Below are positions 1 to 64,000 of a stretch of DNA of 64,000 nucleotides, in pieces. The stretch comes from Neotamlana sedimentorum. Lineage in GTDB: Bacteria > Bacteroidota > Bacteroidia > Flavobacteriales > Flavobacteriaceae. The stretch is taken from NCBI RefSeq assembly GCF_000943565.1, contig NZ_JTDW01000006.1, positions 124,001 through 188,000 of the forward strand, in the 5' to 3' direction. The position numbers were made by a program, and so were the translations under genes. The stretch's first letter is position 1. Every line of letters starts with the position of its first letter. Below the pieces are notes generated by a model that made no database searches, was not told the origin of the DNA, and saw nothing but the letters and a program-made list of their open reading frames with translations.

Positions 1-1010
1 TAACCATTATCTAAAAGATATTTCATTACTGCTGGTGTACCACCAATACCGTGAACATCTTCCATTAGGTATTTTCCACTAGGTTTTAAATCTGCTATTA
101 AAGGAGTTCTGTCGCTTACACGCTGAAAATCTTCTAAAGTAAACTCTATATCTGCAGCATGCGCAATAGCTAAAAAGTGAAGTACTGCATTGGTTGACCC
201 GCCTAAAGCATTTACTAAAGCAATGGCATTTTCTATAGATTTTTTAGAAATAATATCTAAAGGTTTTAAATCTAGCTCTAATAAATTTTTAATTGCTCTC
301 GCATGGCGCTCGCTTTCCGATAATTTATTAGGATTTTCTGCAGGAATAGATGAATTATAAGGTAAAGCAAAGCCCATACACTCTATTGCCGAAGCCATAG
401 TGTTTGCAGTATACATACCACCACATGCTCCTGCTCCTGGAATAGCACGACGAATAATTTCTCTATATTCGTCTTCTTCAATTTCACCAGCTACCTTTTG
501 CCCTAAAGCTTCAAAAGCAGAAACAATATTAAGTTTTCTCCCTTTATAGTTTCCAGAAGCAATGGTACCACCATACATCATAATAGACGGACGATTTAAT
601 CGCAACATAGCTATTACAGCTCCTGGCATATTTTTATCACAGCCAACAATAGAAATTAACGCATCGTAACTTTGTGCATTCATTACAGTTTCAATAGAAT
701 CGGCAATAATATCTCTAGAAGCCAAAGAATAGTTCATTCCCGAAGTTCCCATAGAAATACCATCGCTTACACCAATAGTATTAAAGCCTAAACCTACTAA
801 ATTAGCTATTTTACATTCTAATTTCACCTCGTCTTTAAGTCGGTTTAAATGCATGTTACAAGGGTTACCATCGTACCCAGTACTTGCAATACCAACTTGA
901 GCTTTACGCATGTCTTCATCGGTTAAACCGACAGCATATAACATAGCTTGCGATGCGGGTTGCGATTCGTCTTGAGTTAATCGTTTACTGTGCTTATTTA
1001 ATTCTTTCAT
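1..1010 (-). CDS. ilvD: Dihydroxy-acid dehydratase, 3' end outside window
   Basis: This enzyme dehydrates 2,3-dihydroxy acids to 2-keto acids in isoleucine, leucine and valine synthesis, using an iron-sulfur cluster in the cytoplasm. Only the first ~336 codons are in the window; the gene runs off the left edge. The start is the ATG at 1008-1010, giving [12 protein letters not shown]. Family motifs seen are [21 protein letters not shown] and [14 protein letters not shown], which carry the cluster cysteines, followed by an [11 protein letters not shown] stretch. Upstream on the same strand lies a leader peptide rich in Val, Ile and Leu with a terminator (1262-1382), so the gene is probably controlled by transcription attenuation. 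Nothing in the visible part suggests damage. Confidence 0.95.
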
Positions 1011-1261
1011 TGTTTATTTACAGAAAATTTTATTCTTTATCTTAATTTACTTGTAATTATTTAATTTTTAGCTTTCTAATTTAAATTTTACTTAAAAAAA
1101 GACATAATATGGTTCGAAATTAGTTTTTTACGCTATTCTTAATATTTTTCTATCTTTTCTTAGTTTAAATTCACAATCAAAAATAATCAAATAACATGCT
1201 CATTTACAGGTTTTTAAATATATTATTTTATGATGTCCAAGAACTTAAAAAAAACATATAA
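1011..1261 (-). other. Untranslated leader between attenuator and ilvD
   Basis: About 250 bases of AT-rich sequence separate the attenuator terminator from the ilvD start. I see no convincing ORF, RNA gene or second terminator in it. If the attenuator model is right, this is transcribed 5' untranslated RNA present only in read-through transcripts. Confidence 0.4.
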
Positions 1262-1290
1262 AAAAACCCTCCGTTTCAGGAAGGCTTTAT
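1262..1290 (-). terminator. Intrinsic terminator of the ilv attenuator
   Basis: On the minus strand the RNA AAAGCCUUCC-UGAAAC-GGAGGGUUUU forms a continuous 10-bp stem that uses two G-U wobbles, followed by a U-run. Read on the plus strand, one of those wobbles becomes a C/A clash, which fixes the orientation towards ilvD. It begins 30 bases after the stop codon of the leader peptide at 1320-1382. The 5' arm CCUUCC can instead pair with GGAUAGG at 1325-1319 (one bulged U), which overlaps the leader stop codon and would act as the antiterminator. Confidence 0.75.
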
Positions 1291-1319
1291 AAAACTTTTA
1301 TATTTGAAAATACCATTCC

Positions 1320-1382
1320 CTATCCTTGTGAAAAAATCACAACGACAACAATTAAAACGATATTTAAAAGGTTATTTCTCAT
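1320..1382 (-). CDS. Branched-chain amino acid leader peptide (attenuator)
   Basis: This is a 20-codon ORF (ATG at 1380-1382, TAG at 1320-1322). It reads MRNNLLN then IVLIVVVVI then FSQG. Eleven of twenty residues are Leu, Ile or Val, packed between codons 5 and 16. It lies upstream of ilvD on the same strand and is followed by an intrinsic terminator. The architecture matches the known ilv leader peptides of enteric bacteria: scarcity of charged tRNA stalls the ribosome in the Ile/Val/Leu run and frees an antiterminator segment. Its identity as a leader peptide is inference from composition and position. The main alternative is a chance hydrophobic ORF. Confidence 0.75.
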   Translation of the reverse strand: MRNNLLNIVLIVVVVIFSQG

Positions 1383-1393
1383 TTTTAATGAAA

Positions 1394-1424
1394 CAAATAT
1401 TTGCAATTTATTTTAAAGTACCAA
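1394..1424 (-). promoter_or_regulatory. Candidate promoter for the ilv leader and ilvD
   Basis: On the minus strand there is TTG, 20 bases, then AATATTTG, against the Bacteroidota consensus TTG-N17-23-TAnnTTTG; one base of the -7 box differs. Transcription would begin about 5 bases before the leader ATG at 1382, a very short 5' end. Confidence 0.4.
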
Positions 1425-1452
1425 TTTTTTCATAAAAAAAAGAAAAATGGTT

Positions 1453-1480
1453 TTGATTTTCTTTTATTTTTATAATTTTG
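1453..1480 (+). promoter_or_regulatory. Promoter of metK
   Basis: TTG at 1453-1455, a 17-base spacer and TAATTTTG at 1473-1480 match the Bacteroidota consensus exactly. The predicted transcript starts near 1486, just ahead of the first riboswitch helix at 1494. Confidence 0.7.
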
Positions 1481-1490
1481 CGCCACAAAT

Positions 1491-1605
1491 AACAGAGGAA
1501 AGATTTGACTGATTGCAACCTCTTTTTATATTGAACTTTCATAATCTTTTAAAAGATGTGCTTAATAAGTTCAACATAAATATAAAAATGCTAAAGGCAG
1601 TGTAA
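1491..1605 (+). ncRNA. SAM-II/SAM-V-like riboswitch with long loop, upstream of metK
   Basis: Helix P1 is AGAGG (1494-1498) with CCTCT (1519-1523). Its loop holds GATTTGACTGATTGCAA, closely resembling the conserved SAM-II loop. The downstream conserved GCTAAA is at 1590-1595, followed by CAGT (1598-1601), which can pair with ACTG (1508-1511) in the P1 loop to close the pseudoknot. Between P1 and GCTAAA lies a 66-base insertion that folds on itself: TTTTATAT with ATATAAAA, TGAACTT with AAGTTCA, and ATCTTTTAAAAGAT. Long-looped relatives of SAM-II (SAM-V class) are known. Position directly before the SAM synthetase gene supports feedback control by SAM. A small hairpin TTGACG/CGTCAA at 1612-1628 follows and may be part of the expression platform. 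Confidence 0.8.
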
Positions 1606-1653
1606 ACTACCTTGACGTTTTCCGTCAAATCAATTTCTATTAAAATACATTTT

Positions 1654-2907
1654 ATGGCTTATTTATTTACTTCGGAAAGTGTTTCTGAAGGCCACCCAGA
1701 TAAGGTAGCAGATCAAATTAGTGATGCATTAATTGATAATTTTTTAGCATTTGATATAGATTCTAAAGTAGCATGTGAAACGCTTGTTACTACCGGACAA
1801 GTAATACTTGCCGGTGAAGTACGCTCGAAAACTTATTTAGATGTACAGCAAATTGCTCGCGACACTATTAATAAAATTGGTTACACCAAAGGTGAATACA
1901 TGTTCGATGGTAATTCTTGCGGTGTTTTATCTGCAATTCATGAACAAAGTGATGAAATTAACCAAGGCGTAGACCGCGGAAGCAAAGAGCTTCAAGGTGC
2001 AGGCGATCAAGGTATGATGTTTGGTTACGCAACCAACGAAACCGAGAATTTTATGCCTTTGGCACTAGATTTATCGCATCGTATTTTAACCGAACTTGCC
2101 GAATTACGCAGAGAAAACAAAGACATTACCTATTTAAGACCAGACAGTAAAAGTCAAGTTACTATTGAATATAGCGACGACAACATTCCGCAACGCATTG
2201 ATGCTATCGTGGTTTCGACACAACATGATGATTTTGATGAAGATGAAGCAATGCTTGCAAAAATAAGACGCGATATTATTGAAATTTTAATACCTCGTGT
2301 TGTTGCAAAATTACCTGCAGCTACTCAAGCTTTATTTAACAACGACATTACATATCACATTAACCCAACAGGCAAGTTTGTTATTGGAGGACCGCATGGC
2401 GATACTGGCTTAACAGGTCGTAAAATTATTGTAGACACCTACGGAGGCAAAGGCGCTCATGGTGGCGGAGCTTTCTCTGGAAAAGACCCAAGTAAAGTAG
2501 ACCGTAGTGCTGCTTATGCCACGCGCCACATTGCCAAAAACTTAGTGGCTGCTGGTGTTGCCGATGAAGTTTTAGTACAAGTAAGTTATGCTATTGGTGT
2601 TGTAGAACCGATGGGAATTTTTATTGACACCTATGGTACTTGCCCATTTAATATGACAGATGGAGAAATTGCACAAAAAGTAAGCGATATTTTCGACATG
2701 CGACCATTTGCTATCGAAGAGCGCTTAAAACTACGCTCACCAATGTACAGCGAAACTGCAGCATATGGACACATGGGACGAAAAAATGAAACTGTTACCA
2801 AAACCTTTAAACAACCTAATGGAGAAAGTGTTACACTTGACGTAGAACTGTTTACTTGGGAAAAACTTGATTATGTTGATAAAGTAAAAAAATCCTTTGG
2901 ACTTTAG
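1654..2907 (+). CDS. metK: S-adenosylmethionine synthetase
   Basis: MetK makes S-adenosylmethionine from methionine and ATP. The 417-residue protein starts [17 protein letters not shown], the family's usual N-terminus, which selects the ATG at 1654. An in-frame TTG at 1612 would add 14 unrelated residues and lies in the riboswitch expression platform. Signature motifs are GHPDK (residues 13-17), [12 protein letters not shown], and the glycine-rich [16 protein letters not shown] loop. Length is typical of the family. It is a single-gene unit with its own promoter and an upstream SAM-sensing riboswitch, so expression should fall when SAM is plentiful. Confidence 0.97.
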
Positions 2908-3000
2908 TAAAAATATAAGCGAGAATTACAAAAAAAGCAACTCATTACGAACTGTTTTTTTTGAAAAATTTTGAAAACGGCTTCGTATATTTCAGTAATA

Positions 3001-3030
3001 AAAAAAGTCTGCACCTTCGTGCAGACTTTT
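3001..3030. terminator. Bidirectional terminator between metK and tRNA-Tyr
   Basis: AGTCTGCAC (3006-3014), loop CTTC, GTGCAGACT (3019-3027) form a perfect 9-bp stem flanked by A-run and T-run. It can stop metK transcripts on the plus strand and tRNA-Tyr transcripts on the minus strand. Confidence 0.8.
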
Positions 3031-3040
3031 CGCTTTTATG

Positions 3041-3122
<82 letters not shown>

Positions 3123-3252
3123 AAAAACCGAGCGCAAATATATTACGCTTCTTTTTATCTACAAAATTTTACAATCAAAATATTAAATAAAAAAAAGAAG
3201 TTTCCTTTTTACTATAGAAACTTCCTTTTTTACTTGAGTGTTTTTTACTCCT

Positions 3253-6024
3253 TTATAAACTATAAATTACTCTAAAGGTTACAAATCGGGGTAAAATGTA
3301 TGTAGATGAGTTCGACACCGAAAAGGTACCAACATTGTTATTAATATTTGCATCAATATTAAGTAAGTTACTCGCTTTTAGCTCGAATTCCCAATGTGAA
3401 TCTTCATTGTTTCTGTAAGCTAAACCAGCATCCCAACTTTGAAAAGAATCAGATTCGCCATCAACATCTTGGTTTGTATAAGAATAATCGGTTACAAATG
3501 TTATCGATTTCCATATATAAGCATCAAAACTTATTGATGGAGCATTTCTAATAATTTTTGTTGTTCTTGTTCCTTGGTCTGTATTACTAATTGAGTAAGT
3601 ATAGCGCAACCTAACGTTTGGAGCGTTACTAAAATTAGTTCTAATTTCTGGACGATAGGTTTGTGAAAACGTTTTATTTACAGATTGTACATCTTCAATA
3701 AATTGGTTTTGCAAACTATAATTATAATTTGCACTTAAGCCTGTTCGTATTTTACCAAAGGTACGTTGCCAGCGTCCGCTAGCCGATAACGACTCGTCGG
3801 CAAACTGAGAGTTAAAATAAGAATTCGTACTAATTACATTATTAAAAAATGCCGTAGAGCGAATTTGATCGATATTTTTGGAATAATTTACCGTTGCAAA
3901 AACATTGGTGTAGTTAAACAAATTAAAACTACGGTAACGCAAGGTTAAATTATGTGCTAACCCGTTTTGTAAAGTTGGGTTACCATATGATAAATTATCG
4001 AAACTATTTAACACCAAGCCTCTAGCTATATTTGTAACATCGGTAAACTGGTTACTCATGCGGTAGTTAAACTGAAGACTTTCGGACTTTTTAAACTGAA
4101 CACTTGTTTCAAATTCTGGTAAAATACGGAAGAAATTATCTTCGTAAGTATCGCCAAATTGAATGTTTTGATTACCGTAAGCATGCAAAGATAGTCCTGG
4201 ACGAAACGTAAATTTTCCTATTTTTAAATTGTATCGCGTACCTAAATAAACATCGCTAAAGTTGTATTGTGTATCGTTTTCACCTAACAACAAGTTACCA
4301 TCAGTATCTTGTAATGTTGGTGAGGCATCAACAACCTGATCGTTTTCTAAAAATTGAAAAATATTGGAGTTGTAATCTTGACGGCTAAAAATGGTTCCTA
4401 AAGTAAAACTAATGTTACTCTTAGAGTTTAAGATATTGTAATAATCTAGTTTCGCATCAAGCTGGTTTGATTTCACATATTGATCTTGCCCAATATTGTA
4501 ATAATCTAAACTTCTAACTAAACCTAATTGTTCTGCGGTTTCATCGTAAGCATCTTCTTCTGTGCTATCATCGTTATCATCGTTGGCGTCATTGTTTGTT
4601 GGGTCGTTTTCTAAATACGCATTATAAAACGGGTCTTCATCTTTTAACACATGAAGCGCTTCAAAAGCAAAAATATTATTCTCGTTAAGTGTGTAATAAT
4701 ATTTTAAATTTTGTTTTAAACTAAACGGCGTAACTTCATCTAACTGATTAGTTTCACCAATAACATCTGATATTTCAATTTGTCTTTCGGAGTCTTTTGA
4801 TAAGCTCCCTAAAACATCGTATTCTATTTGGTTATTAACGTTGGGCTTAAATAACGCACTTAACTTTACTAAACCTTGGTCCGAAGCTTCTCGCCCAGTA
4901 CTAACTGTTGTTTCATCGGGAATATCGGTAGTTGCGTTTATATACCTTACAAAACTATCTTTTCGTGTATTAAGTCGTGTACTATTAAAAATTACAAAAC
5001 CACTTAAATCGAGTGTAGAAATTGGTGCATAACTAAAGTTTGTTGCTGCTAATTTAGCATCTACTTTTTGCGAGTTAGCAACACTCGTTAATCCGCTTAA
5101 ACCATTATCGCCTAAACTTAAACTTGTTCCGCTATCGCGACTCGGAGCTCTAAAACCACCACCAAAGTTTCTTACTTCACGGTTGGTTAAGGCAGGTTCG
5201 CCAATATTATTTAAATCGCCAATTACGTTAACACTATATTTTGGGTTGTAATAAAACAACTTTGGCTGTACTAAATACAACTCATCGTTTGGTGATGGTG
5301 CGACTCCTCCTCCAACAGTAACATCGCCAAACCAAAAATTCTCTTTACCTTCTTTTAGCTTAACATTTATGGCGTAATTATTACTATTATTTTCTACACC
5401 TTTTAACTGACTTACCTCTGAGAAGTTTCGTAAAACTTCAATTTTATCTACAGCATTCGACGGAATATTTTCGGTGGCTAATTTAGAGTCGCCATCAAAA
5501 AAGTCTTTTCCGTTTACGGTAAGTTTCTGCACTACGGTACCTTCAACCTCTATTTGTCCGTTGTCATTAATTTCAACACCCGGTAATTTATCAATAACAT
5601 CTTCTAGTTTTCGCTCGGAACCATTTTTAAAGGAATCGGCATTATAAATTATGGTATCTCCTTTTACTGTAACAGGCATTTCGTAAACCAGCTCAACGGC
5701 ATCTAATGCATTGTCGTATTGCAATACAAAATCTTCGATAAGATTATTGGTTGATGTTTCAATAAATTTTTCTCCAGGCTTCATACCAATATAGGTTACC
5801 TGTAATTTATAGGCCGTATTTTCTTTTAAGGTTAATCTATAAAACCCTTTATCTGTAGTAATACTATACCCGTCTAAAATGTTAGTAGACTGATTTATCG
5901 CAACAATATTAGCTAACTCTAGCGGGTTGCCAATACTATCTTTTACAACACCTTCTAATTTAATTTGGGCGTGAGTTGCCAAACCTGTTAACATAACAAG
6001 CAGCAAGGTTAGTTTAATTTTCAT
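3253..6024 (-). CDS. Outer membrane beta-barrel protein with carboxypeptidase-regulatory-like domain (TonB-receptor-like)
   Basis: This is a 923-residue outer membrane protein. The start chosen is the ATG at 6024, giving the signal peptide MKIKLTLLLVMLTGLATHAQ. The reading frame stays open 105 bases further, but only across the end of the preceding gene. After the signal comes a CarboxypepD_reg-like domain (~20-105), then a plug-like domain with KLEDVIDKLPGVEINDNGQIEV and VNGKDFF, and then a long barrel of alternating strands ending in an aromatic-rich strand, IYSL. It follows the GLPGLI gene by 28 bases on the same strand, an association common in Flavobacteriaceae. The substrate is unknown. 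It lacks the SusC signature, so it is not a typical glycan receptor. Confidence 0.85.
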   Translation of the reverse strand: MKIKLTLLLVMLTGLATHAQIKLEGVVKDSIGNPLELANIVAINQSTNILDGYSITTDKGFYRLTLKENTAYKLQVTYIGMKPGEKFIETSTNNLIEDFVLQYDNALDAVELVYEMPVTVKGDTIIYNADSFKNGSERKLEDVIDKLPGVEINDNGQIEVEGTVVQKLTVNGKDFFDGDSKLATENIPSNAVDKIEVLRNFSEVSQLKGVENNSNNYAINVKLKEGKENFWFGDVTVGGGVAPSPNDELYLVQPKLFYYNPKYSVNVIGDLNNIGEPALTNREVRNFGGGFRAPSRDSGTSLSLGDNGLSGLTSVANSQKVDAKLAATNFSYAPISTLDLSGFVIFNSTRLNTRKDSFVRYINATTDIPDETTVSTGREASDQGLVKLSALFKPNVNNQIEYDVLGSLSKDSERQIEISDVIGETNQLDEVTPFSLKQNLKYYYTLNENNIFAFEALHVLKDEDPFYNAYLENDPTNNDANDDNDDSTEEDAYDETAEQLGLVRSLDYYNIGQDQYVKSNQLDAKLDYYNILNSKSNISFTLGTIFSRQDYNSNIFQFLENDQVVDASPTLQDTDGNLLLGENDTQYNFSDVYLGTRYNLKIGKFTFRPGLSLHAYGNQNIQFGDTYEDNFFRILPEFETSVQFKKSESLQFNYRMSNQFTDVTNIARGLVLNSFDNLSYGNPTLQNGLAHNLTLRYRSFNLFNYTNVFATVNYSKNIDQIRSTAFFNNVISTNSYFNSQFADESLSASGRWQRTFGKIRTGLSANYNYSLQNQFIEDVQSVNKTFSQTYRPEIRTNFSNAPNVRLRYTYSISNTDQGTRTTKIIRNAPSISFDAYIWKSITFVTDYSYTNQDVDGESDSFQSWDAGLAYRNNEDSHWEFELKASNLLNIDANINNNVGTFSVSNSSTYILPRFVTFRVIYSL

Positions 6025-6052
6025 AAGTATATTTTGTAAAATTGCACAAAAA

Positions 6053-6922
6053 TTAGCGTCTTCCTCCAGGACCACCGCCTCTGCGGTTACTAAAATTGTT
6101 GCGTATTTCTTCGGTTTTCTTTTGTACAATCTCGTTGTACTCTTCGCGAGATACTTCTTTTCCCTTTTTAGGCGCTTTTATAATTGTTTTTTCTTCAGGG
6201 TTAACCACTATTTTTGTGCATAATATGGTTGTTTTACCTGCATTTACTTCAAGAATTAAACCTGGTAATCCCCAATAATCTGCTGGTCCTTGATTCACTG
6301 GAATTTGCATAGTGTACCACGCAACTACATCAACACTTTTAGGTTCTTTTGGCTTAGTTTCTTCTACTTCGCCTTCGTTTTCTCCTCTTCTTGGTGGCCT
6401 AAAATCTTCAAAACCCACGGCGTTAGATTGTATAGTAGCGGTTGCTTTAAAACAAGTGTACTGACCAATTTGCTTGGTTTCACCAGTCATTTGCCATTCG
6501 TATTTTTGTAATTCATCTTTAACTAAAAACTGTTTACCAAAAAACTCTTGCTCTTGCAACAATTGGTTTGTTTTTACATTTTTATATTCTGGGCCTCCTG
6601 TAAAACTACTACTCATCATAGCGCCGAAACCTCTTCGTCCTCCTTGATCTTGACCCGGAGCTTCAAGAGATTCATCTTCCTTATATAAAGATTCGGTTTG
6701 ATTGAAAGTAAGTGTATACGTTTTCTCGAACATACTTTTCATACGTTCTGCAATACGCTTTTTTTGTTCTTCACTCATATCTGGTCGACCGAAGTTTTCG
6801 GTATCAATACTAGTTTTAGACATATAATGAGCAACGCCCTGAAAATCGGTTTGAGCCCACGTAAAGGAGGAAACCAGTAATATTAAACTGGCAAAAAATG
6901 TTTTTTGTAAATTAAGTTTCAT
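6053..6922 (-). CDS. GLPGLI family protein
   Basis: This is a 289-residue secreted protein with signal peptide MKLNLQKTFFASLILLVSSFTWA. It contains the name-giving motif in DYWGLPGLILEV, and a low-complexity Arg/Gly tail (NRRGGGPGGRR). The family is specific to Bacteroidota and its function is unknown. It is usually found, as here, directly upstream of a TonB-receptor-like barrel protein, so the two probably act together at the outer membrane. The 28-base gap to the barrel gene suggests one operon. Confidence 0.9.
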   Translation of the reverse strand: MKLNLQKTFFASLILLVSSFTWAQTDFQGVAHYMSKTSIDTENFGRPDMSEEQKKRIAERMKSMFEKTYTLTFNQTESLYKEDESLEAPGQDQGGRRGFGAMMSSSFTGGPEYKNVKTNQLLQEQEFFGKQFLVKDELQKYEWQMTGETKQIGQYTCFKATATIQSNAVGFEDFRPPRRGENEGEVEETKPKEPKSVDVVAWYTMQIPVNQGPADYWGLPGLILEVNAGKTTILCTKIVVNPEEKTIIKAPKKGKEVSREEYNEIVQKKTEEIRNNFSNRRGGGPGGRR

Positions 6923-7082
6923 AAAATCGCGTTTTAATTACGGCGTAAATTTAAATTATTCATATCATTAGACTATTATTATTTAACTAGGTTTAACCTT
7001 AAAACGTTAAATGATTCTTAAAAAAATAAATAAATATAAACCCTAAAAGTTTATATCATTTTGTATTTTACAATTCGATTTT

Positions 7083-7856
7083 ATGAAACATTGCTTGTAT
7101 ATATTTATATCTTTTTCATTTTCAGTTTTCTCTCAGAATATTGAAACGAAATTTACTAAAAGCATCCCTTTTAAAGCTGATATTATTTTTAGTATAGATA
7201 ATTTTAAAAATGTGTTCTATAAAAAAGAAAATGTTTTTTATGTAGATAGTAAAGACCGTAAAACCTCATACAATAACATTCAGCTTGGAGAACTTGCTGA
7301 TGCCAATACTTTTAACCCCTTAAAAATTAATTTATTTTATAAAGATTTTAATACTGTCGTTATTTTAGATAATAGACTAGCCGAAATTTTTAAAATAGAT
7401 TTTAACTCCTTACACCCCTACAGAACAATAACCCATATTTCTACAGCCTTCGATAATACCATTTGGGTTTTTAATCAAGACCTACAAAATCTAGAACTTT
7501 ATAATTACAAGACGAACAAAGTGAAAGCTCAAACAAGACCAATACAGAGTGAGGTTCTAGATATTGAAAGCAACTATAATTACTGCTGGTTACTAACCAA
7601 AAACTATTTATACGTTTATAATTATTTCGGTAGCCTAATAAAAAAAATAGATAATGAAGGTTATACTAAAATAGCTCAAAGCAATGAAAATATCATTTTA
7701 AAAAAAGATAATGAGTTGTTTTTTTTAGAAGAAAACAGCACTTTTGCACAACCAATACAAACCTCGAACTTAAAAATAAAACAGTTTTTTGTAACTAACG
7801 AAAGCTTGTATATTTACAACAACGAAAGCTTGCAAGAATTCCAATTAAAAATTTAA
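7083..7856 (+). CDS. Secreted protein of unknown function, possible beta-propeller
   Basis: This is a 257-residue protein with a signal peptide (MKHCLYIFISFSFSVFSQ). The rest alternates short hydrophobic strands and turns, with repeated patterns such as NTIWVFNQ, NYCWLLTKNYLYVYN and ESLYIYNNESL. These look like propeller blades that each report a strand pair. I do not recognise a named family. It ends 6 bases before the deoxynucleoside kinase gene and is probably cotranscribed with it. It diverges from the GLPGLI gene. Confidence 0.7.
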   Translation: MKHCLYIFISFSFSVFSQNIETKFTKSIPFKADIIFSIDNFKNVFYKKENVFYVDSKDRKTSYNNIQLGELADANTFNPLKINLFYKDFNTVVILDNRLAEIFKIDFNSLHPYRTITHISTAFDNTIWVFNQDLQNLELYNYKTNKVKAQTRPIQSEVLDIESNYNYCWLLTKNYLYVYNYFGSLIKKIDNEGYTKIAQSNENIILKKDNELFFLEENSTFAQPIQTSNLKIKQFFVTNESLYIYNNESLQEFQLKI

Positions 7857-7862
7857 CTTACT

Positions 7863-8477
7863 ATGCATATTGCTATTGCCGGAAATATTGGCGCAGGTAA
7901 AACAACGCTTACCAAACTACTTGCAAAACATTTTAAATGGGAGGCCCAACTTGAAGACGTTGTGGACAACCCTTATTTAGATGATTTTTATAACCAAATG
8001 GAACGCTGGAGTTTTAATTTGCAGGTCTATTTTTTAAATAGCCGTTTTCGACAAATTTTACAAATTCGACAAAGCGGAAAAGATATTATTCAAGATCGTA
8101 CTATTTATGAAGATGCTCATATTTTTGCGCCTAACTTGCATGCCATGGGTTTAATGACCAATAGGGATTTCGAAAACTACAAATCACTTTTTGACTTAAT
8201 GGAATCTTTGGTTCAAGGCCCCGATTTATTAATTTATTTGCGCAGTTCAATTTCGAATTTAGTAGCACAAATACATAAACGTGGGCGAGATTACGAAAAC
8301 AGTATAAGTATTGATTATTTAAGCCGGCTTAACGAGCGTTACGAGGCCTGGATTCATGGTTACGACAAAGGCAAATTGCTAATTATTGACGTAGATAATC
8401 TTGATTTTGTTGCCAACCCTGAAGACCTAGGAAGCATAATAAACCGCATTGATGCGGAAATAAACGGATTATTTTAA
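7863..8477 (+). CDS. Deoxynucleoside kinase
   Basis: This kinase phosphorylates deoxynucleosides for the salvage of DNA precursors in the cytoplasm. The 204-residue protein has the P-loop GNIGAGKTT near the N-terminus, the QDRTIYEDAHIFA segment (the DRS-like motif of the family) and the HKRGRDYE lid arginines. Length matches bacterial dAK/dGK enzymes. Base specificity cannot be read with certainty. A second kinase of this family is fused to FolK at 53.9-55.1 kb, so the organism carries at least two. Confidence 0.9.
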   Translation: MHIAIAGNIGAGKTTLTKLLAKHFKWEAQLEDVVDNPYLDDFYNQMERWSFNLQVYFLNSRFRQILQIRQSGKDIIQDRTIYEDAHIFAPNLHAMGLMTNRDFENYKSLFDLMESLVQGPDLLIYLRSSISNLVAQIHKRGRDYENSISIDYLSRLNERYEAWIHGYDKGKLLIIDVDNLDFVANPEDLGSIINRIDAEINGLF

Positions 8478-8491
8478 TCCACATCACTCAA

Positions 8492-9490
8492 TTACTTTAT
8501 TAGAAAATTGTTTCGAGCATGTTGTATAGCTTCATCGGTAGATGCTGCCAAAAGTACAGGTACTTCTACATAATTATCGTAAAGTAATTTTACTCTACTC
8601 ATCTTACGTTTATGGTCTACATTCATTAAATAAATAGCCAAAATACGATTTGGGTAATCGTTTGCTAATTGTTTGTAAATATAAGGATCTTGTTCACCGC
8701 TATCACCTATTAGTACAAACTTTAAATCGGGATACGTTTCCAAAAGATTTATAATTTCTTTTTGTTTTTGCGGCATGTAACCATCCTTTTTTTTAATAAA
8801 AGGCTTTGGAAAATTACGCAATACAATAGGGCCTTTAGGAAATTTATTTTTATACAAGAAATAATTTAAATAACGGTATAAATTCCAAGGACTATGGCTA
8901 ACATAAAATATTGGATTGGCTTCTTTACCAGACTTACCTCGATGTAATAAATGATAAAACTCTGGGGCACCATCTAGAGGCATTCGTTTCCCAGCTGATG
9001 TTAAAAAAGTATTGAAAACAACGCGCCATTTTAAAATTGATACTAAACCAGTATGCAAAATAGTATCATCAATATCGCTAATAACACCAAATGAAGCATT
9101 TACTGAAGGGATTAACATTTCTCCTGGAAATTTATTGTTTAATTGAATAACACGATGCTTATTTACAATTTCATAAGCAAATTCCAATTGCACCCAACCT
9201 TCAGTGTTAGCGTATGGCCTTAAATCCTCCACCGTCTCATCTAATAAAAAATACCCACGATGATTTGTTTTGGTATAAAAAAACTTATCGTCACCAACTT
9301 TAACTCTAATTTTTGCATGTTTAATTTCATCTGTTTCAAAACGTTTCCATGCATTAAAAAGTAATTTAAATGCGCCTCGTTGTTCTAAATTTATACTTTC
9401 GTCTTCAAGGGCTCGACCGCGCAAATACAAACGTTTTGTGGTTCCATAGGTTTGGAAAGCTATAATTTGTAGTGGGTCTTTTTTTAACAT
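8492..9490 (-). CDS. APP1-family phosphatase domain protein
   Basis: This is a 332-residue protein with the APP1 catalytic domain (DUF2183), named from yeast phosphatidate phosphatase App1. The HAD-like motif DIDDTILHTG lies mid-protein, followed by YVSHSPWNLYRYLNYFL and the late motif LIGDSGEQDPYIY. The N-terminal ~130 residues are beta-rich. No signal peptide is visible, so it is probably cytoplasmic. Phosphatidate as substrate is only inferred from the family. It converges with the deoxynucleoside kinase, with 14 bases between the two stop codons and no terminator seen there. Confidence 0.85.
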   Translation of the reverse strand: MLKKDPLQIIAFQTYGTTKRLYLRGRALEDESINLEQRGAFKLLFNAWKRFETDEIKHAKIRVKVGDDKFFYTKTNHRGYFLLDETVEDLRPYANTEGWVQLEFAYEIVNKHRVIQLNNKFPGEMLIPSVNASFGVISDIDDTILHTGLVSILKWRVVFNTFLTSAGKRMPLDGAPEFYHLLHRGKSGKEANPIFYVSHSPWNLYRYLNYFLYKNKFPKGPIVLRNFPKPFIKKKDGYMPQKQKEIINLLETYPDLKFVLIGDSGEQDPYIYKQLANDYPNRILAIYLMNVDHKRKMSRVKLLYDNYVEVPVLLAASTDEAIQHARNNFLIK

Positions 9491-9518
9491 TGCAACTAAA
9501 ACAAGTAGTTAAAAATAA

Positions 9519-9546
9519 AAAAACCACGATAAAAAAACGTGGCTTG
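9519..9546 (-). terminator. Terminator downstream of hppA
   Basis: On the minus strand, AAGCCACG-(A/T loop)-CGTGGTTTTTTT forms a GC-capped stem with a U-run, about 145 bases after the hppA stop. The region between (9547-9690) is AT-rich and holds no gene I can see. Confidence 0.7.
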
Positions 9547-9690
9547 ATTTTATTTTTTTATTAAACGTTATAATTCTTTAACAATATTACACTTATTTTA
9601 TAATTAATTATAATCTATAGTAAAATGAAACTACAAATTAACTTATAACAAGAAATAAAAAATTTCTTTGCTTAAGTTATTACGTTAATT

Positions 9691-12057
9691 TTATTTGTAT
9701 TTAATAACTTTTTCAACCTTTTTTTTAGGATTGTTAGCATTACTATTTAAAGCTTCAACACTTGCTATTACGTCAGCTTCAGCACCTTCAAAAGTTTCAT
9801 AATTAGTCGTCTTAACACCATTCTTATCCGTAATAGTTGTAACCACAGCCTTTACCAAATTAGCATCGACTTTAGTCATTTCAACTTTTACTTCCTTTTT
9901 AATATCAACTTGACCTGAAGCATAAGCTGAAACTGAAGCTTTATTAACTAAACTAGGAGCGATAACTAAAGCTACGACAGACATTAATTTTAGCAATATG
10001 TTTAACGAAGGGCCCGAGGTATCTTTAAATGGATCTCCTACAGTATCACCAACTACTGCTGCTTTGTGAGCATCTGTACCTTTTCTACCTTGCTCTTCAA
10101 TCGTTTTTTTTGCATTATCCCATGCACCTCCTGCATTAGATTGAAAAATTGCCATTAGTACACCACAAGTAGTTACACCTGCAAGTGTACCGCCTAACAT
10201 TTCTGGCCCACCAATAAAACCTATTGCAACAGGAACAACTATAGCTAATAAACCAGGAAAAATCATTTCTTTAATAGAAGCTTGTGTAGAAATAGCAACG
10301 CATTTATCGTATTCGGCTACACCATCGGCAGCATCGAAAATCTTCCTGTCTTCTTCTGATGCTTTGGACATATCGGAATCGTATTTACGCATAATTACTA
10401 AAGCTGCTTTTAATTCTGGAATATCTCTAAATTGACGACGTACTTCTTCAATCATGGCCATAGCTGCACGACCAACTGCATTCATAGATAAGGCTGAAAA
10501 CACGAATGGTAACATTCCACCAACCAGTAATCCGGCCATAATATTAGGTTGTGATACATCAATAGAAGTAATGCCAGCAGTTTTCATAAATGCTGCAAAA
10601 AGCGCTAGAGCAGTTAAAGCAGCCGATGCTATAGCAAACCCTTTACCAATGGCGGCCGTGGTATTTCCTACGGCATCTAATTTATCGGTACGCTCACGAA
10701 CTTCGCTGGGTAATTCGGCCATTTCAGCAATTCCACCAGCATTATCAGAAATAGGCCCGTAAGCATCAACAGCCAACTGTATTCCTGTATTAGCTAACAT
10801 TCCTACCGCCGCAATAGCAATACCATACAAACCCGCATAATGGTGCGAAACTAAAATTGCGGCAGCAATTAAAATTATTGGAATTGCAGTAGACATCATA
10901 CCAATACCTAAACCGGCTATTATATTTGTTGCAGAACCTGTTTCGGATTGTTTTACAATAGAATTTACTGGTTTCTTTCCAGTTCCTGTGTAGTATTCGG
11001 TTACCTTGCCAACTGCTAATCCAGCAACTAATCCTGCGAGTACCGCAAAAAAAACACCTATTGCTCCATGTTCTAGCCCTTCAGTGTCTTCGGGAATAAA
11101 GCTATCTATTATAAAATAAGAAGCAATTAACATTAAAGCTGCAGAACCAAATTCGCCAATATTTAATGCTGTTTGAGGATTCCCCCCATCTTTAACTTTT
11201 ACGAAAAATGTTCCTATAATGGACATTATAATACCAACAGCTGCCAGCACAAGCGGTAAGTATACAGCACCAATACCATTTGCCACATCGGGAGTTATTA
11301 TAAATGCCCCTAATACCATAGTGCCAATTATTGAACCTACATACGACTCAAATAAATCGGCTCCCATTCCTGCAACATCACCAACATTATCTCCAACATT
11401 ATCTGCAATTGTGGCGGGGTTTAAAGGGTGATCTTCGGGTATTCCAGCTTCAACCTTACCTACCAAATCTGCCCCTACATCGGCAGCTTTTGTGTAAATA
11501 CCACCACCAACACGCGCAAAAAGCGCGATAGAGGATGCACCAAGTGAAAATCCCGATAAAACATTTAAAACTTCGTTTAAGCCCCAGCCCATTTCGCTAT
11601 AAATCATAAATAGACCGCTTAAACCTAATACGCCAAGCCCTACAACCCCAAGTCCCATTACAGCACCTCCAGCAAAAGCCACTTCTAAAGCTTTTCCTAA
11701 AGAAGTTCTTGCAGCACTTGTAGTACGTACGTTTGCTTTTGTAGCGACCTTCATACCTATAAATCCTGCTAAAGCAGAACAAATGGCACCCACTACAAAC
11801 GAGATCGCCACCATACCGTTAGAACCCTCTTCATTTGATCCTTTAAAAAATAAAAGAATAGCTACTCCAACTACAAAGATTGAAAGTATTTTGTACTCAG
11901 CTTTTAGAAAAGACATGGCTCCATCTGCAATGTTTTTAGCAATACGCTTCATTTTATCATCACCTTGGTCTTGTTTGTTTACCCAAGCACTTTTAATAAA
12001 AACAAATATTAGAGCTAACACTCCGAAAAGTGGTAAGAATTTTAGAATATTTTCCAT
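9691..12057 (-). CDS. hppA: Membrane-bound ion-pumping pyrophosphatase, K+-dependent type
   Basis: This enzyme couples pyrophosphate hydrolysis to H+ and/or Na+ export across the inner membrane. The 788-residue protein is a multi-helix membrane protein with the substrate motifs [13 protein letters not shown] and [20 protein letters not shown]. The sequence [10 protein letters not shown] has Ala where K+-independent enzymes have Lys, so this is the K+-dependent subfamily. Whether Na+ or H+ is pumped cannot be settled by eye. The C-terminal ~70 residues, rich in Lys, Val and Glu, extend beyond the core and are seen in Bacteroidota relatives. The soluble pyrophosphatase gene lies upstream on the same strand, separated by a terminator. 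Confidence 0.95.
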
Positions 12058-12360
12058 ACGGTTAGTTGGTTTTAATTAACAATTAATTCTTGTTCAAAGC
12101 TCTAAAATAGAAAAATAAAATTTATAAAAAAAAAGGTGATTATCTAAAAATATATCATTTTTAATTTACTTAAATTAATAATTCAATATTTTACTGACCA
12201 ATATCAGTAATTTTAATATTTTATTATTGAGTTTTCTAATACCCAGTCTAGTTACAATAAAATAAAACTATTAAGTTTAACTTTTATTCAAAAAAAAAGC
12301 CATCCTAAAAAAGATGGCTTTTCAATATTTTTATTTTATATAGATTAAATTTATATCAAC
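12058..12360. other. Intergenic region between ppa and hppA
   Basis: About 300 bases of very AT-rich DNA. It contains the ppa terminator (12292-12322) and presumably the hppA promoter. I could not find a full TTG/TAnnTTTG pair for hppA. No small gene or structured RNA stands out. Confidence 0.5.
12292..12322 (-). terminator. Terminator downstream of ppa
   Basis: AAAAGCCATC, an A-rich loop, then GATGGCTTTT form a 10-bp stem flanked by an A-run on the plus strand, which gives a strong U-run on the minus strand. It lies about 40 bases after the ppa stop. Confidence 0.8.
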
Positions 12361-12888
12361 TTAAATAGTAAAAGTACGTTTTTTCTTGTGTTCGCTATCA
12401 TCGTAACGTTGCACACATTCGTTATAAATTTTAACGGCTTCTTCTGCATTTCCCCAACCACCAACATCTACTTTTTTCTTTTCTAAATCTTTGTAAACTT
12501 GAAAAAAATGTTCAATTTCTTTTAAACGGTGCGGATTTAAATCAACAATATCAGCACGCTTGTTCCAAACAGGATCTGAAACTGGTACACAAATAATTTT
12601 TTCATCTGGTCCTTTTTCATCCGTCATATGGAAAACCCCAATTGGACGTACTTCCATTACAACCATTGGATATGAAGGCTCTGTAGATAACACTAAAACA
12701 TCAAGCGGATCTTGATCTAAAGCTAAGGTTTCTGGTATAAAACCATAATCTCCAGGATACATCATTGATGAAAATAACGTTCTATCAAAGCGAATTTTAT
12801 GCAATGTAAAATCGTATTCATACTTATTTCGACTGCCTTTTGGTATTTCAATTAAAACATCAAAAGTTATAGATTTTTTTTTACTCAT
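12361..12888 (-). CDS. ppa: Soluble inorganic pyrophosphatase, family I
   Basis: The enzyme hydrolyses cytoplasmic pyrophosphate to phosphate and drives biosynthetic reactions. The 175-residue protein shows the family I motifs EIPKGSRNKYEYD, YPGDYGFIPET and DQDPLDVLVL (the metal-binding aspartates), and the late AEEAVKIYNECVQRYD helix. The length is normal. It has its own promoter and terminator although the membrane pyrophosphatase lies next to it on the same strand. Confidence 0.97.
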   Translation of the reverse strand: MSKKKSITFDVLIEIPKGSRNKYEYDFTLHKIRFDRTLFSSMMYPGDYGFIPETLALDQDPLDVLVLSTEPSYPMVVMEVRPIGVFHMTDEKGPDEKIICVPVSDPVWNKRADIVDLNPHRLKEIEHFFQVYKDLEKKKVDVGGWGNAEEAVKIYNECVQRYDDSEHKKKRTFTI

Positions 12889-12943
12889 AACTTAAAGAAT
12901 ATGCTGTTATAGATTTGTGATTAATTTAGATTGGTTTAAGTGA

Positions 12944-12974
12944 CAAATGTAAACAACGCTATAGCATTTAACAA
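12944..12974 (-). promoter_or_regulatory. Promoter of ppa
   Basis: On the minus strand: TTG (12974-12972), 20 bases, TACATTTG (12951-12944), a full match to the Bacteroidota consensus. Transcription would start near 12937, giving a ~50-base leader. Confidence 0.6.
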
Positions 12975-13098
12975 CAAAAGGCCGTTTTTTATATATTATT
13001 TAAGTACTATAACGATATAGTTTTGAGCATACAAGAAACTTTAACTTTAAAATGCATAACTATTCATTATATTGTAACAAATTTTTAAAGAAAATATA

Positions 13099-15327
13099 AT
13101 GCGTAATTATTTTGTACTTATAATTATTGTTTTAAGTCCATTACTTAATGCCCAAACACAACCTTGGCAAGGCAAATTTGAACCCATAGATAATTTAATA
13201 GCACCAGCAAATAATTACAGAACTGCAAGTGGCGCACCTGGTAAAGATTACTGGCAACAACGCGCCAATTATAAAATTAAAGCCAATATTAACGAAAAAA
13301 CAAACGTACTTTCTGGCGAAGAAGTCATTACATACTTTAATAATTCGCCCGACAATTTAAGTTACGTCTGGATTCAATTAGAGCAAAACGTTAATAAAAA
13401 AGGCAACGAAGATTTCGGTTCTATAAATAACCCCGTTAAAGATTCTATAACCACCCAAAACATGCAACGCTTAACGCGTGTGGTAGATTTTCCTGCGGGT
13501 TATACTATTAAATCTATAACGGATGGCAATGGTAAAACTTTAAATACCATTATTAACAATACCATGATGAAGATAAAGTTAAATACGGTTTTAAAACCTG
13601 GTGAATCGGCAACATTTAGTATTTCTTGGTCTTACCCAATTACCGATAGAAGCATGTATCGTCTTTCTCGCGAAGGTTACGAATACTTTCCAGAGGATGA
13701 CAACTCCAGTTATTTAATGGCACATTGGTTTCCAAGAATGGCTGTTTATAACGACACCGAAGGATGGCAAAACCAACAATTTCAAAAATTAGGTGAATTT
13801 GCTTTAGAATTTGGAGACTATGATGTAGAAATTACTGTTCCTGCTGACCATATTGTTGCTGCCACCGGAATGTTAGAAAATAGTGAATCTGTTTTAACTA
13901 AAACACAGCGTAAACGTTTAGAGAAAGCTAAAAAAACCTTCGATAACCCTATGATGATTATCACCAAGGAAGAAGCTATCGAAAACGAATCGTCGAAAAC
14001 AACGAAACAAAAAACCTGGAAATTTAAAGCAAAAAACGTACGCGATTTTGCCTTTGCTTCTTCGAGAAAATTCTTGTGGGATGCCCAAGCTGTTAAACTA
14101 GAATCCAACACAGTTTTAGCCATGTCTTTTTATCCAAAAGAAGGATTACCTGTTTGGAAAGACAACTCCACAATTGCTGTAAAACATGCTTTAGAAGTTT
14201 ACTCTGAAGCAACTTTCGATTATCCTTATCCTGTTTGTATTTCGGTTAATACATCAAATATTGGAATGGAATTTCCTATGATAAGTTTTAATGGTGGCAG
14301 ACCAGACAAAAACGGAAATATTAGTGAACGCGCTAAACAAGGGATGTTAAGCACCATTATTCATGAAGTTGGCCACAACTGGTTCCCGATGATTGTGAGT
14401 TCGGACGAGCGCAAATGGATGTGGATGGACGAAGGCTTAAACACCTTTTTACACCAACGCACACTAGAAGAACGTTATCCTGATTTTAATCATGTAACTC
14501 CAAAAGTTATCGCACCATTTATGAGTGGCGATAAAAACATTTTAAGACCAATAATGACGACGTCCGACAACGAATTATTCAATCAATTTGGTAGAAACTT
14601 TTACGTAAAACCAACTGTTGGATTACAAATGCTACGTAATACCATTATTGGAAAAGAGCTTTTTGATGAAGCTTTTAAAGAATATGCCAACCGCTGGAAA
14701 TACAAACATCCTAACCCGAGCGATTTGTTTAGAACACTTGAAGATGCAACTGCTACCGATTTAGACTGGTTTATAAGAGGTTGGTTTTTTACCACAGACC
14801 ATGTTGACATGGAGCTAAGCAATGTAAAATGGTTTAAAGTTTTTGAAGAAAACACCAATATTGAAGATAAAAACAAAACCTTGAAAACTAAAATTACAGC
14901 TAATGGCACAAATTCTAACGCAGAAGCACAAAATTTCAGTAATGGCCCTGAGTATATAAACATGATTGAAACGCCTGATAAAGATTACGGCCAATTTTTA
15001 TCAAGATTAAACGAAAAAGAAGTTAGAAAACAACTTTCTGGTAAAAACATCTATGAAATTACAGTGAAGAATCGAGGCGGCCTAGTAATGCCCGTTATTA
15101 TTGAATGGACCTTTACTGATGGCTCTAAAGAAATAGATAAACTTCCTGCCGAAGTTTGGCGTAGAAACGAATATGAAATTCAGCATACTTTTATAAAAGA
15201 CAAACAAGTAGCCAAAATAAATTTAGACCCAAATTTAGAGCTCGCCGACACTGATATGCAAAACAACGTTTTTCCTAAAAGCAAAACCCAATCAGAATTT
15301 AACACTTTTAAGTCTAAACAAAAATAA
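13099..15327 (+). CDS. Secreted M1-family metallopeptidase
   Basis: This is a 742-residue zinc aminopeptidase-like protein with a signal peptide (MRNYFVLIIIVLSPLLNAQ). The zinc site is HEVGH at residues 422-426 plus Glu445 in MDEGLNTF, the HExxH-x18-E spacing of family M1. The upstream GMEFPM replaces the canonical GAMEN exopeptidase motif, as in other Bacteroidota members annotated M1 peptidase, so aminopeptidase specificity is uncertain. It has an N-terminal beta domain (~40-230). A TAGTTTTG box at 13018-13025 is a candidate -7 element. A lipoprotein gene follows after 9 bases. Confidence 0.92.
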   Translation: MRNYFVLIIIVLSPLLNAQTQPWQGKFEPIDNLIAPANNYRTASGAPGKDYWQQRANYKIKANINEKTNVLSGEEVITYFNNSPDNLSYVWIQLEQNVNKKGNEDFGSINNPVKDSITTQNMQRLTRVVDFPAGYTIKSITDGNGKTLNTIINNTMMKIKLNTVLKPGESATFSISWSYPITDRSMYRLSREGYEYFPEDDNSSYLMAHWFPRMAVYNDTEGWQNQQFQKLGEFALEFGDYDVEITVPADHIVAATGMLENSESVLTKTQRKRLEKAKKTFDNPMMIITKEEAIENESSKTTKQKTWKFKAKNVRDFAFASSRKFLWDAQAVKLESNTVLAMSFYPKEGLPVWKDNSTIAVKHALEVYSEATFDYPYPVCISVNTSNIGMEFPMISFNGGRPDKNGNISERAKQGMLSTIIHEVGHNWFPMIVSSDERKWMWMDEGLNTFLHQRTLEERYPDFNHVTPKVIAPFMSGDKNILRPIMTTSDNELFNQFGRNFYVKPTVGLQMLRNTIIGKELFDEAFKEYANRWKYKHPNPSDLFRTLEDATATDLDWFIRGWFFTTDHVDMELSNVKWFKVFEENTNIEDKNKTLKTKITANGTNSNAEAQNFSNGPEYINMIETPDKDYGQFLSRLNEKEVRKQLSGKNIYEITVKNRGGLVMPVIIEWTFTDGSKEIDKLPAEVWRRNEYEIQHTFIKDKQVAKINLDPNLELADTDMQNNVFPKSKTQSEFNTFKSKQK

Positions 15328-15336
15328 ATCGATCCT

Positions 15337-15960
15337 TTGAAGCCGTTTAAAACCTTAAGCATAATTTTTGTAATTACAGTTTTGGCAGCTTGCAATCAAA
15401 ATAAAATACAAACTGGAGATATTGTTTTTAGAAGTGTTATAAATACTGAATTATCTGAAGCAATTAACGAGGTTACGCAAACCGCAAAAAAAAGCAATTA
15501 TACCCATATTGGGGTTTGCGAAGTTTTAAACAACATTGTTTATGTATATCATTCCGATAGTGATACTGGAGTTGTAAAAGAAACAATTGAAGAATTTTAC
15601 ACTTCTGAAAAAAACGATTATTTGGTAGACTTGTTTCGAGTAAAAAACATTAGTAACCTCCAAATACAGCAAGCACTGCAAAAAGCAAAAACTCTCGTTG
15701 GACAGCCATATAACTTTACGTATATTTTAGAAGATGAAGGCTATTATTGCTCGGAATATATTTACGAAGTTTTTAAAAACGATTCGGTTTTCACCCTAGA
15801 ACCTATGACTTTTAAAAACCCTAAAACCAAAACGTTTCACCAAGGATGGATTAAGCATTACAACAACTTAGGGATTCCTATTCCAGAAGCTAAACTAGGC
15901 TGTAACCCAAACGGCATGGCAAATAACAACCGTTTAGAATTTATGGGTGCTATTAAATAA
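15337..15960 (+). CDS. YiiX-like permuted NlpC/P60 cysteine hydrolase, lipoprotein
   Basis: This is a 207-residue predicted lipoprotein. The only start that keeps the lipoprotein signal is TTG at 15337 (MKPFKTLSIIFVITVLAAC, lipobox LAAC). The features GDIVFRSV, YTHIGVCEV with its conserved His, and YYCSEYIYEVF with the CSE motif match the YiiX/YebB group of permuted papain-like hydrolases. These may act on peptidoglycan or lipids; the substrate is unknown. It follows the M1 peptidase by 9 bases and is probably cotranscribed. Its stop codon is 2 bases from the stop of the converging DUF5686 gene, with no terminator between. Confidence 0.82.
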   Translation: MKPFKTLSIIFVITVLAACNQNKIQTGDIVFRSVINTELSEAINEVTQTAKKSNYTHIGVCEVLNNIVYVYHSDSDTGVVKETIEEFYTSEKNDYLVDLFRVKNISNLQIQQALQKAKTLVGQPYNFTYILEDEGYYCSEYIYEVFKNDSVFTLEPMTFKNPKTKTFHQGWIKHYNNLGIPIPEAKLGCNPNGMANNNRLEFMGAIK

Positions 15961-15962
15961 TT

Positions 15963-18473
15963 TTAAAAATCGAATCCGAAACTACCTGTAATGCCAAATT
16001 TCCTAGCATTAGGATAAGCCAATTCATCTTTATAATTCCCTCTAAAATTAAAGTCGATTCTAAACACCTTAAAAATATTGCCAATTCCTAAGCTATATTC
16101 GTAATAAGGCTCGTTATTAGGAGCAATAAGCCGGATATTATTGGGATTTGAAGGCACATTATTTAAATCGATATTAGCTTGAGAAATGTCGCCCCAAGCA
16201 CCTCGAATACTAACAATTTCTCTTAAATTTAAGTTTCTCAAAAGTGGGATTCGTGAAAATAAACGTCCGTTAAAATTATGCTGAAAATGAAAAGATGCAT
16301 AAGTATCGGTTACAAATTCGTAAAAATCTAACTGAGAAAAGGTGTTATAAATTGAAAAATAAGATTGGTTACCAGGAATAACGCTTAATAAACCTAGTGG
16401 TACTTCACCAAAAGTTTTACCAGCTTCAATCGTAGTTGTTAAACGCCCAAAACCACCAATTTGCCAAGGTTGAATGTATGAAAATTGCAATTTAGTATAA
16501 TCGAAATCACTATCAAAAACACCTTTATCTCCACGAGAAACTTGAGCGAACAAACTAGGAAAATCGTCGTTTGCTACTCTGCGTTCAACACCAAAACCTG
16601 TCATTTTTCTTTTTGGGTAATAAGACAAGGATAACGAGCTTTCAAATTGTTTAATTTCTGAAGCTATACCACCATCGGGTGTATTATAATCTAAACTAAA
16701 GGTTGGTGATGCCGACTCTAAAGTTCTATAATTTCCGGAGACTCTAAATATAACATTTCTCCAAGGTTCGGCTTCAATAGCTAAACTACTTAAATTTATA
16801 GACGTTAATTTATCGTTAGTACTGGTACCAACTACAGAAGAGGACGCTAAACTTCGTCCCAAAACATCGGTACTTGTTGTTAGACTCGCTCCTATTTGTT
16901 CTACATCACGCCGGTTTCCTCCCGAAATTATTAATCGGCTTTTTTTATCGAGTAGCCATTTACCGGAAATTCCGTATTTAACCTTGTCGTCACGAAAGCC
17001 ATAGGCTGTAAAACCTTCTAATCGCCACAAATCGTTCGGTCCAAAATACGTTCGTCCACCGGCTCGTAAACGCAAGCCTTCAACTTCGTTAAACCCGAAA
17101 GTTGAAAAAATGGGTCCGTAATCCAACGGAAGCGTGTTAAACTCAATGTAACCCGACGCCAAAATACTTCCTAAATTATAAAGACGTTGAAACTTTTTTA
17201 CTGTTTTTAAGGTGTCTAACATTTTGTAAACGCCTTTTTCGTCTTTATTTAATTCTTCTAAACGGTTATTTGCCCAAAACTCGTCGTCACGATGGTAAAT
17301 ATCTTTATCGAAATTATAAACTTCGGTATCATAGAATTTTTTATCCTTTTCAATATCAAACTTATAATTATTGTAAATCGTAGTTCGCTTACCATAAATT
17401 CCACGTGCTTTATCTTTTTTACTAAATGAGAAATCACTCATCATATAATCGCGTTTTACTAAAAAAAGCGAATCGGTTAACACCTCAAATTCTTGTTCAA
17501 TATAAATATCTTTTACCCAGTTTATATTGGCACTTTTTGATGCTTGAAGGTTTATTTCTTTTATCGCGTAAGTTGTATCGGCTACCCAAAAATCGCCTTT
17601 AAACGTTAGCTCGTTTTTACGGCGCGGGTAATACACAATATTGTAGCACCATTTGTTATCGATAAAAGCACTATCGGTTAACACATAGTTGTAGGTTGCT
17701 ATTCCTGTTCTTGAAAGCGGACTTACAAAACTCTTATCAAAAAACTTAAGATAATTGTCGTAAACGCTAAAATCGTTATATAAATCGTTTACAAAATCGA
17801 TTATTATTTGGTTGTCGCTAAATCCTGAATTTTTATTTCCTTCAAGAACTTCTTTTATTTTATTTAATCGATTATCTCCATAAACTTTAGAAACAGCTTC
17901 GTTAATAAACATTGGCAAATAAGCCTTTCCTGTAACGTTTGAAGTATCTACATGATTAAAAACAAATTCCATGCCTTTAAACAAGTTACTTTTCATTAAC
18001 GTACTATCTATAGAATTAATATCGAATTCTACTTTTTCGTATTTATCGTATTGATATTGCTTAAACTGTTTTAAGCCATTGCTTCGTTTATGCTCCCATA
18101 TTTTTCGAAGTAAATCGATAGCGGGATTATTTTTTTTCGATTGCTTCCCTGTAAAAATAACAACCTGATCGAGCTGACTGGTTTCTTCTTTTAAAATAAA
18201 TTTTAAATCGTAATTTACCTTTTTCTCTAATTGAATATTTAATGTTTCATACCCAATAAATGACACTGTTAAGTCACTCCAATTCTCATCAGATTCTAAA
18301 TAGAACTTCCCATTCTCGTCGGTAATGGTACCTTGAGTAGAGCCTTTAAAAATAACATTAGCAAATGATACAGGTTGTTCGAATTCATCGAAAACGTAAC
18401 CACTTACTTTGGTTTGAGATAGAGCGGAAAAAATTCCTATAAAAAAAAGGACAAATAGTAATTTAAAATTCAT
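15963..18473 (-). CDS. DUF5686 outer membrane protein with carboxypeptidase-regulatory-like domain
   Basis: This is an 836-residue Bacteroidota outer membrane protein of unknown function. The start used is ATG at 18473 (MNFKLLFVLFFIGIFSALSQ); an in-frame ATG at 18491 would add MKFFCI, but that stretch coincides with the stem and U-run of a terminator. Order of parts: signal peptide, CarboxypepD_reg-like domain (~20-105, VSGYVFDEFEQPVSFANV), a DUF5686 region beginning NPAIDLLRKIWEHKRSNG, then a predicted beta-barrel ending GITGSFGFDF with a terminal Phe. It is downstream of pdhB but functionally unrelated as far as can be seen. Confidence 0.88.
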   Translation of the reverse strand: MNFKLLFVLFFIGIFSALSQTKVSGYVFDEFEQPVSFANVIFKGSTQGTITDENGKFYLESDENWSDLTVSFIGYETLNIQLEKKVNYDLKFILKEETSQLDQVVIFTGKQSKKNNPAIDLLRKIWEHKRSNGLKQFKQYQYDKYEKVEFDINSIDSTLMKSNLFKGMEFVFNHVDTSNVTGKAYLPMFINEAVSKVYGDNRLNKIKEVLEGNKNSGFSDNQIIIDFVNDLYNDFSVYDNYLKFFDKSFVSPLSRTGIATYNYVLTDSAFIDNKWCYNIVYYPRRKNELTFKGDFWVADTTYAIKEINLQASKSANINWVKDIYIEQEFEVLTDSLFLVKRDYMMSDFSFSKKDKARGIYGKRTTIYNNYKFDIEKDKKFYDTEVYNFDKDIYHRDDEFWANNRLEELNKDEKGVYKMLDTLKTVKKFQRLYNLGSILASGYIEFNTLPLDYGPIFSTFGFNEVEGLRLRAGGRTYFGPNDLWRLEGFTAYGFRDDKVKYGISGKWLLDKKSRLIISGGNRRDVEQIGASLTTSTDVLGRSLASSSVVGTSTNDKLTSINLSSLAIEAEPWRNVIFRVSGNYRTLESASPTFSLDYNTPDGGIASEIKQFESSLSLSYYPKRKMTGFGVERRVANDDFPSLFAQVSRGDKGVFDSDFDYTKLQFSYIQPWQIGGFGRLTTTIEAGKTFGEVPLGLLSVIPGNQSYFSIYNTFSQLDFYEFVTDTYASFHFQHNFNGRLFSRIPLLRNLNLREIVSIRGAWGDISQANIDLNNVPSNPNNIRLIAPNNEPYYEYSLGIGNIFKVFRIDFNFRGNYKDELAYPNARKFGITGSFGFDF

Positions 18474-18477
18474 AATA

Positions 18478-18514
18478 CAAAAAAACTTCATCAACAATAA
18501 TGCCGATGAAGTTC
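18478..18514 (-). terminator. Terminator after pdhB, abutting the next start codon
   Basis: On the minus strand, AACTTCATC (18513-18505), a 12-base loop, GATGAAGTT and a run of seven T form a classic terminator 23 bases after pdhB. The U-run ends about five bases before the ATG of the DUF5686 gene at 18473. Confidence 0.75.
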
Positions 18515-18536
18515 ATATAACGTAAAAAAATACAAT

Positions 18537-19514
18537 TTATTTATATAATACTTTTTTAACAGCTTTTATAACATCGTTGCTGTTTGGCAACCATTCTTCT
18601 AACAACACCGGTGAATATGGTGCTGGTGTATCGGCTGTATTAATTTTTACAACAGGAGCATCTAAATAATCGAACGCTTCGTCTTGAACTAAGTAAGTTA
18701 TTTCGGTAGCCACATTTCCAAAAGGCCATGCTTCTTCTAAAATAACTAATCGATTGGTTTTCTTCACCGACTCTACGATGGCTTTTCTATCCATTGGGCG
18801 AACGGTACGTAAATCAATAATTTCACAAGAAATGCCTTCTTTTTGCAATTCATCAGCAGCCTTGTAAGCTTCCTTTATAATTTTCCCAAAAGAAACGATA
18901 GTAACATCAGTTCCTTCACGTTTAATATCTGCAACACCTAACGGTATAATGTATTCGCCTTCTGGCACTTCACCCTTATCACCATACATTTGTTCACTTT
19001 CCATAAAAATTACTGGATCGTCGTCGCGAATAGCTGCTTTTAATAAGCCTTTCGCATCGTAAGGGTTCGACGGTACCACCACTTTTAAACCTGGTGTATT
19101 TGCAAACCAGTTTTCAAAGGCTTGGGAGTGTGTTGCTCCTAATTGTCCTGCTGAAGCTGTCGGCCCTCGAAATACAATAGGACAATTAAACTGCCCACCA
19201 GACATTTGTCTAATTTTTGCAGCATTATTAATAATTTGATCAATACCAACTAAAGAGAAGTTAAAAGTCATGTATTCAACAATTGGTCGGTTACCCGTCA
19301 TTGTAGATCCAATAGCTATACCAGCAAAACCAAGTTCGGCAATTGGAGTATCAATTACACGTTTTGGCCCAAACTCGTCTAACATTCCTTTTGATGCTTT
19401 ATAAGCACCATTATATTCTGCAACCTCTTCGCCCATTAAGTAAATGCTCTCGTCTCGTCGCATTTCTTCGCTCATGGCTTCGGCAATAGCTTCTCTAAAT
19501 TGAATTGTCTTCAT
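18537..19514 (-). CDS. pdhB: Pyruvate dehydrogenase E1 component, beta subunit
   Basis: PdhB pairs with the alpha subunit to decarboxylate pyruvate with thiamine diphosphate in the pyruvate dehydrogenase complex. The 325-residue protein has the beta-subunit N-terminus MKTIQFREAIAEAMSEEM, the GEEVAEYNGAYKASKGMLDEFGPKRVIDTPIAE segment (split here as GEEVAEYNGAYK and GPKRVIDTPIAE), and the C-terminal transketolase domain from ~195 (DVTIVSFG, EEAWPFGNVATEI). Length is normal. The alpha subunit gene is not in the window. A TATTTTTG box (19545-19538, minus) could be its -7 element, without a good -33 partner. Confidence 0.95.
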   Translation of the reverse strand: MKTIQFREAIAEAMSEEMRRDESIYLMGEEVAEYNGAYKASKGMLDEFGPKRVIDTPIAELGFAGIAIGSTMTGNRPIVEYMTFNFSLVGIDQIINNAAKIRQMSGGQFNCPIVFRGPTASAGQLGATHSQAFENWFANTPGLKVVVPSNPYDAKGLLKAAIRDDDPVIFMESEQMYGDKGEVPEGEYIIPLGVADIKREGTDVTIVSFGKIIKEAYKAADELQKEGISCEIIDLRTVRPMDRKAIVESVKKTNRLVILEEAWPFGNVATEITYLVQDEAFDYLDAPVVKINTADTPAPYSPVLLEEWLPNSNDVIKAVKKVLYK

Positions 19515-19671
19515 TAATATAATTTTTTATCGAGTCACAAAAATAACAATAAATGCCAAACTCTCTAATAAGATTTTAACTAAAATTTACTATGCATGCA
19601 TAGTATTTTTAAAAATAAATAATTAACTTCGTAGCCACAATAAAAAATAGGACTTAAAATTACTAAATATT

Positions 19672-20418
19672 ATGAAAATATTAGTTTGTATTAGTCATGT
19701 TCCTGACACGACTTCTAAAATAAATTTTACCGACAACGACACTAAATTCGATACCACTGGTGTTCAATTCGTTATAAATCCTAACGACGAATTTGGCTTA
19801 ACAAGAGCTATGTGGTTTAAAGAAAAACAAGGTGCAAGTGTTACCGTTATTAACGTTGGCGGACTAGAAACCGAGCCTACTTTACGAAAAGCTCTTGCCA
19901 TTGGTGCCGATGATGCTATTCGAGTAAATACAACTGCTCTAGATAGTTTTACCGTTGCCAAACAACTGGCTAATGTAGTAAAAACAGGAGGTTACGATTT
20001 AATAATTGCAGGTAGAGAATCTATAGACTATAATGGTGGAATGGTACCTGGGATGATTGCAGGTTTAACAGAAGCGAATTTTGTTAACAATTGTATTGGC
20101 TTAGAAATTGAGGGAACAACGGCTAAAGCGACCCGCGAAATAGATGGCGGTAAAGAAACCGTTTCAACTACACTACCTTTAGTTATTGGAGGACAAAAAG
20201 GTTTAGTTGAAGAAAGCGATTTACGTATACCCAACATGCGAGGTATAATGATGGCTCGTAAAAAACCTTTAACCGTAGCTGAACCTATTGAAGCGAAAAC
20301 ACAAACGAACTCTGTTGCCTTTGAAAAGCCAACACCTAAAGGTGCAGTTACTTTAGTTTCTCCAGATAATTTAGATGAATTAGTACGCTTACTTCATAAT
20401 GAAGCTAAAGTAATTTAA
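19672..20418 (+). CDS. etfB: Electron transfer flavoprotein, beta subunit
   Basis: EtfB forms a heterodimer with EtfA that passes electrons from acyl-CoA dehydrogenases to the quinone pool. The 248-residue protein starts MKILVCISHVPDTTSKI and has the family features INPNDEFGLTRAMWFKE, AIGADDAIRV, and DLIIAGRESIDYNGGMVPGM, which bind the nucleotide cofactor. Its length is typical. EtfA follows after a 99-base spacer with two hairpins. Confidence 0.95.
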   Translation: MKILVCISHVPDTTSKINFTDNDTKFDTTGVQFVINPNDEFGLTRAMWFKEKQGASVTVINVGGLETEPTLRKALAIGADDAIRVNTTALDSFTVAKQLANVVKTGGYDLIIAGRESIDYNGGMVPGMIAGLTEANFVNNCIGLEIEGTTAKATREIDGGKETVSTTLPLVIGGQKGLVEESDLRIPNMRGIMMARKKPLTVAEPIEAKTQTNSVAFEKPTPKGAVTLVSPDNLDELVRLLHNEAKVI

Positions 20419-20425
20419 GCCAACT

Positions 20426-20499
20426 AAATTATTTCGAAATAATTTTCGAAATCTCTTAACTACAATTATTAATGAGACCTAATCATTAGATAGATTAGG
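20426..20499 (+). repeat. Two hairpins in the etfB-etfA spacer
   Basis: AAATTATTTCGAAATAATTT at 20426-20445 is a perfect 20-bp palindrome. A second hairpin, CCTAATC (20478-20484) with GATTAGG (20493-20499), lies closer to etfA. No U-run follows either one, so they are more likely RNA processing or stability elements than terminators. Confidence 0.5.
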
Positions 20500-20517
20500 A
20501 AACAAAAAGAAAAAATT

Positions 20518-21477
20518 ATGTCAGTTTTAGTATATACAGAATCAGATCAAGGCATCTTCAAAAAGGCAGCTTTCGAGGTTGCAAGTTACGCCAAGGAGGT
20601 AGCAACCGAATTAGGAACAACAGTTACAGCTATTACCTTTAACGCAAGCGATACTGCTGCCCTCGGAATTTACGGTATAGACAACGTTTTAAACGTAAAT
20701 AACGATTTGTTAAAAACATTTAACGCAAATGCTTACGCCCAAGTCATTAAGCAAGCAGCTGAAAAAGAAAACGCAACCGTTGTTGTTGTAAGTTCTTCTG
20801 CAAACAGTAAATATTTAGCACCTCTGTTATCGGTTGGTTTAAATGCTGGTTATGCATCAAATGTTATAGCGAAACCAGAAAGTACAAGCCCGTTTAAAGT
20901 AAAACGCACGGCTTTTACTAATAAAGCATTCGAAATAACAGAAATCACATCAGAAGTTAAAATTATTGGTGTATCAAACAATTCATTTGGTTTAGTCGAA
21001 ACTAGTGGTAGCGCTTCCGCGGAAGAATTTTCGCCTTCTGTTCCCGATTTAGGAATCACTGTAGAATCTGTTGATAAAGCAACAGACAAAGTAAGTATTG
21101 CTGATGCCGAAATCGTAGTTTCTGGTGGGCGCGGATTAAAAGGTCCTGAAAATTGGGGAATGGTTGAAGAATTAGCAGAAGTATTAGGTGCAGCCACAGC
21201 TTGTTCTAAACCCGTATCAGATTTAGGCTGGCGACCACACAGCGAACACGTTGGACAAACAGGTAAACCAGTAGCATCCAATCTTTACATTGCCATTGGA
21301 ATATCTGGTGCGATTCAGCATTTAGCTGGTATAAACGCTTCAAAGTTTAAAGTTGTAATTAATACCGATCCTGAGGCTCCCTTCTTTAAAGCTGCCGATT
21401 ATGGTGTAGTTGGTGACGCTTTCGACGTGGTTCCAACATTAATAGAAAAATTAAAAACATTTAAAGCTCAACAATAA
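20518..21477 (+). CDS. etfA: Electron transfer flavoprotein, alpha subunit
   Basis: EtfA carries the FAD of the electron transfer flavoprotein. The 319-residue protein has an N-terminal alpha/beta domain starting MSVLVYTESDQG and the conserved C-terminal FAD domain: GGRGLKGPENWGMVEELAEV, SDLGWRPHSEHVGQTGKPV, YIAIGISGAIQHLAGI, and INTDPEAPFFKAADYGVVGD. The length is normal. It is in one apparent transcription unit with etfB. Confidence 0.96.
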   Translation: MSVLVYTESDQGIFKKAAFEVASYAKEVATELGTTVTAITFNASDTAALGIYGIDNVLNVNNDLLKTFNANAYAQVIKQAAEKENATVVVVSSSANSKYLAPLLSVGLNAGYASNVIAKPESTSPFKVKRTAFTNKAFEITEITSEVKIIGVSNNSFGLVETSGSASAEEFSPSVPDLGITVESVDKATDKVSIADAEIVVSGGRGLKGPENWGMVEELAEVLGAATACSKPVSDLGWRPHSEHVGQTGKPVASNLYIAIGISGAIQHLAGINASKFKVVINTDPEAPFFKAADYGVVGDAFDVVPTLIEKLKTFKAQQ

Positions 21478-21505
21478 ATATAATTTTTATAAATTGTATT
21501 GTTTT

Positions 21506-21582
21506 AAAGAACTGATTAAATTAGCATTTTATCATAAAACTGCGATTTGTAGTTGGTAAAGTCCTAATTTAAACAGTTCTTT
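21506..21582 (+). repeat. Long imperfect inverted repeat between etfA and bfn gene
   Basis: Arm 1 AAAGAACTGATTAAATTAG (21506-21524) is complementary to arm 2 CTAATTTAAACAGTTCTTT (21564-21582) at 18 of 19 positions. The loop is 39 bases. No U-run follows, so it is not a standard terminator. It would form a long stem in the 5' leader of the next gene. Confidence 0.6.
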
Positions 21583-21597
21583 GCGTTTTAATAAATT

Positions 21598-22218
21598 ATG
21601 AGTTTAGTAAGATTAAATATAAAAGGTATATCGTACAGCCAAACACAAAACGGTGCTTATGCCTTAATTTTAAATGAAGTAGACGGAGATCGTAAACTAC
21701 CTATTGTAATTGGAGCGTTTGAAGCACAATCTATAGCCATAGCTTTAGAAAAAGAAATTAGTCCACCTCGACCACTAACACATGATTTATTTAAAAATTT
21801 TGCAGATAGGTTTGACATTATTGTAAAACAAGTTATCATTCACAAATTAGTCGATGGTGTTTTTTACTCTAGTTTAATTTGTGAACGGGATAAAATCGAA
21901 GAAATTATTGATGCCAGAACTAGCGATGCTATTGCTTTAGCTTTACGTTTTCAAGCACCCATTTTTACATATAAAAACATTCTTGATAAAGCCGGAATTT
22001 ACTTAAAAGTAAGCCCGAAAAAAGAAGACGACAGTGAAAATCAAGATAGTATTTTAATGGACGATTTAGTGGCAAGCGAATTAGAACCAGACAAACCAAA
22101 AGATAATTTTGCATCTAAATCGATTGAAGAACTTCATAAACTATTAGAAGAAGCAGTTACTAACGAAGACTACGAAAAAGCTGCACATATTCGCGACGAA
22201 ATTTCAAAACGAGAATAA
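21598..22218 (+). CDS. Bifunctional nuclease family protein (DUF151) with UvrB/C motif
   Basis: This is a 206-residue protein. The DUF151 (BFN) domain fills residues ~1-135, with the typical LPIVIGAFEAQSIAIALE and ARTSDAIALALR stretches. Plant members have DNase and RNase activity; bacterial roles are poorly known. Residues ~170-206 (SIEELHKLLEEAVTNEDYEK, then AAHIRDEI) form a UvrB/UvrC-type helical hairpin motif, a domain pairing common in Bacteroidota. No signal peptide. The nucleoside transporter gene starts 16 bases downstream. Confidence 0.9.
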   Translation: MSLVRLNIKGISYSQTQNGAYALILNEVDGDRKLPIVIGAFEAQSIAIALEKEISPPRPLTHDLFKNFADRFDIIVKQVIIHKLVDGVFYSSLICERDKIEEIIDARTSDAIALALRFQAPIFTYKNILDKAGIYLKVSPKKEDDSENQDSILMDDLVASELEPDKPKDNFASKSIEELHKLLEEAVTNEDYEKAAHIRDEISKRE

Positions 22219-22234
22219 CACCCAAAATTTAATT

Positions 22235-23737
22235 ATGAGTAAGCCGTTTTTGTACCTAATTCCATTATTTCTACTCTTTTCATCATTAACTTTTTCTCAA
22301 GATTTAGATACAATCCCTCAACAAGAAGCTATTGAAACTGCAGCTTTAACTATTAACGATACCATTCAAGCTACCGTTGATGTTATAAGGGAAACCGACA
22401 ATTCCTCAACAGAAAATAACATAATCCCAAGTCAGGGCTTTACCATAAATAGTTTATGGCGAGGAGTTTTGGGCATGATTACGCTCGTATTTATTGCCTT
22501 TTTATTTAGTAGTAATAAAAAAGCTATTAATTGGAAAATTGTAGGCCTTGGTTTAGGATTCCAACTCATTATTGCTGTTGGTGTTTTAAAAGTAGATTTT
22601 GTAAAAAATATTTTTGAATTTGTTGGCAGTCTATTTGTAAGTGTTTTAGAGTTTACCAGAGCTGGAAGTAAATTTTTGTTTGAAGGCTTAGTTGTAGATA
22701 TGGATACATTTGGATATATTTTCGCATTTCAAGTATTACCAACAATTATATTTTTCTCTGCCTTAACATCTGTTTTATTCTACCTTGGTGTTATTCAAAA
22801 AGTTGTAAAAGTAATGGCTTGGTTGTTATCTAAAGCATTAAAGATTTCTGGAGCAGAAAGCTTAAGTGTTGCAGGAAACATCTTTTTAGGGCAAACTGAA
22901 GCGCCGCTACTTATAAAAGCATATTTAGAAAAAATGAACAAATCTGAAATGCTTTTAGTAATGATTGGTGGAATGGCAACCGTTGCTGGTGCCGTTTTAG
23001 CTGCTTATATTGGTTTTTTAGGCGGTGACGACCCAGAACTACGTTTATTTTATGCAAAACATTTATTAGCAGCATCAGTAATGGCAGCACCAGGAGCTAT
23101 TGTTATTTCTAAAATCCTATATCCACAAACTGAAGACGTAAATACAGATGTTAGTGTTTCACAAGAAAAAATAGGCTCTAACTTTTTAGATGCTATTGCC
23201 AACGGAACCACCGAAGGTTTAAAGTTGGCCGTAAATGTAGGAGCTATGTTATTAGTTTTTGTAGCTTTTATAGCTATGTTTAACGGTCTTTTAGGTTGGG
23301 TTGGAGATGTAACATCATTTAACACTTGGGTTGCGAGTAATACATCATACAACAGCCTATCCTTAGAACTTATTTTAGGGTATATTTTTGCACCACTAAT
23401 GTGGTTAATAGGTGTTGCCAAAGAAGACATGGCACTTATGGGCCAACTTCTTGGAATTAAATTGGCCGCAAGTGAGTTTATTGGCTACATACAACTTCGT
23501 GATTTAAAAAATGCAACAAACAGTATTCATTTAAACTATGAAAAGTCGGTAATTATGGCGACTTATATGCTTTGTGGTTTTGCAAATTTTGCATCTATTG
23601 GCATACAAATTGGTGGTATAGGTTCTCTCGCCCCTGGACAACGTAAAATATTATCCCAATTTGGTATGAAAGCTTTAATTGGTGGTACTATTGCCTCTTT
23701 AATTTCGGCAACTATAGCTGGAATGATTATTGGCTAA
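22235..23737 (+). CDS. nupC: Concentrative nucleoside transporter (NupC/CNT family)
   Basis: This inner-membrane protein imports nucleosides with H+ or Na+. The 500-residue sequence has an N-terminal addition over the ~400-residue core: a signal-like helix (MSKPFLYLIPLFLLFSSLTFSQ) and a polar stretch of about 50 residues (~23-72). The CNT core follows, with SVAGNIFLGQTEAPLLIKAY and CGFANFASIGIQIGGIG, the two substrate-binding hairpin motifs. Its place near thyA and nucleotide genes fits salvage. Confidence 0.92.
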   Translation: MSKPFLYLIPLFLLFSSLTFSQDLDTIPQQEAIETAALTINDTIQATVDVIRETDNSSTENNIIPSQGFTINSLWRGVLGMITLVFIAFLFSSNKKAINWKIVGLGLGFQLIIAVGVLKVDFVKNIFEFVGSLFVSVLEFTRAGSKFLFEGLVVDMDTFGYIFAFQVLPTIIFFSALTSVLFYLGVIQKVVKVMAWLLSKALKISGAESLSVAGNIFLGQTEAPLLIKAYLEKMNKSEMLLVMIGGMATVAGAVLAAYIGFLGGDDPELRLFYAKHLLAASVMAAPGAIVISKILYPQTEDVNTDVSVSQEKIGSNFLDAIANGTTEGLKLAVNVGAMLLVFVAFIAMFNGLLGWVGDVTSFNTWVASNTSYNSLSLELILGYIFAPLMWLIGVAKEDMALMGQLLGIKLAASEFIGYIQLRDLKNATNSIHLNYEKSVIMATYMLCGFANFASIGIQIGGIGSLAPGQRKILSQFGMKALIGGTIASLISATIAGMIIG

Positions 23738-23765
23738 CTCGTTAATAACTTTATAATAAGAAATT

Positions 23766-23797
23766 AAAGCACCAAATTAAATTTTGATGCTTTTTTA
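23766..23797 (+). terminator. Terminator after nupC
   Basis: AAAGCACCAAA, short AT loop, TTTTGATGCTTT plus TTTT: a stem with one C/A mismatch on this strand, then a U-run, about 30 bases after the nupC stop. Confidence 0.65.
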
Positions 23798-23836
23798 TAT
23801 TTTTATCCTTTAAAAAATAGAGTTTAATTAAATAAA

Positions 23837-23857
23837 ATTTCCACTTTCGTGGGAAAT
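23837..23857 (+). promoter_or_regulatory. Hairpin just before the thyA start codon
   Basis: ATTTCCAC, loop TTTC, GTGGGAAAT form an 8-bp stem with one bulged G. It ends 4 bases before the thyA ATG, where it could affect ribosome access. No conserved family is recognised. Confidence 0.4.
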
Positions 23858-23861
23858 AAAC

Positions 23862-24686
23862 ATGAAACAATACCACGATTTAGTAAAACACGTTTTTGCA
23901 AACGGAAACGAAAAAGGAGATAGGACAGGAACTGGAACTAAAAGTGTTTTTGGATACCAAATGCGTTTCGATTTAAGTGAAGGATTCCCTATGGTTACTA
24001 CCAAAAAATTGCACTTAAAATCAATTATTTACGAATTACTTTGGTTTTTAAAAGGAGATACAAATATTAAATACTTAACCAAAAACGGTGTTAGAATCTG
24101 GAACGAATGGGCCGATGAAAATGGCGATTTAGGCCCTGTTTACGGTCACCAATGGCGCAACTGGAACAGCGACGAAATAGACCAAATAAAAGAAGCCATT
24201 GAAACATTAAAAAACAACCCGAATAGTCGCAGAATGCTAGTTTCGGCTTGGAATCCTTCCGTTTTACCAGACACTTCAAAAAGTTTTAGCGAAAATGTGG
24301 CAAATGGAAAAGCAGCTCTACCACCATGTCATGCTTTTTTTCAATTTTACGTAGCTAATGGGAAGTTGTCTTGCCAATTATACCAACGCAGCGCCGATAT
24401 ATTTTTAGGTGTACCGTTTAATATTGCATCGTATGCATTATTTACCATGATGATGGCACAAGTTTGTGGTTACCAACCAGGGGAATTTATTCACACCTTT
24501 GGTGATGCTCATATTTACAGCAATCATTTTGAGCAGCTAGAGCTTCAATTATCTAGAGAACCTAGACCATTACCAAAAATGATTTTAAATCCAAAAATTA
24601 AAGATATTTTTGACTTTACCTTTAACGATTTCACGCTGGAAGACTATAATCCGCACCCACATATTAAAGGTACCGTTGCAATTTAG
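23862..24686 (+). CDS. thyA: Thymidylate synthase
   Basis: ThyA methylates dUMP to dTMP using methylenetetrahydrofolate and leaves dihydrofolate. The 274-residue protein has the catalytic cysteine at residue 156 in [12 protein letters not shown], the dUMP-binding [20 protein letters not shown] stretch, and the ends [11 protein letters not shown] and [11 protein letters not shown]. Length is slightly above the 264 of E. coli. The dihydrofolate reductase that recycles its product is encoded ~0.6 kb downstream (25311) on the same strand. Confidence 0.97.
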
Positions 24687-24697
24687 GACATATTAAA

Positions 24698-24728
24698 TAA
24701 AGCACTTTTATGTAAAAGTGCTTTTATA
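24698..24728. terminator. Bidirectional terminator between thyA and CBM48 gene
   Basis: AAAGCACTTTTA and TAAAAGTGCTTT form a near-perfect hairpin between two converging genes, with T-runs on both strands. Confidence 0.8.
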
Positions 24729-24744
24729 TTTAATATAGCAATAG

Positions 24745-25047
24745 TTATACAGTTATAACGCTATTTTCTGCTCCTGCGTAATCGTTCCATGCCAAAGCAT
24801 CAGCTTCTTCATCGTTAGTATAAACCGTTTCGTCAATTAAATATTTAAATTCATAAGAATTATCTTTTTCCAAATCAATCGTCCCTTTAAATGTCCCGTT
24901 TTTTAACTTTTTTAACGGATTTGCCTCGGCATTCCACTTATTAAAACTTCCGACCACTGAAACCTGTGAAGCATCATCTTCTGGAGTAATTGCAAAAGTA
25001 ACTTTACAAATAGGCTTCGATTTTAAATACTGTTTTTTAATAGACAT
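24745..25047 (-). CDS. Small isoamylase early-set (CBM48-like) protein
   Basis: This 100-residue protein consists of one carbohydrate-binding/early-set domain of the CBM48-AMPK type: VTFAITPEDDASQVSVVGSF, then NKWN, LKKLKNGTFKGTIDL and YEFKYLIDE. Such stand-alone proteins are common in Bacteroidota; their partner is unknown, with glycogen-like polymers or a protein partner as guesses. It has no signal peptide. It converges with thyA. Confidence 0.85.
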   Translation of the reverse strand: MSIKKQYLKSKPICKVTFAITPEDDASQVSVVGSFNKWNAEANPLKKLKNGTFKGTIDLEKDNSYEFKYLIDETVYTNDEEADALAWNDYAGAENSVITV

Positions 25048-25310
25048 AATTTTTTATTTTTAGCATTGTTTCTATACAAATTTATAAAAGTTTTTTTTTA
25101 ATTATTTTTTTTTAAATCTAATTGAATTAGAATTATTAATTTAATAAAATCAAAGGTAATTTTTCTTACTTTCTGTTTTTTTTCACTGGTTAACCACTTT
25201 TTATTAAAGCTTATTTTTTGTTCTTTCCTGATTTTTAAATAGTTCAATGCGAAATTTTATTAAAAAAACAACTCAAAAAAAGCATTAACTTTGCACTTTA
25301 TTTATTACCC

Positions 25311-26216
25311 ATGTTTGGAAAAAAGAAAACTAAACCACAAATAGACAAAGACCAGTTAGAGCTTATAGAAAATGCGCAAAAACGTATAAAACAAAAAAAG
25401 CGCTTATACGTACATTTCGTTATATTTTTAATTGGAGCTATATTTTTAATTGTTGCTAATACCGTTTTGGGTATTGGTAAGAACATTACACCCTTAGGAA
25501 AAGAATGGTTTCTATATGCCATTTTAATTTGGCTATTCCTTTTTATTTATCACCTTTTTAATGTTTTTATAACTCATAAATTTATGGGAAAAGCTTGGGA
25601 AAAGGAACAACTCGAAAAGCTAGTTAGCAAACAACAAGACCGAATTAACAAATTAAAAGAAGGTCTATTAAAAGAAGAAACCTTAATTGCAAAATCTGAA
25701 GCTTTTAAAGACACTAATATTAAAAACTCAAACCTAACGATTATTGTTGCCGCTGCAGAAAATAATGCTATAGGTAAGGGCAACAAACTTATTTGGCATT
25801 TAAGTGACGACCTTAAACGCTTTAAAGTGTTAACTAGCGGACACCACATAATTATGGGTCGAAAAACATTTGAAAGTTTCCCAAAGCCTCTTCCAAACAG
25901 AATACATATTGTAATTACACGACAAAAAAACTACGAGGTCCCTACCGGTGTTATTGTTGTAAATAATTTACAAGATGCTATTGATGCGGCAAAAAGCGAC
26001 TCGCAACCTTTTATAATTGGTGGTGGAGAAATTTATAAACAAGCTCTTACATTTGCTAGTAAAATAGAATTAACTCGGGTGCATCACAGCTTTGAAGCCG
26101 ATACATTTTTTCCAGAAATTGACAACACTATTTGGAAAGAAACAGCTAATACCTTTCACACTAAAGACGCTGAGCACGATTATGAATTTTCTTTTATTAC
26201 CTACGAAAGAAAATAA
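25311..26216 (+). CDS. Membrane-anchored dihydrofolate reductase (2TM domain-DHFR fusion)
   Basis: This is a 301-residue fusion. Residues ~15-110 are a Bacteroidota 2TM domain: a charged N-terminus, a helix ending HFVIFLIGAIFLIVANTVLG, a second helix FLYAILIWLFLFIYHLF, then a charged coil to ~135. Residues ~141-301 are a full dihydrofolate reductase: LTIIVAAAENNAIGKGNKLI, WHLSDDLKRFK, HHIIMGRKTFESF, and IIGGGEIYKQAL for NADPH. The frame is open throughout, with no ATG, GTG or TTG near residue 141, so a separate enzyme is unlikely. DHFR makes tetrahydrofolate and should face the cytoplasm. A TAACTTTG box at 25286-25293 is a candidate -7 element. Confidence 0.88.
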   Translation: MFGKKKTKPQIDKDQLELIENAQKRIKQKKRLYVHFVIFLIGAIFLIVANTVLGIGKNITPLGKEWFLYAILIWLFLFIYHLFNVFITHKFMGKAWEKEQLEKLVSKQQDRINKLKEGLLKEETLIAKSEAFKDTNIKNSNLTIIVAAAENNAIGKGNKLIWHLSDDLKRFKVLTSGHHIIMGRKTFESFPKPLPNRIHIVITRQKNYEVPTGVIVVNNLQDAIDAAKSDSQPFIIGGGEIYKQALTFASKIELTRVHHSFEADTFFPEIDNTIWKETANTFHTKDAEHDYEFSFITYERK

Positions 26217-26261
26217 ACTAATTATGAATAGCGAGAGGTGATTTCACCTTAGGTTTAAATT

Positions 26262-27824
26262 ATGGTAAAAGAAATTCAACTTCGTATTTCTCTAAAGGAA
26301 GAAGAAATCAGTAATATTCTTGTTATAAAATCGGCTATAAAACTAGCCATTAATCAAGACGATATTACGGGAATTAAAGTGTTACGCAAATCTATTGACG
26401 CACGAAAACCAAAAATAATTTTCAATTATAAAGTTGCAGTTTTTATAAAAGAACCTGTTCCAAAATCATCGGAATACAATTTTAATTATAAAGATGTATC
26501 AAAAGCAAAATGCGTTCACATTATTGGTTTTGGTCCTGCGGGCATGTATGCTGCCTTACGTTGTATAGAATTGGGATTTAAACCCATCGTTTTAGAACGC
26601 GGTAAAAACGTTCAAGATCGCCGTCGCGATTTAAGAGCAATAAATCAACATCACGATGTAAACGAAGATTCGAACTATTGTTTTGGAGAAGGCGGTGCAG
26701 GAACATATAGCGATGGCAAACTTTACACCAGAAGTTTAAAACGTGGCGATGTTCGTAGAATTTTCGAAAATCTAGTTTACCATGGTGCAACGCATCAAAT
26801 TTTGGTCGATGCACATCCACATATCGGTACTAATAAGCTACCTAAAGTGGTTCAAAATATTCGTGAAACTATTTTAAACTATGGCGGAGAAATTCATTTT
26901 AATACCCGTGTCACCGATTTTGTAATTAAAAACAATACAATAAATGCTTTAATTTTAAACGACACAGAAGAAACGCCCGTTGAAAAGGTAATTTTAGCAA
27001 CCGGACATTCTGCTCGCGATATTTTTTACCTTCTACATAAAAAACAAATAGCAATTGAAGCAAAATCGTTTGCTATGGGTGTTCGCGTAGAGCATCCGCA
27101 ACAAATTATAGATTCAATTCAGTTCCATTGTTCTGGAGACAGACACGAATTATTACCAGCCGCATCCTATAGTTTAGTTCAACAAGTAAACGGACGAGGT
27201 GTATATAGTTTTTGCATGTGTCCTGGAGGCTTTATTGTGCCTGCAGCAACAGCAAATGGCGAAGTTGTTGTAAATGGCATGTCACCATCCAAACGCAATA
27301 ACCAATTTGCCAATTCTGGCATCGTGGTAGAAATTGACGTGAATAACGATTTACCAAAATACAACCAGTTTGGTGCGCTTAAAGGACTTGAATACCAAAA
27401 GAATTTAGAAAAATTAGCTTTTACATCTGGAGGTCGAAGTCAGGTTGCACCTGCCCAACGTTTAACAGATTTTGTTGACGGAAAACTATCGAACAACTTA
27501 AACGCAACCTCGTATCAACCGGGAATAAACAGCGCACCATTACATTCTCTACTTCCAAAATTAATTGGAAGCAGATTACGAAAAGGATTTGCGGCTTTTG
27601 GTGATAAAATGAAAGGTTATTACACCGAACAAGCCAACATTATTGGCGTAGAATCCAGAACCTCATCGCCAGTTTCAATTCCAAGAACCACTACCTTAGA
27701 ACACCCTGAAATAACTAATTTATTTCCTTGCGGCGAAGGTGCCGGATATGCTGGAGGAATTATTTCGGCTGCTATGGATGGTGAACGTTGCGCCGAAGCT
27801 GCAACTAATAACTTGAAGTTATAA
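26262..27824 (+). CDS. FAD-dependent oxidoreductase, COG2509 type
   Basis: This is a 520-residue flavoprotein. An N-terminal ~80-residue domain precedes the FAD-binding Rossmann motif HIIGFGPAGMYAALRCIELG. Further family marks are ERGKNVQDRRRD, YCFGEGGAGTYSDGKLYTR, and the C-terminal PCGEGAGYAGGIISAAMDG. Members are annotated only as FAD-dependent dehydrogenase; the substrate is unknown. A short hairpin (AGGTG/CACCT, 26236-26249) lies just before the start. The fabD promoter lies right after this gene's end. Confidence 0.88.
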   Translation: MVKEIQLRISLKEEEISNILVIKSAIKLAINQDDITGIKVLRKSIDARKPKIIFNYKVAVFIKEPVPKSSEYNFNYKDVSKAKCVHIIGFGPAGMYAALRCIELGFKPIVLERGKNVQDRRRDLRAINQHHDVNEDSNYCFGEGGAGTYSDGKLYTRSLKRGDVRRIFENLVYHGATHQILVDAHPHIGTNKLPKVVQNIRETILNYGGEIHFNTRVTDFVIKNNTINALILNDTEETPVEKVILATGHSARDIFYLLHKKQIAIEAKSFAMGVRVEHPQQIIDSIQFHCSGDRHELLPAASYSLVQQVNGRGVYSFCMCPGGFIVPAATANGEVVVNGMSPSKRNNQFANSGIVVEIDVNNDLPKYNQFGALKGLEYQKNLEKLAFTSGGRSQVAPAQRLTDFVDGKLSNNLNATSYQPGINSAPLHSLLPKLIGSRLRKGFAAFGDKMKGYYTEQANIIGVESRTSSPVSIPRTTTLEHPEITNLFPCGEGAGYAGGIISAAMDGERCAEAATNNLKL

Positions 27825-27840
27825 TTAATTACTACTTTTG
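27813..27840 (+). promoter_or_regulatory. Promoter of fabD-lspA
   Basis: TTG at 27813-27815, 17 bases, TACTTTTG at 27833-27840: a full consensus match. The TTG lies inside the last codons of the preceding gene. Transcription would start near 27846, 14 bases before the fabD ATG. Confidence 0.65.
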
Positions 27841-27859
27841 CAAAACTAAATAATAAAAC

Positions 27860-28753
27860 ATGAACGCATATATTTTCCCGGGACAAGGTGCGCAATTTTC
27901 AGGAATGGGTTTAGACCTTTATGAAAATTCACCACTAGCACAAGAATTATTTGAACAAGCAAATAGCATTTTAGGTTTCAACATTACAGATATAATGTTT
28001 GAAGGAACTACTGAAGCCTTAAAAGAAACTAAAGTAACTCAACCAGCTATTTTTTTACATTCGGTAATTTTGGCTAAAACATTAGGCGATAGTTTTAAAC
28101 CAGATATGGTTGCAGGACATTCTCTAGGTGAATTTTCGGCATTAGTTGCAAGTGGTGCATTAAATTTTGAAGACGCATTAAGTTTAGTTTCAAAACGTGC
28201 GTTAGCTATGCAAAAAGCATGTGAAATTAAACCAAGCACAATGGCTGCCGTTTTAGGCCTAGAAGATAATATTGTTGAAGAAACTTGTGCGAATACCGAA
28301 GGTATTGTTGTTGCTGCAAACTACAACTGTCCAGGACAATTAGTTATTTCTGGTGAAATTGAAGCTATTAATGCGGCTTGCGAAACCTTAAAAACAGTAG
28401 GTGCACGTCGAGCATTAGTATTACCTGTAGGTGGTGCTTTTCACTCACCTTTAATGGAGCCTGCACGCGAAGAGTTAGCTGCAGCTATAGAAAGCACAAC
28501 ATTTAATAAACCTAATTGCCCAATTTACCAAAACGTAACAGCCAATGCTGTAATCGATGAAATAGCGATTAAAACCAACCTAATTTCGCAGCTTACGGCT
28601 CCTGTAAAATGGACTCAATCTGTGCAGCAAATGATTGCAGATGGTGCCACTTTGTTTACAGAAGTTGGACCTGGTAAAGTGCTACAAGGCTTAGTAAAAA
28701 AAATAAATAGACAAGCTGAAGTTACTTCTGCAACTTTAGAAACAATTAGCTAA
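27860..28753 (+). CDS. fabD: Malonyl-CoA:ACP transacylase
   Basis: FabD loads malonyl groups onto acyl carrier protein for fatty acid synthesis. The 297-residue protein starts MNAYIFPGQGAQFSGMG, has the active-site serine in VAGHSLGEFSAL and the catalytic histidine in GGAFHSPLMEPA, and closes with EVGPGKVLQGL. The length is normal. lspA follows after 2 bases, so the two are cotranscribed. Confidence 0.96.
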   Translation: MNAYIFPGQGAQFSGMGLDLYENSPLAQELFEQANSILGFNITDIMFEGTTEALKETKVTQPAIFLHSVILAKTLGDSFKPDMVAGHSLGEFSALVASGALNFEDALSLVSKRALAMQKACEIKPSTMAAVLGLEDNIVEETCANTEGIVVAANYNCPGQLVISGEIEAINAACETLKTVGARRALVLPVGGAFHSPLMEPAREELAAAIESTTFNKPNCPIYQNVTANAVIDEIAIKTNLISQLTAPVKWTQSVQQMIADGATLFTEVGPGKVLQGLVKKINRQAEVTSATLETIS

Positions 28754-28755
28754 AA

Positions 28756-29268
28756 ATGAAATTTACCAAACGCTCTATTTTTATAACAGTTGTTATTGTT
28801 TTAACAATTGCAGTAGATCAAATTTCTAAAGTTTTAGTAAGAGCCAATGTTATTGGACAAACAGAAACACAACCAAGTGAACGAATTTCTATTATTGGTG
28901 ATAGTTTTTGGTTAATGAATGTTGAAAACACAGGAGCTTTTCTAGGTATGGGTAGCGATTTAAACCCAACCTTAAGATTAATTTTATTACTTATTTTACC
29001 AATATTAGTTTTAGGATTTGTTTTACGATACATTATAAAAGATAAAAGTTTAGACAACTGGTCTCTTTTTGCCTATGCTAGTATAATTGGTGGAGGCATT
29101 GCCAATATTTACGACAGGATTTTTTTAGGTTCGGTTACCGACTTTCTGTTTATAGATTTAGGTAGTGTTTTTAAAACAGGTATTTTTAATATGGCCGATG
29201 TTTCGGTTACTACTGGAATGATAATTTTAATATTTACCAACTTTAAAACGAAAAAGGCTGCTAATTAA
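28756..29268 (+). CDS. lspA: Lipoprotein signal peptidase (signal peptidase II)
   Basis: LspA cleaves prolipoprotein signal peptides in the inner membrane. The 170-residue protein has four predicted membrane helices and the aspartic protease motifs ANIYDRIFLGSVTDFLFID and FNMADVSVTTG. The motif NTGAFLGM is also typical. Its last codons run into a bidirectional terminator. The many lipoproteins in this window (15337, 32902, 35095, 46634) are expected substrates. Confidence 0.93.
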   Translation: MKFTKRSIFITVVIVLTIAVDQISKVLVRANVIGQTETQPSERISIIGDSFWLMNVENTGAFLGMGSDLNPTLRLILLLILPILVLGFVLRYIIKDKSLDNWSLFAYASIIGGGIANIYDRIFLGSVTDFLFIDLGSVFKTGIFNMADVSVTTGMIILIFTNFKTKKAAN

Positions 29269-29287
29269 AAGCAGCCTTTTTCGTTTT
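29245..29287. terminator. Bidirectional terminator between lspA and galE
   Basis: AAAACGAAAAAGGCTGC (29245-29261) and GCAGCCTTTTTCGTTTT (29271-29287) form a perfect 17-bp stem. Its 5' arm overlaps the end of lspA. Confidence 0.85.
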
Positions 29288-29308
29288 ATATAAATGTTGA
29301 ATGTATCA

Positions 29309-30331
29309 CTATTTTCCTCTTACCTTTTTTTCCCATTTCCAAGCCGAAGCCATGGCATCATCTAAACTTAGTTTGGTTTCCCAGCCTAATTCATTTTTAG
29401 CTTTTTGAGTATCGGCATAGGCAGAAATAACATCTCCAGCCCTTCTATCTACTAATTTATAGTTTAATTTTTCTCCCGAAACTTTCTCAAAAGATTTTAT
29501 AACTTCTAAAACAGAACTTCCTGTACCAGTACCAAGATTAAAGGTTTCGTATTGTTTTTTATTTTTACCTTTTAATAACCTCTGTAATGCTACTACATGC
29601 GCCTTTGCCAAATCTACTACGTGAATATAGTCACGAATACAAGTTCCATCTGGCGTTGGGTAATCGTCTCCAAAAACCGACAGTTGTTCTCTTAAACCAA
29701 TTGCTGTTTGCGTTATAAATGGCACTAAATTTTGAGGCACACCCAAAGGCAACTCTCCTATATTAGCCGATTCGTGCGCTCCAATTGGATTAAAATATCG
29801 TAATGCAATAGCTTTTATACTAGGTATAGCATTACATGTGTCTTGAATTATTTCTTCACCAATTTGCTTTGTATTTCCATATGGAGACTCAGCTAACTTT
29901 ACAGCTGCATCTTCTGTAATTGGTAATTTATCGGCCTGTCCATAAACCGTACAAGACGAACTAAAAATAAAATTAGCCTCTGGTAATTTCTTTAATTCTT
30001 TTAAAATATAAACTAAAGATCCTACATTATTTTCATAATACATTAATGGTTCTTTTACACTTTCCCCTACAGCTTTATTAGCTGCAAAATGTATTACGCC
30101 TTTTAAGTCGCTATGTTTTTTAAAGAATGATTCAACGGCAGATTTTTCCTTTAAATCTAATTTTTCAAAAACTGGTGTTTTTCCAGTAATTGCATTAATA
30201 CCATCTAAAACTTTTTCAGAAGAATTAGATAAATCATCTATAATTACAACTTCGAAGCCTTCGTTTTGCAATTCTACAACGGTATGAGACCCAATGAAGC
30301 CTAATCCGCCAGTGACTAAAATTTTACTCAT
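29309..30331 (-). CDS. galE: UDP-glucose 4-epimerase
   Basis: GalE interconverts UDP-glucose and UDP-galactose. The 340-residue protein has the NAD-binding GGLGFIGSHTVVEL motif, FSSSCTVYG, the catalytic YGNTK of the SDR family, RYFNPIGAHES, and DGTCIRDYIHVVDLA. Length is standard. Its start overlaps the end of the DegT aminotransferase gene by 8 bases, so the two are translated from one transcript, suggesting a shared role in surface sugar synthesis. Confidence 0.95.
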   Translation of the reverse strand: MSKILVTGGLGFIGSHTVVELQNEGFEVVIIDDLSNSSEKVLDGINAITGKTPVFEKLDLKEKSAVESFFKKHSDLKGVIHFAANKAVGESVKEPLMYYENNVGSLVYILKELKKLPEANFIFSSSCTVYGQADKLPITEDAAVKLAESPYGNTKQIGEEIIQDTCNAIPSIKAIALRYFNPIGAHESANIGELPLGVPQNLVPFITQTAIGLREQLSVFGDDYPTPDGTCIRDYIHVVDLAKAHVVALQRLLKGKNKKQYETFNLGTGTGSSVLEVIKSFEKVSGEKLNYKLVDRRAGDVISAYADTQKAKNELGWETKLSLDDAMASAWKWEKKVRGK

Positions 30332-31454
30332 TTAAAAAATTTATTATGGTTGATGTTATGTATGCAATTTGTTCATCATCTAACTCGGTATGCATTGGCA
30401 AAGAAATAACTTCTTGCACGAGTTGATTGGTTACTATAAAATCGTCTTCATTATATCTTTTTTCATCGGCATAAGCTTTTTGTTTATGCAACGGAATAGG
30501 ATAATACACTCCACAAGGAATTCCTTTTTCGTTTAAATGCTTTACTAAAGCATCGCGATTACCCGATTTAATTCTTAAAGTATACTGATGGAAAACATGA
30601 CCGTGTTCGTTTCGGAATGGAAGAATGACAGCGTCTATATTTTTTAAAGCCTCGTCGTATTTTTCAGCAGCACCTTGTCTGGCTTTATTATATGCATCTA
30701 ATTTTGGTAATTTAGCGTCTAAAACTGCAGCTTGAATACTATCTAACCTAGAATTAACACCTACAACATCATGATGATAGCGCTCATACATACCATGATT
30801 TACAATACCACGAATGGTATGCGCTAAATCATCATTGTTTGTAAAAATAGCTCCACCATCACCATAACAACCTAAATTTTTTGATGGAAAAAATGATGTA
30901 GCACCAACATCTCCTATGGTTCCTGCCTTAAATATTTGTCCGTTATTACTTTTATAACTCGCACCAATAGCCTGAGCATTATCTTCAATAACATACAGGC
31001 TGTGTTCTTTAGCAATCTCCATGATGGCATCCATATTAGCACATTGCCCAAATAAATGCACAGGAACAATAGCTTTTGTTTTAGGAGTGACGGCTTTTTT
31101 TATAGCGTCGATGTTTATATTAAAATCATCCGGGTTTACATCAACTAAAACTGGTGTTAATTGTAAAAGAGCAATTACCTCAACGGTTGCGGCAAAGGTA
31201 AAATCAGCAGTGATTACCTCATCGCCTGGTTTTAAACCCAAACTCATCATTGCAATTTGTAAAGCATCGGTACCGTTAGCGCAAGGAATAACGTGTTTTA
31301 CACCTAAATATTCTTGTAAATGCTTTTGAAATTCATGAACCTTTGGTCCGTTAATATATGCTGTGTTTTCTAGAACTTCTTCAATCGAAGCGTTAACAGT
31401 AGTTTTTATATCGTTGTATTGACCCTTAAGGTCTACCATTTGTATTTTCTTCAT
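30324..31454 (-). CDS. DegT/DnrJ/EryC1/StrS-family sugar aminotransferase
   Basis: This is a 376-residue PLP-dependent aminotransferase acting on nucleotide-linked keto sugars. Marks: GTDALQIAMMSLGLKPGDEV, VIEDNAQAIGA, and the PLP-lysine region SFFPSKNLGCYGDGGA. This group supplies amino sugars for lipopolysaccharide or capsule. The exact sugar cannot be told. It lies upstream of galE with overlapping reading frames and diverges from waaA, another lipopolysaccharide gene. Confidence 0.92.
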   Translation of the reverse strand: MKKIQMVDLKGQYNDIKTTVNASIEEVLENTAYINGPKVHEFQKHLQEYLGVKHVIPCANGTDALQIAMMSLGLKPGDEVITADFTFAATVEVIALLQLTPVLVDVNPDDFNINIDAIKKAVTPKTKAIVPVHLFGQCANMDAIMEIAKEHSLYVIEDNAQAIGASYKSNNGQIFKAGTIGDVGATSFFPSKNLGCYGDGGAIFTNNDDLAHTIRGIVNHGMYERYHHDVVGVNSRLDSIQAAVLDAKLPKLDAYNKARQGAAEKYDEALKNIDAVILPFRNEHGHVFHQYTLRIKSGNRDALVKHLNEKGIPCGVYYPIPLHKQKAYADEKRYNEDDFIVTNQLVQEVISLPMHTELDDEQIAYITSTIINFLNE

Positions 31455-31605
31455 CTAAAAATTATTAAAGTCTTCTGTATAAGTTAATAAGACCTACTTA
31501 TTTACATTGCTTTACCTAGCGTTGTTGGTTACGAAATTACAAAATTCGACTTTGTTATCACTAATTTTAATTCAAAAGAAATGTATTTTAGCATAAAATT
31601 AAAGT

Positions 31606-32841
31606 TTGAGTTTTTTATATAATATCACGATACAAGCCTCTGGATTGGTTTTAAAAGGTATTGCTCCTTTTAATGAAAAAATAAAAAAAGGAGTTTTAGG
31701 CCGAAAAGAAACCTTTTCAATTTTAAAACAAAACATAGAAAAAACCGATAAAACATTATGGTTTCATTGTGCTTCTTTGGGCGAATACGAACAAGGATTA
31801 CCGGTATTTAAAGCACTTAGAGCACATTATAAAAACCATATCATTGTACTCAGTTTTTTTTCGCCTTCGGGTTACGATATTCGTAAAAATTCACCTATTG
31901 CCGACGTTGTAGTATATCTTCCTTTAGACAGTAAAAAAAATGCAGTTACCTTTTTAAATATTGTAAAGCCCGAACTTACAGTTTTTGTTAAATATGATAT
32001 TTGGCCAAACATTTTGACTGAACTTAAAAATCGTGGATTACGAGCCATTTTAATTTCGGCCGCTTTTAGAAAAAATCAAAGTTATTTTAAGTTTTATGGA
32101 CACTTCTTTAAAAAGGCACTATTTGCTTTCGAATACATTTTCACTCAAAACGAAAGCAGCAAAAAACTACTAGAAAGTATAAATTACAAAAATGTTTCTG
32201 TATCTGGAGACACGCGCTTCGATAGAGTTTCAAGCCAATTAAAGTTAGACAACAACCTTCCTTTTATTCAAGATTTTAAAGACACTAAACTTTGTGTTGT
32301 AGCTGGTAGCACATGGCCCGAAGGCGAACGCTTTTTATCTAATTTCATAAACACCCATAACGATTTAGACGTAAAATATATAATTGCACCACACAATATT
32401 AAAACCGGTGAAATTCTTAATTTAAAATCAAGTTTACATTGTAAAACTGTTTTATATTCAGAAAAATCAAATAACAACCTAAAAGAAGCCAAAGTCTTTA
32501 TTGTAGATACGATTGGTATTTTATCCAAAATTTACAATTATGCAAATATTGCTTACGTTGGTGGTGCTTTAGGAAACACTGGGTTACACAACACTTTGGA
32601 ACCAGCAGTATTTGGGATACCAATAATTATAGGCAATAACCATTCAAAATTTCCTGAGGCGGCTTCTATGATTTCGCACGGCGGCATGTTTTCAATTTCT
32701 AACCAAACCGAATTTAACAATAGCTTAAACAAGCTTATTAAAAACGAAACATTTCGATTACAATCTGGCCGAAAAAATTTACAATATATTAAAGAAAATA
32801 GAGGCGCCGTAATCCAGATAGTCAACTATCTTCGTATATAA
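31606..32841 (+). CDS. waaA: 3-deoxy-D-manno-octulosonic acid (Kdo) transferase
   Basis: This enzyme adds Kdo from CMP-Kdo to lipid A at the inner membrane (glycosyltransferase family 30). The 411-residue protein starts with TTG at 31606; the nearest upstream ATG is out of frame. Motifs: FHCASLGEYEQGLPV, FVKYDIWPN, SGDTRFDRV, VAGSTWPEGE, and AYVGGALGNTGLHNTLEPA. The N-terminal membrane segment usual in the family is short here (MSFLYNITIQASGLVLKG). Confidence 0.93.
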   Translation: MSFLYNITIQASGLVLKGIAPFNEKIKKGVLGRKETFSILKQNIEKTDKTLWFHCASLGEYEQGLPVFKALRAHYKNHIIVLSFFSPSGYDIRKNSPIADVVVYLPLDSKKNAVTFLNIVKPELTVFVKYDIWPNILTELKNRGLRAILISAAFRKNQSYFKFYGHFFKKALFAFEYIFTQNESSKKLLESINYKNVSVSGDTRFDRVSSQLKLDNNLPFIQDFKDTKLCVVAGSTWPEGERFLSNFINTHNDLDVKYIIAPHNIKTGEILNLKSSLHCKTVLYSEKSNNNLKEAKVFIVDTIGILSKIYNYANIAYVGGALGNTGLHNTLEPAVFGIPIIIGNNHSKFPEAASMISHGGMFSISNQTEFNNSLNKLIKNETFRLQSGRKNLQYIKENRGAVIQIVNYLRI

Positions 32842-32901
32842 AAACAAAACCTAAATAATATTAAATATCATTACAAATTCATTAACAAATAATATAAACC
32901 A

Positions 32902-33285
32902 ATGAAAAAATTAATTTTAAGTTCAGTTTTTATTTTAGCTTTAAGCTTAACCTTTACATCATGTAGAGACACAAAAAATGCCGATTCTGCTGAAGAAGCT
33001 TTAGAAAACGCTGCCGATGCAACCGAAAACGCTTTAGAAAAAGCTGGTGATGCCGTAGATAACGCAGTAGATAGTGCTGACAAAGCAATTGACGATGCTG
33101 TTGATGCTGCCGAAGGTGCTGCTGAAAAAACTGGAGATGCTATTGAAAGCGCTGTAGATTCTGCAAAAGATGCAGCTAATAAAGCTGGAGAATCTGTAGA
33201 TAATGCAGTTGAATCTTCAAAAGAGTCGTTAAAAAAAGCAGGTGATGCTGTAGAAAAAAAAGTTAACGATTTAAAAGAACAATAA
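32902..33285 (+). CDS. Small Ala-rich lipoprotein with amphipathic helical repeats
   Basis: This is a 127-residue predicted lipoprotein: signal MKKLILSSVFILALSLTFTSC with lipobox TFTSC. The mature part is nearly all Ala, Asp, Glu, Lys, Val and Ser, in repeats like GDAVDNAVDSADKAIDDAV and GDAIESAVDSAKDAANKAG. This gives a long amphipathic helix reminiscent of YtxH or LEA-type proteins. The function is unknown; an envelope-stress or spacer role is a guess. It has its own strong terminator, which points to a small single-gene unit. Confidence 0.75.
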   Translation: MKKLILSSVFILALSLTFTSCRDTKNADSAEEALENAADATENALEKAGDAVDNAVDSADKAIDDAVDAAEGAAEKTGDAIESAVDSAKDAANKAGESVDNAVESSKESLKKAGDAVEKKVNDLKEQ

Positions 33286-33313
33286 AAGTTAGCTTACTTT
33301 TATCAATAAACTT

Positions 33314-33342
33314 TAAAAACCGCTAAAAAGCGGTTTTTTTTA
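33314..33342 (+). terminator. Terminator after the Ala-rich lipoprotein gene
   Basis: AAAAACCGCT, loop AAAA, AGCGGTTTTT plus further T: a GC-capped stem with a U-run, 29 bases after the stop codon. Confidence 0.85.
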
Positions 33343-33382
33343 TTAAATTTAAGCCCTAGAATCCCAATTGATTAAGGAAACG

Positions 33383-35110
33383 ATGTATACCCCCTATAAA
33401 ATAAATTTCTTTTTCATTTTATTCATTTCGACTGTTTTTTCGATGTCCGCTCAAAAAAATGAGATTGTAACTGAATTTATAGATAGTGGCACTATTTATA
33501 AAAATGCCAACAATACAACTGCCTTAATACAGTTTGAAGAATTTGATAAATGTATTGTTACTAGTTTCGTTGGAAAATACACATATAAAGTTAAATTTAA
33601 AGGAGTTGAAGGTTATGTTCGCGATAGGTTTCTTTTAGTTAATGAAGCCATGATGGATTTATATTTCAATTATGAAGAAACGCAAAAACTAAAAGCCATA
33701 AAATCTCGCGGAAAAAGTGCAAAAGATTTAGAAATTATAGCACAACTAAAACAAGATTCTACTAACCAAGTTGAAGAAAAACGAAAACAAAGTGACGCTT
33801 TAAAATCGGAACAGTTACGATTGGCAAACCTAAAACATCAAAAAACTCAAGATTCTGTTGCGAAAATTAAAGCTGAAGAAATTCGTTTGGCAAAAATACG
33901 TTTAGAAAACTTAAAGCACCAACGTCAGCAAGACTCTATTGCTAAAGTGCAAGCAGAAATAGCTAAAGCCGAAAAACTTAAACTTGAGCAACTTAAACAA
34001 AAACGTATTCAAGATTCTATTTCTAAATTGAAAACTGAAGAGATTCGTCTAGCAAAAATCCGTTTAGAAAACTTAAAGCATCAGCGTCAGCAAGACTCTA
34101 TTGCTAAAGTGAAAGCAGAAATAGCTAAAGCTGAAAAACTTAAACTGGAGCAACTTAAACAAAAACGTATTCAAGATTCTATTGCTAAAGCGAAAGCTGA
34201 AGAAGCGCGCCTGGAAAAAATCCGTTTAGAAAACTTAAAATACCAACGTCAGCAAGACTCTATTGCTAAAGTGAAAGCAGAAATAGCGAAAGCCGAAAAA
34301 CTAAAGCTTGAGCAACTTAAACAAAAACGAATTCAAGATTCTATTACAAAAGCGAAAGCTGAAGAAGCGCGTCTGGAAAAAATCCGCTTAGAAAACTTAA
34401 AATACCAACGTCAGCAAGACTCTATTGCTAAAGCGCAAGCAGAAATAGCTAAAGCAGAAAAACTAAAACTTGAGCAACTTAAACAAAAGCGTATTCAAGA
34501 TTCTATTGCAAAAGCGAAAGCCAACGCGCAGGATGATGCTATAGATAGAGCTAAACAAATAGAAAAACGCAAACAACTAATTGCAGAAGCTGCCGAAAAA
34601 CAGCGTTTAGAAACCATAGAAAAGCAGCGTATTGCAGACTCAATAACCAAAGCCCGGTCTACCGAAACAATGAGTCAAGACCAAGCCTACCGAAACACGT
34701 GCCATTATTACATAAATGAATACGATAGTTTTAACCATCAACAATTAATAATTACAGAAAAATACTTTATAAGCGAGCAACTTAACATTGAGCTTTTACG
34801 TGAAGGAAGCACTACCAAAATTCATTTTAATTTCTCCGAAAATTTAGGCTGTGTAGATTACGTTCCGAGTAGACGATCGAGCGTTCGCGTTATTCTAGAA
34901 AACGGACAAGGTTTAACCTTTTATCATTCTGGAAGTTTAGACTGTAATTTATTTAGTTTAAAGGCCAATTTACCAGAATCGTATTTAAACCTTTTAAAGC
35001 AATCTCCTATTAAATCGATTAATTTAAAAGCATCGAAAGGCGCTGTTCTAATAACCGATATTAATTATAAAGACTTCTTTATTGAAAAGCTAAAATGCAT
35101 CGAATACTAA
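33383..35110 (+). CDS. Secreted protein with tandem 54-residue helical repeats
   Basis: This is a 575-residue exported protein with a signal peptide (MYTPYKINFFFILFISTVFSMSAQ). The ATG at 33383 is preferred over an in-frame TTG at 33368. Residues ~25-95 look like a small beta domain, perhaps SH3-like (KVKFKGVEGYVRDRFLLV). A long, highly charged helical region follows. It contains four near-identical 54-residue repeats, each built from two 27-residue halves ending QDSIA. The C-terminal ~140 residues form a second globular domain (HYYINEYDSFNHQQL, TDINYKDFFIEKL). No family is recognised. The stop overlaps the next gene by 16 bases. Confidence 0.75.
   Translation: MYTPYKINFFFILFISTVFSMSAQKNEIVTEFIDSGTIYKNANNTTALIQFEEFDKCIVTSFVGKYTYKVKFKGVEGYVRDRFLLVNEAMMDLYFNYEETQKLKAIKSRGKSAKDLEIIAQLKQDSTNQVEEKRKQSDALKSEQLRLANLKHQKTQDSVAKIKAEEIRLAKIRLENLKHQRQQDSIAKVQAEIAKAEKLKLEQLKQKRIQDSISKLKTEEIRLAKIRLENLKHQRQQDSIAKVKAEIAKAEKLKLEQLKQKRIQDSIAKAKAEEARLEKIRLENLKYQRQQDSIAKVKAEIAKAEKLKLEQLKQKRIQDSITKAKAEEARLEKIRLENLKYQRQQDSIAKAQAEIAKAEKLKLEQLKQKRIQDSIAKAKANAQDDAIDRAKQIEKRKQLIAEAAEKQRLETIEKQRIADSITKARSTETMSQDQAYRNTCHYYINEYDSFNHQQLIITEKYFISEQLNIELLREGSTTKIHFNFSENLGCVDYVPSRRSSVRVILENGQGLTFYHSGSLDCNLFSLKANLPESYLNLLKQSPIKSINLKASKGAVLITDINYKDFFIEKLKCIEY
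33863..34510 (+). repeat. Four tandem 162-bp repeats inside the helical protein gene
   Basis: Units start at 33863, 34025, 34187 and 34349, each exactly 162 bases (54 codons). Much of each unit is identical at DNA level, for example the block encoding QRQQDSIAK, indicating recent duplication or gene conversion. Confidence 0.85.
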
Positions 35111-35697
35111 TTACTATTTCGTTCATTTCTGTTTTTGGCTTTATAAGCTGTAAGAACTCGACCGAAAACGGCATTAATTTAGCTCATGCTAAACGTTATA
35201 TACAAGGGCTTAATTTATCTAACAAAGCACAAATTTCAGATTTAATTTCAGATAGTTTAACAACAGTTATTCCTGCGTACAATTATAAAGTAGCTTATTC
35301 AAAACCAGATTATTTAAATAATTGGTTAAAATGGGATTCTGTTTTCAATCCGTCGTATACTATTTTAAAAATTGAAGCAGAAGCCGATTTTGTAAAAGTA
35401 AAAGTTTCAAAAACCGATGAACGCATTAACTTTTTTATGGGAGAACCTTTTATTACAAACGAAGTTTTTCACTTTAAAAACAACAAAATAGTTTCAATTG
35501 AAACCACCTATTTAAATTTTAATGAGGATGTTTGGGAAACTAATAAATCGAATTTTTTTAACTGGATTGAGACTCATGACCCTAATTTAAAAAACTTCAT
35601 GTACAACCAAACAGAGACAGGTGGAATAAAGTTAAAAAGAGCGATTGAACTTTATAGGCAACAACAGAAGCAGGAAATTACACCAATTTATGAATAA
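35095..35697 (+). CDS. Predicted lipoprotein of unknown function
   Basis: This is a 200-residue protein. MHRILITISFISVFGFISC is a lipoprotein signal with lipobox FISC. The mature part shows an alternating helix-strand pattern (KWDSVFNPSYTILKIEAEAD, FVKVKVSKTDERI, ITNEVFHFKNNKIVSIETTY) that resembles the NTF2/SnoaL cone fold, but this is only an impression. The start lies 16 bases inside the preceding repeat-protein gene, so translation is probably coupled and the two may act together in the envelope. Confidence 0.7.
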   Translation: MHRILITISFISVFGFISCKNSTENGINLAHAKRYIQGLNLSNKAQISDLISDSLTTVIPAYNYKVAYSKPDYLNNWLKWDSVFNPSYTILKIEAEADFVKVKVSKTDERINFFMGEPFITNEVFHFKNNKIVSIETTYLNFNEDVWETNKSNFFNWIETHDPNLKNFMYNQTETGGIKLKRAIELYRQQQKQEITPIYE

Positions 35698-35698
35698 A

Positions 35699-36739
35699 TT
35701 AAACCGATTTTCTATCTATAAAATTAAACGGGTTTTTAATTTTTCCGCTTCTTATATTTAAAACTACATCCGCTGCTGTTTCTCCCATCAATTTAAAATC
35801 TGTAGATATACAAGTAATTCCTAATAATTCTTTTAGCGGTGTATCGTTATAGGAAATAACACCAATATCTTTACCTAGTTCAAATTTATATTCACGAATT
35901 CGATTTATTAAATTAACTAAATCTAATTCTTCTATAGTTATAAATAAATCGTGTTTTTTTAAAATCATATCGTCGTAAACTTCGTCAATAATTTCAAAAT
36001 CGAGATTATTTTCTACGCAAAACTTCCTAAAACCATGTAAAATTCTACCAGGGTAAGGATACATCGATTTACGAGGATATGTTAAAAATAATTTTTTGTA
36101 TTTTTTTATTTTAGAAAGACCTTCTGTTAAAGCAAAATAAATATCATTTTCAAAATCTTGGTATACTATATCTAACTCTATGTCGATTTTATCGTTGTCT
36201 AGTAAAAGTAAATTTTCTTTAGGAATCTGTTTTATTGCTTTTTCAGTTAACGGCGTAAAGCTTACATGTTTTAAGTTTTCCGTCTTAAAATGAGGCATAA
36301 TTATAAAATAATCGTAAGCTTTATAATTTTTTTCAAGCAAATTTAAAAACAAGGTCTCATCGCAATGATAAATTTGCAACTCTGTATGCGAACCACTCCC
36401 AATACTATCAATAAACGAATTATAAATTTTCATTTTATAAGTACTTAATTTATTAATTAGAAACAATATATTTAATTTAGAAATTAATTGAGTTCTAGCT
36501 ATATAAAACCCTTTACCTCTAATTGACGTAATAATTTTTCTTTCTTTTAATATATTATAGGCTTTTTCTACAGTATCTCTAGAAAGATAAAACTCCTCAC
36601 TAAACATATTTATTGATGGTATTTTCTCATCTATCTTTAACTTTCCATTTGAAATATTAGAGATAATAGAATCTACTATTTGCTGATACTTTGGAATTCG
36701 GGAGTCACTATTAATTTCAATTAGATTAAAAATTTCCAT
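35699..36739 (-). CDS. GntR-family regulator with sugar-binding-type effector domain, likely rhamnose regulator
   Basis: This is a 346-residue transcription factor. Residues ~8-80 are a GntR winged helix: RIPKYQQIVDSIISNISNGK, IPSINMFSEEFYLSRDTVEK, and GKGFYIA. The rest resembles LacI-type periplasmic-binding-protein effector domains (DIGVISYNDTPLKELLGITC near the end). Such GntR-PBP proteins sense sugars or sugar phosphates. It diverges from the rhamnose catabolic genes, so it most likely controls them. A candidate operator, TGCAGGATTGA, lies in the shared intergenic region. Confidence 0.88.
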   Translation of the reverse strand: MEIFNLIEINSDSRIPKYQQIVDSIISNISNGKLKIDEKIPSINMFSEEFYLSRDTVEKAYNILKERKIITSIRGKGFYIARTQLISKLNILFLINKLSTYKMKIYNSFIDSIGSGSHTELQIYHCDETLFLNLLEKNYKAYDYFIIMPHFKTENLKHVSFTPLTEKAIKQIPKENLLLLDNDKIDIELDIVYQDFENDIYFALTEGLSKIKKYKKLFLTYPRKSMYPYPGRILHGFRKFCVENNLDFEIIDEVYDDMILKKHDLFITIEELDLVNLINRIREYKFELGKDIGVISYNDTPLKELLGITCISTDFKLMGETAADVVLNIRSGKIKNPFNFIDRKSV

Positions 36740-36815
36740 AAAACAAGACTAATTTATTTTTATATAGTATATAACTTTAAAGAAAAGTTATCAATAATAA
36801 TAAAAACCAGCATAG

Positions 36816-36826
36816 TGCAGGATTGA
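36816..36826 (+). promoter_or_regulatory. Candidate rhamnose operator, copy 1
   Basis: TGCAGGATTGA occurs here, about 66 bases before the aldolase/dehydrogenase ATG and between it and the regulator gene. The same 11-mer is found again at 43330-43340 before susC. Confidence 0.45.
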
Positions 36827-36891
36827 ATTGTGATAATCTTAACTTAAATTGGCTATCGTCATAATTGTTTAAAACACATATCAACGAAAAT

Positions 36892-38988
36892 ATGATTAAA
36901 AAATATAAGCATGTTAATTATTTGTGGGATGAAAAAAAAGCTAAGTCCTTAGGAGACGACCAAATTGCCTTATTTCTTTATCGTTCAAACATTTTAGGTG
37001 CAGACTTGAGAATTACAAACTATGGAGGAGGAAACACCAGTTGTAAAACCATAGAAAAAGACCCTTTAACAAATGAAGATGTTGAAATTATGTGGATAAA
37101 AGGTTCTGGCGGGGATATTGGCACCTTAACACGAAGCGGTATTGCTGGGTTATACACTAAAAGATTGCGCGATTTAAAAAAAGTTTACCAAGGTATAAAT
37201 GACGAAGATCGCATGGTAAGCCTTTTTAATCATTGTATATTCGATTTAAATAGTAAAGCGCCTTCTATAGACACACCTTTACATGGTTTACTGCCATTTG
37301 CACACATCGATCATTTACATCCAGATGCCTTAATTGCAGTTGCTGCTGCCAAAGACAGTGAAAAAGTAACTAAAGAAATTTGGGGAGATACAATGGGTTG
37401 GGTGCCTTGGCAAAGACCAGGTTTCGACCTTGGTTTGCAATTAGAAAAATGTTTAAACGAAAATCCCGGAATTAGGGGAATTGTTTTAGGCAATCATGGT
37501 GTATTTACTTGGGGAAACACATCTTACGAAAGTTATATAAATAGCCTAGACGTAATAGAAAAAGCCTCAGAATTTATAGAACAAAAAATAAACAAAAAAG
37601 GTTCCATTTTTTCTGGTAAAAAAACTGATAGTCTTCCAAAAGACCAGCGTTTAGAAAAAGCCGCTCAAATAATGCCTATTCTTAGAGGTTTATGTTCATC
37701 TGAACAACGAATGATTGGACATTTTTCGGATAGCGAAACGGTATTAGAATTTATAAATAGTAACGACCTACAAAGACTTGCTCCAATGGGAACATCTTGT
37801 CCAGATCATTTCCTTCGAACAAAAATTCAACCTTTAGTATTAAAATTAAGCAAGGAAGAAGACTTAACAAATACTGAAGCTTTATTAGAAAAATTAAAAC
37901 CTGAGTTTAACCAATACAGAAAAGAATACACAAACTACTATTATACTTGTAAAAACGATAGTAGTCCGGCTATGCGTGACCCAAATCCGGTGATAATAAT
38001 TTATCCTGGTGTTGGTATGTTTAGTTTTGCAAAAAACAAACAAACAGCACGAGTTGCAAACGAATTTTACGTAAATGCCATAAACGTAATGAGAGGTGCA
38101 GAGGCAATAACCGAATACACATCTTTACCTCGACAAGAAGCATTTAACATAGAATATTGGCTGTTAGAAGAAGCTAAATTACAGCGCATGCCTAAAGAAA
38201 AACCACTTTCCAGAAAAGTTGCACTAATTACAGGTGCTGGTGGTGGTATTGGGAAAGCAATTGCCGATAAATTAGCAGCCGAAGGAGCCAATGTGGTACT
38301 AACCGATATTAATGAAGAAAGCCTCATAGCCGCAAATAACACTTATCCAAACGACACTTCTACATATGCCGTTTGCGATGTAACAAACCCAAACTCTATT
38401 GCCAGTGCTTACAAAAAAGCATGTTTAAGTTTTGGAGGCATCGATATTATTGTACATAGTGCCGGATTAGCAATATCTAAACCATTAAATGATACAACGG
38501 AAAAAGACTGGGATATCTTACAAAATATTTTAGTAAAAGGCCAGTTCAACTTAGCTAAGAAATTTTCATGTATTAATAAAAAACAAGGTTTAGGAGGAGA
38601 TTTTATTTCAATAGCTAGTAAAAACGGCTTAGTAGCTGGCCCTAATAATGTAGCATATGGCACAGCCAAAGCTGCCCAACAACATATGGTTAGATTATTA
38701 GCCAGCGAAATGGCAAAAGAAAAAGTTAGAGTAAACACGGTAAACCCAGATGGCGTTATAATTGGAAGTAAAATTTGGCAAGGAGCTTGGGCAGAAGGTC
38801 GCGCAAAAGCCAATAACATAACCATTGAAGAACTACCTGCCTTTTATGCAAAGCGAAACTTACTTAATGAAATAATTACACCGCAAGATATAGCTAATGG
38901 GGTTTTTACACTTGTAGCTATTTTAAACAAGTCAACAGGAAACATAATAAATATCGACGGAGGAATGGCCAATGCTTTTGTTAGATAA
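36892..38988 (+). CDS. Bifunctional rhamnulose-1-phosphate aldolase/lactaldehyde dehydrogenase
   Basis: This is a 698-residue fusion enzyme. Residues ~1-430 are a class II aldolase that splits rhamnulose-1-phosphate to DHAP and L-lactaldehyde (RITNYGGGNTSCKT, HIDHLHPDALIAVA, LGNHGVFTWGN). Residues ~439-698 are a short-chain dehydrogenase that should oxidise lactaldehyde to lactate: TGAGGGIGK at 447-455, and the catalytic YGTAK at 589-593. The ATG at 36892 is chosen over an in-frame TTG at 36865 because family members begin close to it. It is the first gene of the rhamnose block, and a hairpin follows it at 39019-39062. Confidence 0.93.
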   Translation: MIKKYKHVNYLWDEKKAKSLGDDQIALFLYRSNILGADLRITNYGGGNTSCKTIEKDPLTNEDVEIMWIKGSGGDIGTLTRSGIAGLYTKRLRDLKKVYQGINDEDRMVSLFNHCIFDLNSKAPSIDTPLHGLLPFAHIDHLHPDALIAVAAAKDSEKVTKEIWGDTMGWVPWQRPGFDLGLQLEKCLNENPGIRGIVLGNHGVFTWGNTSYESYINSLDVIEKASEFIEQKINKKGSIFSGKKTDSLPKDQRLEKAAQIMPILRGLCSSEQRMIGHFSDSETVLEFINSNDLQRLAPMGTSCPDHFLRTKIQPLVLKLSKEEDLTNTEALLEKLKPEFNQYRKEYTNYYYTCKNDSSPAMRDPNPVIIIYPGVGMFSFAKNKQTARVANEFYVNAINVMRGAEAITEYTSLPRQEAFNIEYWLLEEAKLQRMPKEKPLSRKVALITGAGGGIGKAIADKLAAEGANVVLTDINEESLIAANNTYPNDTSTYAVCDVTNPNSIASAYKKACLSFGGIDIIVHSAGLAISKPLNDTTEKDWDILQNILVKGQFNLAKKFSCINKKQGLGGDFISIASKNGLVAGPNNVAYGTAKAAQQHMVRLLASEMAKEKVRVNTVNPDGVIIGSKIWQGAWAEGRAKANNITIEELPAFYAKRNLLNEIITPQDIANGVFTLVAILNKSTGNIINIDGGMANAFVR

Positions 38989-39018
38989 TAAACTTAGTTG
39001 TCAATTAGTTTTTTTAGC

Positions 39019-39062
39019 AAAAAACTTCCATGGCAAATTCAAATTTAAAATGGAAGTTTTTT
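39019..39062 (+). terminator. Hairpin between aldolase/dehydrogenase and isomerase genes
   Basis: AAAAACTTCCAT and ATGGAAGTTTTT form a 12-bp stem with an 18-base loop, followed by T-rich sequence. It may end or attenuate transcription inside the operon, or protect the upstream mRNA. Confidence 0.6.
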
Positions 39063-39119
39063 ATTTATTAAAACTACAACGTAAATTTCAATTTACACCT
39101 TCTAAATTATTACCACCAC

Positions 39120-40400
39120 ATGAAACTAAATAAGAGTCAAATACAAGATCAGAATACAAAATCATTAAATTCTATTGAAGAACATTTTAATTTCACTGCA
39201 AACATCCTCGACAAAAAAGGTATCGATGTAAATGCAGTAATTAAAAAACTACAAAACCTTAAGGTAGCTATTCCAAGTTGGGCCTTAGGTGCTGGGGGAA
39301 CACGATTTGGAAGATTTTCTTTTTTTGGTGAACCAACAAATCTCGAACAAAAAATTGAAGACATTGGGGTTTTAAACGCATTAACCCATACTGCTGGAGC
39401 GGTTTCACTACACATACCCTGGGATATCCCGGAAGATTACAACGGCATTAAAGCATTAGCCAACAGCTTAAATATTACTTTCGACGCTGTAAACTCAAAC
39501 ACCTTTCAAGACCAAAAAAACGCAAAGCACAGTTATAAATTTGGGTCTTTAAGCAATAATTCAAAAGATATTAGGCAACAAGCCATTCAACACAACATAG
39601 ATGTTATAAATATTGGCGAAAAGTTAGGTTCGAAAAGTTTAACAGTTTGGTTGGCCGATGGCTCTAGCTTTCCTGGACAAAACAACTTCCAGACTGCCCT
39701 AATTAACACCGAAAATAGTTTAAAAGAAATTTATAGTAATTTACCTAAGAACTGGACAATGTTAATTGAATACAAACCCTTTGAGCCTAATTTTTACAGT
39801 ACCGTAATTCAAGATTGGGGCACTTCGTTTATGCTCGCCAATGCATGCGGAGATAAGGCATATTCGCTAGTAGATCTTGGGCATCACCTACCAAATTGTA
39901 ATATTGAACAAATTGTATCTACCTTAATGTACAAAGGTAAACTTGGAGGTTTTCATTTTAACGACAGCAAATACGGTGATGACGATTTAACCGTTGGAAG
40001 TATTAAACCTTACACTCTATTTTTAATATTTAACGAGTTAGTTTACGGTATGAAAAACAATACCCAAAACCCCGATTTAGCTTGGATGATTGATGCTAGC
40101 CATAATTTAAAAGACCCTTTAGAAGATTTACTTCAATCTTTAGAAGCTATTCAAGAAGCCTACGCTAAAGCTTTACTAATAAATCAAACCGAATTAAAAA
40201 ACGCACAACTAAACAACGATATTGTTAAATGTCAAGAAATTTTACAAGACGCTTACCGAACCGATGTAAGATCGTTAGTCGCTAAAGCTAGAATAAATCT
40301 TGACAGAGCTATAAACCCAATTGAAACATATAGGGCTTTAAAGGTTAGAAATGAATTAATTAAAGAAAGAGGTAAAAACTCTATAGCAACCGGTTTATAA
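39120..40400 (+). CDS. rhaI: L-rhamnose isomerase, xylose-isomerase-like TIM barrel type
   Basis: This enzyme converts L-rhamnose to L-rhamnulose. The 426-residue protein has TIM-barrel features of the RhaI group (unlike E. coli RhaA): SWALGAGGTRFGRF, SLHIPWDIPEDY, LTVWLADGSSFPGQ, TMLIEYKPFEPNFY, and GGFHFNDSKYGDDDLTVGSI, which contribute metal and substrate ligands. The kinase starts 8 bases downstream. Identity as the rhamnose isomerase rests on family resemblance plus its place next to the aldolase and kinase. Confidence 0.9.
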   Translation: MKLNKSQIQDQNTKSLNSIEEHFNFTANILDKKGIDVNAVIKKLQNLKVAIPSWALGAGGTRFGRFSFFGEPTNLEQKIEDIGVLNALTHTAGAVSLHIPWDIPEDYNGIKALANSLNITFDAVNSNTFQDQKNAKHSYKFGSLSNNSKDIRQQAIQHNIDVINIGEKLGSKSLTVWLADGSSFPGQNNFQTALINTENSLKEIYSNLPKNWTMLIEYKPFEPNFYSTVIQDWGTSFMLANACGDKAYSLVDLGHHLPNCNIEQIVSTLMYKGKLGGFHFNDSKYGDDDLTVGSIKPYTLFLIFNELVYGMKNNTQNPDLAWMIDASHNLKDPLEDLLQSLEAIQEAYAKALLINQTELKNAQLNNDIVKCQEILQDAYRTDVRSLVAKARINLDRAINPIETYRALKVRNELIKERGKNSIATGL

Positions 40401-40408
40401 TAATTTTC

Positions 40409-41779
40409 ATGATTGAAGTAACAGCTATTTTCGATATTGGAAAAACAAACAAAAAATTTTTTCTGTTTGATGAGAATTATAAGCAGGTTTATAAGGAATA
40501 TATACAATTTGATGAAATAAAAGATGAAGATGGACATCCAACCGAAAACCTTGCTCAACTTTTAAATTGGTTAAAAACTGTTTTTGAAAAAATATTAAAA
40601 TCAAAGGATTTTAATGTAAAAGCTATAAACTTTTCAACCTACGGTGCAAGCTTAGTTCACTTAGATAAAAACGGGGAGGTTTTAACTCCATTATACAATT
40701 ACACTAAACCAATAGACGAAACAATTGTAAATTCTTTTATAAAAAAATATGGCCCTAAAGAAGATTTTTTAAAAACAACAGGATGTTTTAATTTAAACCT
40801 TTTAAACTCTGGATTACAACTTTATTGGTTAAAACAAAGTAAACCCACGGTATTTAAAAAAATAAAACACACCTTACACTTCCCACAGTATTTAAGTTAT
40901 GTATTTACTGGAATTCCTCTTAGTGAATACACCAGTATTGGTTGCCATACGGCATTATGGGATTATACCAAAAAAGATTATCATGATTGGGTATACAAAG
41001 AAAACATCAACACTATTTTACCAACCATAGTTTCTACAGAAACAAGTATAAACATGAACTATAATGGTAAAAGAATTAAAATAGGAGTTGGAATTCATGA
41101 CAGTTCATCTGCTTTACTACCCTACGTTCGAAGCATTAAAAAAAAGTTTGTATTAATTTCAACAGGCACCTGGAGCATCACACTAAACCCTTTTACAAAT
41201 CAGCCTATAATAGAAAACAATCAAGAAAAAGATTTTATAAATTATATGCGAATTAATGGAAAACCTGTAAAAGCAACTCGTCTATTTTTAGGGAACGAAT
41301 ATAAAATTCAAATTAACAAATTACATAAGCACTTTGGAGTTCCAGAAAACTATCATCGTCAAGTAAAATTTAATTACGAAATCTTCACTAAGATAAACAA
41401 GAATTTCAAACACATGTTTAAATGGGAAAGCTTAACAGAAAGTAAAATGCCAAAAAAAACTACGATACCTAATACAAGTTTTGATGAAGCCTACCACCAA
41501 CTCATGCTTGAATTAGTTTTGCTTCAAATAAAAAGTATAAAAGACGTTATTGGTAACGACGAAATAAAAGATTTATATGTAGATGGCGGATTTAGCGACA
41601 ACGATTTATACATAAACTTATTATCTCATTTTTTTAGAAATACAAAATTACGAACTACTGATGCGTCATTAGGTTCTGCTCTAGGAGCTGCTATTTCAAT
41701 TTCAGACAAAAAACTAAATTCTAAGTTTTTAAAAAAGAATTATTCACTAAAAAAACACGTCCCCTTTATTATATCATAA
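40409..41779 (+). CDS. rhaB: FGGY-family carbohydrate kinase, probable rhamnulokinase
   Basis: This kinase would phosphorylate L-rhamnulose to rhamnulose-1-phosphate with ATP. The 456-residue protein has the two FGGY actin-like lobes: N-terminal AIFDIGKTNKKFFLFDE, a central LISTGTWSITLNP, and C-terminal DLYVDGGFSDNDLYINLLSH, with LGSALGAAIS near the end. Substrate is inferred from operon context, between isomerase and transporter, since FGGY kinases vary widely. Confidence 0.88.
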   Translation: MIEVTAIFDIGKTNKKFFLFDENYKQVYKEYIQFDEIKDEDGHPTENLAQLLNWLKTVFEKILKSKDFNVKAINFSTYGASLVHLDKNGEVLTPLYNYTKPIDETIVNSFIKKYGPKEDFLKTTGCFNLNLLNSGLQLYWLKQSKPTVFKKIKHTLHFPQYLSYVFTGIPLSEYTSIGCHTALWDYTKKDYHDWVYKENINTILPTIVSTETSINMNYNGKRIKIGVGIHDSSSALLPYVRSIKKKFVLISTGTWSITLNPFTNQPIIENNQEKDFINYMRINGKPVKATRLFLGNEYKIQINKLHKHFGVPENYHRQVKFNYEIFTKINKNFKHMFKWESLTESKMPKKTTIPNTSFDEAYHQLMLELVLLQIKSIKDVIGNDEIKDLYVDGGFSDNDLYINLLSHFFRNTKLRTTDASLGSALGAAISISDKKLNSKFLKKNYSLKKHVPFIIS

Positions 41780-41812
41780 AACAGACCAAACTAAACTAAA
41801 ACTTAATTATTC

Positions 41813-43219
41813 ATGAACCTAAAAAATAGCAAAACTACAAATGTAAATACAAGTTATAGCGGTGAGTTTGAACGAACTCCAGTACCCAAAGCAAAATTAA
41901 AAAGTTGGACTAGTTTTTTAGGAATATACGCAGGAGAACACGCTGCTGGCACCGAATTTTTAATTGGCCCTTTATTTCTTACTGCCGGTGTAAGCGCCTT
42001 TGATTTAATTGTTGGCTTACTTTTGGGCAATTTTTTGGCAGTACTTAGCTGGCGGTTTTTAACTGCAGAAATAGCAATAAAATATAGATTAACCCTATAT
42101 TATCAACTTGAAAAAATTTGCGGCAAAAAACTTGTTATTGTATACAATCTGGCAAACGGTATTTTATTTTGTTTTTTAGCAGGCTCCATGATAACAGTTT
42201 CAGCAACTGCCGTTGGAATTCCATTTAATATGCCAATGCCCAAATTAACCGACACTATGCCAAATGGACTTACTTGGATTGGTATAGTAATATTTATAGG
42301 CATTGTTATTTCCATAATTGCAGCAAGAGGCTATAATACTGTTACAAAGGCAGCTAATTGGATGGCACCATTAATTGTTACAGGATTTATTTTATGTGGA
42401 ATAGTAGCTTTAAAACAATTAAATGTAAAAAGTTTTACCGATTTTTATAATATTTGGGGGGAAGGTACGGAGCCTTTTCCAGGGCAAATTAAATATACGT
42501 TTTGGCATGTTGTAATTTGGTCTTGGTTTGCTAATGCCGCCATGCATATTGGCATGTCTGATTTATCTGTTTTTAGGTTTGCAAAAAAGTCTTCGGCAGG
42601 CTGGACCACAGCTGCGGGAATGTATATTGGCCATTTTATGGCGTGGATTTCGGCGGCCTTATTATACGCCGTGTACCTTAAATCTCCTGAGGCATTAGCT
42701 ATTTTAAATCAAGGTGAAGCACCTCCTGTTGCTCCTGGTCCTTTAGCATATAACGCTATTGGTGTTTTTGGAATTTTGGTGGTTGTATTAGCAGGATGGA
42801 CTACGGCAAACCCTACAATTTACAGAGCTGGTTTAGCTTTTCAAGCTGTGTTTCCTAAACTCACAACATCAAAAGTTACATTTTTAGCAGGTTTAGTAGC
42901 CACAATTGCCGGTATTTTTCCCGCATTTGCAATGAAACTTCTTAGCTTCGTTGCTTTATATGGCTTTATTTTAGCTCCAATTGGAGCCATAATTGTTTTC
43001 GAGCATTTCTTTGCAAAAAAATACAGAATTATTGAAAATTACGCCGAAATAAAAGGATTAAATTTTAATAAATCAGTACTATATGCTTGGGCACTTAGTT
43101 TCGGTATATTTTATTTTTTATCTGTTCAATTCAATATATTTTTATCTTTCCTTACGCTCCCTGCGTGGTTGTTTTGCGGAGTGCTTTATTTAATATTTAG
43201 CTATTATTTCCATAAATAA
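41813..43219 (+). CDS. NCS1/cytosine-permease-like transporter, probable rhamnose importer
   Basis: This is a 468-residue inner-membrane protein with about 12 predicted helices. It has the NCS1-like pattern of nucleobase permeases: an N-terminal SFLGIYAGEHAAGTEFLIGP segment, ISIIAARGYNTVTKAANWMA, and GWTTANPTIYRAGLAFQAVF. NCS1 members usually carry nucleobases or allantoin. Here the gene sits between the rhamnulokinase gene (34 bases away) and susC, with no other inner-membrane carrier in the block, so rhamnose uptake is inferred. It is not related to the E. coli RhaT family by any motif I can see. Confidence 0.8.
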   Translation: MNLKNSKTTNVNTSYSGEFERTPVPKAKLKSWTSFLGIYAGEHAAGTEFLIGPLFLTAGVSAFDLIVGLLLGNFLAVLSWRFLTAEIAIKYRLTLYYQLEKICGKKLVIVYNLANGILFCFLAGSMITVSATAVGIPFNMPMPKLTDTMPNGLTWIGIVIFIGIVISIIAARGYNTVTKAANWMAPLIVTGFILCGIVALKQLNVKSFTDFYNIWGEGTEPFPGQIKYTFWHVVIWSWFANAAMHIGMSDLSVFRFAKKSSAGWTTAAGMYIGHFMAWISAALLYAVYLKSPEALAILNQGEAPPVAPGPLAYNAIGVFGILVVVLAGWTTANPTIYRAGLAFQAVFPKLTTSKVTFLAGLVATIAGIFPAFAMKLLSFVALYGFILAPIGAIIVFEHFFAKKYRIIENYAEIKGLNFNKSVLYAWALSFGIFYFLSVQFNIFLSFLTLPAWLFCGVLYLIFSYYFHK

Positions 43220-43329
43220 ACAGATGAAGCTATTACTTCGTTTTAAAAAAATTATCAGTTTAAATTTTAAGACGCCTTACAACTCGTAACACTTAAAATA
43301 TCAACAAAAATGAGATAACATCATAAATA

Positions 43330-43350
43330 TGCAGGATTGAGCAGGATGCT
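43330..43350 (+). promoter_or_regulatory. Candidate rhamnose operator, copy 2
   Basis: TGCAGGATTGA at 43330-43340 repeats the site at 36816. Here GCAGGAT recurs after three bases (43341-43347), giving a direct repeat with a 10-bp period. It lies 75-95 bases before the susC start, within a 205-base spacer that otherwise shows no clear gene. Confidence 0.45.
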
Positions 43351-43424
43351 TTAAAAAAAAGTAAATTTTATTTTTATTAGCACCAAATCCAACCTACTCA
43401 AAATTAACAACTAAACTCATTTTT

Positions 43425-46400
43425 ATGAAAAAAAAATTATTTCAAAAAATGCGCATTTTAAATTATTCTTCAAAAAATGTGCATTTTAAATTATTTAGTC
43501 TAATTCTCGTTTTAAGTACGTGTTTTAGTACTACAAGAGCTTATAGCGACGAAGTTTCTATAGCAAATAAAGATCCCTATTCCATTCAAAATTTAATTGT
43601 ATCTGGAATAATAACAGACAGTAACAATATTCCATTACCTGGTGCAAGTATTTTAGAAAAAGGAACCATTAATGGTGCCTATTCAGATTTTGACGGAAAC
43701 TTTTCAATCGAAGTTACTAGCGAAAACCCTACATTAATTATTTCATACGTAGGCTATGTAACACAAGAGATTACGGTTAACAATCAAACGAATCTCAGTA
43801 TTATTTTAGCTGCCGACGCCCAAAGTCTGGACGAAGTAATTGTTGTAGGTTACGGAACTGCAAAACGAAAAGATATTACTGGTGCAGTAGAACGAGTTAC
43901 ACTAGAAGATTCTCCAGTTGCATTATCGTCTAACACCAGTATTTTACAATCAGTTAGAGGAGCAACTCCTGGTATTAATATTGGAACTCAAAACCAAGTA
44001 GGGCAAACTCCAAGTATTATAATTAGGGGGCAAAACTCAATAAATGGAAATAACGACCCTTTAATCGTCCTAGATGGAATTGTTTTTCTGGGAAGCGTAA
44101 ATGACATAAACCCAAACGATATTGCCTCTATTGATATTTTAAAAGATGCATCTGCAGCCGTAGTTTATGGTTCTCGCGCAGGTAACGGTGTTATTTTAAT
44201 AAATACTAAAAAAGGAAAGACATCTAAGCCGGTTATTAAATTATCTTCAAATACTGGTGTTAATGTTTGGCAAAATAAACCTAACCTTTTATCAAGAGAC
44301 AGTTATTTAGAAAAATATGCTACCCAAGTTGGAGCTGCTTCGGTAAACGACATTGTTTGGGAAGAAGAATACAGAAACGTTTTACAAGATGAAGGTGTCG
44401 ATACCGATTGGATCGATCTTGTATCTCGTACAGGTACCATTCAAAAACATAATGTTTCGGTGTCAGGAAGGTCAGATAATTTTAATTATTTCTTTTCCGG
44501 TGGTTATGAAGAACAACAAGGTGTTATTTTAGGCGATGATTTTAATAGAATATCCTTAAGATCAAGACTTCAAGCCGATGTTACCAATTGGTTAGAAGTT
44601 GGTATAGATGGTTCTTATACCAACAGTGATTTTTCTGGAGTAACCGCAAATCTTGGACAGGCTATGGTTATGGCACCAATTGGATATCCTTATCGATATG
44701 ATGGACAACCATTCAATACAGCCTCTAATACATCTACCGCTTTAGAAAGATATCCTACCGCAAACAATGTGCAAAGCCCATTATGGGGAACGGACGGAAC
44801 ACGCGATTTATTTGACAAAAGAAATTATTTTAGGTTAGCAGCAAATGCAACGGTTAAAATACCATGGATTGAAGGGTTGAAATACACCGTAAACTATTCC
44901 ATTAGTTCGCAATACAGAAGCTTAGATAGTTTTTACTATGAAAGTTATTATATAGGACTTCCAACAGAAGGAGAACCCTATTTTAATAGGTACACACAGG
45001 AAGCAATTCAAGCCAACCTTTCGCAAGCTAACGGGTCTAACTCACGTTATAAAGATTATAATTATGTAATTGATAATATTATTAACTACAATAAAAGTTT
45101 CAACCAGCATAATATAGATTTAACTTTAGTAGCCACACGTGATTACAGAAAAACTGATGTATCTACCTTATCTGGTAATAATTTTGCATCCTTAGGTAAT
45201 ACAAGTTTAGGCGTAAACGGTCTTACATTTGCCGAAATACAAAATAATTCTTACGATATTACAGAGAGATCTAATGTGGGTTACTTAGGAAGAATAGCTT
45301 ATGGATTCGACAATAAATACAATATTACTGCTTCGGTAAGACGTGATGGCGCATCTGTATTTGGTGAAGATAATAGGTTTGGCACATTTTGGTCTGTAGG
45401 CGGTGCCTGGACAATAACTGAAGAGAACTTTTTAAAACCAAATAAAATATTAAACTATTTAAAAATAAATGCCTCGTATGGCACAAATGGCAACCAAGGT
45501 TTAGATCCTTATGAAACACTTTCGGGTGTTATTACTGGCCAACCAGGAGATATTGAATATGCTTTTGGAGACAACCCTTCTGTTAGTGAATTTGGTATAG
45601 AACAAACAAGCTTAGGAAACACCGAATTAGGTTGGGAATCTACAACGTCTTTAAACTTCGGGATTCATACAAGTTGGCTTGATAGCAGAATTAATTTAAA
45701 TGCCGATGTTTATTTTTCTAAAACAAGAGACCAGATTTTTAATAGAAATATTCCCAGTACAAGTGGGTTTACTTCAATATTAGCAAGTTTAGGTCAAATT
45801 GATAACCAAGGGGTTGAAATTTCTCTAGGAACTACTAATTTTAAAACAGATAACTTTACATGGACTTCCAATTTAGCCTATTGGAAAAACAGCAATAAAA
45901 TAGCCGAATTATATGGCGATGATATTGATGGCGATGGTATTGAAGATGATGATATCTCAAATAGTTTATTTATAGGCGAATCTCTTGGAGCCATTTATGG
46001 TTACGAATATATTGGTGTAGTTCAAGAAAGTGATGCGCAATACATTGCCGATACAGGAGCCGAACCAGGAGATGCCATGTATAGAGATTTAGATGGTGTA
46101 CCGGGAATTACTGCAGATGGAGACCGGAAAATTTTAGGATTCACAACGCCCAATTTTAGAATGTCTTTAGCCAACACCCTAAATTATAAAAATTTAAGTT
46201 TATACTTTCTATTTACTGGAACATTTGGTGGTAATGGGTATTATTTAGGCTCTAACCCTAGACAAAATTCTTTACAAAACAGGTTTGATTACAACGATAT
46301 TGATAATGGCGCTTGGTGGACACCAGAAAACCAAAGCACTACAAACTTAAGTCCTGATTTTAACGACTCAAGATACCTTGGTTTACAATCACGAGGGTTT

Positions 46401-46622
46401 GTTCGTCTGCAAAATGTAAACCTAAAATACAGTTTCGATTCAGACTTTTTAAAGAAATTAAATATAGGAATAGGATCCTTAGATTTATATGCAAATGCCG
46501 ACAACCCGCTTGTAATTACAAATTGGTTTGGTGGTGGCGACCCAGAACGAGGCGTATCTGCGCAAAGTGGCACTTTACCTGTAATGACAGCTTATACTAT
46601 TGGTTTAAACGTTAGCTTCTAA
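43425..46622 (+). CDS. SusC-family TonB-dependent outer membrane receptor
   Basis: This is a 1065-residue transporter that moves oligosaccharides across the outer membrane with TonB energy. Order: an unusually long N-region, a hydrophobic signal (~24-40), a carboxypeptidase-regulatory-like domain (~58-135, VSGIITDSNNIPLPGASILE), the SusC TonB-box-like DEVIVVGYGTAKRKDITGAV, the plug (SVRGATPGINIGTQNQ, DILKDASAAVVYGSRAGNGV), and a 22-strand-type barrel ending YTIGLNVSF. The susD gene follows after 11 bases. Placement in the rhamnose block suggests a rhamnose-containing glycan as ligand. The N-region is built on a 28-bp tandem duplication (43441-43496). Confidence 0.95.
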   Translation: MKKKLFQKMRILNYSSKNVHFKLFSLILVLSTCFSTTRAYSDEVSIANKDPYSIQNLIVSGIITDSNNIPLPGASILEKGTINGAYSDFDGNFSIEVTSENPTLIISYVGYVTQEITVNNQTNLSIILAADAQSLDEVIVVGYGTAKRKDITGAVERVTLEDSPVALSSNTSILQSVRGATPGINIGTQNQVGQTPSIIIRGQNSINGNNDPLIVLDGIVFLGSVNDINPNDIASIDILKDASAAVVYGSRAGNGVILINTKKGKTSKPVIKLSSNTGVNVWQNKPNLLSRDSYLEKYATQVGAASVNDIVWEEEYRNVLQDEGVDTDWIDLVSRTGTIQKHNVSVSGRSDNFNYFFSGGYEEQQGVILGDDFNRISLRSRLQADVTNWLEVGIDGSYTNSDFSGVTANLGQAMVMAPIGYPYRYDGQPFNTASNTSTALERYPTANNVQSPLWGTDGTRDLFDKRNYFRLAANATVKIPWIEGLKYTVNYSISSQYRSLDSFYYESYYIGLPTEGEPYFNRYTQEAIQANLSQANGSNSRYKDYNYVIDNIINYNKSFNQHNIDLTLVATRDYRKTDVSTLSGNNFASLGNTSLGVNGLTFAEIQNNSYDITERSNVGYLGRIAYGFDNKYNITASVRRDGASVFGEDNRFGTFWSVGGAWTITEENFLKPNKILNYLKINASYGTNGNQGLDPYETLSGVITGQPGDIEYAFGDNPSVSEFGIEQTSLGNTELGWESTTSLNFGIHTSWLDSRINLNADVYFSKTRDQIFNRNIPSTSGFTSILASLGQIDNQGVEISLGTTNFKTDNFTWTSNLAYWKNSNKIAELYGDDIDGDGIEDDDISNSLFIGESLGAIYGYEYIGVVQESDAQYIADTGAEPGDAMYRDLDGVPGITADGDRKILGFTTPNFRMSLANTLNYKNLSLYFLFTGTFGGNGYYLGSNPRQNSLQNRFDYNDIDNGAWWTPENQSTTNLSPDFNDSRYLGLQSRGFVRLQNVNLKYSFDSDFLKKLNIGIGSLDLYANADNPLVITNWFGGGDPERGVSAQSGTLPVMTAYTIGLNVSF
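43441..43496 (+). repeat. 28-bp tandem duplication in the susC signal region
   Basis: TTCAAAAAATGCGCATTTTA plus 8 more bases is followed at once by a near-identical copy (43469-43496, C to T in GCGC). As 28 is not divisible by 3, the second copy is read in another frame. Copy 1 contains the palindrome AAAATGCGCATTTT and a second in-frame ATG at 43449. Confidence 0.75.
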
Positions 46623-46633
46623 TAAAAAACATT

Positions 46634-48319
46634 ATGAAAAAATATTTAATATATAAAATAGCAATTATAGCAGTTATACTTTTAAATCTTAGCTGCGACG
46701 ATGAAGAATTTTTAACTCAAGATCCAGAAACTTTTTTAACAGTAGATAATGTCTTCACATCTGGAGTGCAAGTAGAACAATTAGTGCTTACAATGTATCA
46801 ACAAGACAGGGCACTTCATGGGTATATAGATAATAATCAAGGTCGTGTAATGTATGGTCAAGGTACCGATGTTTTTACCGTGCCAACATTTAGAGAAAAT
46901 ACAAATTTTAGCGATTACAACTCTACAATCACCCCAAATGCAGGTCGATTATATAATATTTATACCGATTTGTATCAAATGATTTCAAGAGCCAACTTAG
47001 CCATTTCCTTAGCAGAACGAGATGATATTCAGTTTGAATCTGAAGACGTAAGAAGTTATGTAATTGCCCAAGCCAAATTTTTTAGAGCCAAAGCACATGG
47101 GCAAGCAGCCGAACTTTTTGGCAGAGTTGCCATAGTAGATGAACCAACAACAACTGTAAGATTTGATTACGAACAATCTGAAAGATTTGAAATTTACCAA
47201 TTTGCAATAGACGATTTAGAATCTATACTTGATGATTTACCAGAAACCACAAATGAACCTGGCAGAGTTGTAAAAGGTGCAGCTCAACATTTTTTAAGCG
47301 AATTTTATTTAGGATTAGGTATTGAAACCAACAGTGATGCAGCCTACGATCAAGCTATTAATTATGCATCCGATGTAATTGATGGTGGCATTTACTCTTT
47401 AATGACTACTCGCTTTGGTTCTAGAGCTTCAGAACCAGGTAAAAACGTCTGGTGGGATTTATTCCGTTTAAACAATCAAAATTATGCCGATGGTAATACC
47501 GAAAGCATATGGAACTATCAATTCGATTACCAAGCATATTTAGCAGGTGATGAAGGCGCAAGATTAGCATTACCCTATTATTTAAGCCCAGTATGGCGAG
47601 CTATTCCCGGAGTTATTGGAGAAGACGAATACACTGGAGGTCGTGGCGTAGCCTTTTTAAGACCAACAGAACTAACAGAAACCATAATATGGGAAGCCAG
47701 CATTTCTGATGGCGATATAAGAGGAGACGAAAGCAATATTAGACGCACCGTGTATTACAATGATCCAAGTTACGAAAATGGATCGCTTGTTGGTGAAATC
47801 GTACCTCAAGAAGAACTGGATGCTGCCAATATTGGGCTAGCAGATGGCGCTTATTTCCCGATATACGAAAAGTTTACTACCGATCAATTTGAAGGTTTAG
47901 ATGATGGAGAAAGACGTCAAAATATCTGGAGAGATGATTATGTTATTAGACTCCCCGAAACCATTTTATTAAGAGCTGAAGCTAAATTAAGAAAAGGTGA
48001 TAATCAAGGCGCTGCTGATGATATTAATATAATTAGAGAAAGAGCTCAATGCAACATACTAGCTACTGCCGCTATGGTAGATTTAGACTTTATATTAGAT
48101 GAAAGAGCTAGAGAACTTTTTGGAGAAGAAAGTAGATGGAATACCCTATTACGCATGGGTGGAACTATTGCTTCTGATCGTATTAGAGAATATGCAAGAT
48201 ACGACTATCAAAGAAATAGTTTAACTTTCGATTTTAACACTTTCCCTATTCCTCAAACGGTTATAGACAGAAATAAAGATGTTGTTTGGGAACAAAACCC
48301 AGGTTGGGAAAACCGCTAA
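46634..48319 (+). CDS. SusD/RagB-family glycan-binding lipoprotein
   Basis: This is a 561-residue surface lipoprotein that caps the SusC channel and captures glycan. It has a lipoprotein signal with lipobox LSCD (MKKYLIYKIAIIAVILLNLSC). It shows the SusD pattern: EFLTQDPETFLTVDNVFTSG near the N-terminus, helical repeats with YVIAQAKFFRAKAHGQAAEL, and the C-terminal RLPETILLRAEAKLRKGDNQ and FILDERARELFGEESRW. It closes the rhamnose block and is followed by a terminator. Confidence 0.94.
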   Translation: MKKYLIYKIAIIAVILLNLSCDDEEFLTQDPETFLTVDNVFTSGVQVEQLVLTMYQQDRALHGYIDNNQGRVMYGQGTDVFTVPTFRENTNFSDYNSTITPNAGRLYNIYTDLYQMISRANLAISLAERDDIQFESEDVRSYVIAQAKFFRAKAHGQAAELFGRVAIVDEPTTTVRFDYEQSERFEIYQFAIDDLESILDDLPETTNEPGRVVKGAAQHFLSEFYLGLGIETNSDAAYDQAINYASDVIDGGIYSLMTTRFGSRASEPGKNVWWDLFRLNNQNYADGNTESIWNYQFDYQAYLAGDEGARLALPYYLSPVWRAIPGVIGEDEYTGGRGVAFLRPTELTETIIWEASISDGDIRGDESNIRRTVYYNDPSYENGSLVGEIVPQEELDAANIGLADGAYFPIYEKFTTDQFEGLDDGERRQNIWRDDYVIRLPETILLRAEAKLRKGDNQGAADDINIIRERAQCNILATAAMVDLDFILDERARELFGEESRWNTLLRMGGTIASDRIREYARYDYQRNSLTFDFNTFPIPQTVIDRNKDVVWEQNPGWENR

Positions 48320-48339
48320 ATAATTAAATTTATAACCAC

Positions 48340-48371
48340 AAAGGGCCGAAACAAATATTTCGGCCTTTTTA
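48340..48371 (+). terminator. Terminator after susD
   Basis: AAGGGCCGAAA, short loop, TTTCGGCCTTTTT: GC-rich stem with a U-run, about 20 bases after the susD stop. It marks the end of the rhamnose block. Confidence 0.85.
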
Positions 48372-48422
48372 TATTTAACATTTTTAAAATCTAGCTGGTA
48401 TTTTAATCTACTTTAAAAACAA

Positions 48423-48454
48423 AAAAGCCTTATCTAATAAAAGATAAGGCTTTT
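48423..48454 (-). terminator. Terminator of the tRNA-Gly/tRNA-Leu unit
   Basis: AAGCCTTATCT and AGATAAGGCTT form an 11-bp stem, with an A-run on the plus strand giving a U-run on the minus strand, directly after tRNA-Leu. Confidence 0.8.
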
Positions 48455-48455
48455 G

Positions 48456-48539
48456 TACTGAAGGCGGGACTTGAACCCGCACGACCTAATGGTCATTGGA
48501 TTTTAAGTCCAACGTGTCTACCAATTCCACCACTTCAGC
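48456..48539 (-). tRNA. tRNA-Leu (anticodon TAA)
   Basis: Minus strand: acceptor GCTGAAG pairs with CTTCAGT (G1-U72, as in other bacterial tRNA-Leu), discriminator A, anticodon stem TTGGA-CTTAAAA-TCCAA with anticodon TAA, long variable arm, T-arm GCGGG-TTCAAGT-CCCGC. Length 84 bases. CCA is not encoded. Confidence 0.95.
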
Positions 48540-48566
48540 AACTTGGTATATTTTAGAAAGTATCAG

Positions 48567-48638
48567 AGCGAAAGACGGGATTTGAACCCGCGACCCTCAC
48601 CTTGGCAAGGTGATGCTCTACCCCTGAGCTACTTTCGC
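48567..48638 (-). tRNA. tRNA-Gly (anticodon GCC)
   Basis: Minus strand: acceptor GCGAAAG pairs with CTTTCGC, discriminator T, anticodon stem CACCT-TGCCAAG region with anticodon GCC, T-arm GCGGG-TTCAAAT-CCCGT. Length 72 bases. It lies 27 bases upstream of tRNA-Leu on the same strand, so both are probably one transcript. Confidence 0.95.
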
Positions 48639-48736
48639 AGTCTTTTAATGAACAAACAACCTCTCGATTGCGGATGCAAATTTAAACCTTTTCTTTTAAT
48701 TACAAAGCCTTTTTTAAAAAATTAATAAAAATAATT

Positions 48737-51349
48737 TTAGGCATGTTTTTTCTTAACCAGCATCCGTTTTATTTCATTTAATTTCATCAATGCTTCTACC
48801 GGTGTAAGTGTATCAATATCAGTATTTAAAATTTCGTCTTTTATATTTTCAAGCAAAGGGTCGTCTAAATTAAAAAAACTAAGTTGCATATCGTTTTCTA
48901 AAGTTTTCACCTTATTGGTTAGTTCTTCACTTGAATGCGATTTCTCTAAACGATTTAAAATTTTATTGGCGCGTTGTATTACTAACTGTGGCATACCTGC
49001 CATTTTTGCAACATGAATACCAAAGCTATGTGCACTACCGCCTTTAACCAGTTTTCTTAAAAACAATACATTATCTTCTAGCTCTTTTACAGATACATTA
49101 AAGTTTTTAATACGCTCGAAAGTTTCAGTCATTTCGTTTAATTCGTGGTAATGTGTTGCAAACAGTGTTTTTGGTTGCGCGGGGTGCTGGTGCAAATATT
49201 CACTTATTGCCCAAGCTATGGAAATACCATCGTAAGTACTTGTGCCTCGCCCAATTTCATCAAGCAACACCAAACTTCTATCGCTTATATTATTTAAAAT
49301 TGAAGCCGTTTCATTCATTTCTACCATAAAAGTAGACTCGCCCATCGATATATTATCGCTCGCTCCTACTCTGGTAAAAATTTTATCAACTAAACCAATT
49401 TTAGCTTCTTTAGCAGGAACAAAACTTCCTATTTGAGCCAATAACACAATTAAGGCTGTTTGACGCAAAATAGCCGATTTACCAGACATGTTTGGCCCTG
49501 TAATCATTATAATTTGCTGCTCTCTTCTATCTAAAAAAATGTCGTTAGCAATGTATGCTTCACCAATTGGTAATTGTTTTTCTATAACTGGATGGCGTCC
49601 CTCTTTTATTACCAATTCGAAAGAACCGTCAATGGTAGGATAAACATAATTATTATCGCTTGCTAATTGTGCAAAACCACACAAGCAGTCTAACTGCCCA
49701 ATTAAAAACGCATTTTGCTGTACCGATTTAATGTACAAATTCATCCAACTTACTAAATCGGCAAACAGTTTTTGCTCAATGGCTAAAATACGTTCTTCGG
49801 CACCTAAGATTTTGGTTTCGTATTCCTTTAATTCTTCAGTTATATAACGCTCTGCACTAACCAAAGTTTGTTTTCTTACCCACTCGATGGGCACTTTGTC
49901 TTTATGTGTATTTCTAACCTCGATATAATATCCAAAAACATTATTTGAGGCTATTTTTAATGACGGAATACCTGTGCGCTCGCTTTCGCGCGCCAACATT
50001 TTATCGAGATAATCTTTACCAGATTGCGATAAATTTCTAAGCTCATCTAACTCTTTAGAAAATCCTTCTGCAATTGTATTTCCTTTTAAAACATTTACAG
50101 GCGCATCTTCATTTAATGTCTGTTTTATTTTTTCACGCAGCACATCGCAACCCTGCAACGTATCACCAATAACTTTTAAAGAATCGTTTTCACAGTTTGA
50201 GGCTATCGATTTTATAGGAACAATAGCTTCTAATGAATTTTTAAGCTGAATAACCTCACGAGGATTAACTTTTCCGGTCGCCGTTTTTGAGATTAATCGC
50301 TCTAAATCACCAATGTGTTTTATATGATTTTGTATACTTTGAAGCGTGCCGTTTTCAGTTTTTAAAAAATGTACTACTTCATGGCGTTGCTTAATTTTAT
50401 CACTACTTTTTAAAGGTAAAGCCAACCAACGTTTTAGCATACGCCCACCCATTGGCGAAATAGTTTTATCAATAATATTTAAAAGCGTTACGGCATTATT
50501 ATTTGTAGAATTATATAACTCTAAATTACGAATGGTAAACTTATCCATCCACACATAATCACCTTCAGTAATTCTGGCTATTGCAGTAATATGCTTTAAT
50601 TTATTATGCTGCGTTTCGCTTAAATAATGAAGAATTGATCCTGAAGCAATAATGCCCTCGTGCAAACCATCTACTCCAAATCCTTTTAAAGTTTTTGTAT
50701 TAAAATGCTTTATTAAAGTTTCGTTTGCATAATCGGTTTGGTATACCCAATCTTCTAAATAAAAGGTGTGTAAATCGTCTCCAAAAGTGTCTTTAAAAAT
50801 GGTTTTTTTCTGTTTAGAAACTAAAACTTCACTCGGGCTAAAATTCTGAATTAACTTATCAATATATTCAGCATTTCCCTGTGAAGTTAAAAACTCGCCA
50901 GTAGAAATATCTAAAAAAGAAATTCCAATCGTTTTTTTATCAAAATATACCGAACATAAAAAATTGTTGCTTTTTGATGTGAGCACCTCATCATTTAGCG
51001 CAACACCTGGTGTAACAAGTTCGGTAACACCACGCTTTACAATGGTTTTAGTTTGCTTAGGATCTTCTAACTGATCGCAAATTGCAACACGCTCTCCAGC
51101 CTTTACTAATTTTGGCAAATACGTATTTAAAGAATGATGCGGAAAACCAGCCAAAGCTGTTTCGTTTTCACTTCCAGCGCCACGTTTGGTTAAAATAATA
51201 CCTAAAATACCAGCCGCTTTAACCGCATCGTCTCCAAAAGTTTCGTAAAAATCTCCCACACGAAACAGCAATAAAGCATCAGGATATTTTGCTTTAATGG
51301 CATTATACTGCTTCATTAACGGGGTTACTTTTTTCGCTTTTTTCGCCAA
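48737..51349 (-). CDS. mutS: DNA mismatch repair protein MutS
   Basis: MutS recognises mismatched bases and starts repair with MutL. The 870-residue protein has the mismatch-reading motif [10 protein letters not shown] near residue 33, and the ATPase domain with Walker [35 protein letters not shown], Walker [17 protein letters not shown] and ATHYHEL. The full length is normal. Its 5' end overlaps an outward-facing promoter for the trmH-like gene. Confidence 0.97.
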
Positions 51350-51379
51350 TTGTAAAGTGATTTTTAAATGTTATTTTTG
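51350..51379 (+). promoter_or_regulatory. Promoter of the trmH-like gene
   Basis: TTG at 51350-51352, 19 bases, TATTTTTG at 51372-51379: full consensus match. It abuts the mutS start on the other strand. The predicted leader to 51567 is about 180 bases long. Confidence 0.55.
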
Positions 51380-51566
51380 CTTCGAAACCTATCGAGATTG
51401 TAAGATTGCTAAAGTAGTGTATTTTCAACTTTTTATTTAAACCGAAAAATGATATTTATTTACAATTTGCGATAGATTTTCAACAATTACCAATGTTGTT
51501 GCAAACCTAATAATATCAAAACTTTTATAAGATTTCCGCTTTAAAGGAAATAAAAAACAAATAGTA

Positions 51567-52106
51567 ATGCGTAAACTAAAAAATAGCGAATTAAACAGAC
51601 TAAGTGTTGAAGCTTTTAAAGTTACAGAAAAAACACCTCTAATTATTATTCTAGATAATATTAGAAGCTTAAACAACATTGGCTCGGTTTTTAGAACAAG
51701 TGATGCCTTTTTAGTTGAAAAAATATATTTATGCGGCATTACAGCAACACCTCCACATAAAGACATTCACAAAACCGCCTTAGGCAGTACAGAAACTGTA
51801 AGTTGGGAATATGCCGAAAACACAAATGACGTTATTGAAAAACTAAAAGCCGAAAACGTAAAAATTTGCGCTATTGAACAAGCCGAAAACGCAACAATGT
51901 TAAACGATTTTACAGTTGAGACTAACACAAAATATGCACTTGTTTTTGGTAACGAGGTAAAAGGTGTAGCTCAAAACGTTGTAAACGAAAGCGATTACGT
52001 TATTGAAATCCCTCAATTTGGAACGAAACATTCCTTAAATATTTCGGTGAGTTGTGGCGTAGTAGTTTGGGATGTTTTTAGTAAATTGAAAACTTTACAA
52101 AACTAA
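51567..52106 (+). CDS. TrmH/SpoU-family RNA methyltransferase
   Basis: This is a 179-residue SPOUT-class enzyme that would 2'-O-methylate tRNA or rRNA with SAM. Motif 1 is ILDNIRSLNNIGSVFRTSDA; motif 2 is YALVFGNEVKGV; motif 3 is IEIPQFGTKHSLNISVSCGV. The knot and SAM site are complete. The exact RNA target is not clear. The next gene begins 2 bases after its stop. Confidence 0.92.
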   Translation: MRKLKNSELNRLSVEAFKVTEKTPLIIILDNIRSLNNIGSVFRTSDAFLVEKIYLCGITATPPHKDIHKTALGSTETVSWEYAENTNDVIEKLKAENVKICAIEQAENATMLNDFTVETNTKYALVFGNEVKGVAQNVVNESDYVIEIPQFGTKHSLNISVSCGVVVWDVFSKLKTLQN

Positions 52107-52108
52107 AT

Positions 52109-52765
52109 TTGAACAAAAAACCCAAAACACCATGGCCAACAAAAGATGCCATGACTCAAATTTACGACTTGCACCTTTGGGGAGGAAACGACCATGATTT
52201 TTATTCGGGTGAAGGTTCTCACGATCCCGAAATTATAAATCCGTATATAGAAATTGTTACTCGTTTTTTTAAATCTTTCGACAAACCCATAACTGTTTGC
52301 GATTTAGGCTGCGGAGATTTTAATATTGGGAACCATTTTTACAAATACACAAAAAACTATATCGCAATCGATATTGTTGAGGCATTAATAACACGAAACC
52401 AAGCCAGATTTCAAGCCGAAAACTTAACATTCAATTGTCTCGATATTTCAAAAGACGAACTTCCAAAAGCCGATTGTATCGTTTTAAGACAAGTGCTTCA
52501 GCATTTATCGAATGCCGAAATAGAACTCATTGTTAAAAAATTACAACATTATAATTACATTTTACTTACCGAACATATTCCAACGGGCAACTTTACAGCA
52601 AACATCGATATTATTTCGGGCCAAGGAAACAGAACTAAAAAACAAAGTGGTGTAGATATTTTAAAACCGCCTTTTAACCTAAATATTACCAGTAAAACCA
52701 TACTTAATTCGCACATCTTAAAAAATAATAAAGGCGAAATAGTTACAACACTTTTTAAAATATAA
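52109..52765 (+). CDS. Class I SAM-dependent methyltransferase
   Basis: This is a 218-residue enzyme with the SAM-binding motif I CDLGCGDFNIG, an acidic AIDIVEALI at motif II, and DCIVLRQVLQHL further on. The start taken is TTG at 52109, because the N-terminal KPKTPWPTKDAMTQIYDLHL stretch looks conserved; the next option is ATG at 52151. Substrate unknown; related proteins lie near surface polysaccharide genes. It is coupled to the trmH-like gene with a 2-base gap. Confidence 0.8.
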   Translation: MNKKPKTPWPTKDAMTQIYDLHLWGGNDHDFYSGEGSHDPEIINPYIEIVTRFFKSFDKPITVCDLGCGDFNIGNHFYKYTKNYIAIDIVEALITRNQARFQAENLTFNCLDISKDELPKADCIVLRQVLQHLSNAEIELIVKKLQHYNYILLTEHIPTGNFTANIDIISGQGNRTKKQSGVDILKPPFNLNITSKTILNSHILKNNKGEIVTTLFKI

Positions 52766-52821
52766 TTAAAACTTGATTTAACCCCCGAATAATAATAACT
52801 TAGCTCGAAACCAATGTAATA

Positions 52822-53958
52822 ATGGGCTTTTTAGTTTTACTTATAATTTTAGCCATACCTTTTCTACTTGTATTAGTAAACTTTATAACTTATATGGTTA
52901 GAGGCAAAATACTAACTAAAAAGAGTATTTGGCAACCTATAGCAATGCTCACTTTTATTGGTTTTCCGTTTTTATTTTTTATGTTTTTTGATTGGGGATT
53001 AGAAAACAACTGCTGCACTGATAGTCCTGCGTTTTCACCCGAAAACAAATTTGGCGTTTATACACTTATTATAATTTGCATTATAGCGTATGCCTTTTCT
53101 AGTTTTAGGACCACCATTTTTGCTCCCATTCCAGAACTACTTTTAAATACTTTATTAATTCTTGGATTAGTAATAAACGGCATTATGATGTTCCATATTA
53201 AACCTATAGAACTTGGCGGATTAATGATTTTAATTGGCAACACCCCATTAATTTTACTTTTAATACTTCAACTTCATGAAAATCACTTATTATTACTTGA
53301 ACACAATCAAAAAAATAAAATTGCTTCAATTAAATTATTGGACAGAATTTGCTTCAAAGTTTTATATTTAAAACCATTAATAAAATATCCCGTATTAATC
53401 ATATTACTGGTTCCTTTATTAATAATTTTCTCGCTTTTATTGTTTCTATTCGGACAAAAACCAGACACCTTAATACGTGCTTTTACAGACACTTACAAAC
53501 ATGGTTTTTCTCAACTTGATTATTTATGCGATAATGTTAACTGCGGCGGACATTTTTTATGTTCGGTGGGCGCATTAGGCAATAAAAAAATAGTAAAACC
53601 TATAAGATTAGGGGAAAGAAATAATGAAAAAATAATTTGCAACAGGCAGCTTTTAATTTCGAATGCATTCGAAGAATTAATTCTTAAAAAATCGCCTAAA
53701 GCACATTATTTTCTTAGAAAGAATTATAACAAAATTGGAGCTAAAATTCATAAACATTATTACCTATTTAACAACCCTAAGGTTTCTAACATGGTTTATA
53801 TTTTAATGAAACCTTTGGAATGGATTTTTCTATTTACGCTTTATTGTTTTGATAAAAACCCAGAAAACAGAATAGCCATGCAATATTTAAACCCAACAGA
53901 CAAGCAGAAAATTAAAAATGGTTACTCGCCACAAACCTGCTCTAAAACCCAAATATAA
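52822..53958 (+). CDS. Multi-pass membrane protein of unknown function (possibly DUF6688)
   Basis: This is a 378-residue protein. The N-terminal ~215 residues contain about seven hydrophobic segments (for example FLVLLIILAIPFLLVLVNFI and YPVLIILLVPLLIIFSLLLF). The C-terminal half is soluble with conserved-looking Cys and His: HGFSQLDYLCDNVNCGGHFL, then KIICNRQLLISNAFEELI. I believe this resembles the DUF6688 family but could not check. The last 37 bases overlap the end of the converging folK fusion gene. Confidence 0.7.
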   Translation: MGFLVLLIILAIPFLLVLVNFITYMVRGKILTKKSIWQPIAMLTFIGFPFLFFMFFDWGLENNCCTDSPAFSPENKFGVYTLIIICIIAYAFSSFRTTIFAPIPELLLNTLLILGLVINGIMMFHIKPIELGGLMILIGNTPLILLLILQLHENHLLLLEHNQKNKIASIKLLDRICFKVLYLKPLIKYPVLIILLVPLLIIFSLLLFLFGQKPDTLIRAFTDTYKHGFSQLDYLCDNVNCGGHFLCSVGALGNKKIVKPIRLGERNNEKIICNRQLLISNAFEELILKKSPKAHYFLRKNYNKIGAKIHKHYYLFNNPKVSNMVYILMKPLEWIFLFTLYCFDKNPENRIAMQYLNPTDKQKIKNGYSPQTCSKTQI

Positions 53959-55052
53959 TCGGCTCTATTTTTAACAAAATCCTTATCGGAAACATCAATT
54001 ATTTTTACGTTAAAGTCGGTTTGAGTTTTTAAAAACTCGAGATAGCCAGTATTAATTTTTTCAAGATATTCGTCGGCTATGTCTTGTTCGTATTTTCTAC
54101 CACGTTTTTTTATGTTTTGTTGTAAACGCTCGGTATTTTGGTATAAATACACATACAATTCTGGTTTAGTAATATCCTTGTACATTAAGTAAAATAATTT
54201 TCGATAAAGCTTAAACTCATCTTCTTGTAAGGTGATTTTTGAGAATATTAACGATTTAAATACATCGTAGTCGCTAACCACGAAATTTTTAAATAAATCG
54301 AGCTGCTCTAAATCGTCGCTAATTTGCTGATAACGGTCTGCCAGAAACGACATTTCAAGCGGAAAAGCATAACGTGAAGCATCTTTATAAAATTTTGGTA
54401 AAAACGGATTATCGGCAAAGCGTTCTAGTATTAATTTTGCATTAAAATCGTGTGCAATTTTGGTTGCTAAACTCGTTTTTCCTGCACCAATATTACCTTC
54501 AATAGCTATGTAATTAAATTTGGCTAAATCGAAAGCTTTAGCAGGGTTTTTTAACCAAACATTTAAAGGCTCTAATACCGATTGATCTTCGCAAGTGTTT
54601 AATAATTCTTCAACCGTGGCATTAAATATTGGATGATTTATTTTAGGCGCAATATCTGCTAAAGGCTGCAAAACAAACTTACGTTTGTGCATTTCGGGGT
54701 GAGGCAACTGTAGTAATTTTGTATCGACAATTTGGTCTTCGGCAAAAACCATATCTAAATCAATAGTTCTCGCTTCATAAACATCTGCTTTAGTACGCGT
54801 TCTACCCAACTCTGTTTCTACGGCTAATAACGTACGAAGCACTTTTGCCGATTTAAATTGACTTTCTAAAATAAGACAACAATTAAAAAAATCGTCACTC
54901 TTAAACCCTAAGGCTTCCGATTTATACACCTTAGAAATCAATTTCACATTCCCAATTTGATGGTAAATAGCCTGTATCGCCGCTTGTAAATTTTTAAATT
55001 TATCGCCTTTATTACTACCAAGTGCAATGTAATATGTTGTGATATTATCCAT
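53922..55052 (-). CDS. folK: Fused HPPK (FolK) and deoxynucleoside kinase
   Basis: This is a 376-residue two-domain protein. Residues ~1-160 are 6-hydroxymethyl-dihydropterin pyrophosphokinase of folate synthesis: YIALGSNKGDKFKNLQAAI, GRTRTKADVYEARTIDLDMV, and LPHPEMHKRKFVLQPL. Residues ~180-376 are a deoxynucleoside kinase with P-loop EGNIGAGKTSLA, VVSDYDVFKSLIF and KKRGRKYEQDI. The start is ATG at 55052; an in-frame TTG at 55064 would add four residues. This fusion is known in Flavobacteriia. It joins folate and nucleotide metabolism in one chain. Confidence 0.92.
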   Translation of the reverse strand: MDNITTYYIALGSNKGDKFKNLQAAIQAIYHQIGNVKLISKVYKSEALGFKSDDFFNCCLILESQFKSAKVLRTLLAVETELGRTRTKADVYEARTIDLDMVFAEDQIVDTKLLQLPHPEMHKRKFVLQPLADIAPKINHPIFNATVEELLNTCEDQSVLEPLNVWLKNPAKAFDLAKFNYIAIEGNIGAGKTSLATKIAHDFNAKLILERFADNPFLPKFYKDASRYAFPLEMSFLADRYQQISDDLEQLDLFKNFVVSDYDVFKSLIFSKITLQEDEFKLYRKLFYLMYKDITKPELYVYLYQNTERLQQNIKKRGRKYEQDIADEYLEKINTGYLEFLKTQTDFNVKIIDVSDKDFVKNRADYIWVLEQVCGE

Positions 55053-55124
55053 AGAAGACGGCAAAATAACTAAAACAATTTTTATTCCTTTATATTTACA
55101 TGAGTTAATTATTCACAATTATAA

Positions 55125-55829
55125 ATGACAGATAAAAACAAACTCGCCGCACAGCGCATTTACATACTTTTGGGCGCTTTATTTATTACTTCGTTGGTGG
55201 TTTCTAACCTTATATTTCAAAAATTTTTTTATTGGTATCCATTTAATATAGAAGTTTTTGGCAGTAAACTATTCGAAATTTCGGTTGGTATATTACCATA
55301 TCCAATTACATTTTTAATAACCGATTTAATTAGTGAGATTTACGGTAAAAAAAGAGCTAACGATATTGTTGTAGCTGGAATTTTTGCTTCGCTATTTTCC
55401 TTGTTAATTATTTATGTTTCAAGTGTTGTTCCTGCTACATCTTGGTCGGCCATTAACGACGTTTTATTTAAAAAAGTGTTTGGCAATTCGGCTATAGCCG
55501 TTTTTGCAAGCATGTTAACCTATTTATTTGCTCAGTTTGTAGATATTCAAATTTATCATTTCTGGAAACGAACCACTAAAGGCAAGCATTTATGGTTGCG
55601 TAACAACTTTTCAACCTGGTTTTCGCAATTTATAGACACGCTAACCATTGTGTTTTTATTATGCTCGTTTGGTATTATTGAATGGGCAAATTTTAAAGGT
55701 TTACTTGTTAGTGGCTTTTTATTTAAAGTGCTTGTTGCTGCTTGCGATACACCATTTTTATATTTAGGGGTGTATTTATTTAAAAAACGTTTCAAATTAA
55801 AAACAAACGAAGAAATTAATTTACTTTAA
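55125..55829 (+). CDS. Queuosine precursor transporter (YhhQ/VUT family)
   Basis: This is a 234-residue inner-membrane protein with about six helices. Family marks are LLGALFITSLVVSNLIFQKF, VGILPYPITFLITDLISEIY, GKKRANDIVVAGIF, and LRNNFSTWFSQFIDTLTIVF. YhhQ imports queuosine precursors such as preQ0/preQ1 for tRNA modification. It is divergent from the folK fusion gene, with 72 bases between the two starts. Confidence 0.9.
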   Translation: MTDKNKLAAQRIYILLGALFITSLVVSNLIFQKFFYWYPFNIEVFGSKLFEISVGILPYPITFLITDLISEIYGKKRANDIVVAGIFASLFSLLIIYVSSVVPATSWSAINDVLFKKVFGNSAIAVFASMLTYLFAQFVDIQIYHFWKRTTKGKHLWLRNNFSTWFSQFIDTLTIVFLLCSFGIIEWANFKGLLVSGFLFKVLVAACDTPFLYLGVYLFKKRFKLKTNEEINLL

Positions 55830-55953
55830 AAGCTTCAAATGCGCTAAAATATTAACAAAATGATAAGATAATGTTGTCGTCCATTAACAAATTTTCAACG
55901 TAAATTCTTATAAATTTGCATCTACGACAGCGCTAACCCCACAAACTCTATTT

Positions 55954-58623
55954 ATGAAAAAAATTTTCAAAATTATAGGTATAACTTTACTTACTTTATT
56001 TGCTCTTTTACTTATTATTCCTTTTGCCTTTCAAGGCAAATTAAACGACATTATAAAACGTTACGCTAACGAAAGTGTTAATGCTAACGTAGAATTTAAA
56101 GATGCAAGCTTAAGTTTTATAAAAAGTTTTCCAAAGGCTCATATTAGTGTAGACGATTTACTAATTACTACTTTTAAACCTTTTGAAAACGAAACACTAG
56201 TATCGGCAAAACACATTGCTTTTACAATGGATGTAAAAGAACTCCTAAAAAAAGCGAGCGAAGATCCTTTGGCTGTAAAATCTATTGTTGTTGAAGAAGC
56301 ACTTTTAACCATAAAAACCGATAAATTTGGTAATGCTAATTACGACATTGCAAAAGAAAACGAAAACCAAGTAGAAACAGATAGCAATAGTAGTTTTACT
56401 TTCGACATACAAGATTACAGCATAAACAATAGTGCCATTACCTATATAGATGAAGCTACGGCTATACAACTTTTTTTAACCGAATTAAATCATGAAGGAC
56501 ATGGTACATTTTCGGCAGAAACTTCAGAATTAAATACAAAGACCCAAACAAACGTAAGTTTTAGTTTAGATAGCACCATGTATTTAAACAATAACAGTAT
56601 AAAACTTGATGCTATTATTGGTTTAGATTTAGCCAACAGTAAATATACGTTTAAAGACAACAAAGGTTACATTAACCAATTACCTATTGAGTTTGACGGT
56701 TTTGTGCAATTATTAGATGACGGACAAGATATTGACATCACTTTTGAAAATCCAGAATCGGACTTTAAAAACTTTTTAGCCTTAATACCTGAAACCTATT
56801 CAAAAAGCATTGAAAACGTTGAAACCACAGGAAATTTTAAGGTTAAAGCCATAATAAAAGGTAAAGTTACAGAAGAAACCATACCAACACTCGATATTAG
56901 TTTAACATCGAATAACGCCTCGTTTAAATATCCCAATTTACCTAAAGGAATTAATAATATTTACCTTAATACCGAAATAAAAAATACGACGGGAAATGTT
57001 GATGACACTTATGTAAACATAAATCAGTTAGATTTTAAAATAGATCAAGATGTATTCAAATCGGCGGCAACCTTAAAAAATATAACCAAAAATATGTTGG
57101 TAAACGCCAATATTAATGGTGTTTTAAACTTAGCCAACCTAACAAAAGCTTACCCAATAGAATTGGAAACAGCATTAACCGGTATTTTAAAAGCTAATTT
57201 AAATACCGCTTTCGATATGGAAGCTATTGAAACCAACGCCTATGCTAGAATTAAAAATAGTGGAACCGCTAGTTTAAGTGATTTTGTGTTTTCTTCTGAA
57301 GATTTAAATAATCCACTGCATATTACAAACGCGTCTTTAAGTTTAAAAGCTGATGATGTTACACTAAATAAGTTTGAAGCTAAAACTGGAGAAAGTGACA
57401 TTAATGCCACAGGAGATATTAAAAACTTAATGGGCTTTTTACTTAGCGATAATACATTAAAAGGAGATTTTTATATAAAATCGAACACTTTTAAAGTGAA
57501 TGATTTTATGACCACTGAAGCCGAAGTTGAAACACCGGAAAACAAAGAACCTACAACAAGTGAAGCTTTAAAAATCCCTGCGTTTTTAGAGTGTATTATT
57601 CACGCCAACGCCAACACCGTAGTTTACGATAATTTAAATTTAAAAAACCTAAGCGGAACCGTTTATATAAAAGATCAACAAGCCACACTCGAAAACTTAA
57701 AATCATCCATTTTCGATGGTAGTTTAACAGTTTCCGGAGATGTATCAACAAAAAACGAAACGCCAACCTTTAATTTAAAACTGGGTGCCGATGGTTTCGA
57801 TATTGCACAATCGTTTAAAGATTTAGAGTTACTACAAAGCATTGCTCCAATTGCAAATTTCTTTCAAGGTAAACTAAATACAACCTTAAGTTTTTCGGGC
57901 GATTTAGATAACGAGCTTGCACCAAACCTAAGTACAATTTCGGGTAATGCGCTTGCCGAACTTTTAACTACAAACATTGAAGAAAAAAATAGTACCTTGT
58001 TAACTAAGCTAGATGGCGCTTTAAACTTTATTGACTTTAGTAAAATCGATTTAAAAGATTTAAAAACAAGTTTAAGTTTTGCCGATGGAAAAGTAAGCGT
58101 AAAACCTTTCGATATAAAATACAACGACATTAACATTAGTGTTTCTGGAGCTCATGGTTTCGACCAAAGTTTAGAATACAGTGCTATTTTAGATGTGCCA
58201 GCAAAATACTTAGGAAGCGAAGTAAACCAGTTAATTGGTAAAATAAATACCGAAGAAGCTAACAACATTACCATTCCTGTTACTGCCAATATTGGTGGTA
58301 GTTTAACTAGTCCGAGTGTAAAAACCGATTTAACAAGTGGTGTAAAAAACCTTACCGCTCAACTTATTGAAATTGAGAAACAAAAATTACTAGACCAAGG
58401 AAAAAGTAAAGTTAAAGACATGCTTGGAGGTTTAATAGGAAGTAATAATACAAAAACCGATTCCATAAAAAGCGAGCAAAAAAGTACGGTTACAAATGTG
58501 CTACAAGATATAGTTTCGAGCAAATCGACAACAAGAGACTCAACACAAAACAATTCTACAAAAGAAACAGTAAAAAACGTATTGGGTGGTTTATTTAGCA
58601 AAACCAAAAAAACGGATGAGTAA
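55954..58623 (+). CDS. AsmA-family protein
   Basis: This is an 889-residue envelope protein anchored by one N-terminal helix (IIGITLLTLFALLLIIPFAF). It consists of long repeated beta-groove modules, with the AsmA-type C-terminal region (ALAELLTTNIEEKNSTLLTK, FADGKVSVKPFDIKYNDINI, SGAHGFDQSLEYSAILDVPA). AsmA/TamB-like proteins are thought to carry lipids between membranes. The last ~90 residues are polar, rich in Ser, Thr and Lys, and contain two KDMLGGLIGS/KNVLGGLFSK-type repeats. A TAAATTTG box at 55911-55918 is a candidate -7 element. Confidence 0.9.
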   Translation: MKKIFKIIGITLLTLFALLLIIPFAFQGKLNDIIKRYANESVNANVEFKDASLSFIKSFPKAHISVDDLLITTFKPFENETLVSAKHIAFTMDVKELLKKASEDPLAVKSIVVEEALLTIKTDKFGNANYDIAKENENQVETDSNSSFTFDIQDYSINNSAITYIDEATAIQLFLTELNHEGHGTFSAETSELNTKTQTNVSFSLDSTMYLNNNSIKLDAIIGLDLANSKYTFKDNKGYINQLPIEFDGFVQLLDDGQDIDITFENPESDFKNFLALIPETYSKSIENVETTGNFKVKAIIKGKVTEETIPTLDISLTSNNASFKYPNLPKGINNIYLNTEIKNTTGNVDDTYVNINQLDFKIDQDVFKSAATLKNITKNMLVNANINGVLNLANLTKAYPIELETALTGILKANLNTAFDMEAIETNAYARIKNSGTASLSDFVFSSEDLNNPLHITNASLSLKADDVTLNKFEAKTGESDINATGDIKNLMGFLLSDNTLKGDFYIKSNTFKVNDFMTTEAEVETPENKEPTTSEALKIPAFLECIIHANANTVVYDNLNLKNLSGTVYIKDQQATLENLKSSIFDGSLTVSGDVSTKNETPTFNLKLGADGFDIAQSFKDLELLQSIAPIANFFQGKLNTTLSFSGDLDNELAPNLSTISGNALAELLTTNIEEKNSTLLTKLDGALNFIDFSKIDLKDLKTSLSFADGKVSVKPFDIKYNDINISVSGAHGFDQSLEYSAILDVPAKYLGSEVNQLIGKINTEEANNITIPVTANIGGSLTSPSVKTDLTSGVKNLTAQLIEIEKQKLLDQGKSKVKDMLGGLIGSNNTKTDSIKSEQKSTVTNVLQDIVSSKSTTRDSTQNNSTKETVKNVLGGLFSKTKKTDE

Positions 58624-58775
58624 AAATTCTTAAAATCATTAAAAAAACTTAAAAATCAGTTAATTTTTAATCAATTTTGCACTAATTTTAAACAAAAATG
58701 GTTAAAAATTAGGTTTATTAGATTATTTCTCTATGTTATAGATTAGAACTTTTTTAAAAAATGCATCTGTAATAT

Positions 58776-59639
58776 ATGAGACAATTAAAAATCACAAAAC
58801 AAGTAACAAACCGTGAGTCTAAATCGCTAGACAAATATTTACAAGACATTAGCAAAATTTCGATGATTACTGCCGATGAAGAAGTAGAATTAGCACAGCG
58901 AATAAAAAAAGGCGACCAAAAAGCCTTAGACAAGCTAACAACAGCAAATTTACGTTTTGTGGTTTCGGTGGCTAAACAATACCAAAATCAAGGTTTAACA
59001 CTACCCGATTTAATAAACGAAGGCAATGCTGGCTTGGTAAAAGCAGCCAAACGATTTGATGAAACAAGAGGTTTTAAATTTATTTCTTATGCCGTTTGGT
59101 GGATTCGTCAAGCAATTTTACAAGCTTTAGCCGAACAATCTCGAATAGTTCGCTTACCTTTGAACAAAATTGGCTCGATTAACAAAATAAAAAAGGCGTA
59201 TTCTTTTTTAGAACAAGAATACCAGCGTGAGCCAAATGCGCAAGAAATAGCCAACGAACTCGACTTAACAATTAACGATGTTAAGCAATCGATGAAGGTT
59301 TCTGGCAGACACGTATCGATGGATGCGCCATTTAAAGAAGGAGAAACCTCAAATTTATATGATGTCGTGTCATCATCAGAGTCGCCTAAACCAGATGCTG
59401 GTTTATTAAAAGATTCTTTAAACACCGAAGTAAATCGGGCTTTAAGCATGTTATCAGACAAAGAGGCCGAAGTTATTCGATATTATTATGGCATAAGCCA
59501 AAAACACCCAATGAGCTTGCAAGAAATTGGGGATGCTTTTGGTTTAACCCGTGAACGTGTAAGGCAAATAAAAGAAAAAGCTATTCGTAGGCTTAGGCAT
59601 AATTCTAAAAGTAAAGTATTAAAAACCTATTTAGGATAA
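58776..59639 (+). CDS. rpoD: Primary RNA polymerase sigma factor
   Basis: This is a 287-residue sigma-70 protein that directs RNA polymerase to housekeeping promoters. It lacks region 1.1, as usual in Bacteroidota. It has region 1.2 ([20 protein letters not shown]), region 2 ([20 protein letters not shown] and [19 protein letters not shown]), region 3, and the region 4 helix-turn-helix ([20 protein letters not shown]). It probably reads the TTG/TAnnTTTG promoters listed here. The S21 gene follows after 40 bases. Confidence 0.96.
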
Positions 59640-59679
59640 CCCTAAATTCAATTAAATAATTAATAATTAAAACAACTAT

Positions 59680-59874
59680 ATGTTAAAAATCATTTTAAAA
59701 GAAGGAGAAAGCATAGAACGTGCTTTAAAGCGTTATAAACGCAAACACCGTAATGTAAAAGTAATGCAAAATTTACGCGAGAACCAGTATTTTACAAAAC
59801 CATCTGTAGAGCGTCGTCGTGAAATTCAAAAAGCATCGTATATCCAAGGTATCAGAGATCAAGAAGACATATAA
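59680..59874 (+). CDS. rpsU: 30S ribosomal protein S21
   Basis: This is a 64-residue ribosomal protein. MLKIILKEGESIERALKRYK and the basic RRREIQKASY stretch are typical of Bacteroidota S21. S21 is thought to help keep Shine-Dalgarno pairing blocked in this phylum. It is likely cotranscribed with rpoD, echoing the rpsU-dnaG-rpoD link in enteric bacteria, though dnaG is absent here. Confidence 0.96.
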   Translation: MLKIILKEGESIERALKRYKRKHRNVKVMQNLRENQYFTKPSVERRREIQKASYIQGIRDQEDI

Positions 59875-59900
59875 ATTCTTCAAAAATCCTCATAATAAAA

Positions 59901-59949
59901 AACTGGGTGGCACCAAAATACATTTAATTTATTTCGGTTACACTCAGTT
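59901..59949 (+). terminator. Imperfect hairpin after rpsU
   Basis: AACTGGGTGGCACC (59901-59914) pairs with GGTTACACTCAGTT (59936-59949) with two mismatches and a ~21-base loop. No U-run follows, so it may be a 3' end stabiliser rather than a true terminator. Confidence 0.35.
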
Positions 59950-59983
59950 ATGTTCTAATTACGGGTTGTAGGTTGTAGGCTTA

Positions 59984-60778
59984 CTAATTTACAATTAAAT
60001 CGATCACCAAACCTTCATTACTTCTTACGTTAAAAACGGTTTCGTCTTCAAAAATTAAATATTGTCCTTTTATTCCTGAAAGTACACCAGTATAAGTTTG
60101 GCTTTTTACCAAGTTTAAACTTTTTGGTTTTGTTGGGTATTTTACCACTGGAAAATTTAAATTCGTTTCGGTATTGCTTTCAATAAAATACGCTTTAGCT
60201 TCATCTGGAATATAGCCTTTTAATTTTTCGCGCCATTCTACTAAATTTTCGTCTACAATTTCGTTTTTTAGCATGGTTCGCCAATTGGTTTTATCGCTAA
60301 CGTAATCTTTTAAAGCCACCTCGGTAATACCAGCCAAATAACGATTAGGCACCTCAACAATTTCAATGGCTTCATGCGCACCTTGATCTATCCAACGCGT
60401 AGGTACTTGGCTTTTTCTAGTTACACCAACTTTTACATTACTAGAGTTTGCTAAATACACAATATGTGGTTGTAGTTGCACTTTTTTCTCGTATTCTAAA
60501 TCGCGATCTTCTTTACCTAAATGTGCCGTACTTAATTCTGGACGCATAATCCAATCGGCTGCCTGAGGAATATCGAAAAAACAACTTTTGCAAAACCCTT
60601 GTCGGTAAATAGGTTTATTTAAACCGCAGCTTAAGCATTGGTATTTAACAAACTGCAAGGTTATACTTTTATTTAACAACTGGTTCATGTTTATAAAGTC
60701 GTTTTCGAACACCAAATAATAATTAATTGGCTCTAAAAACTCCGTTTCCATTTTTGTTAACACGCCTTGGTAAGTCAT
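59984..60778 (-). CDS. DUF2797 protein with zinc-ribbon-like cysteines
   Basis: This is a 264-residue protein of the DUF2797 family, function unknown. Two CxxC pairs (YQCLSCGLNK and GFCKSCFFD) probably bind zinc at ~45-70. After that, HIVYLANSSNVKVGVTRKSQ followed by PTRWIDQGA resembles the core of GIY-YIG-type domains (a YxxxxxxxxKVGxT pattern), with a conserved Glu in GITEVALKDYV; this link is my inference. No signal peptide. It diverges from the GH3-like gene, with 42 bases between the two starts. Confidence 0.85.
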   Translation of the reverse strand: MTYQGVLTKMETEFLEPINYYLVFENDFINMNQLLNKSITLQFVKYQCLSCGLNKPIYRQGFCKSCFFDIPQAADWIMRPELSTAHLGKEDRDLEYEKKVQLQPHIVYLANSSNVKVGVTRKSQVPTRWIDQGAHEAIEIVEVPNRYLAGITEVALKDYVSDKTNWRTMLKNEIVDENLVEWREKLKGYIPDEAKAYFIESNTETNLNFPVVKYPTKPKSLNLVKSQTYTGVLSGIKGQYLIFEDETVFNVRSNEGLVIDLIVN

Positions 60779-60820
60779 AAAAAAAAATCTTATTTTTAAA
60801 ATCTTAAATATAATCTAAAT

Positions 60821-62335
60821 ATGCCAATAACCATAGTAAATTCAATTGCTTCATGGATTTTGAAAAAGCGCATTCATCAAATTGAGCTATTTTTAAAATA
60901 CCCTAACGAGGTTCAAAATGAACTGTTATTCAATCTTTTAGATTTTGCAAAACATACCGAATTAGGTAAAAAATACGATTTTGCATCAATTAAAAGCTAC
61001 AAAACATTTACCGAGCGTGTTCCTATTCAAAATTACGACGACTGGCAAGATATTATACAACGCGCAAGACAAGGCGAAAACAACTTATTTTGGCCGACGC
61101 CTATTAAATGGTTTGCCAAATCGAGCGGCACAACACGCTCTAAAAGTAAATTTATACCAGTAAGCGAGGAGTCTCTAGAAGACTGCCACTATGCCGCTAG
61201 TAAAGATTTACTGTGTATGTATTTAAACAATAATGAAGATGCCCAGTTATTTAAAGGAAAAAGTTTACGTTTAGGCGGAAGTAAACAATTATACAAAGAA
61301 AGAGGCACTTCGTTTGGGGACTTATCCGCTATATTAATTGACAATATGCCTTTTTGGGCAGAGTTTAGCAGTACGCCAAGCAATAAGGTATCACTAATGA
61401 GCGATTGGGAACATAAAATGCAAGCCATTGTAAATGAAACTATAAACGAAAATGTTACCAGTTTAGCAGGTGTACCATCCTGGATGCTTGTTTTACTAAA
61501 TAACGTATTAGAAACAACGGGAAAAAATAATTTATTTGATGTGTGGCCAAATTTGGAAGTTTATTTTCACGGCGGCGTAAGTTTTACGCCTTACAGAGAT
61601 CAATACAAAAAAATATTACCAAAAACCGGGTTTCGTTATTACGAAATTTACAATGCTTCTGAAGGCTTTTTTGCCATACAAGATAGAAATAATTCCGATG
61701 AACTATTACTCATGTTAGATTATGGTGTTTTTTACGAATTTATTCCCATGGAAGTATATGCCACACCCCAAGAATATGCTATTCCTCTTAGTAACGTAGA
61801 ACTCGGTAAAAATTATGCTATAATTATAACAACTAATGCTGGTTTATGGCGCTATAAAATTGGGGATACGGTTAGGTTTACCTCTTTAAACCCGTATCGC
61901 ATTAAAATTTCTGGCAGAACCAAACATCATATTAATGTTTTTGGAGAAGAACTAATTATTGAAAATGCCGAAAATGCTATTAAGCAAGTATGTGCAGAAA
62001 CACATTGTGACATTAAAGACTTTACAGCTGCACCTATTTTCATGAAAGACAAAGAAAAAGGTGCTCACGAATGGTTAATTGAATTTAAAACTCCACCAAG
62101 CGACATTAATAATTTTATTAAATTATTTGACGACGCATTAAAATCATTAAACTCTGATTATGAAGCTAAACGATTTAACAATATAACTTTAAACGAACCA
62201 AAAATTAATATTGCACGCGAAAACTTGTTTTATGACTGGTTAAAACAAAACAATAAATTGGGAGGACAACATAAAATTCCACGCCTCTCGAATTCTAGAA
62301 ATTATTTAGAAGAACTGCTAAAACTAAACGGTTAA
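60821..62335 (+). CDS. GH3-family acyl-adenylating enzyme
   Basis: This is a 504-residue member of the GH3 family, named from plant auxin-amino acid synthetases of the ANL superfamily. Motifs: the ATP-binding FAKSSGTTRSKSKFIPVS, FHGGVSFTPYRDQY, YYEIYNASEGFFAIQD, and YKIGDTVRFTSLNPYRIKIS with GRTKHHINVFGEEL. Bacterial members are common in Bacteroidota and their substrates are unknown; they are expected to activate a carboxylate with ATP and join it to an amine or amino acid. All core motifs are intact. Confidence 0.9.
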   Translation: MPITIVNSIASWILKKRIHQIELFLKYPNEVQNELLFNLLDFAKHTELGKKYDFASIKSYKTFTERVPIQNYDDWQDIIQRARQGENNLFWPTPIKWFAKSSGTTRSKSKFIPVSEESLEDCHYAASKDLLCMYLNNNEDAQLFKGKSLRLGGSKQLYKERGTSFGDLSAILIDNMPFWAEFSSTPSNKVSLMSDWEHKMQAIVNETINENVTSLAGVPSWMLVLLNNVLETTGKNNLFDVWPNLEVYFHGGVSFTPYRDQYKKILPKTGFRYYEIYNASEGFFAIQDRNNSDELLLMLDYGVFYEFIPMEVYATPQEYAIPLSNVELGKNYAIIITTNAGLWRYKIGDTVRFTSLNPYRIKISGRTKHHINVFGEELIIENAENAIKQVCAETHCDIKDFTAAPIFMKDKEKGAHEWLIEFKTPPSDINNFIKLFDDALKSLNSDYEAKRFNNITLNEPKINIARENLFYDWLKQNNKLGGQHKIPRLSNSRNYLEELLKLNG

Positions 62336-62339
62336 ATAA

Positions 62340-63152
62340 TTAATTTCTAAAACCACAGGTTATAAATCGGTAGGAAACTTAGGCGGCACTATAAATACTG
62401 TTTATGACGAAGTAGCCTATTTTTTAGGAAACAAAAACAAAGGCTATTTATCGTCCAACCGACAAAATGGACGCGGAAGTTATGATATTTATACCGCAGT
62501 AAATAATGAAGTAATTCAAAGTATTGAAGGTAAAGTAATAGATTTAAACACTCAAATAAAATTAACTAATACTGCCGTTATTTTAAAGAATGAAGATGGT
62601 GAAGAAATTAAAAGGATAACCACTGGTGAAGATGCTAAATTTAGCTTTAAAGGTAGCCCTTGAAAGATATAATTTAAGCTCCCAAAAAGATGGCTTTAAA
62701 GATGCTACTATCACTTTTAATGCTTATAAAGGAGTTGAAACAGCATATTATAAAAACTTAGAATTACATACTCAAAACCTGTTATTGCTAAGGTAAATGA
62801 CGAATTACCTATTGTTTTAGAGAACATTTGTATCGATTTTAATAAATATAGCGTAAAAAAAAGTCTACAATTTCGTTGAATAAAGTGGTAAAAGTTTTAA
62901 AAGAACACCCTACAATAAAGTTAGCCATTAACGCTCTCACCGACCATAAAGGTAGAGATTCTTATAACTTAAAATTATCTTACAAACGTGCTGCTTCCAC
63001 CGTAAATTTTTTGGTAAAAATTGTATTGATAAAAACAGATTACAATCAAAAGGTTATGGATAATCTAAACCATTGGTAAACTGTAAAAATAATTGTACCG
63101 ATGAAGATTTACAAGCTAACAGACGTATTGAGTTATAATTGTAGAGGAATAG
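62340..63152 (+). pseudogene. Degenerate OmpA-family gene remnant
   Basis: Translation across frames reads as the C-terminal half of a PD40/OmpA-type outer membrane protein. First comes a stretch with NKGYLSSNRQNGRGSYDIYT (PD40), then IEGKVIDLNTQIKLTNTAV (CNA-B-like), ending in TGA at 62663. Next frame: ERYNLSSQKDGFKDATITF. Next: PIVLENICIDFNKYSVKK, then KVVKVLKEHPTIKLAINALT and SYKRAASTVNFLVK, then NRLQSKGYG, an in-frame TAA, and SKPLVNCKNNC with DLQANRRIE. At least five frame breaks or stops are needed, and the N-terminal half is missing. It is therefore long dead. Confidence 0.85.
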
Positions 63153-63191
63153 AAAAAATACAATTACAACAACTAAATAAGGAAGGTTTAT

Positions 63192-63227
63192 AAAAAACCA
63201 CAATATTTTAATATCGTGGTTTTTTTA
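63192..63227 (-). terminator. Terminator downstream of clpX
   Basis: On the minus strand, ACCACGATATT with AATATTGTGGT (one G-U pair) plus a U-run, 15 bases beyond the clpX stop. Confidence 0.75.
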
Positions 63228-63241
63228 ATACTATTAAACAT

Positions 63242-64000
63242 TTATGAAACTGCTTTTAACTTTTTCATAGTTGTTTTCGTTAGTTTTTCTTCGGCATAGG
63301 CCTTAGTTACATTTAATTTTTTCTCGTTACTGCTTGGTAATTCAAACATAGCATCGGTTAAAATTTCTTCACACAGCGAACGCAACCCTCTAGCTCCTAA
63401 TTTATATTCAATAGCTTTATCAACAATAAATTCTAAAGCACCATCAGTGATACTAAAATCGACATCATCCATATCAAACAACTTACTATATTGTTTTATT
63501 AAAGCATTTTTAGGTTCTGTAAGAATTGCTCTTAAAGTTTTTGCATCTAAGGGGTCCATGTAGGTAAGCACTGGTAAACGACCAATTATTTCTGGTATTA
63601 AACCGAAATCTTTTAAATCCTTCGGAATAATGTATTGAAGTAAATGGTTTTGATCTACAATATCATCAGACATTGAAGCACTGTAACCTACTGCTTGCAT
63701 GTTTAGACGTTTAGAAATAACACGTTCTATACCATCAAAGGCTCCTCCAGCAATAAATAAGATATTTTCGGTATTTACTTCAATAAACTTTTGGTCTGGG
63801 TGCTTTCGACCTCCTTTTGGAGGTACATTTACAACAGTTCCTTCTAATAATTTTAATAAAGCTTGTTGTACACCTTCGCCTGAAACATCTCTAGTAATAG
63901 AAGGGTTATCGCTTTTACGAGCAATTTTATCAATTTCATCAATAAAAACAATTCCTTTTTCTGCTTTTTCTAAGTTATAATCGGCAGCTTGTAGCAATCT
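63242..64000 (-). CDS. clpX: ATP-dependent Clp protease ATP-binding subunit ClpX, 5' end outside window
   Basis: ClpX unfolds tagged proteins and feeds them to ClpP. The last ~252 codons are present; the zinc-binding domain and Walker A lie beyond the right edge. Visible marks: Walker [20 protein letters not shown], the pore loop region [14 protein letters not shown], and the IGF-loop side [12 protein letters not shown]-like segment [20 protein letters not shown]. The sensor-2 region is [14 protein letters not shown]. The C-terminal tail is slightly extended and lysine-rich. Confidence 0.96.

Follow-up and report, generated by a model that had tools for sequence, protein, structure and literature searches.

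A predicted Ile/Val-responsive attenuator before ilvD in Neotamlana sedimentorum, its conservation in Flavobacteriaceae and related leaders with other codons

Attenuation of ilv operons is classical. The enterobacterial ilv leaders (ilvL and ivbL) encode peptides rich in Ile, Val and Leu and use 1:2, 2:3 and 3:4 alternatives, as predicted for the leader analysed here; they are initiated at Shine-Dalgarno sites, and both their sequence and their lineage differ from those of the flavobacterial leader.

Similar arrangements have been described before ilvD in Firmicutes. Rli60 of Listeria monocytogenes precedes an ilv-leu operon with ilvD as its first gene, and mutants of its start codon and terminator behave as attenuation predicts (PMC5864092). 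It shares with the present locus a leader peptide of branched-chain amino acid codons (13 aa in Rli60), a four-segment terminator/antiterminator organization and the control of ilvD, whereas, comparing the descriptions, Rli60 has a ribosome binding site, CodY control and another leader length (PMC5864092). The attenuator proposed for ilvD of Staphylococcus aureus also includes a short Ile/Leu-rich ORF and a terminator upstream of the gene, the latter 52 nt after the leader stop (PMC5794164). There, Leu is important and the terminator stem is not disrupted by the proposed antiterminator (PMC5794164), whereas at our locus Ile and Val dominate and region 3 is predicted to switch partners. A three-hairpin model of terminator, antiterminator and anti-antiterminator has been presented for ilvBNC of Corynebacterium glutamicum, in another phylum and with ilvB as the first gene (PMC11857589), and actinobacterial ilvB leaders had been predicted earlier (PMC1262725). 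The rare "ilvD motif" of Veillonella belongs to another phylum as well (PMC8632094).

Closer in lineage, Flavobacterium psychrophilum, a member of the same family, was reported to show strong indications of attenuation by leader peptides upstream of amino-acid operons, with conserved 5' elements at pheA and hisG; the proposal is a general statement, made in the main text without ilv (PMC9723704, which we take to be Guerin et al. 2021). Leader-peptide-like ORFs are also mentioned, in general terms, in a Bacteroides transcriptome (PMC7366714). In the literature searched, with subscription journals mostly outside it, we found no description of the flavobacterial ilvD element, of its two classes or of the Asn leader presented below.

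The ilvD locus and its leader ORF

The window, that is, the whole stretch of DNA analysed here (64,000 nt of contig NZ_JTDW01000006.1 of N. sedimentorum, positions 124,001 to 188,000), contains the 5' part of ilvD, the first gene of an operon that in the genome runs ilvD-ilvB-ilvN-ilvC-ilvA on the minus strand, its families having been checked by profile. A search of named genomes gave Tamlana as the nearest IlvD relatives (99% identity), followed closely by Hyunsoonleella, Algibacter and others. On the other side of the leader lies a divergent gene, named metK from its sequence, and before it a SAM-II riboswitch match (1489-1574, plus strand; 44.7 bits against a cut-off of 44) stands back to back with the ilvD attenuator. 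From the analyses presented below, we consider it highly probable that the features listed in Table 1 form a ribosome-mediated transcription attenuator, which would sense charged tRNA-Ile and tRNA-Val and control ilvD-ilvB-ilvN-ilvC-ilvA.

Table 1. Coordinates of the features of the ilvD leader and of the related Asn leader
Feature	Position	Strand	Details
Predicted promoter	1424..1394	-	TTG at 1424-1422; -7 box AATATTTG at 1401-1394, imperfect match to TAnnTTTG
Leader ORF MRNNLLNIVLIVVVVIFSQG and stop	1382..1320	-	ATG at 1382, TAG at 1322-1320; conserved in relatives
Region 1 and apical stem of the 1:2 hairpin	1364..1326	-	Folding and covariation
Region 2, antiterminator strand GGGAAUGGU	1320..1312	-	Starts at the last base of the stop codon; duplex and masked folding
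Region 3 GCCUUCCU	1285..1278	-	Common to antiterminator and terminator
Intrinsic terminator (3:4)	1288..1263	-	Terminator call; helix with 96.2% paired cells in 29 leaders; T run to 1260
ilvD, 5' part	1..1010	-	First gene of the operon; starts at 1010 and continues past the window edge
Asn leader MKNNNNNNNFNNPKF	1010-1120 of L122 (G000:C11:55209-55319)		GGAAGGTTATTG after the stop; GCCTTCC terminator

A first-pass annotation, made from the letters of this DNA, had proposed a 20-codon ORF rich in branched-chain amino acids as the leader, and this was borne out: 8 of its 20 sense codons are for Ile or Val and 3 for Leu, a run of control codons within a short, translated-looking ORF before ilvDBNCA. 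By itself, this richness is only mildly unusual, as ATG ORFs 12-30 aa long and containing 9 or more Ile/Leu/Val in a stretch of 10 residues numbered one in the window and five in total in 20 mononucleotide-shuffled windows. The ORF stands above chance because it is conserved in relatives, which ruled out its reading as a chance ORF.

For this comparison, 149 genomes of the family, one per genus, were searched for IlvD, which was found in 110; 107 upstream regions were examined, leaving out G008, G062 and G065, in which the IlvD match was truncated or lay at the end of a contig. Leaders were curated with a simple terminator finder, a scan for ORFs favouring Ile/Leu/Val and reading by eye. At least one leader with its terminator was present in 58 of the 107 loci, for a total of 69 curated leaders. 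Class A, to which the N. sedimentorum leader belongs, comprised 43 of them, with a terminator of the form GCCTTCC..GGAAGGC and MKKQILNIISIIVIVIISQG as a typical peptide; class B comprised 24, with the terminator GCCTGTATCA..TGATACAGGC; the remaining two had other terminators. This second class (CCTGTATCA..TGATACAGG) is unrelated to class A in sequence and is predicted to have the same function.

The 815 residues following Met in class A leaders are 30.7% Ile, 14.7% Val and 6.4% Leu, and the 408 residues of class B leaders 28.4%, 15.4% and 7.1%, respectively, against 8.2%, 5.2% and 9.1% in the N-terminal part of IlvD from 26 loci, so that Ile plus Val account for 45% in class A and 13% in IlvD. 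The curation inflates the combined Ile/Leu/Val total of the leaders; however, it treated the three residues alike, yet Ile and Val are raised and Leu is not. In class A, Ile or Val occupy 65-86% at positions 4 to 10 before the stop and 7-23% at positions 1 to 3; in class B, the corresponding values are 58-96% at positions 5 to 12 and 4-17% at positions 1 to 3. With the Ile/Val codons upstream of the last three positions, a ribosome stalled on them should leave the bases after the stop uncovered.

The predicted promoter would place the first transcribed base at about 1389, some 7 nt upstream of the leader ATG and close to the start near 1390 assumed in the first-pass annotation. Translation starts in Bacteroidota are independent of Shine-Dalgarno sites, the -7 box TAnnTTTG sits at -12 to -5, and the median 5' UTR of F. 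psychrophilum is 24 nt (PMC9723704), compared with the roughly 7 nt predicted here. Of the 43 class A leaders, 34 have a TTTG 3-20 nt before the ATG (6.5 ± 2.3 in shuffles), compared with only 5 of the 24 of class B (3.6 in shuffles), a difference that fits class B leaders in tandem loci being read from an upstream start. The full TAnnTTTG within 35 nt was rarer, with 7 cases among the 43 class A leaders and none among the 24 of class B. A scan for sigma-70 promoters was also run, and it is uninformative for Bacteroidota.

Alternative pairings and the proposed mechanism

An intrinsic terminator lies between the leader ORF and the first gene. The first-pass annotation had claimed that it works in the ilvD direction only, and the terminator scan made its call on the minus strand and none on the plus strand at 1288-1263; its distance from the leader stop is 31 nt, and not the 30 given previously. 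The surrounding segment (1250-1400, 151 nt) folds with a z of -4.2 relative to shuffled versions, and 0 of 200 shuffles were as good.

The same annotation had proposed that a strand at the leader stop pairs with the terminator arm. Such an antiterminator pairing is indeed predicted, but the strand had been slightly misplaced: according to the duplex, GGGAAUGGU (1320-1312), rather than GGAUAGG (1325-1319), pairs with GCCUUCCU, with one bulged U and -9.2 kcal/mol (coordinates counted by hand). When regions 3 were swapped among leaders, region 2 paired better with its own partner than with those of others in class A (means of -10.6 and -9.5, P 1e-4) and in class B (-12.9 and -11.7, P 8e-4), in a test that ignores kinship among leaders and from which L013, L019 and L022 had been left out beforehand, having no clear ORF or terminator. 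Cross-class pairing was weaker than that within classes (-7.6 for A with B, -5.1 for B with A), and in the two class C leaders the own pairing was no better than the swapped one (-5.4 versus -5.6). Covariation of the 2:3 helix within a class did not exceed that of shuffles, as expected for a strand that has to match both 2 and 4.

In addition to these two helices, a third one was found that the first-pass annotation had missed. Its strands are leader codons 7-10 and 12-16 on one side and, on the other, region 2 and the last part of the ORF, so that the control-codon region is predicted to form a 1:2 hairpin with strand 2 through the pairs 1364-1354 with 1319-1309, 1348-1344 with 1324-1320, and an apical stem UUGUGA/UCACAA (1342-1337 with 1331-1326). 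The attenuator design proposed earlier was thus retained, but not as the simple switch it had been taken for: on the evidence of folding and comparison, the architecture is the full classical 1:2 / 2:3 / 3:4 one.

Several lines of evidence bear on the 1:2 hairpin. Compared with synonymous recodings, 34 of the 43 class A leaders and 16 of the 24 of class B had the better fold (p <= 0.05), with z of -4.6 for the N. sedimentorum leader; under a harder null, in which the own synonymous codons were permuted, 16 of 43 and 4 of 24 leaders remained at p <= 0.05, and our leader had p 0.04. Across 29 class A leaders, the 1:2 and 3:4 helices had 85.8% paired cells, against 58.1% or less for slid versions, a comparison that favours the class A structure, as it was drawn from the fold of our own sequence. 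In the same leaders, cells changed on both sides numbered 26 (10.9 in shuffles, 0/500), and the covariation was 0.203 (0.173 in shuffles, 0/500). The class B structure had 94.9% paired cells, with 39 cells changed on both sides (14.8 in shuffles, 0/500) and a covariation of 0.337 (0.206 in shuffles, 0/500). In both classes, these shuffles ignore kinship, and each structure was derived from within its own alignment. The outer helix of class A had only 73.7% of its cells paired, in part because the alignment is loose there. In the apical stem, U-A is replaced by C-G in four sequences and G-C by A-U in another four, and some of these covarying changes alter the peptide, from Ser to Leu in L003 and L011 and from Val to Ala in L043.

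Such changes matter for a different explanation of the ORF, according to which it would encode a functional small hydrophobic (membrane) peptide, with a terminator that only ends its own transcript. The peptide is indeed hydrophobic and its residues are conserved. However, base pairs within the ORF have been kept despite changes of the peptide, the leader stands before ilvD or ilvE in the loci read, and a similar switch in the same genome carries a hydrophilic run of Asn codons, all of which make a functional peptide very unlikely as the explanation.

The behaviour expected from the three helices was modelled by masked folding, in which the transcript up to the terminator loop was folded with the ribosome-covered part removed, and the expected 2:3 pairs were counted. 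For the leader in the window, these were 3.1 with no ribosome, 8.2 with the ribosome stalled among the Ile/Val codons, and 0.5 with the ribosome at the stop. Means for the free, stalled and stop states were 4.9, 8.6 and 1.0 in the 43 class A leaders (the stalled state exceeding the stop state in 41 and the free state in 29) and 4.0, 11.3 and 4.2 in the 24 of class B (likewise in 23 and 22, respectively), the counts including L025, L059, L068 and L101, whose stop lies beyond region 2 and which misfit the masking rule. The earlier proposal that stalling yields the antiterminator and completion of the peptide the terminator agrees with the 41 of 43 class A leaders. Duplex, swap and masked folding all point to an antiterminator that would exclude the terminator and be covered by a ribosome at the stop. 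The contrast between the stalled and stop states is clear; the state without ribosome is less so, as 2:3 is predicted to form substantially in many leaders.

According to the mechanism that we propose, the RNA would begin some 7 nt upstream of the leader ORF and, with no ribosome on it, the coding region (1) would hold strand 2, so that 3:4 would pair and transcription would stop. When Ile or Val is scarce, the ribosome would stall in codons 8-16, opening 1:2 and leaving strand 2 free to pair with 3; no terminator would form and the operon would be transcribed. When both amino acids are plentiful, a ribosome reaching the stop would cover strand 2, 3:4 would form and transcription would end. 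The sequence thus suggests a switch that very probably turns the ilv operon on only when Ile or Val runs short; in this scheme we infer the promoter, the start site, stalling, termination, read-through and the dominant amino acid.

A structured 5' region ending in a terminator before a biosynthetic operon would also be expected of a ligand-binding riboswitch or a T-box. On the ilvD strand, no Rfam family reached its gathering threshold, with only chance-level matches below it; among the amino-acid leader families the best was Phe_leader (21.8 bits against 55), and no T-box or riboswitch model matched this strand, the SAM-II match being on the plus strand, towards metK. Furthermore, what is conserved is an ORF whose control codons precede its stop, and classes A and B share their logic without sharing sequence. 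A riboswitch or T-box is therefore an exceedingly improbable alternative to a translated attenuator.

Distribution in the family, tandem leaders and the downstream element

The first-pass annotation had suggested checking conservation in relatives, and the Ile/Val codons and the terminator turned out to be kept there, both in the 58 curated loci mentioned above and in a search of 80 named loci, 64 of which matched the class A covariance model on the coding strand (E <= 0.001) while 16 did not. The 80 named and the 107 loci are not independent sets, as at least six genomes are apparently shared, four of them inside the alignment of the model. In 59 of the 64 matched loci there was an ORF with at least 6 Ile/Leu/Val in 10. 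Below about 50 bits, model R1 gave many matches scattered over AT-rich genomes, one of which (G063:C42) looked like chance; therefore, only strong or inspected matches were used. A class-wide R1 search at E <= 1e-7, whose strict filters lose weak matches, returned 3 of 295 genomes: N. sedimentorum itself, a second member of its family and a genome from outside the family.

No curated leader was found within 750 nt of ilvD in 49 of the 107 loci, four of which carry one before ilvE, and the leader is missing in some close relatives (L007, L018, L020 and L021). In L039, L083, L092 and L096, leaders stand before an ilvE-like gene preceding ilvD, the identity of ilvE having been checked in one of them. 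In L019 (G134) and L227, the latter apparently the same contig, the Ile/Val run has decayed with region 2 and the terminator intact, which from the sequence looks like an attenuator in decay, as seems likely.

Between the terminator and ilvD, at about 1244-1166 of the minus strand, we observed a conserved and partly palindromic element, TTGRAYATSRTA..CTGATAATCAG..TTGRATTTA, which could be an operator or a second promoter. It was present in 55 of the 107 ilvD loci, leaderless ones included, with 0.8 expected from shuffles. Together with the absence of the leader from some close relatives, this speaks for the operon being controlled mainly elsewhere, for example by a regulator acting on this element with its own promoter, so that the attenuator would be of little weight. 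However, in N. sedimentorum the leader is intact in ORF, 1:2, 2:3 and 3:4 and is the best match to the class A model in its whole genome (106.5 bits), and two layers of control could act together. We regard control mainly from the downstream element as unlikely and retain the attenuator as the preferred reading.

Class A and class B leaders occur in tandem in 11 of the 107 loci, with A preceding B in 11 of 11 and their starts 123-167 nt apart. The same order was found in three loci in which ilvE comes first (L129, L130 and L131, from G013, G090 and G079, respectively). Two short ORFs with attenuators in series within one leader are also known from Salmonella mgtCBR, where the pair senses different signals, ATP and proline (PMC3641672), whereas both leaders of the flavobacterial tandems are of the Ile/Val type.

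As a separate observation, the locus L124 (G093:C40:14700-16600) showed an ilvE-like gene, with a longest frame of only 123 codons, preceded by an array of three leader-like ORFs and their terminators. The first ORF and its terminator were matched by R1, and the last two leaders are nearly identical to each other and have another terminator sequence, AGCCTTTCTC.

Related leaders with other codons

The second-best match to the class A model in the N. sedimentorum genome (55.8 bits) corresponds to the leader MKNNNNNNNFNNPKF, with 9 Asn codons. Downstream of it are encoded a GatC-like protein of 88 aa (22.4 bits, below the cut-off of 47.1), a GatA (437 bits, below the NCBIfam cut-off of 481) and a GatB-AspRS fusion (gatB::aspRS), both parts of which were over their cut-offs. 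Among the 148 genomes of the family searched, 23 hold the 88-aa GatC-like protein, and the Asn leader was found in 14 of these. Masked folding in the 14 genomes gave more 2:3 pairs in the stalled than in the stop state, but the ribosome-free state had as many as the stalled one; hence, it gives no sign of a 1:2 lock in these leaders. The N. sedimentorum genome has an asparaginyl-tRNA synthetase over cut-off, no over-cut-off match to the asparagine synthase TIGR01536 and a single GatB, on the basis of which the gatC-like/gatA/gatB::aspRS operon may make asparagine on tRNA.

Other leader ORFs were noticed in the same genome, MTFIQTHHHFYICSQAK before hisG (L237), with three His codons, and MTIHYTYFINFFYFFFSGRNEALYV before the prephenate dehydratase gene (L238), with a run of Phe codons, both followed, by eye and by folding, by a terminator-like hairpin. 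In a genome of another family (L236, G258:C28), a Phe leader, MQKQLNNYFFFFNAMR, shows a GGAAGG/GCCTTCC switch and is followed by a second Phe-rich ORF; the leader precedes a gene a fragment of which best matches prephenate dehydratase (132 bits, below cut-off).

Putting these leaders together, we tentatively propose, as a possibility somewhat short of even, that attenuation in Flavobacteriaceae, and possibly in other Bacteroidota, relies on a modular cassette with exchangeable codon runs. Its parts would be a GGAAGG-like strand after the leader stop and the terminator GCCTTCC..GGAAGGC, with a near-leaderless promoter in the ilvD loci; its codon runs would be Ile/Val before ilvD or ilvE, Asn before gatC-like/gatA/gatB::aspRS, and Phe before prephenate dehydratase, and the stacking of two or three Ile/Val leaders would sharpen the response. 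Convergence of these similar switches is possible too.

In conclusion, the ilvD attenuator seems real, well conserved and classical in its predicted mechanism, and apparently new in its place and sequence, its most interesting parts being the tandem leaders and the re-use of the switch with other codons. Little has been described of how Bacteroidota control their amino-acid operons, and a conserved, apparently near-leaderless attenuator would offer a direct way into transcription-translation coupling in this phylum. The tandem arrays raise the question of what is gained from having two Ile/Val attenuators in series, and the leader with Asn codons upstream of the tRNA amidotransferase operon would, if functional, connect attenuation with tRNA-dependent asparagine synthesis.
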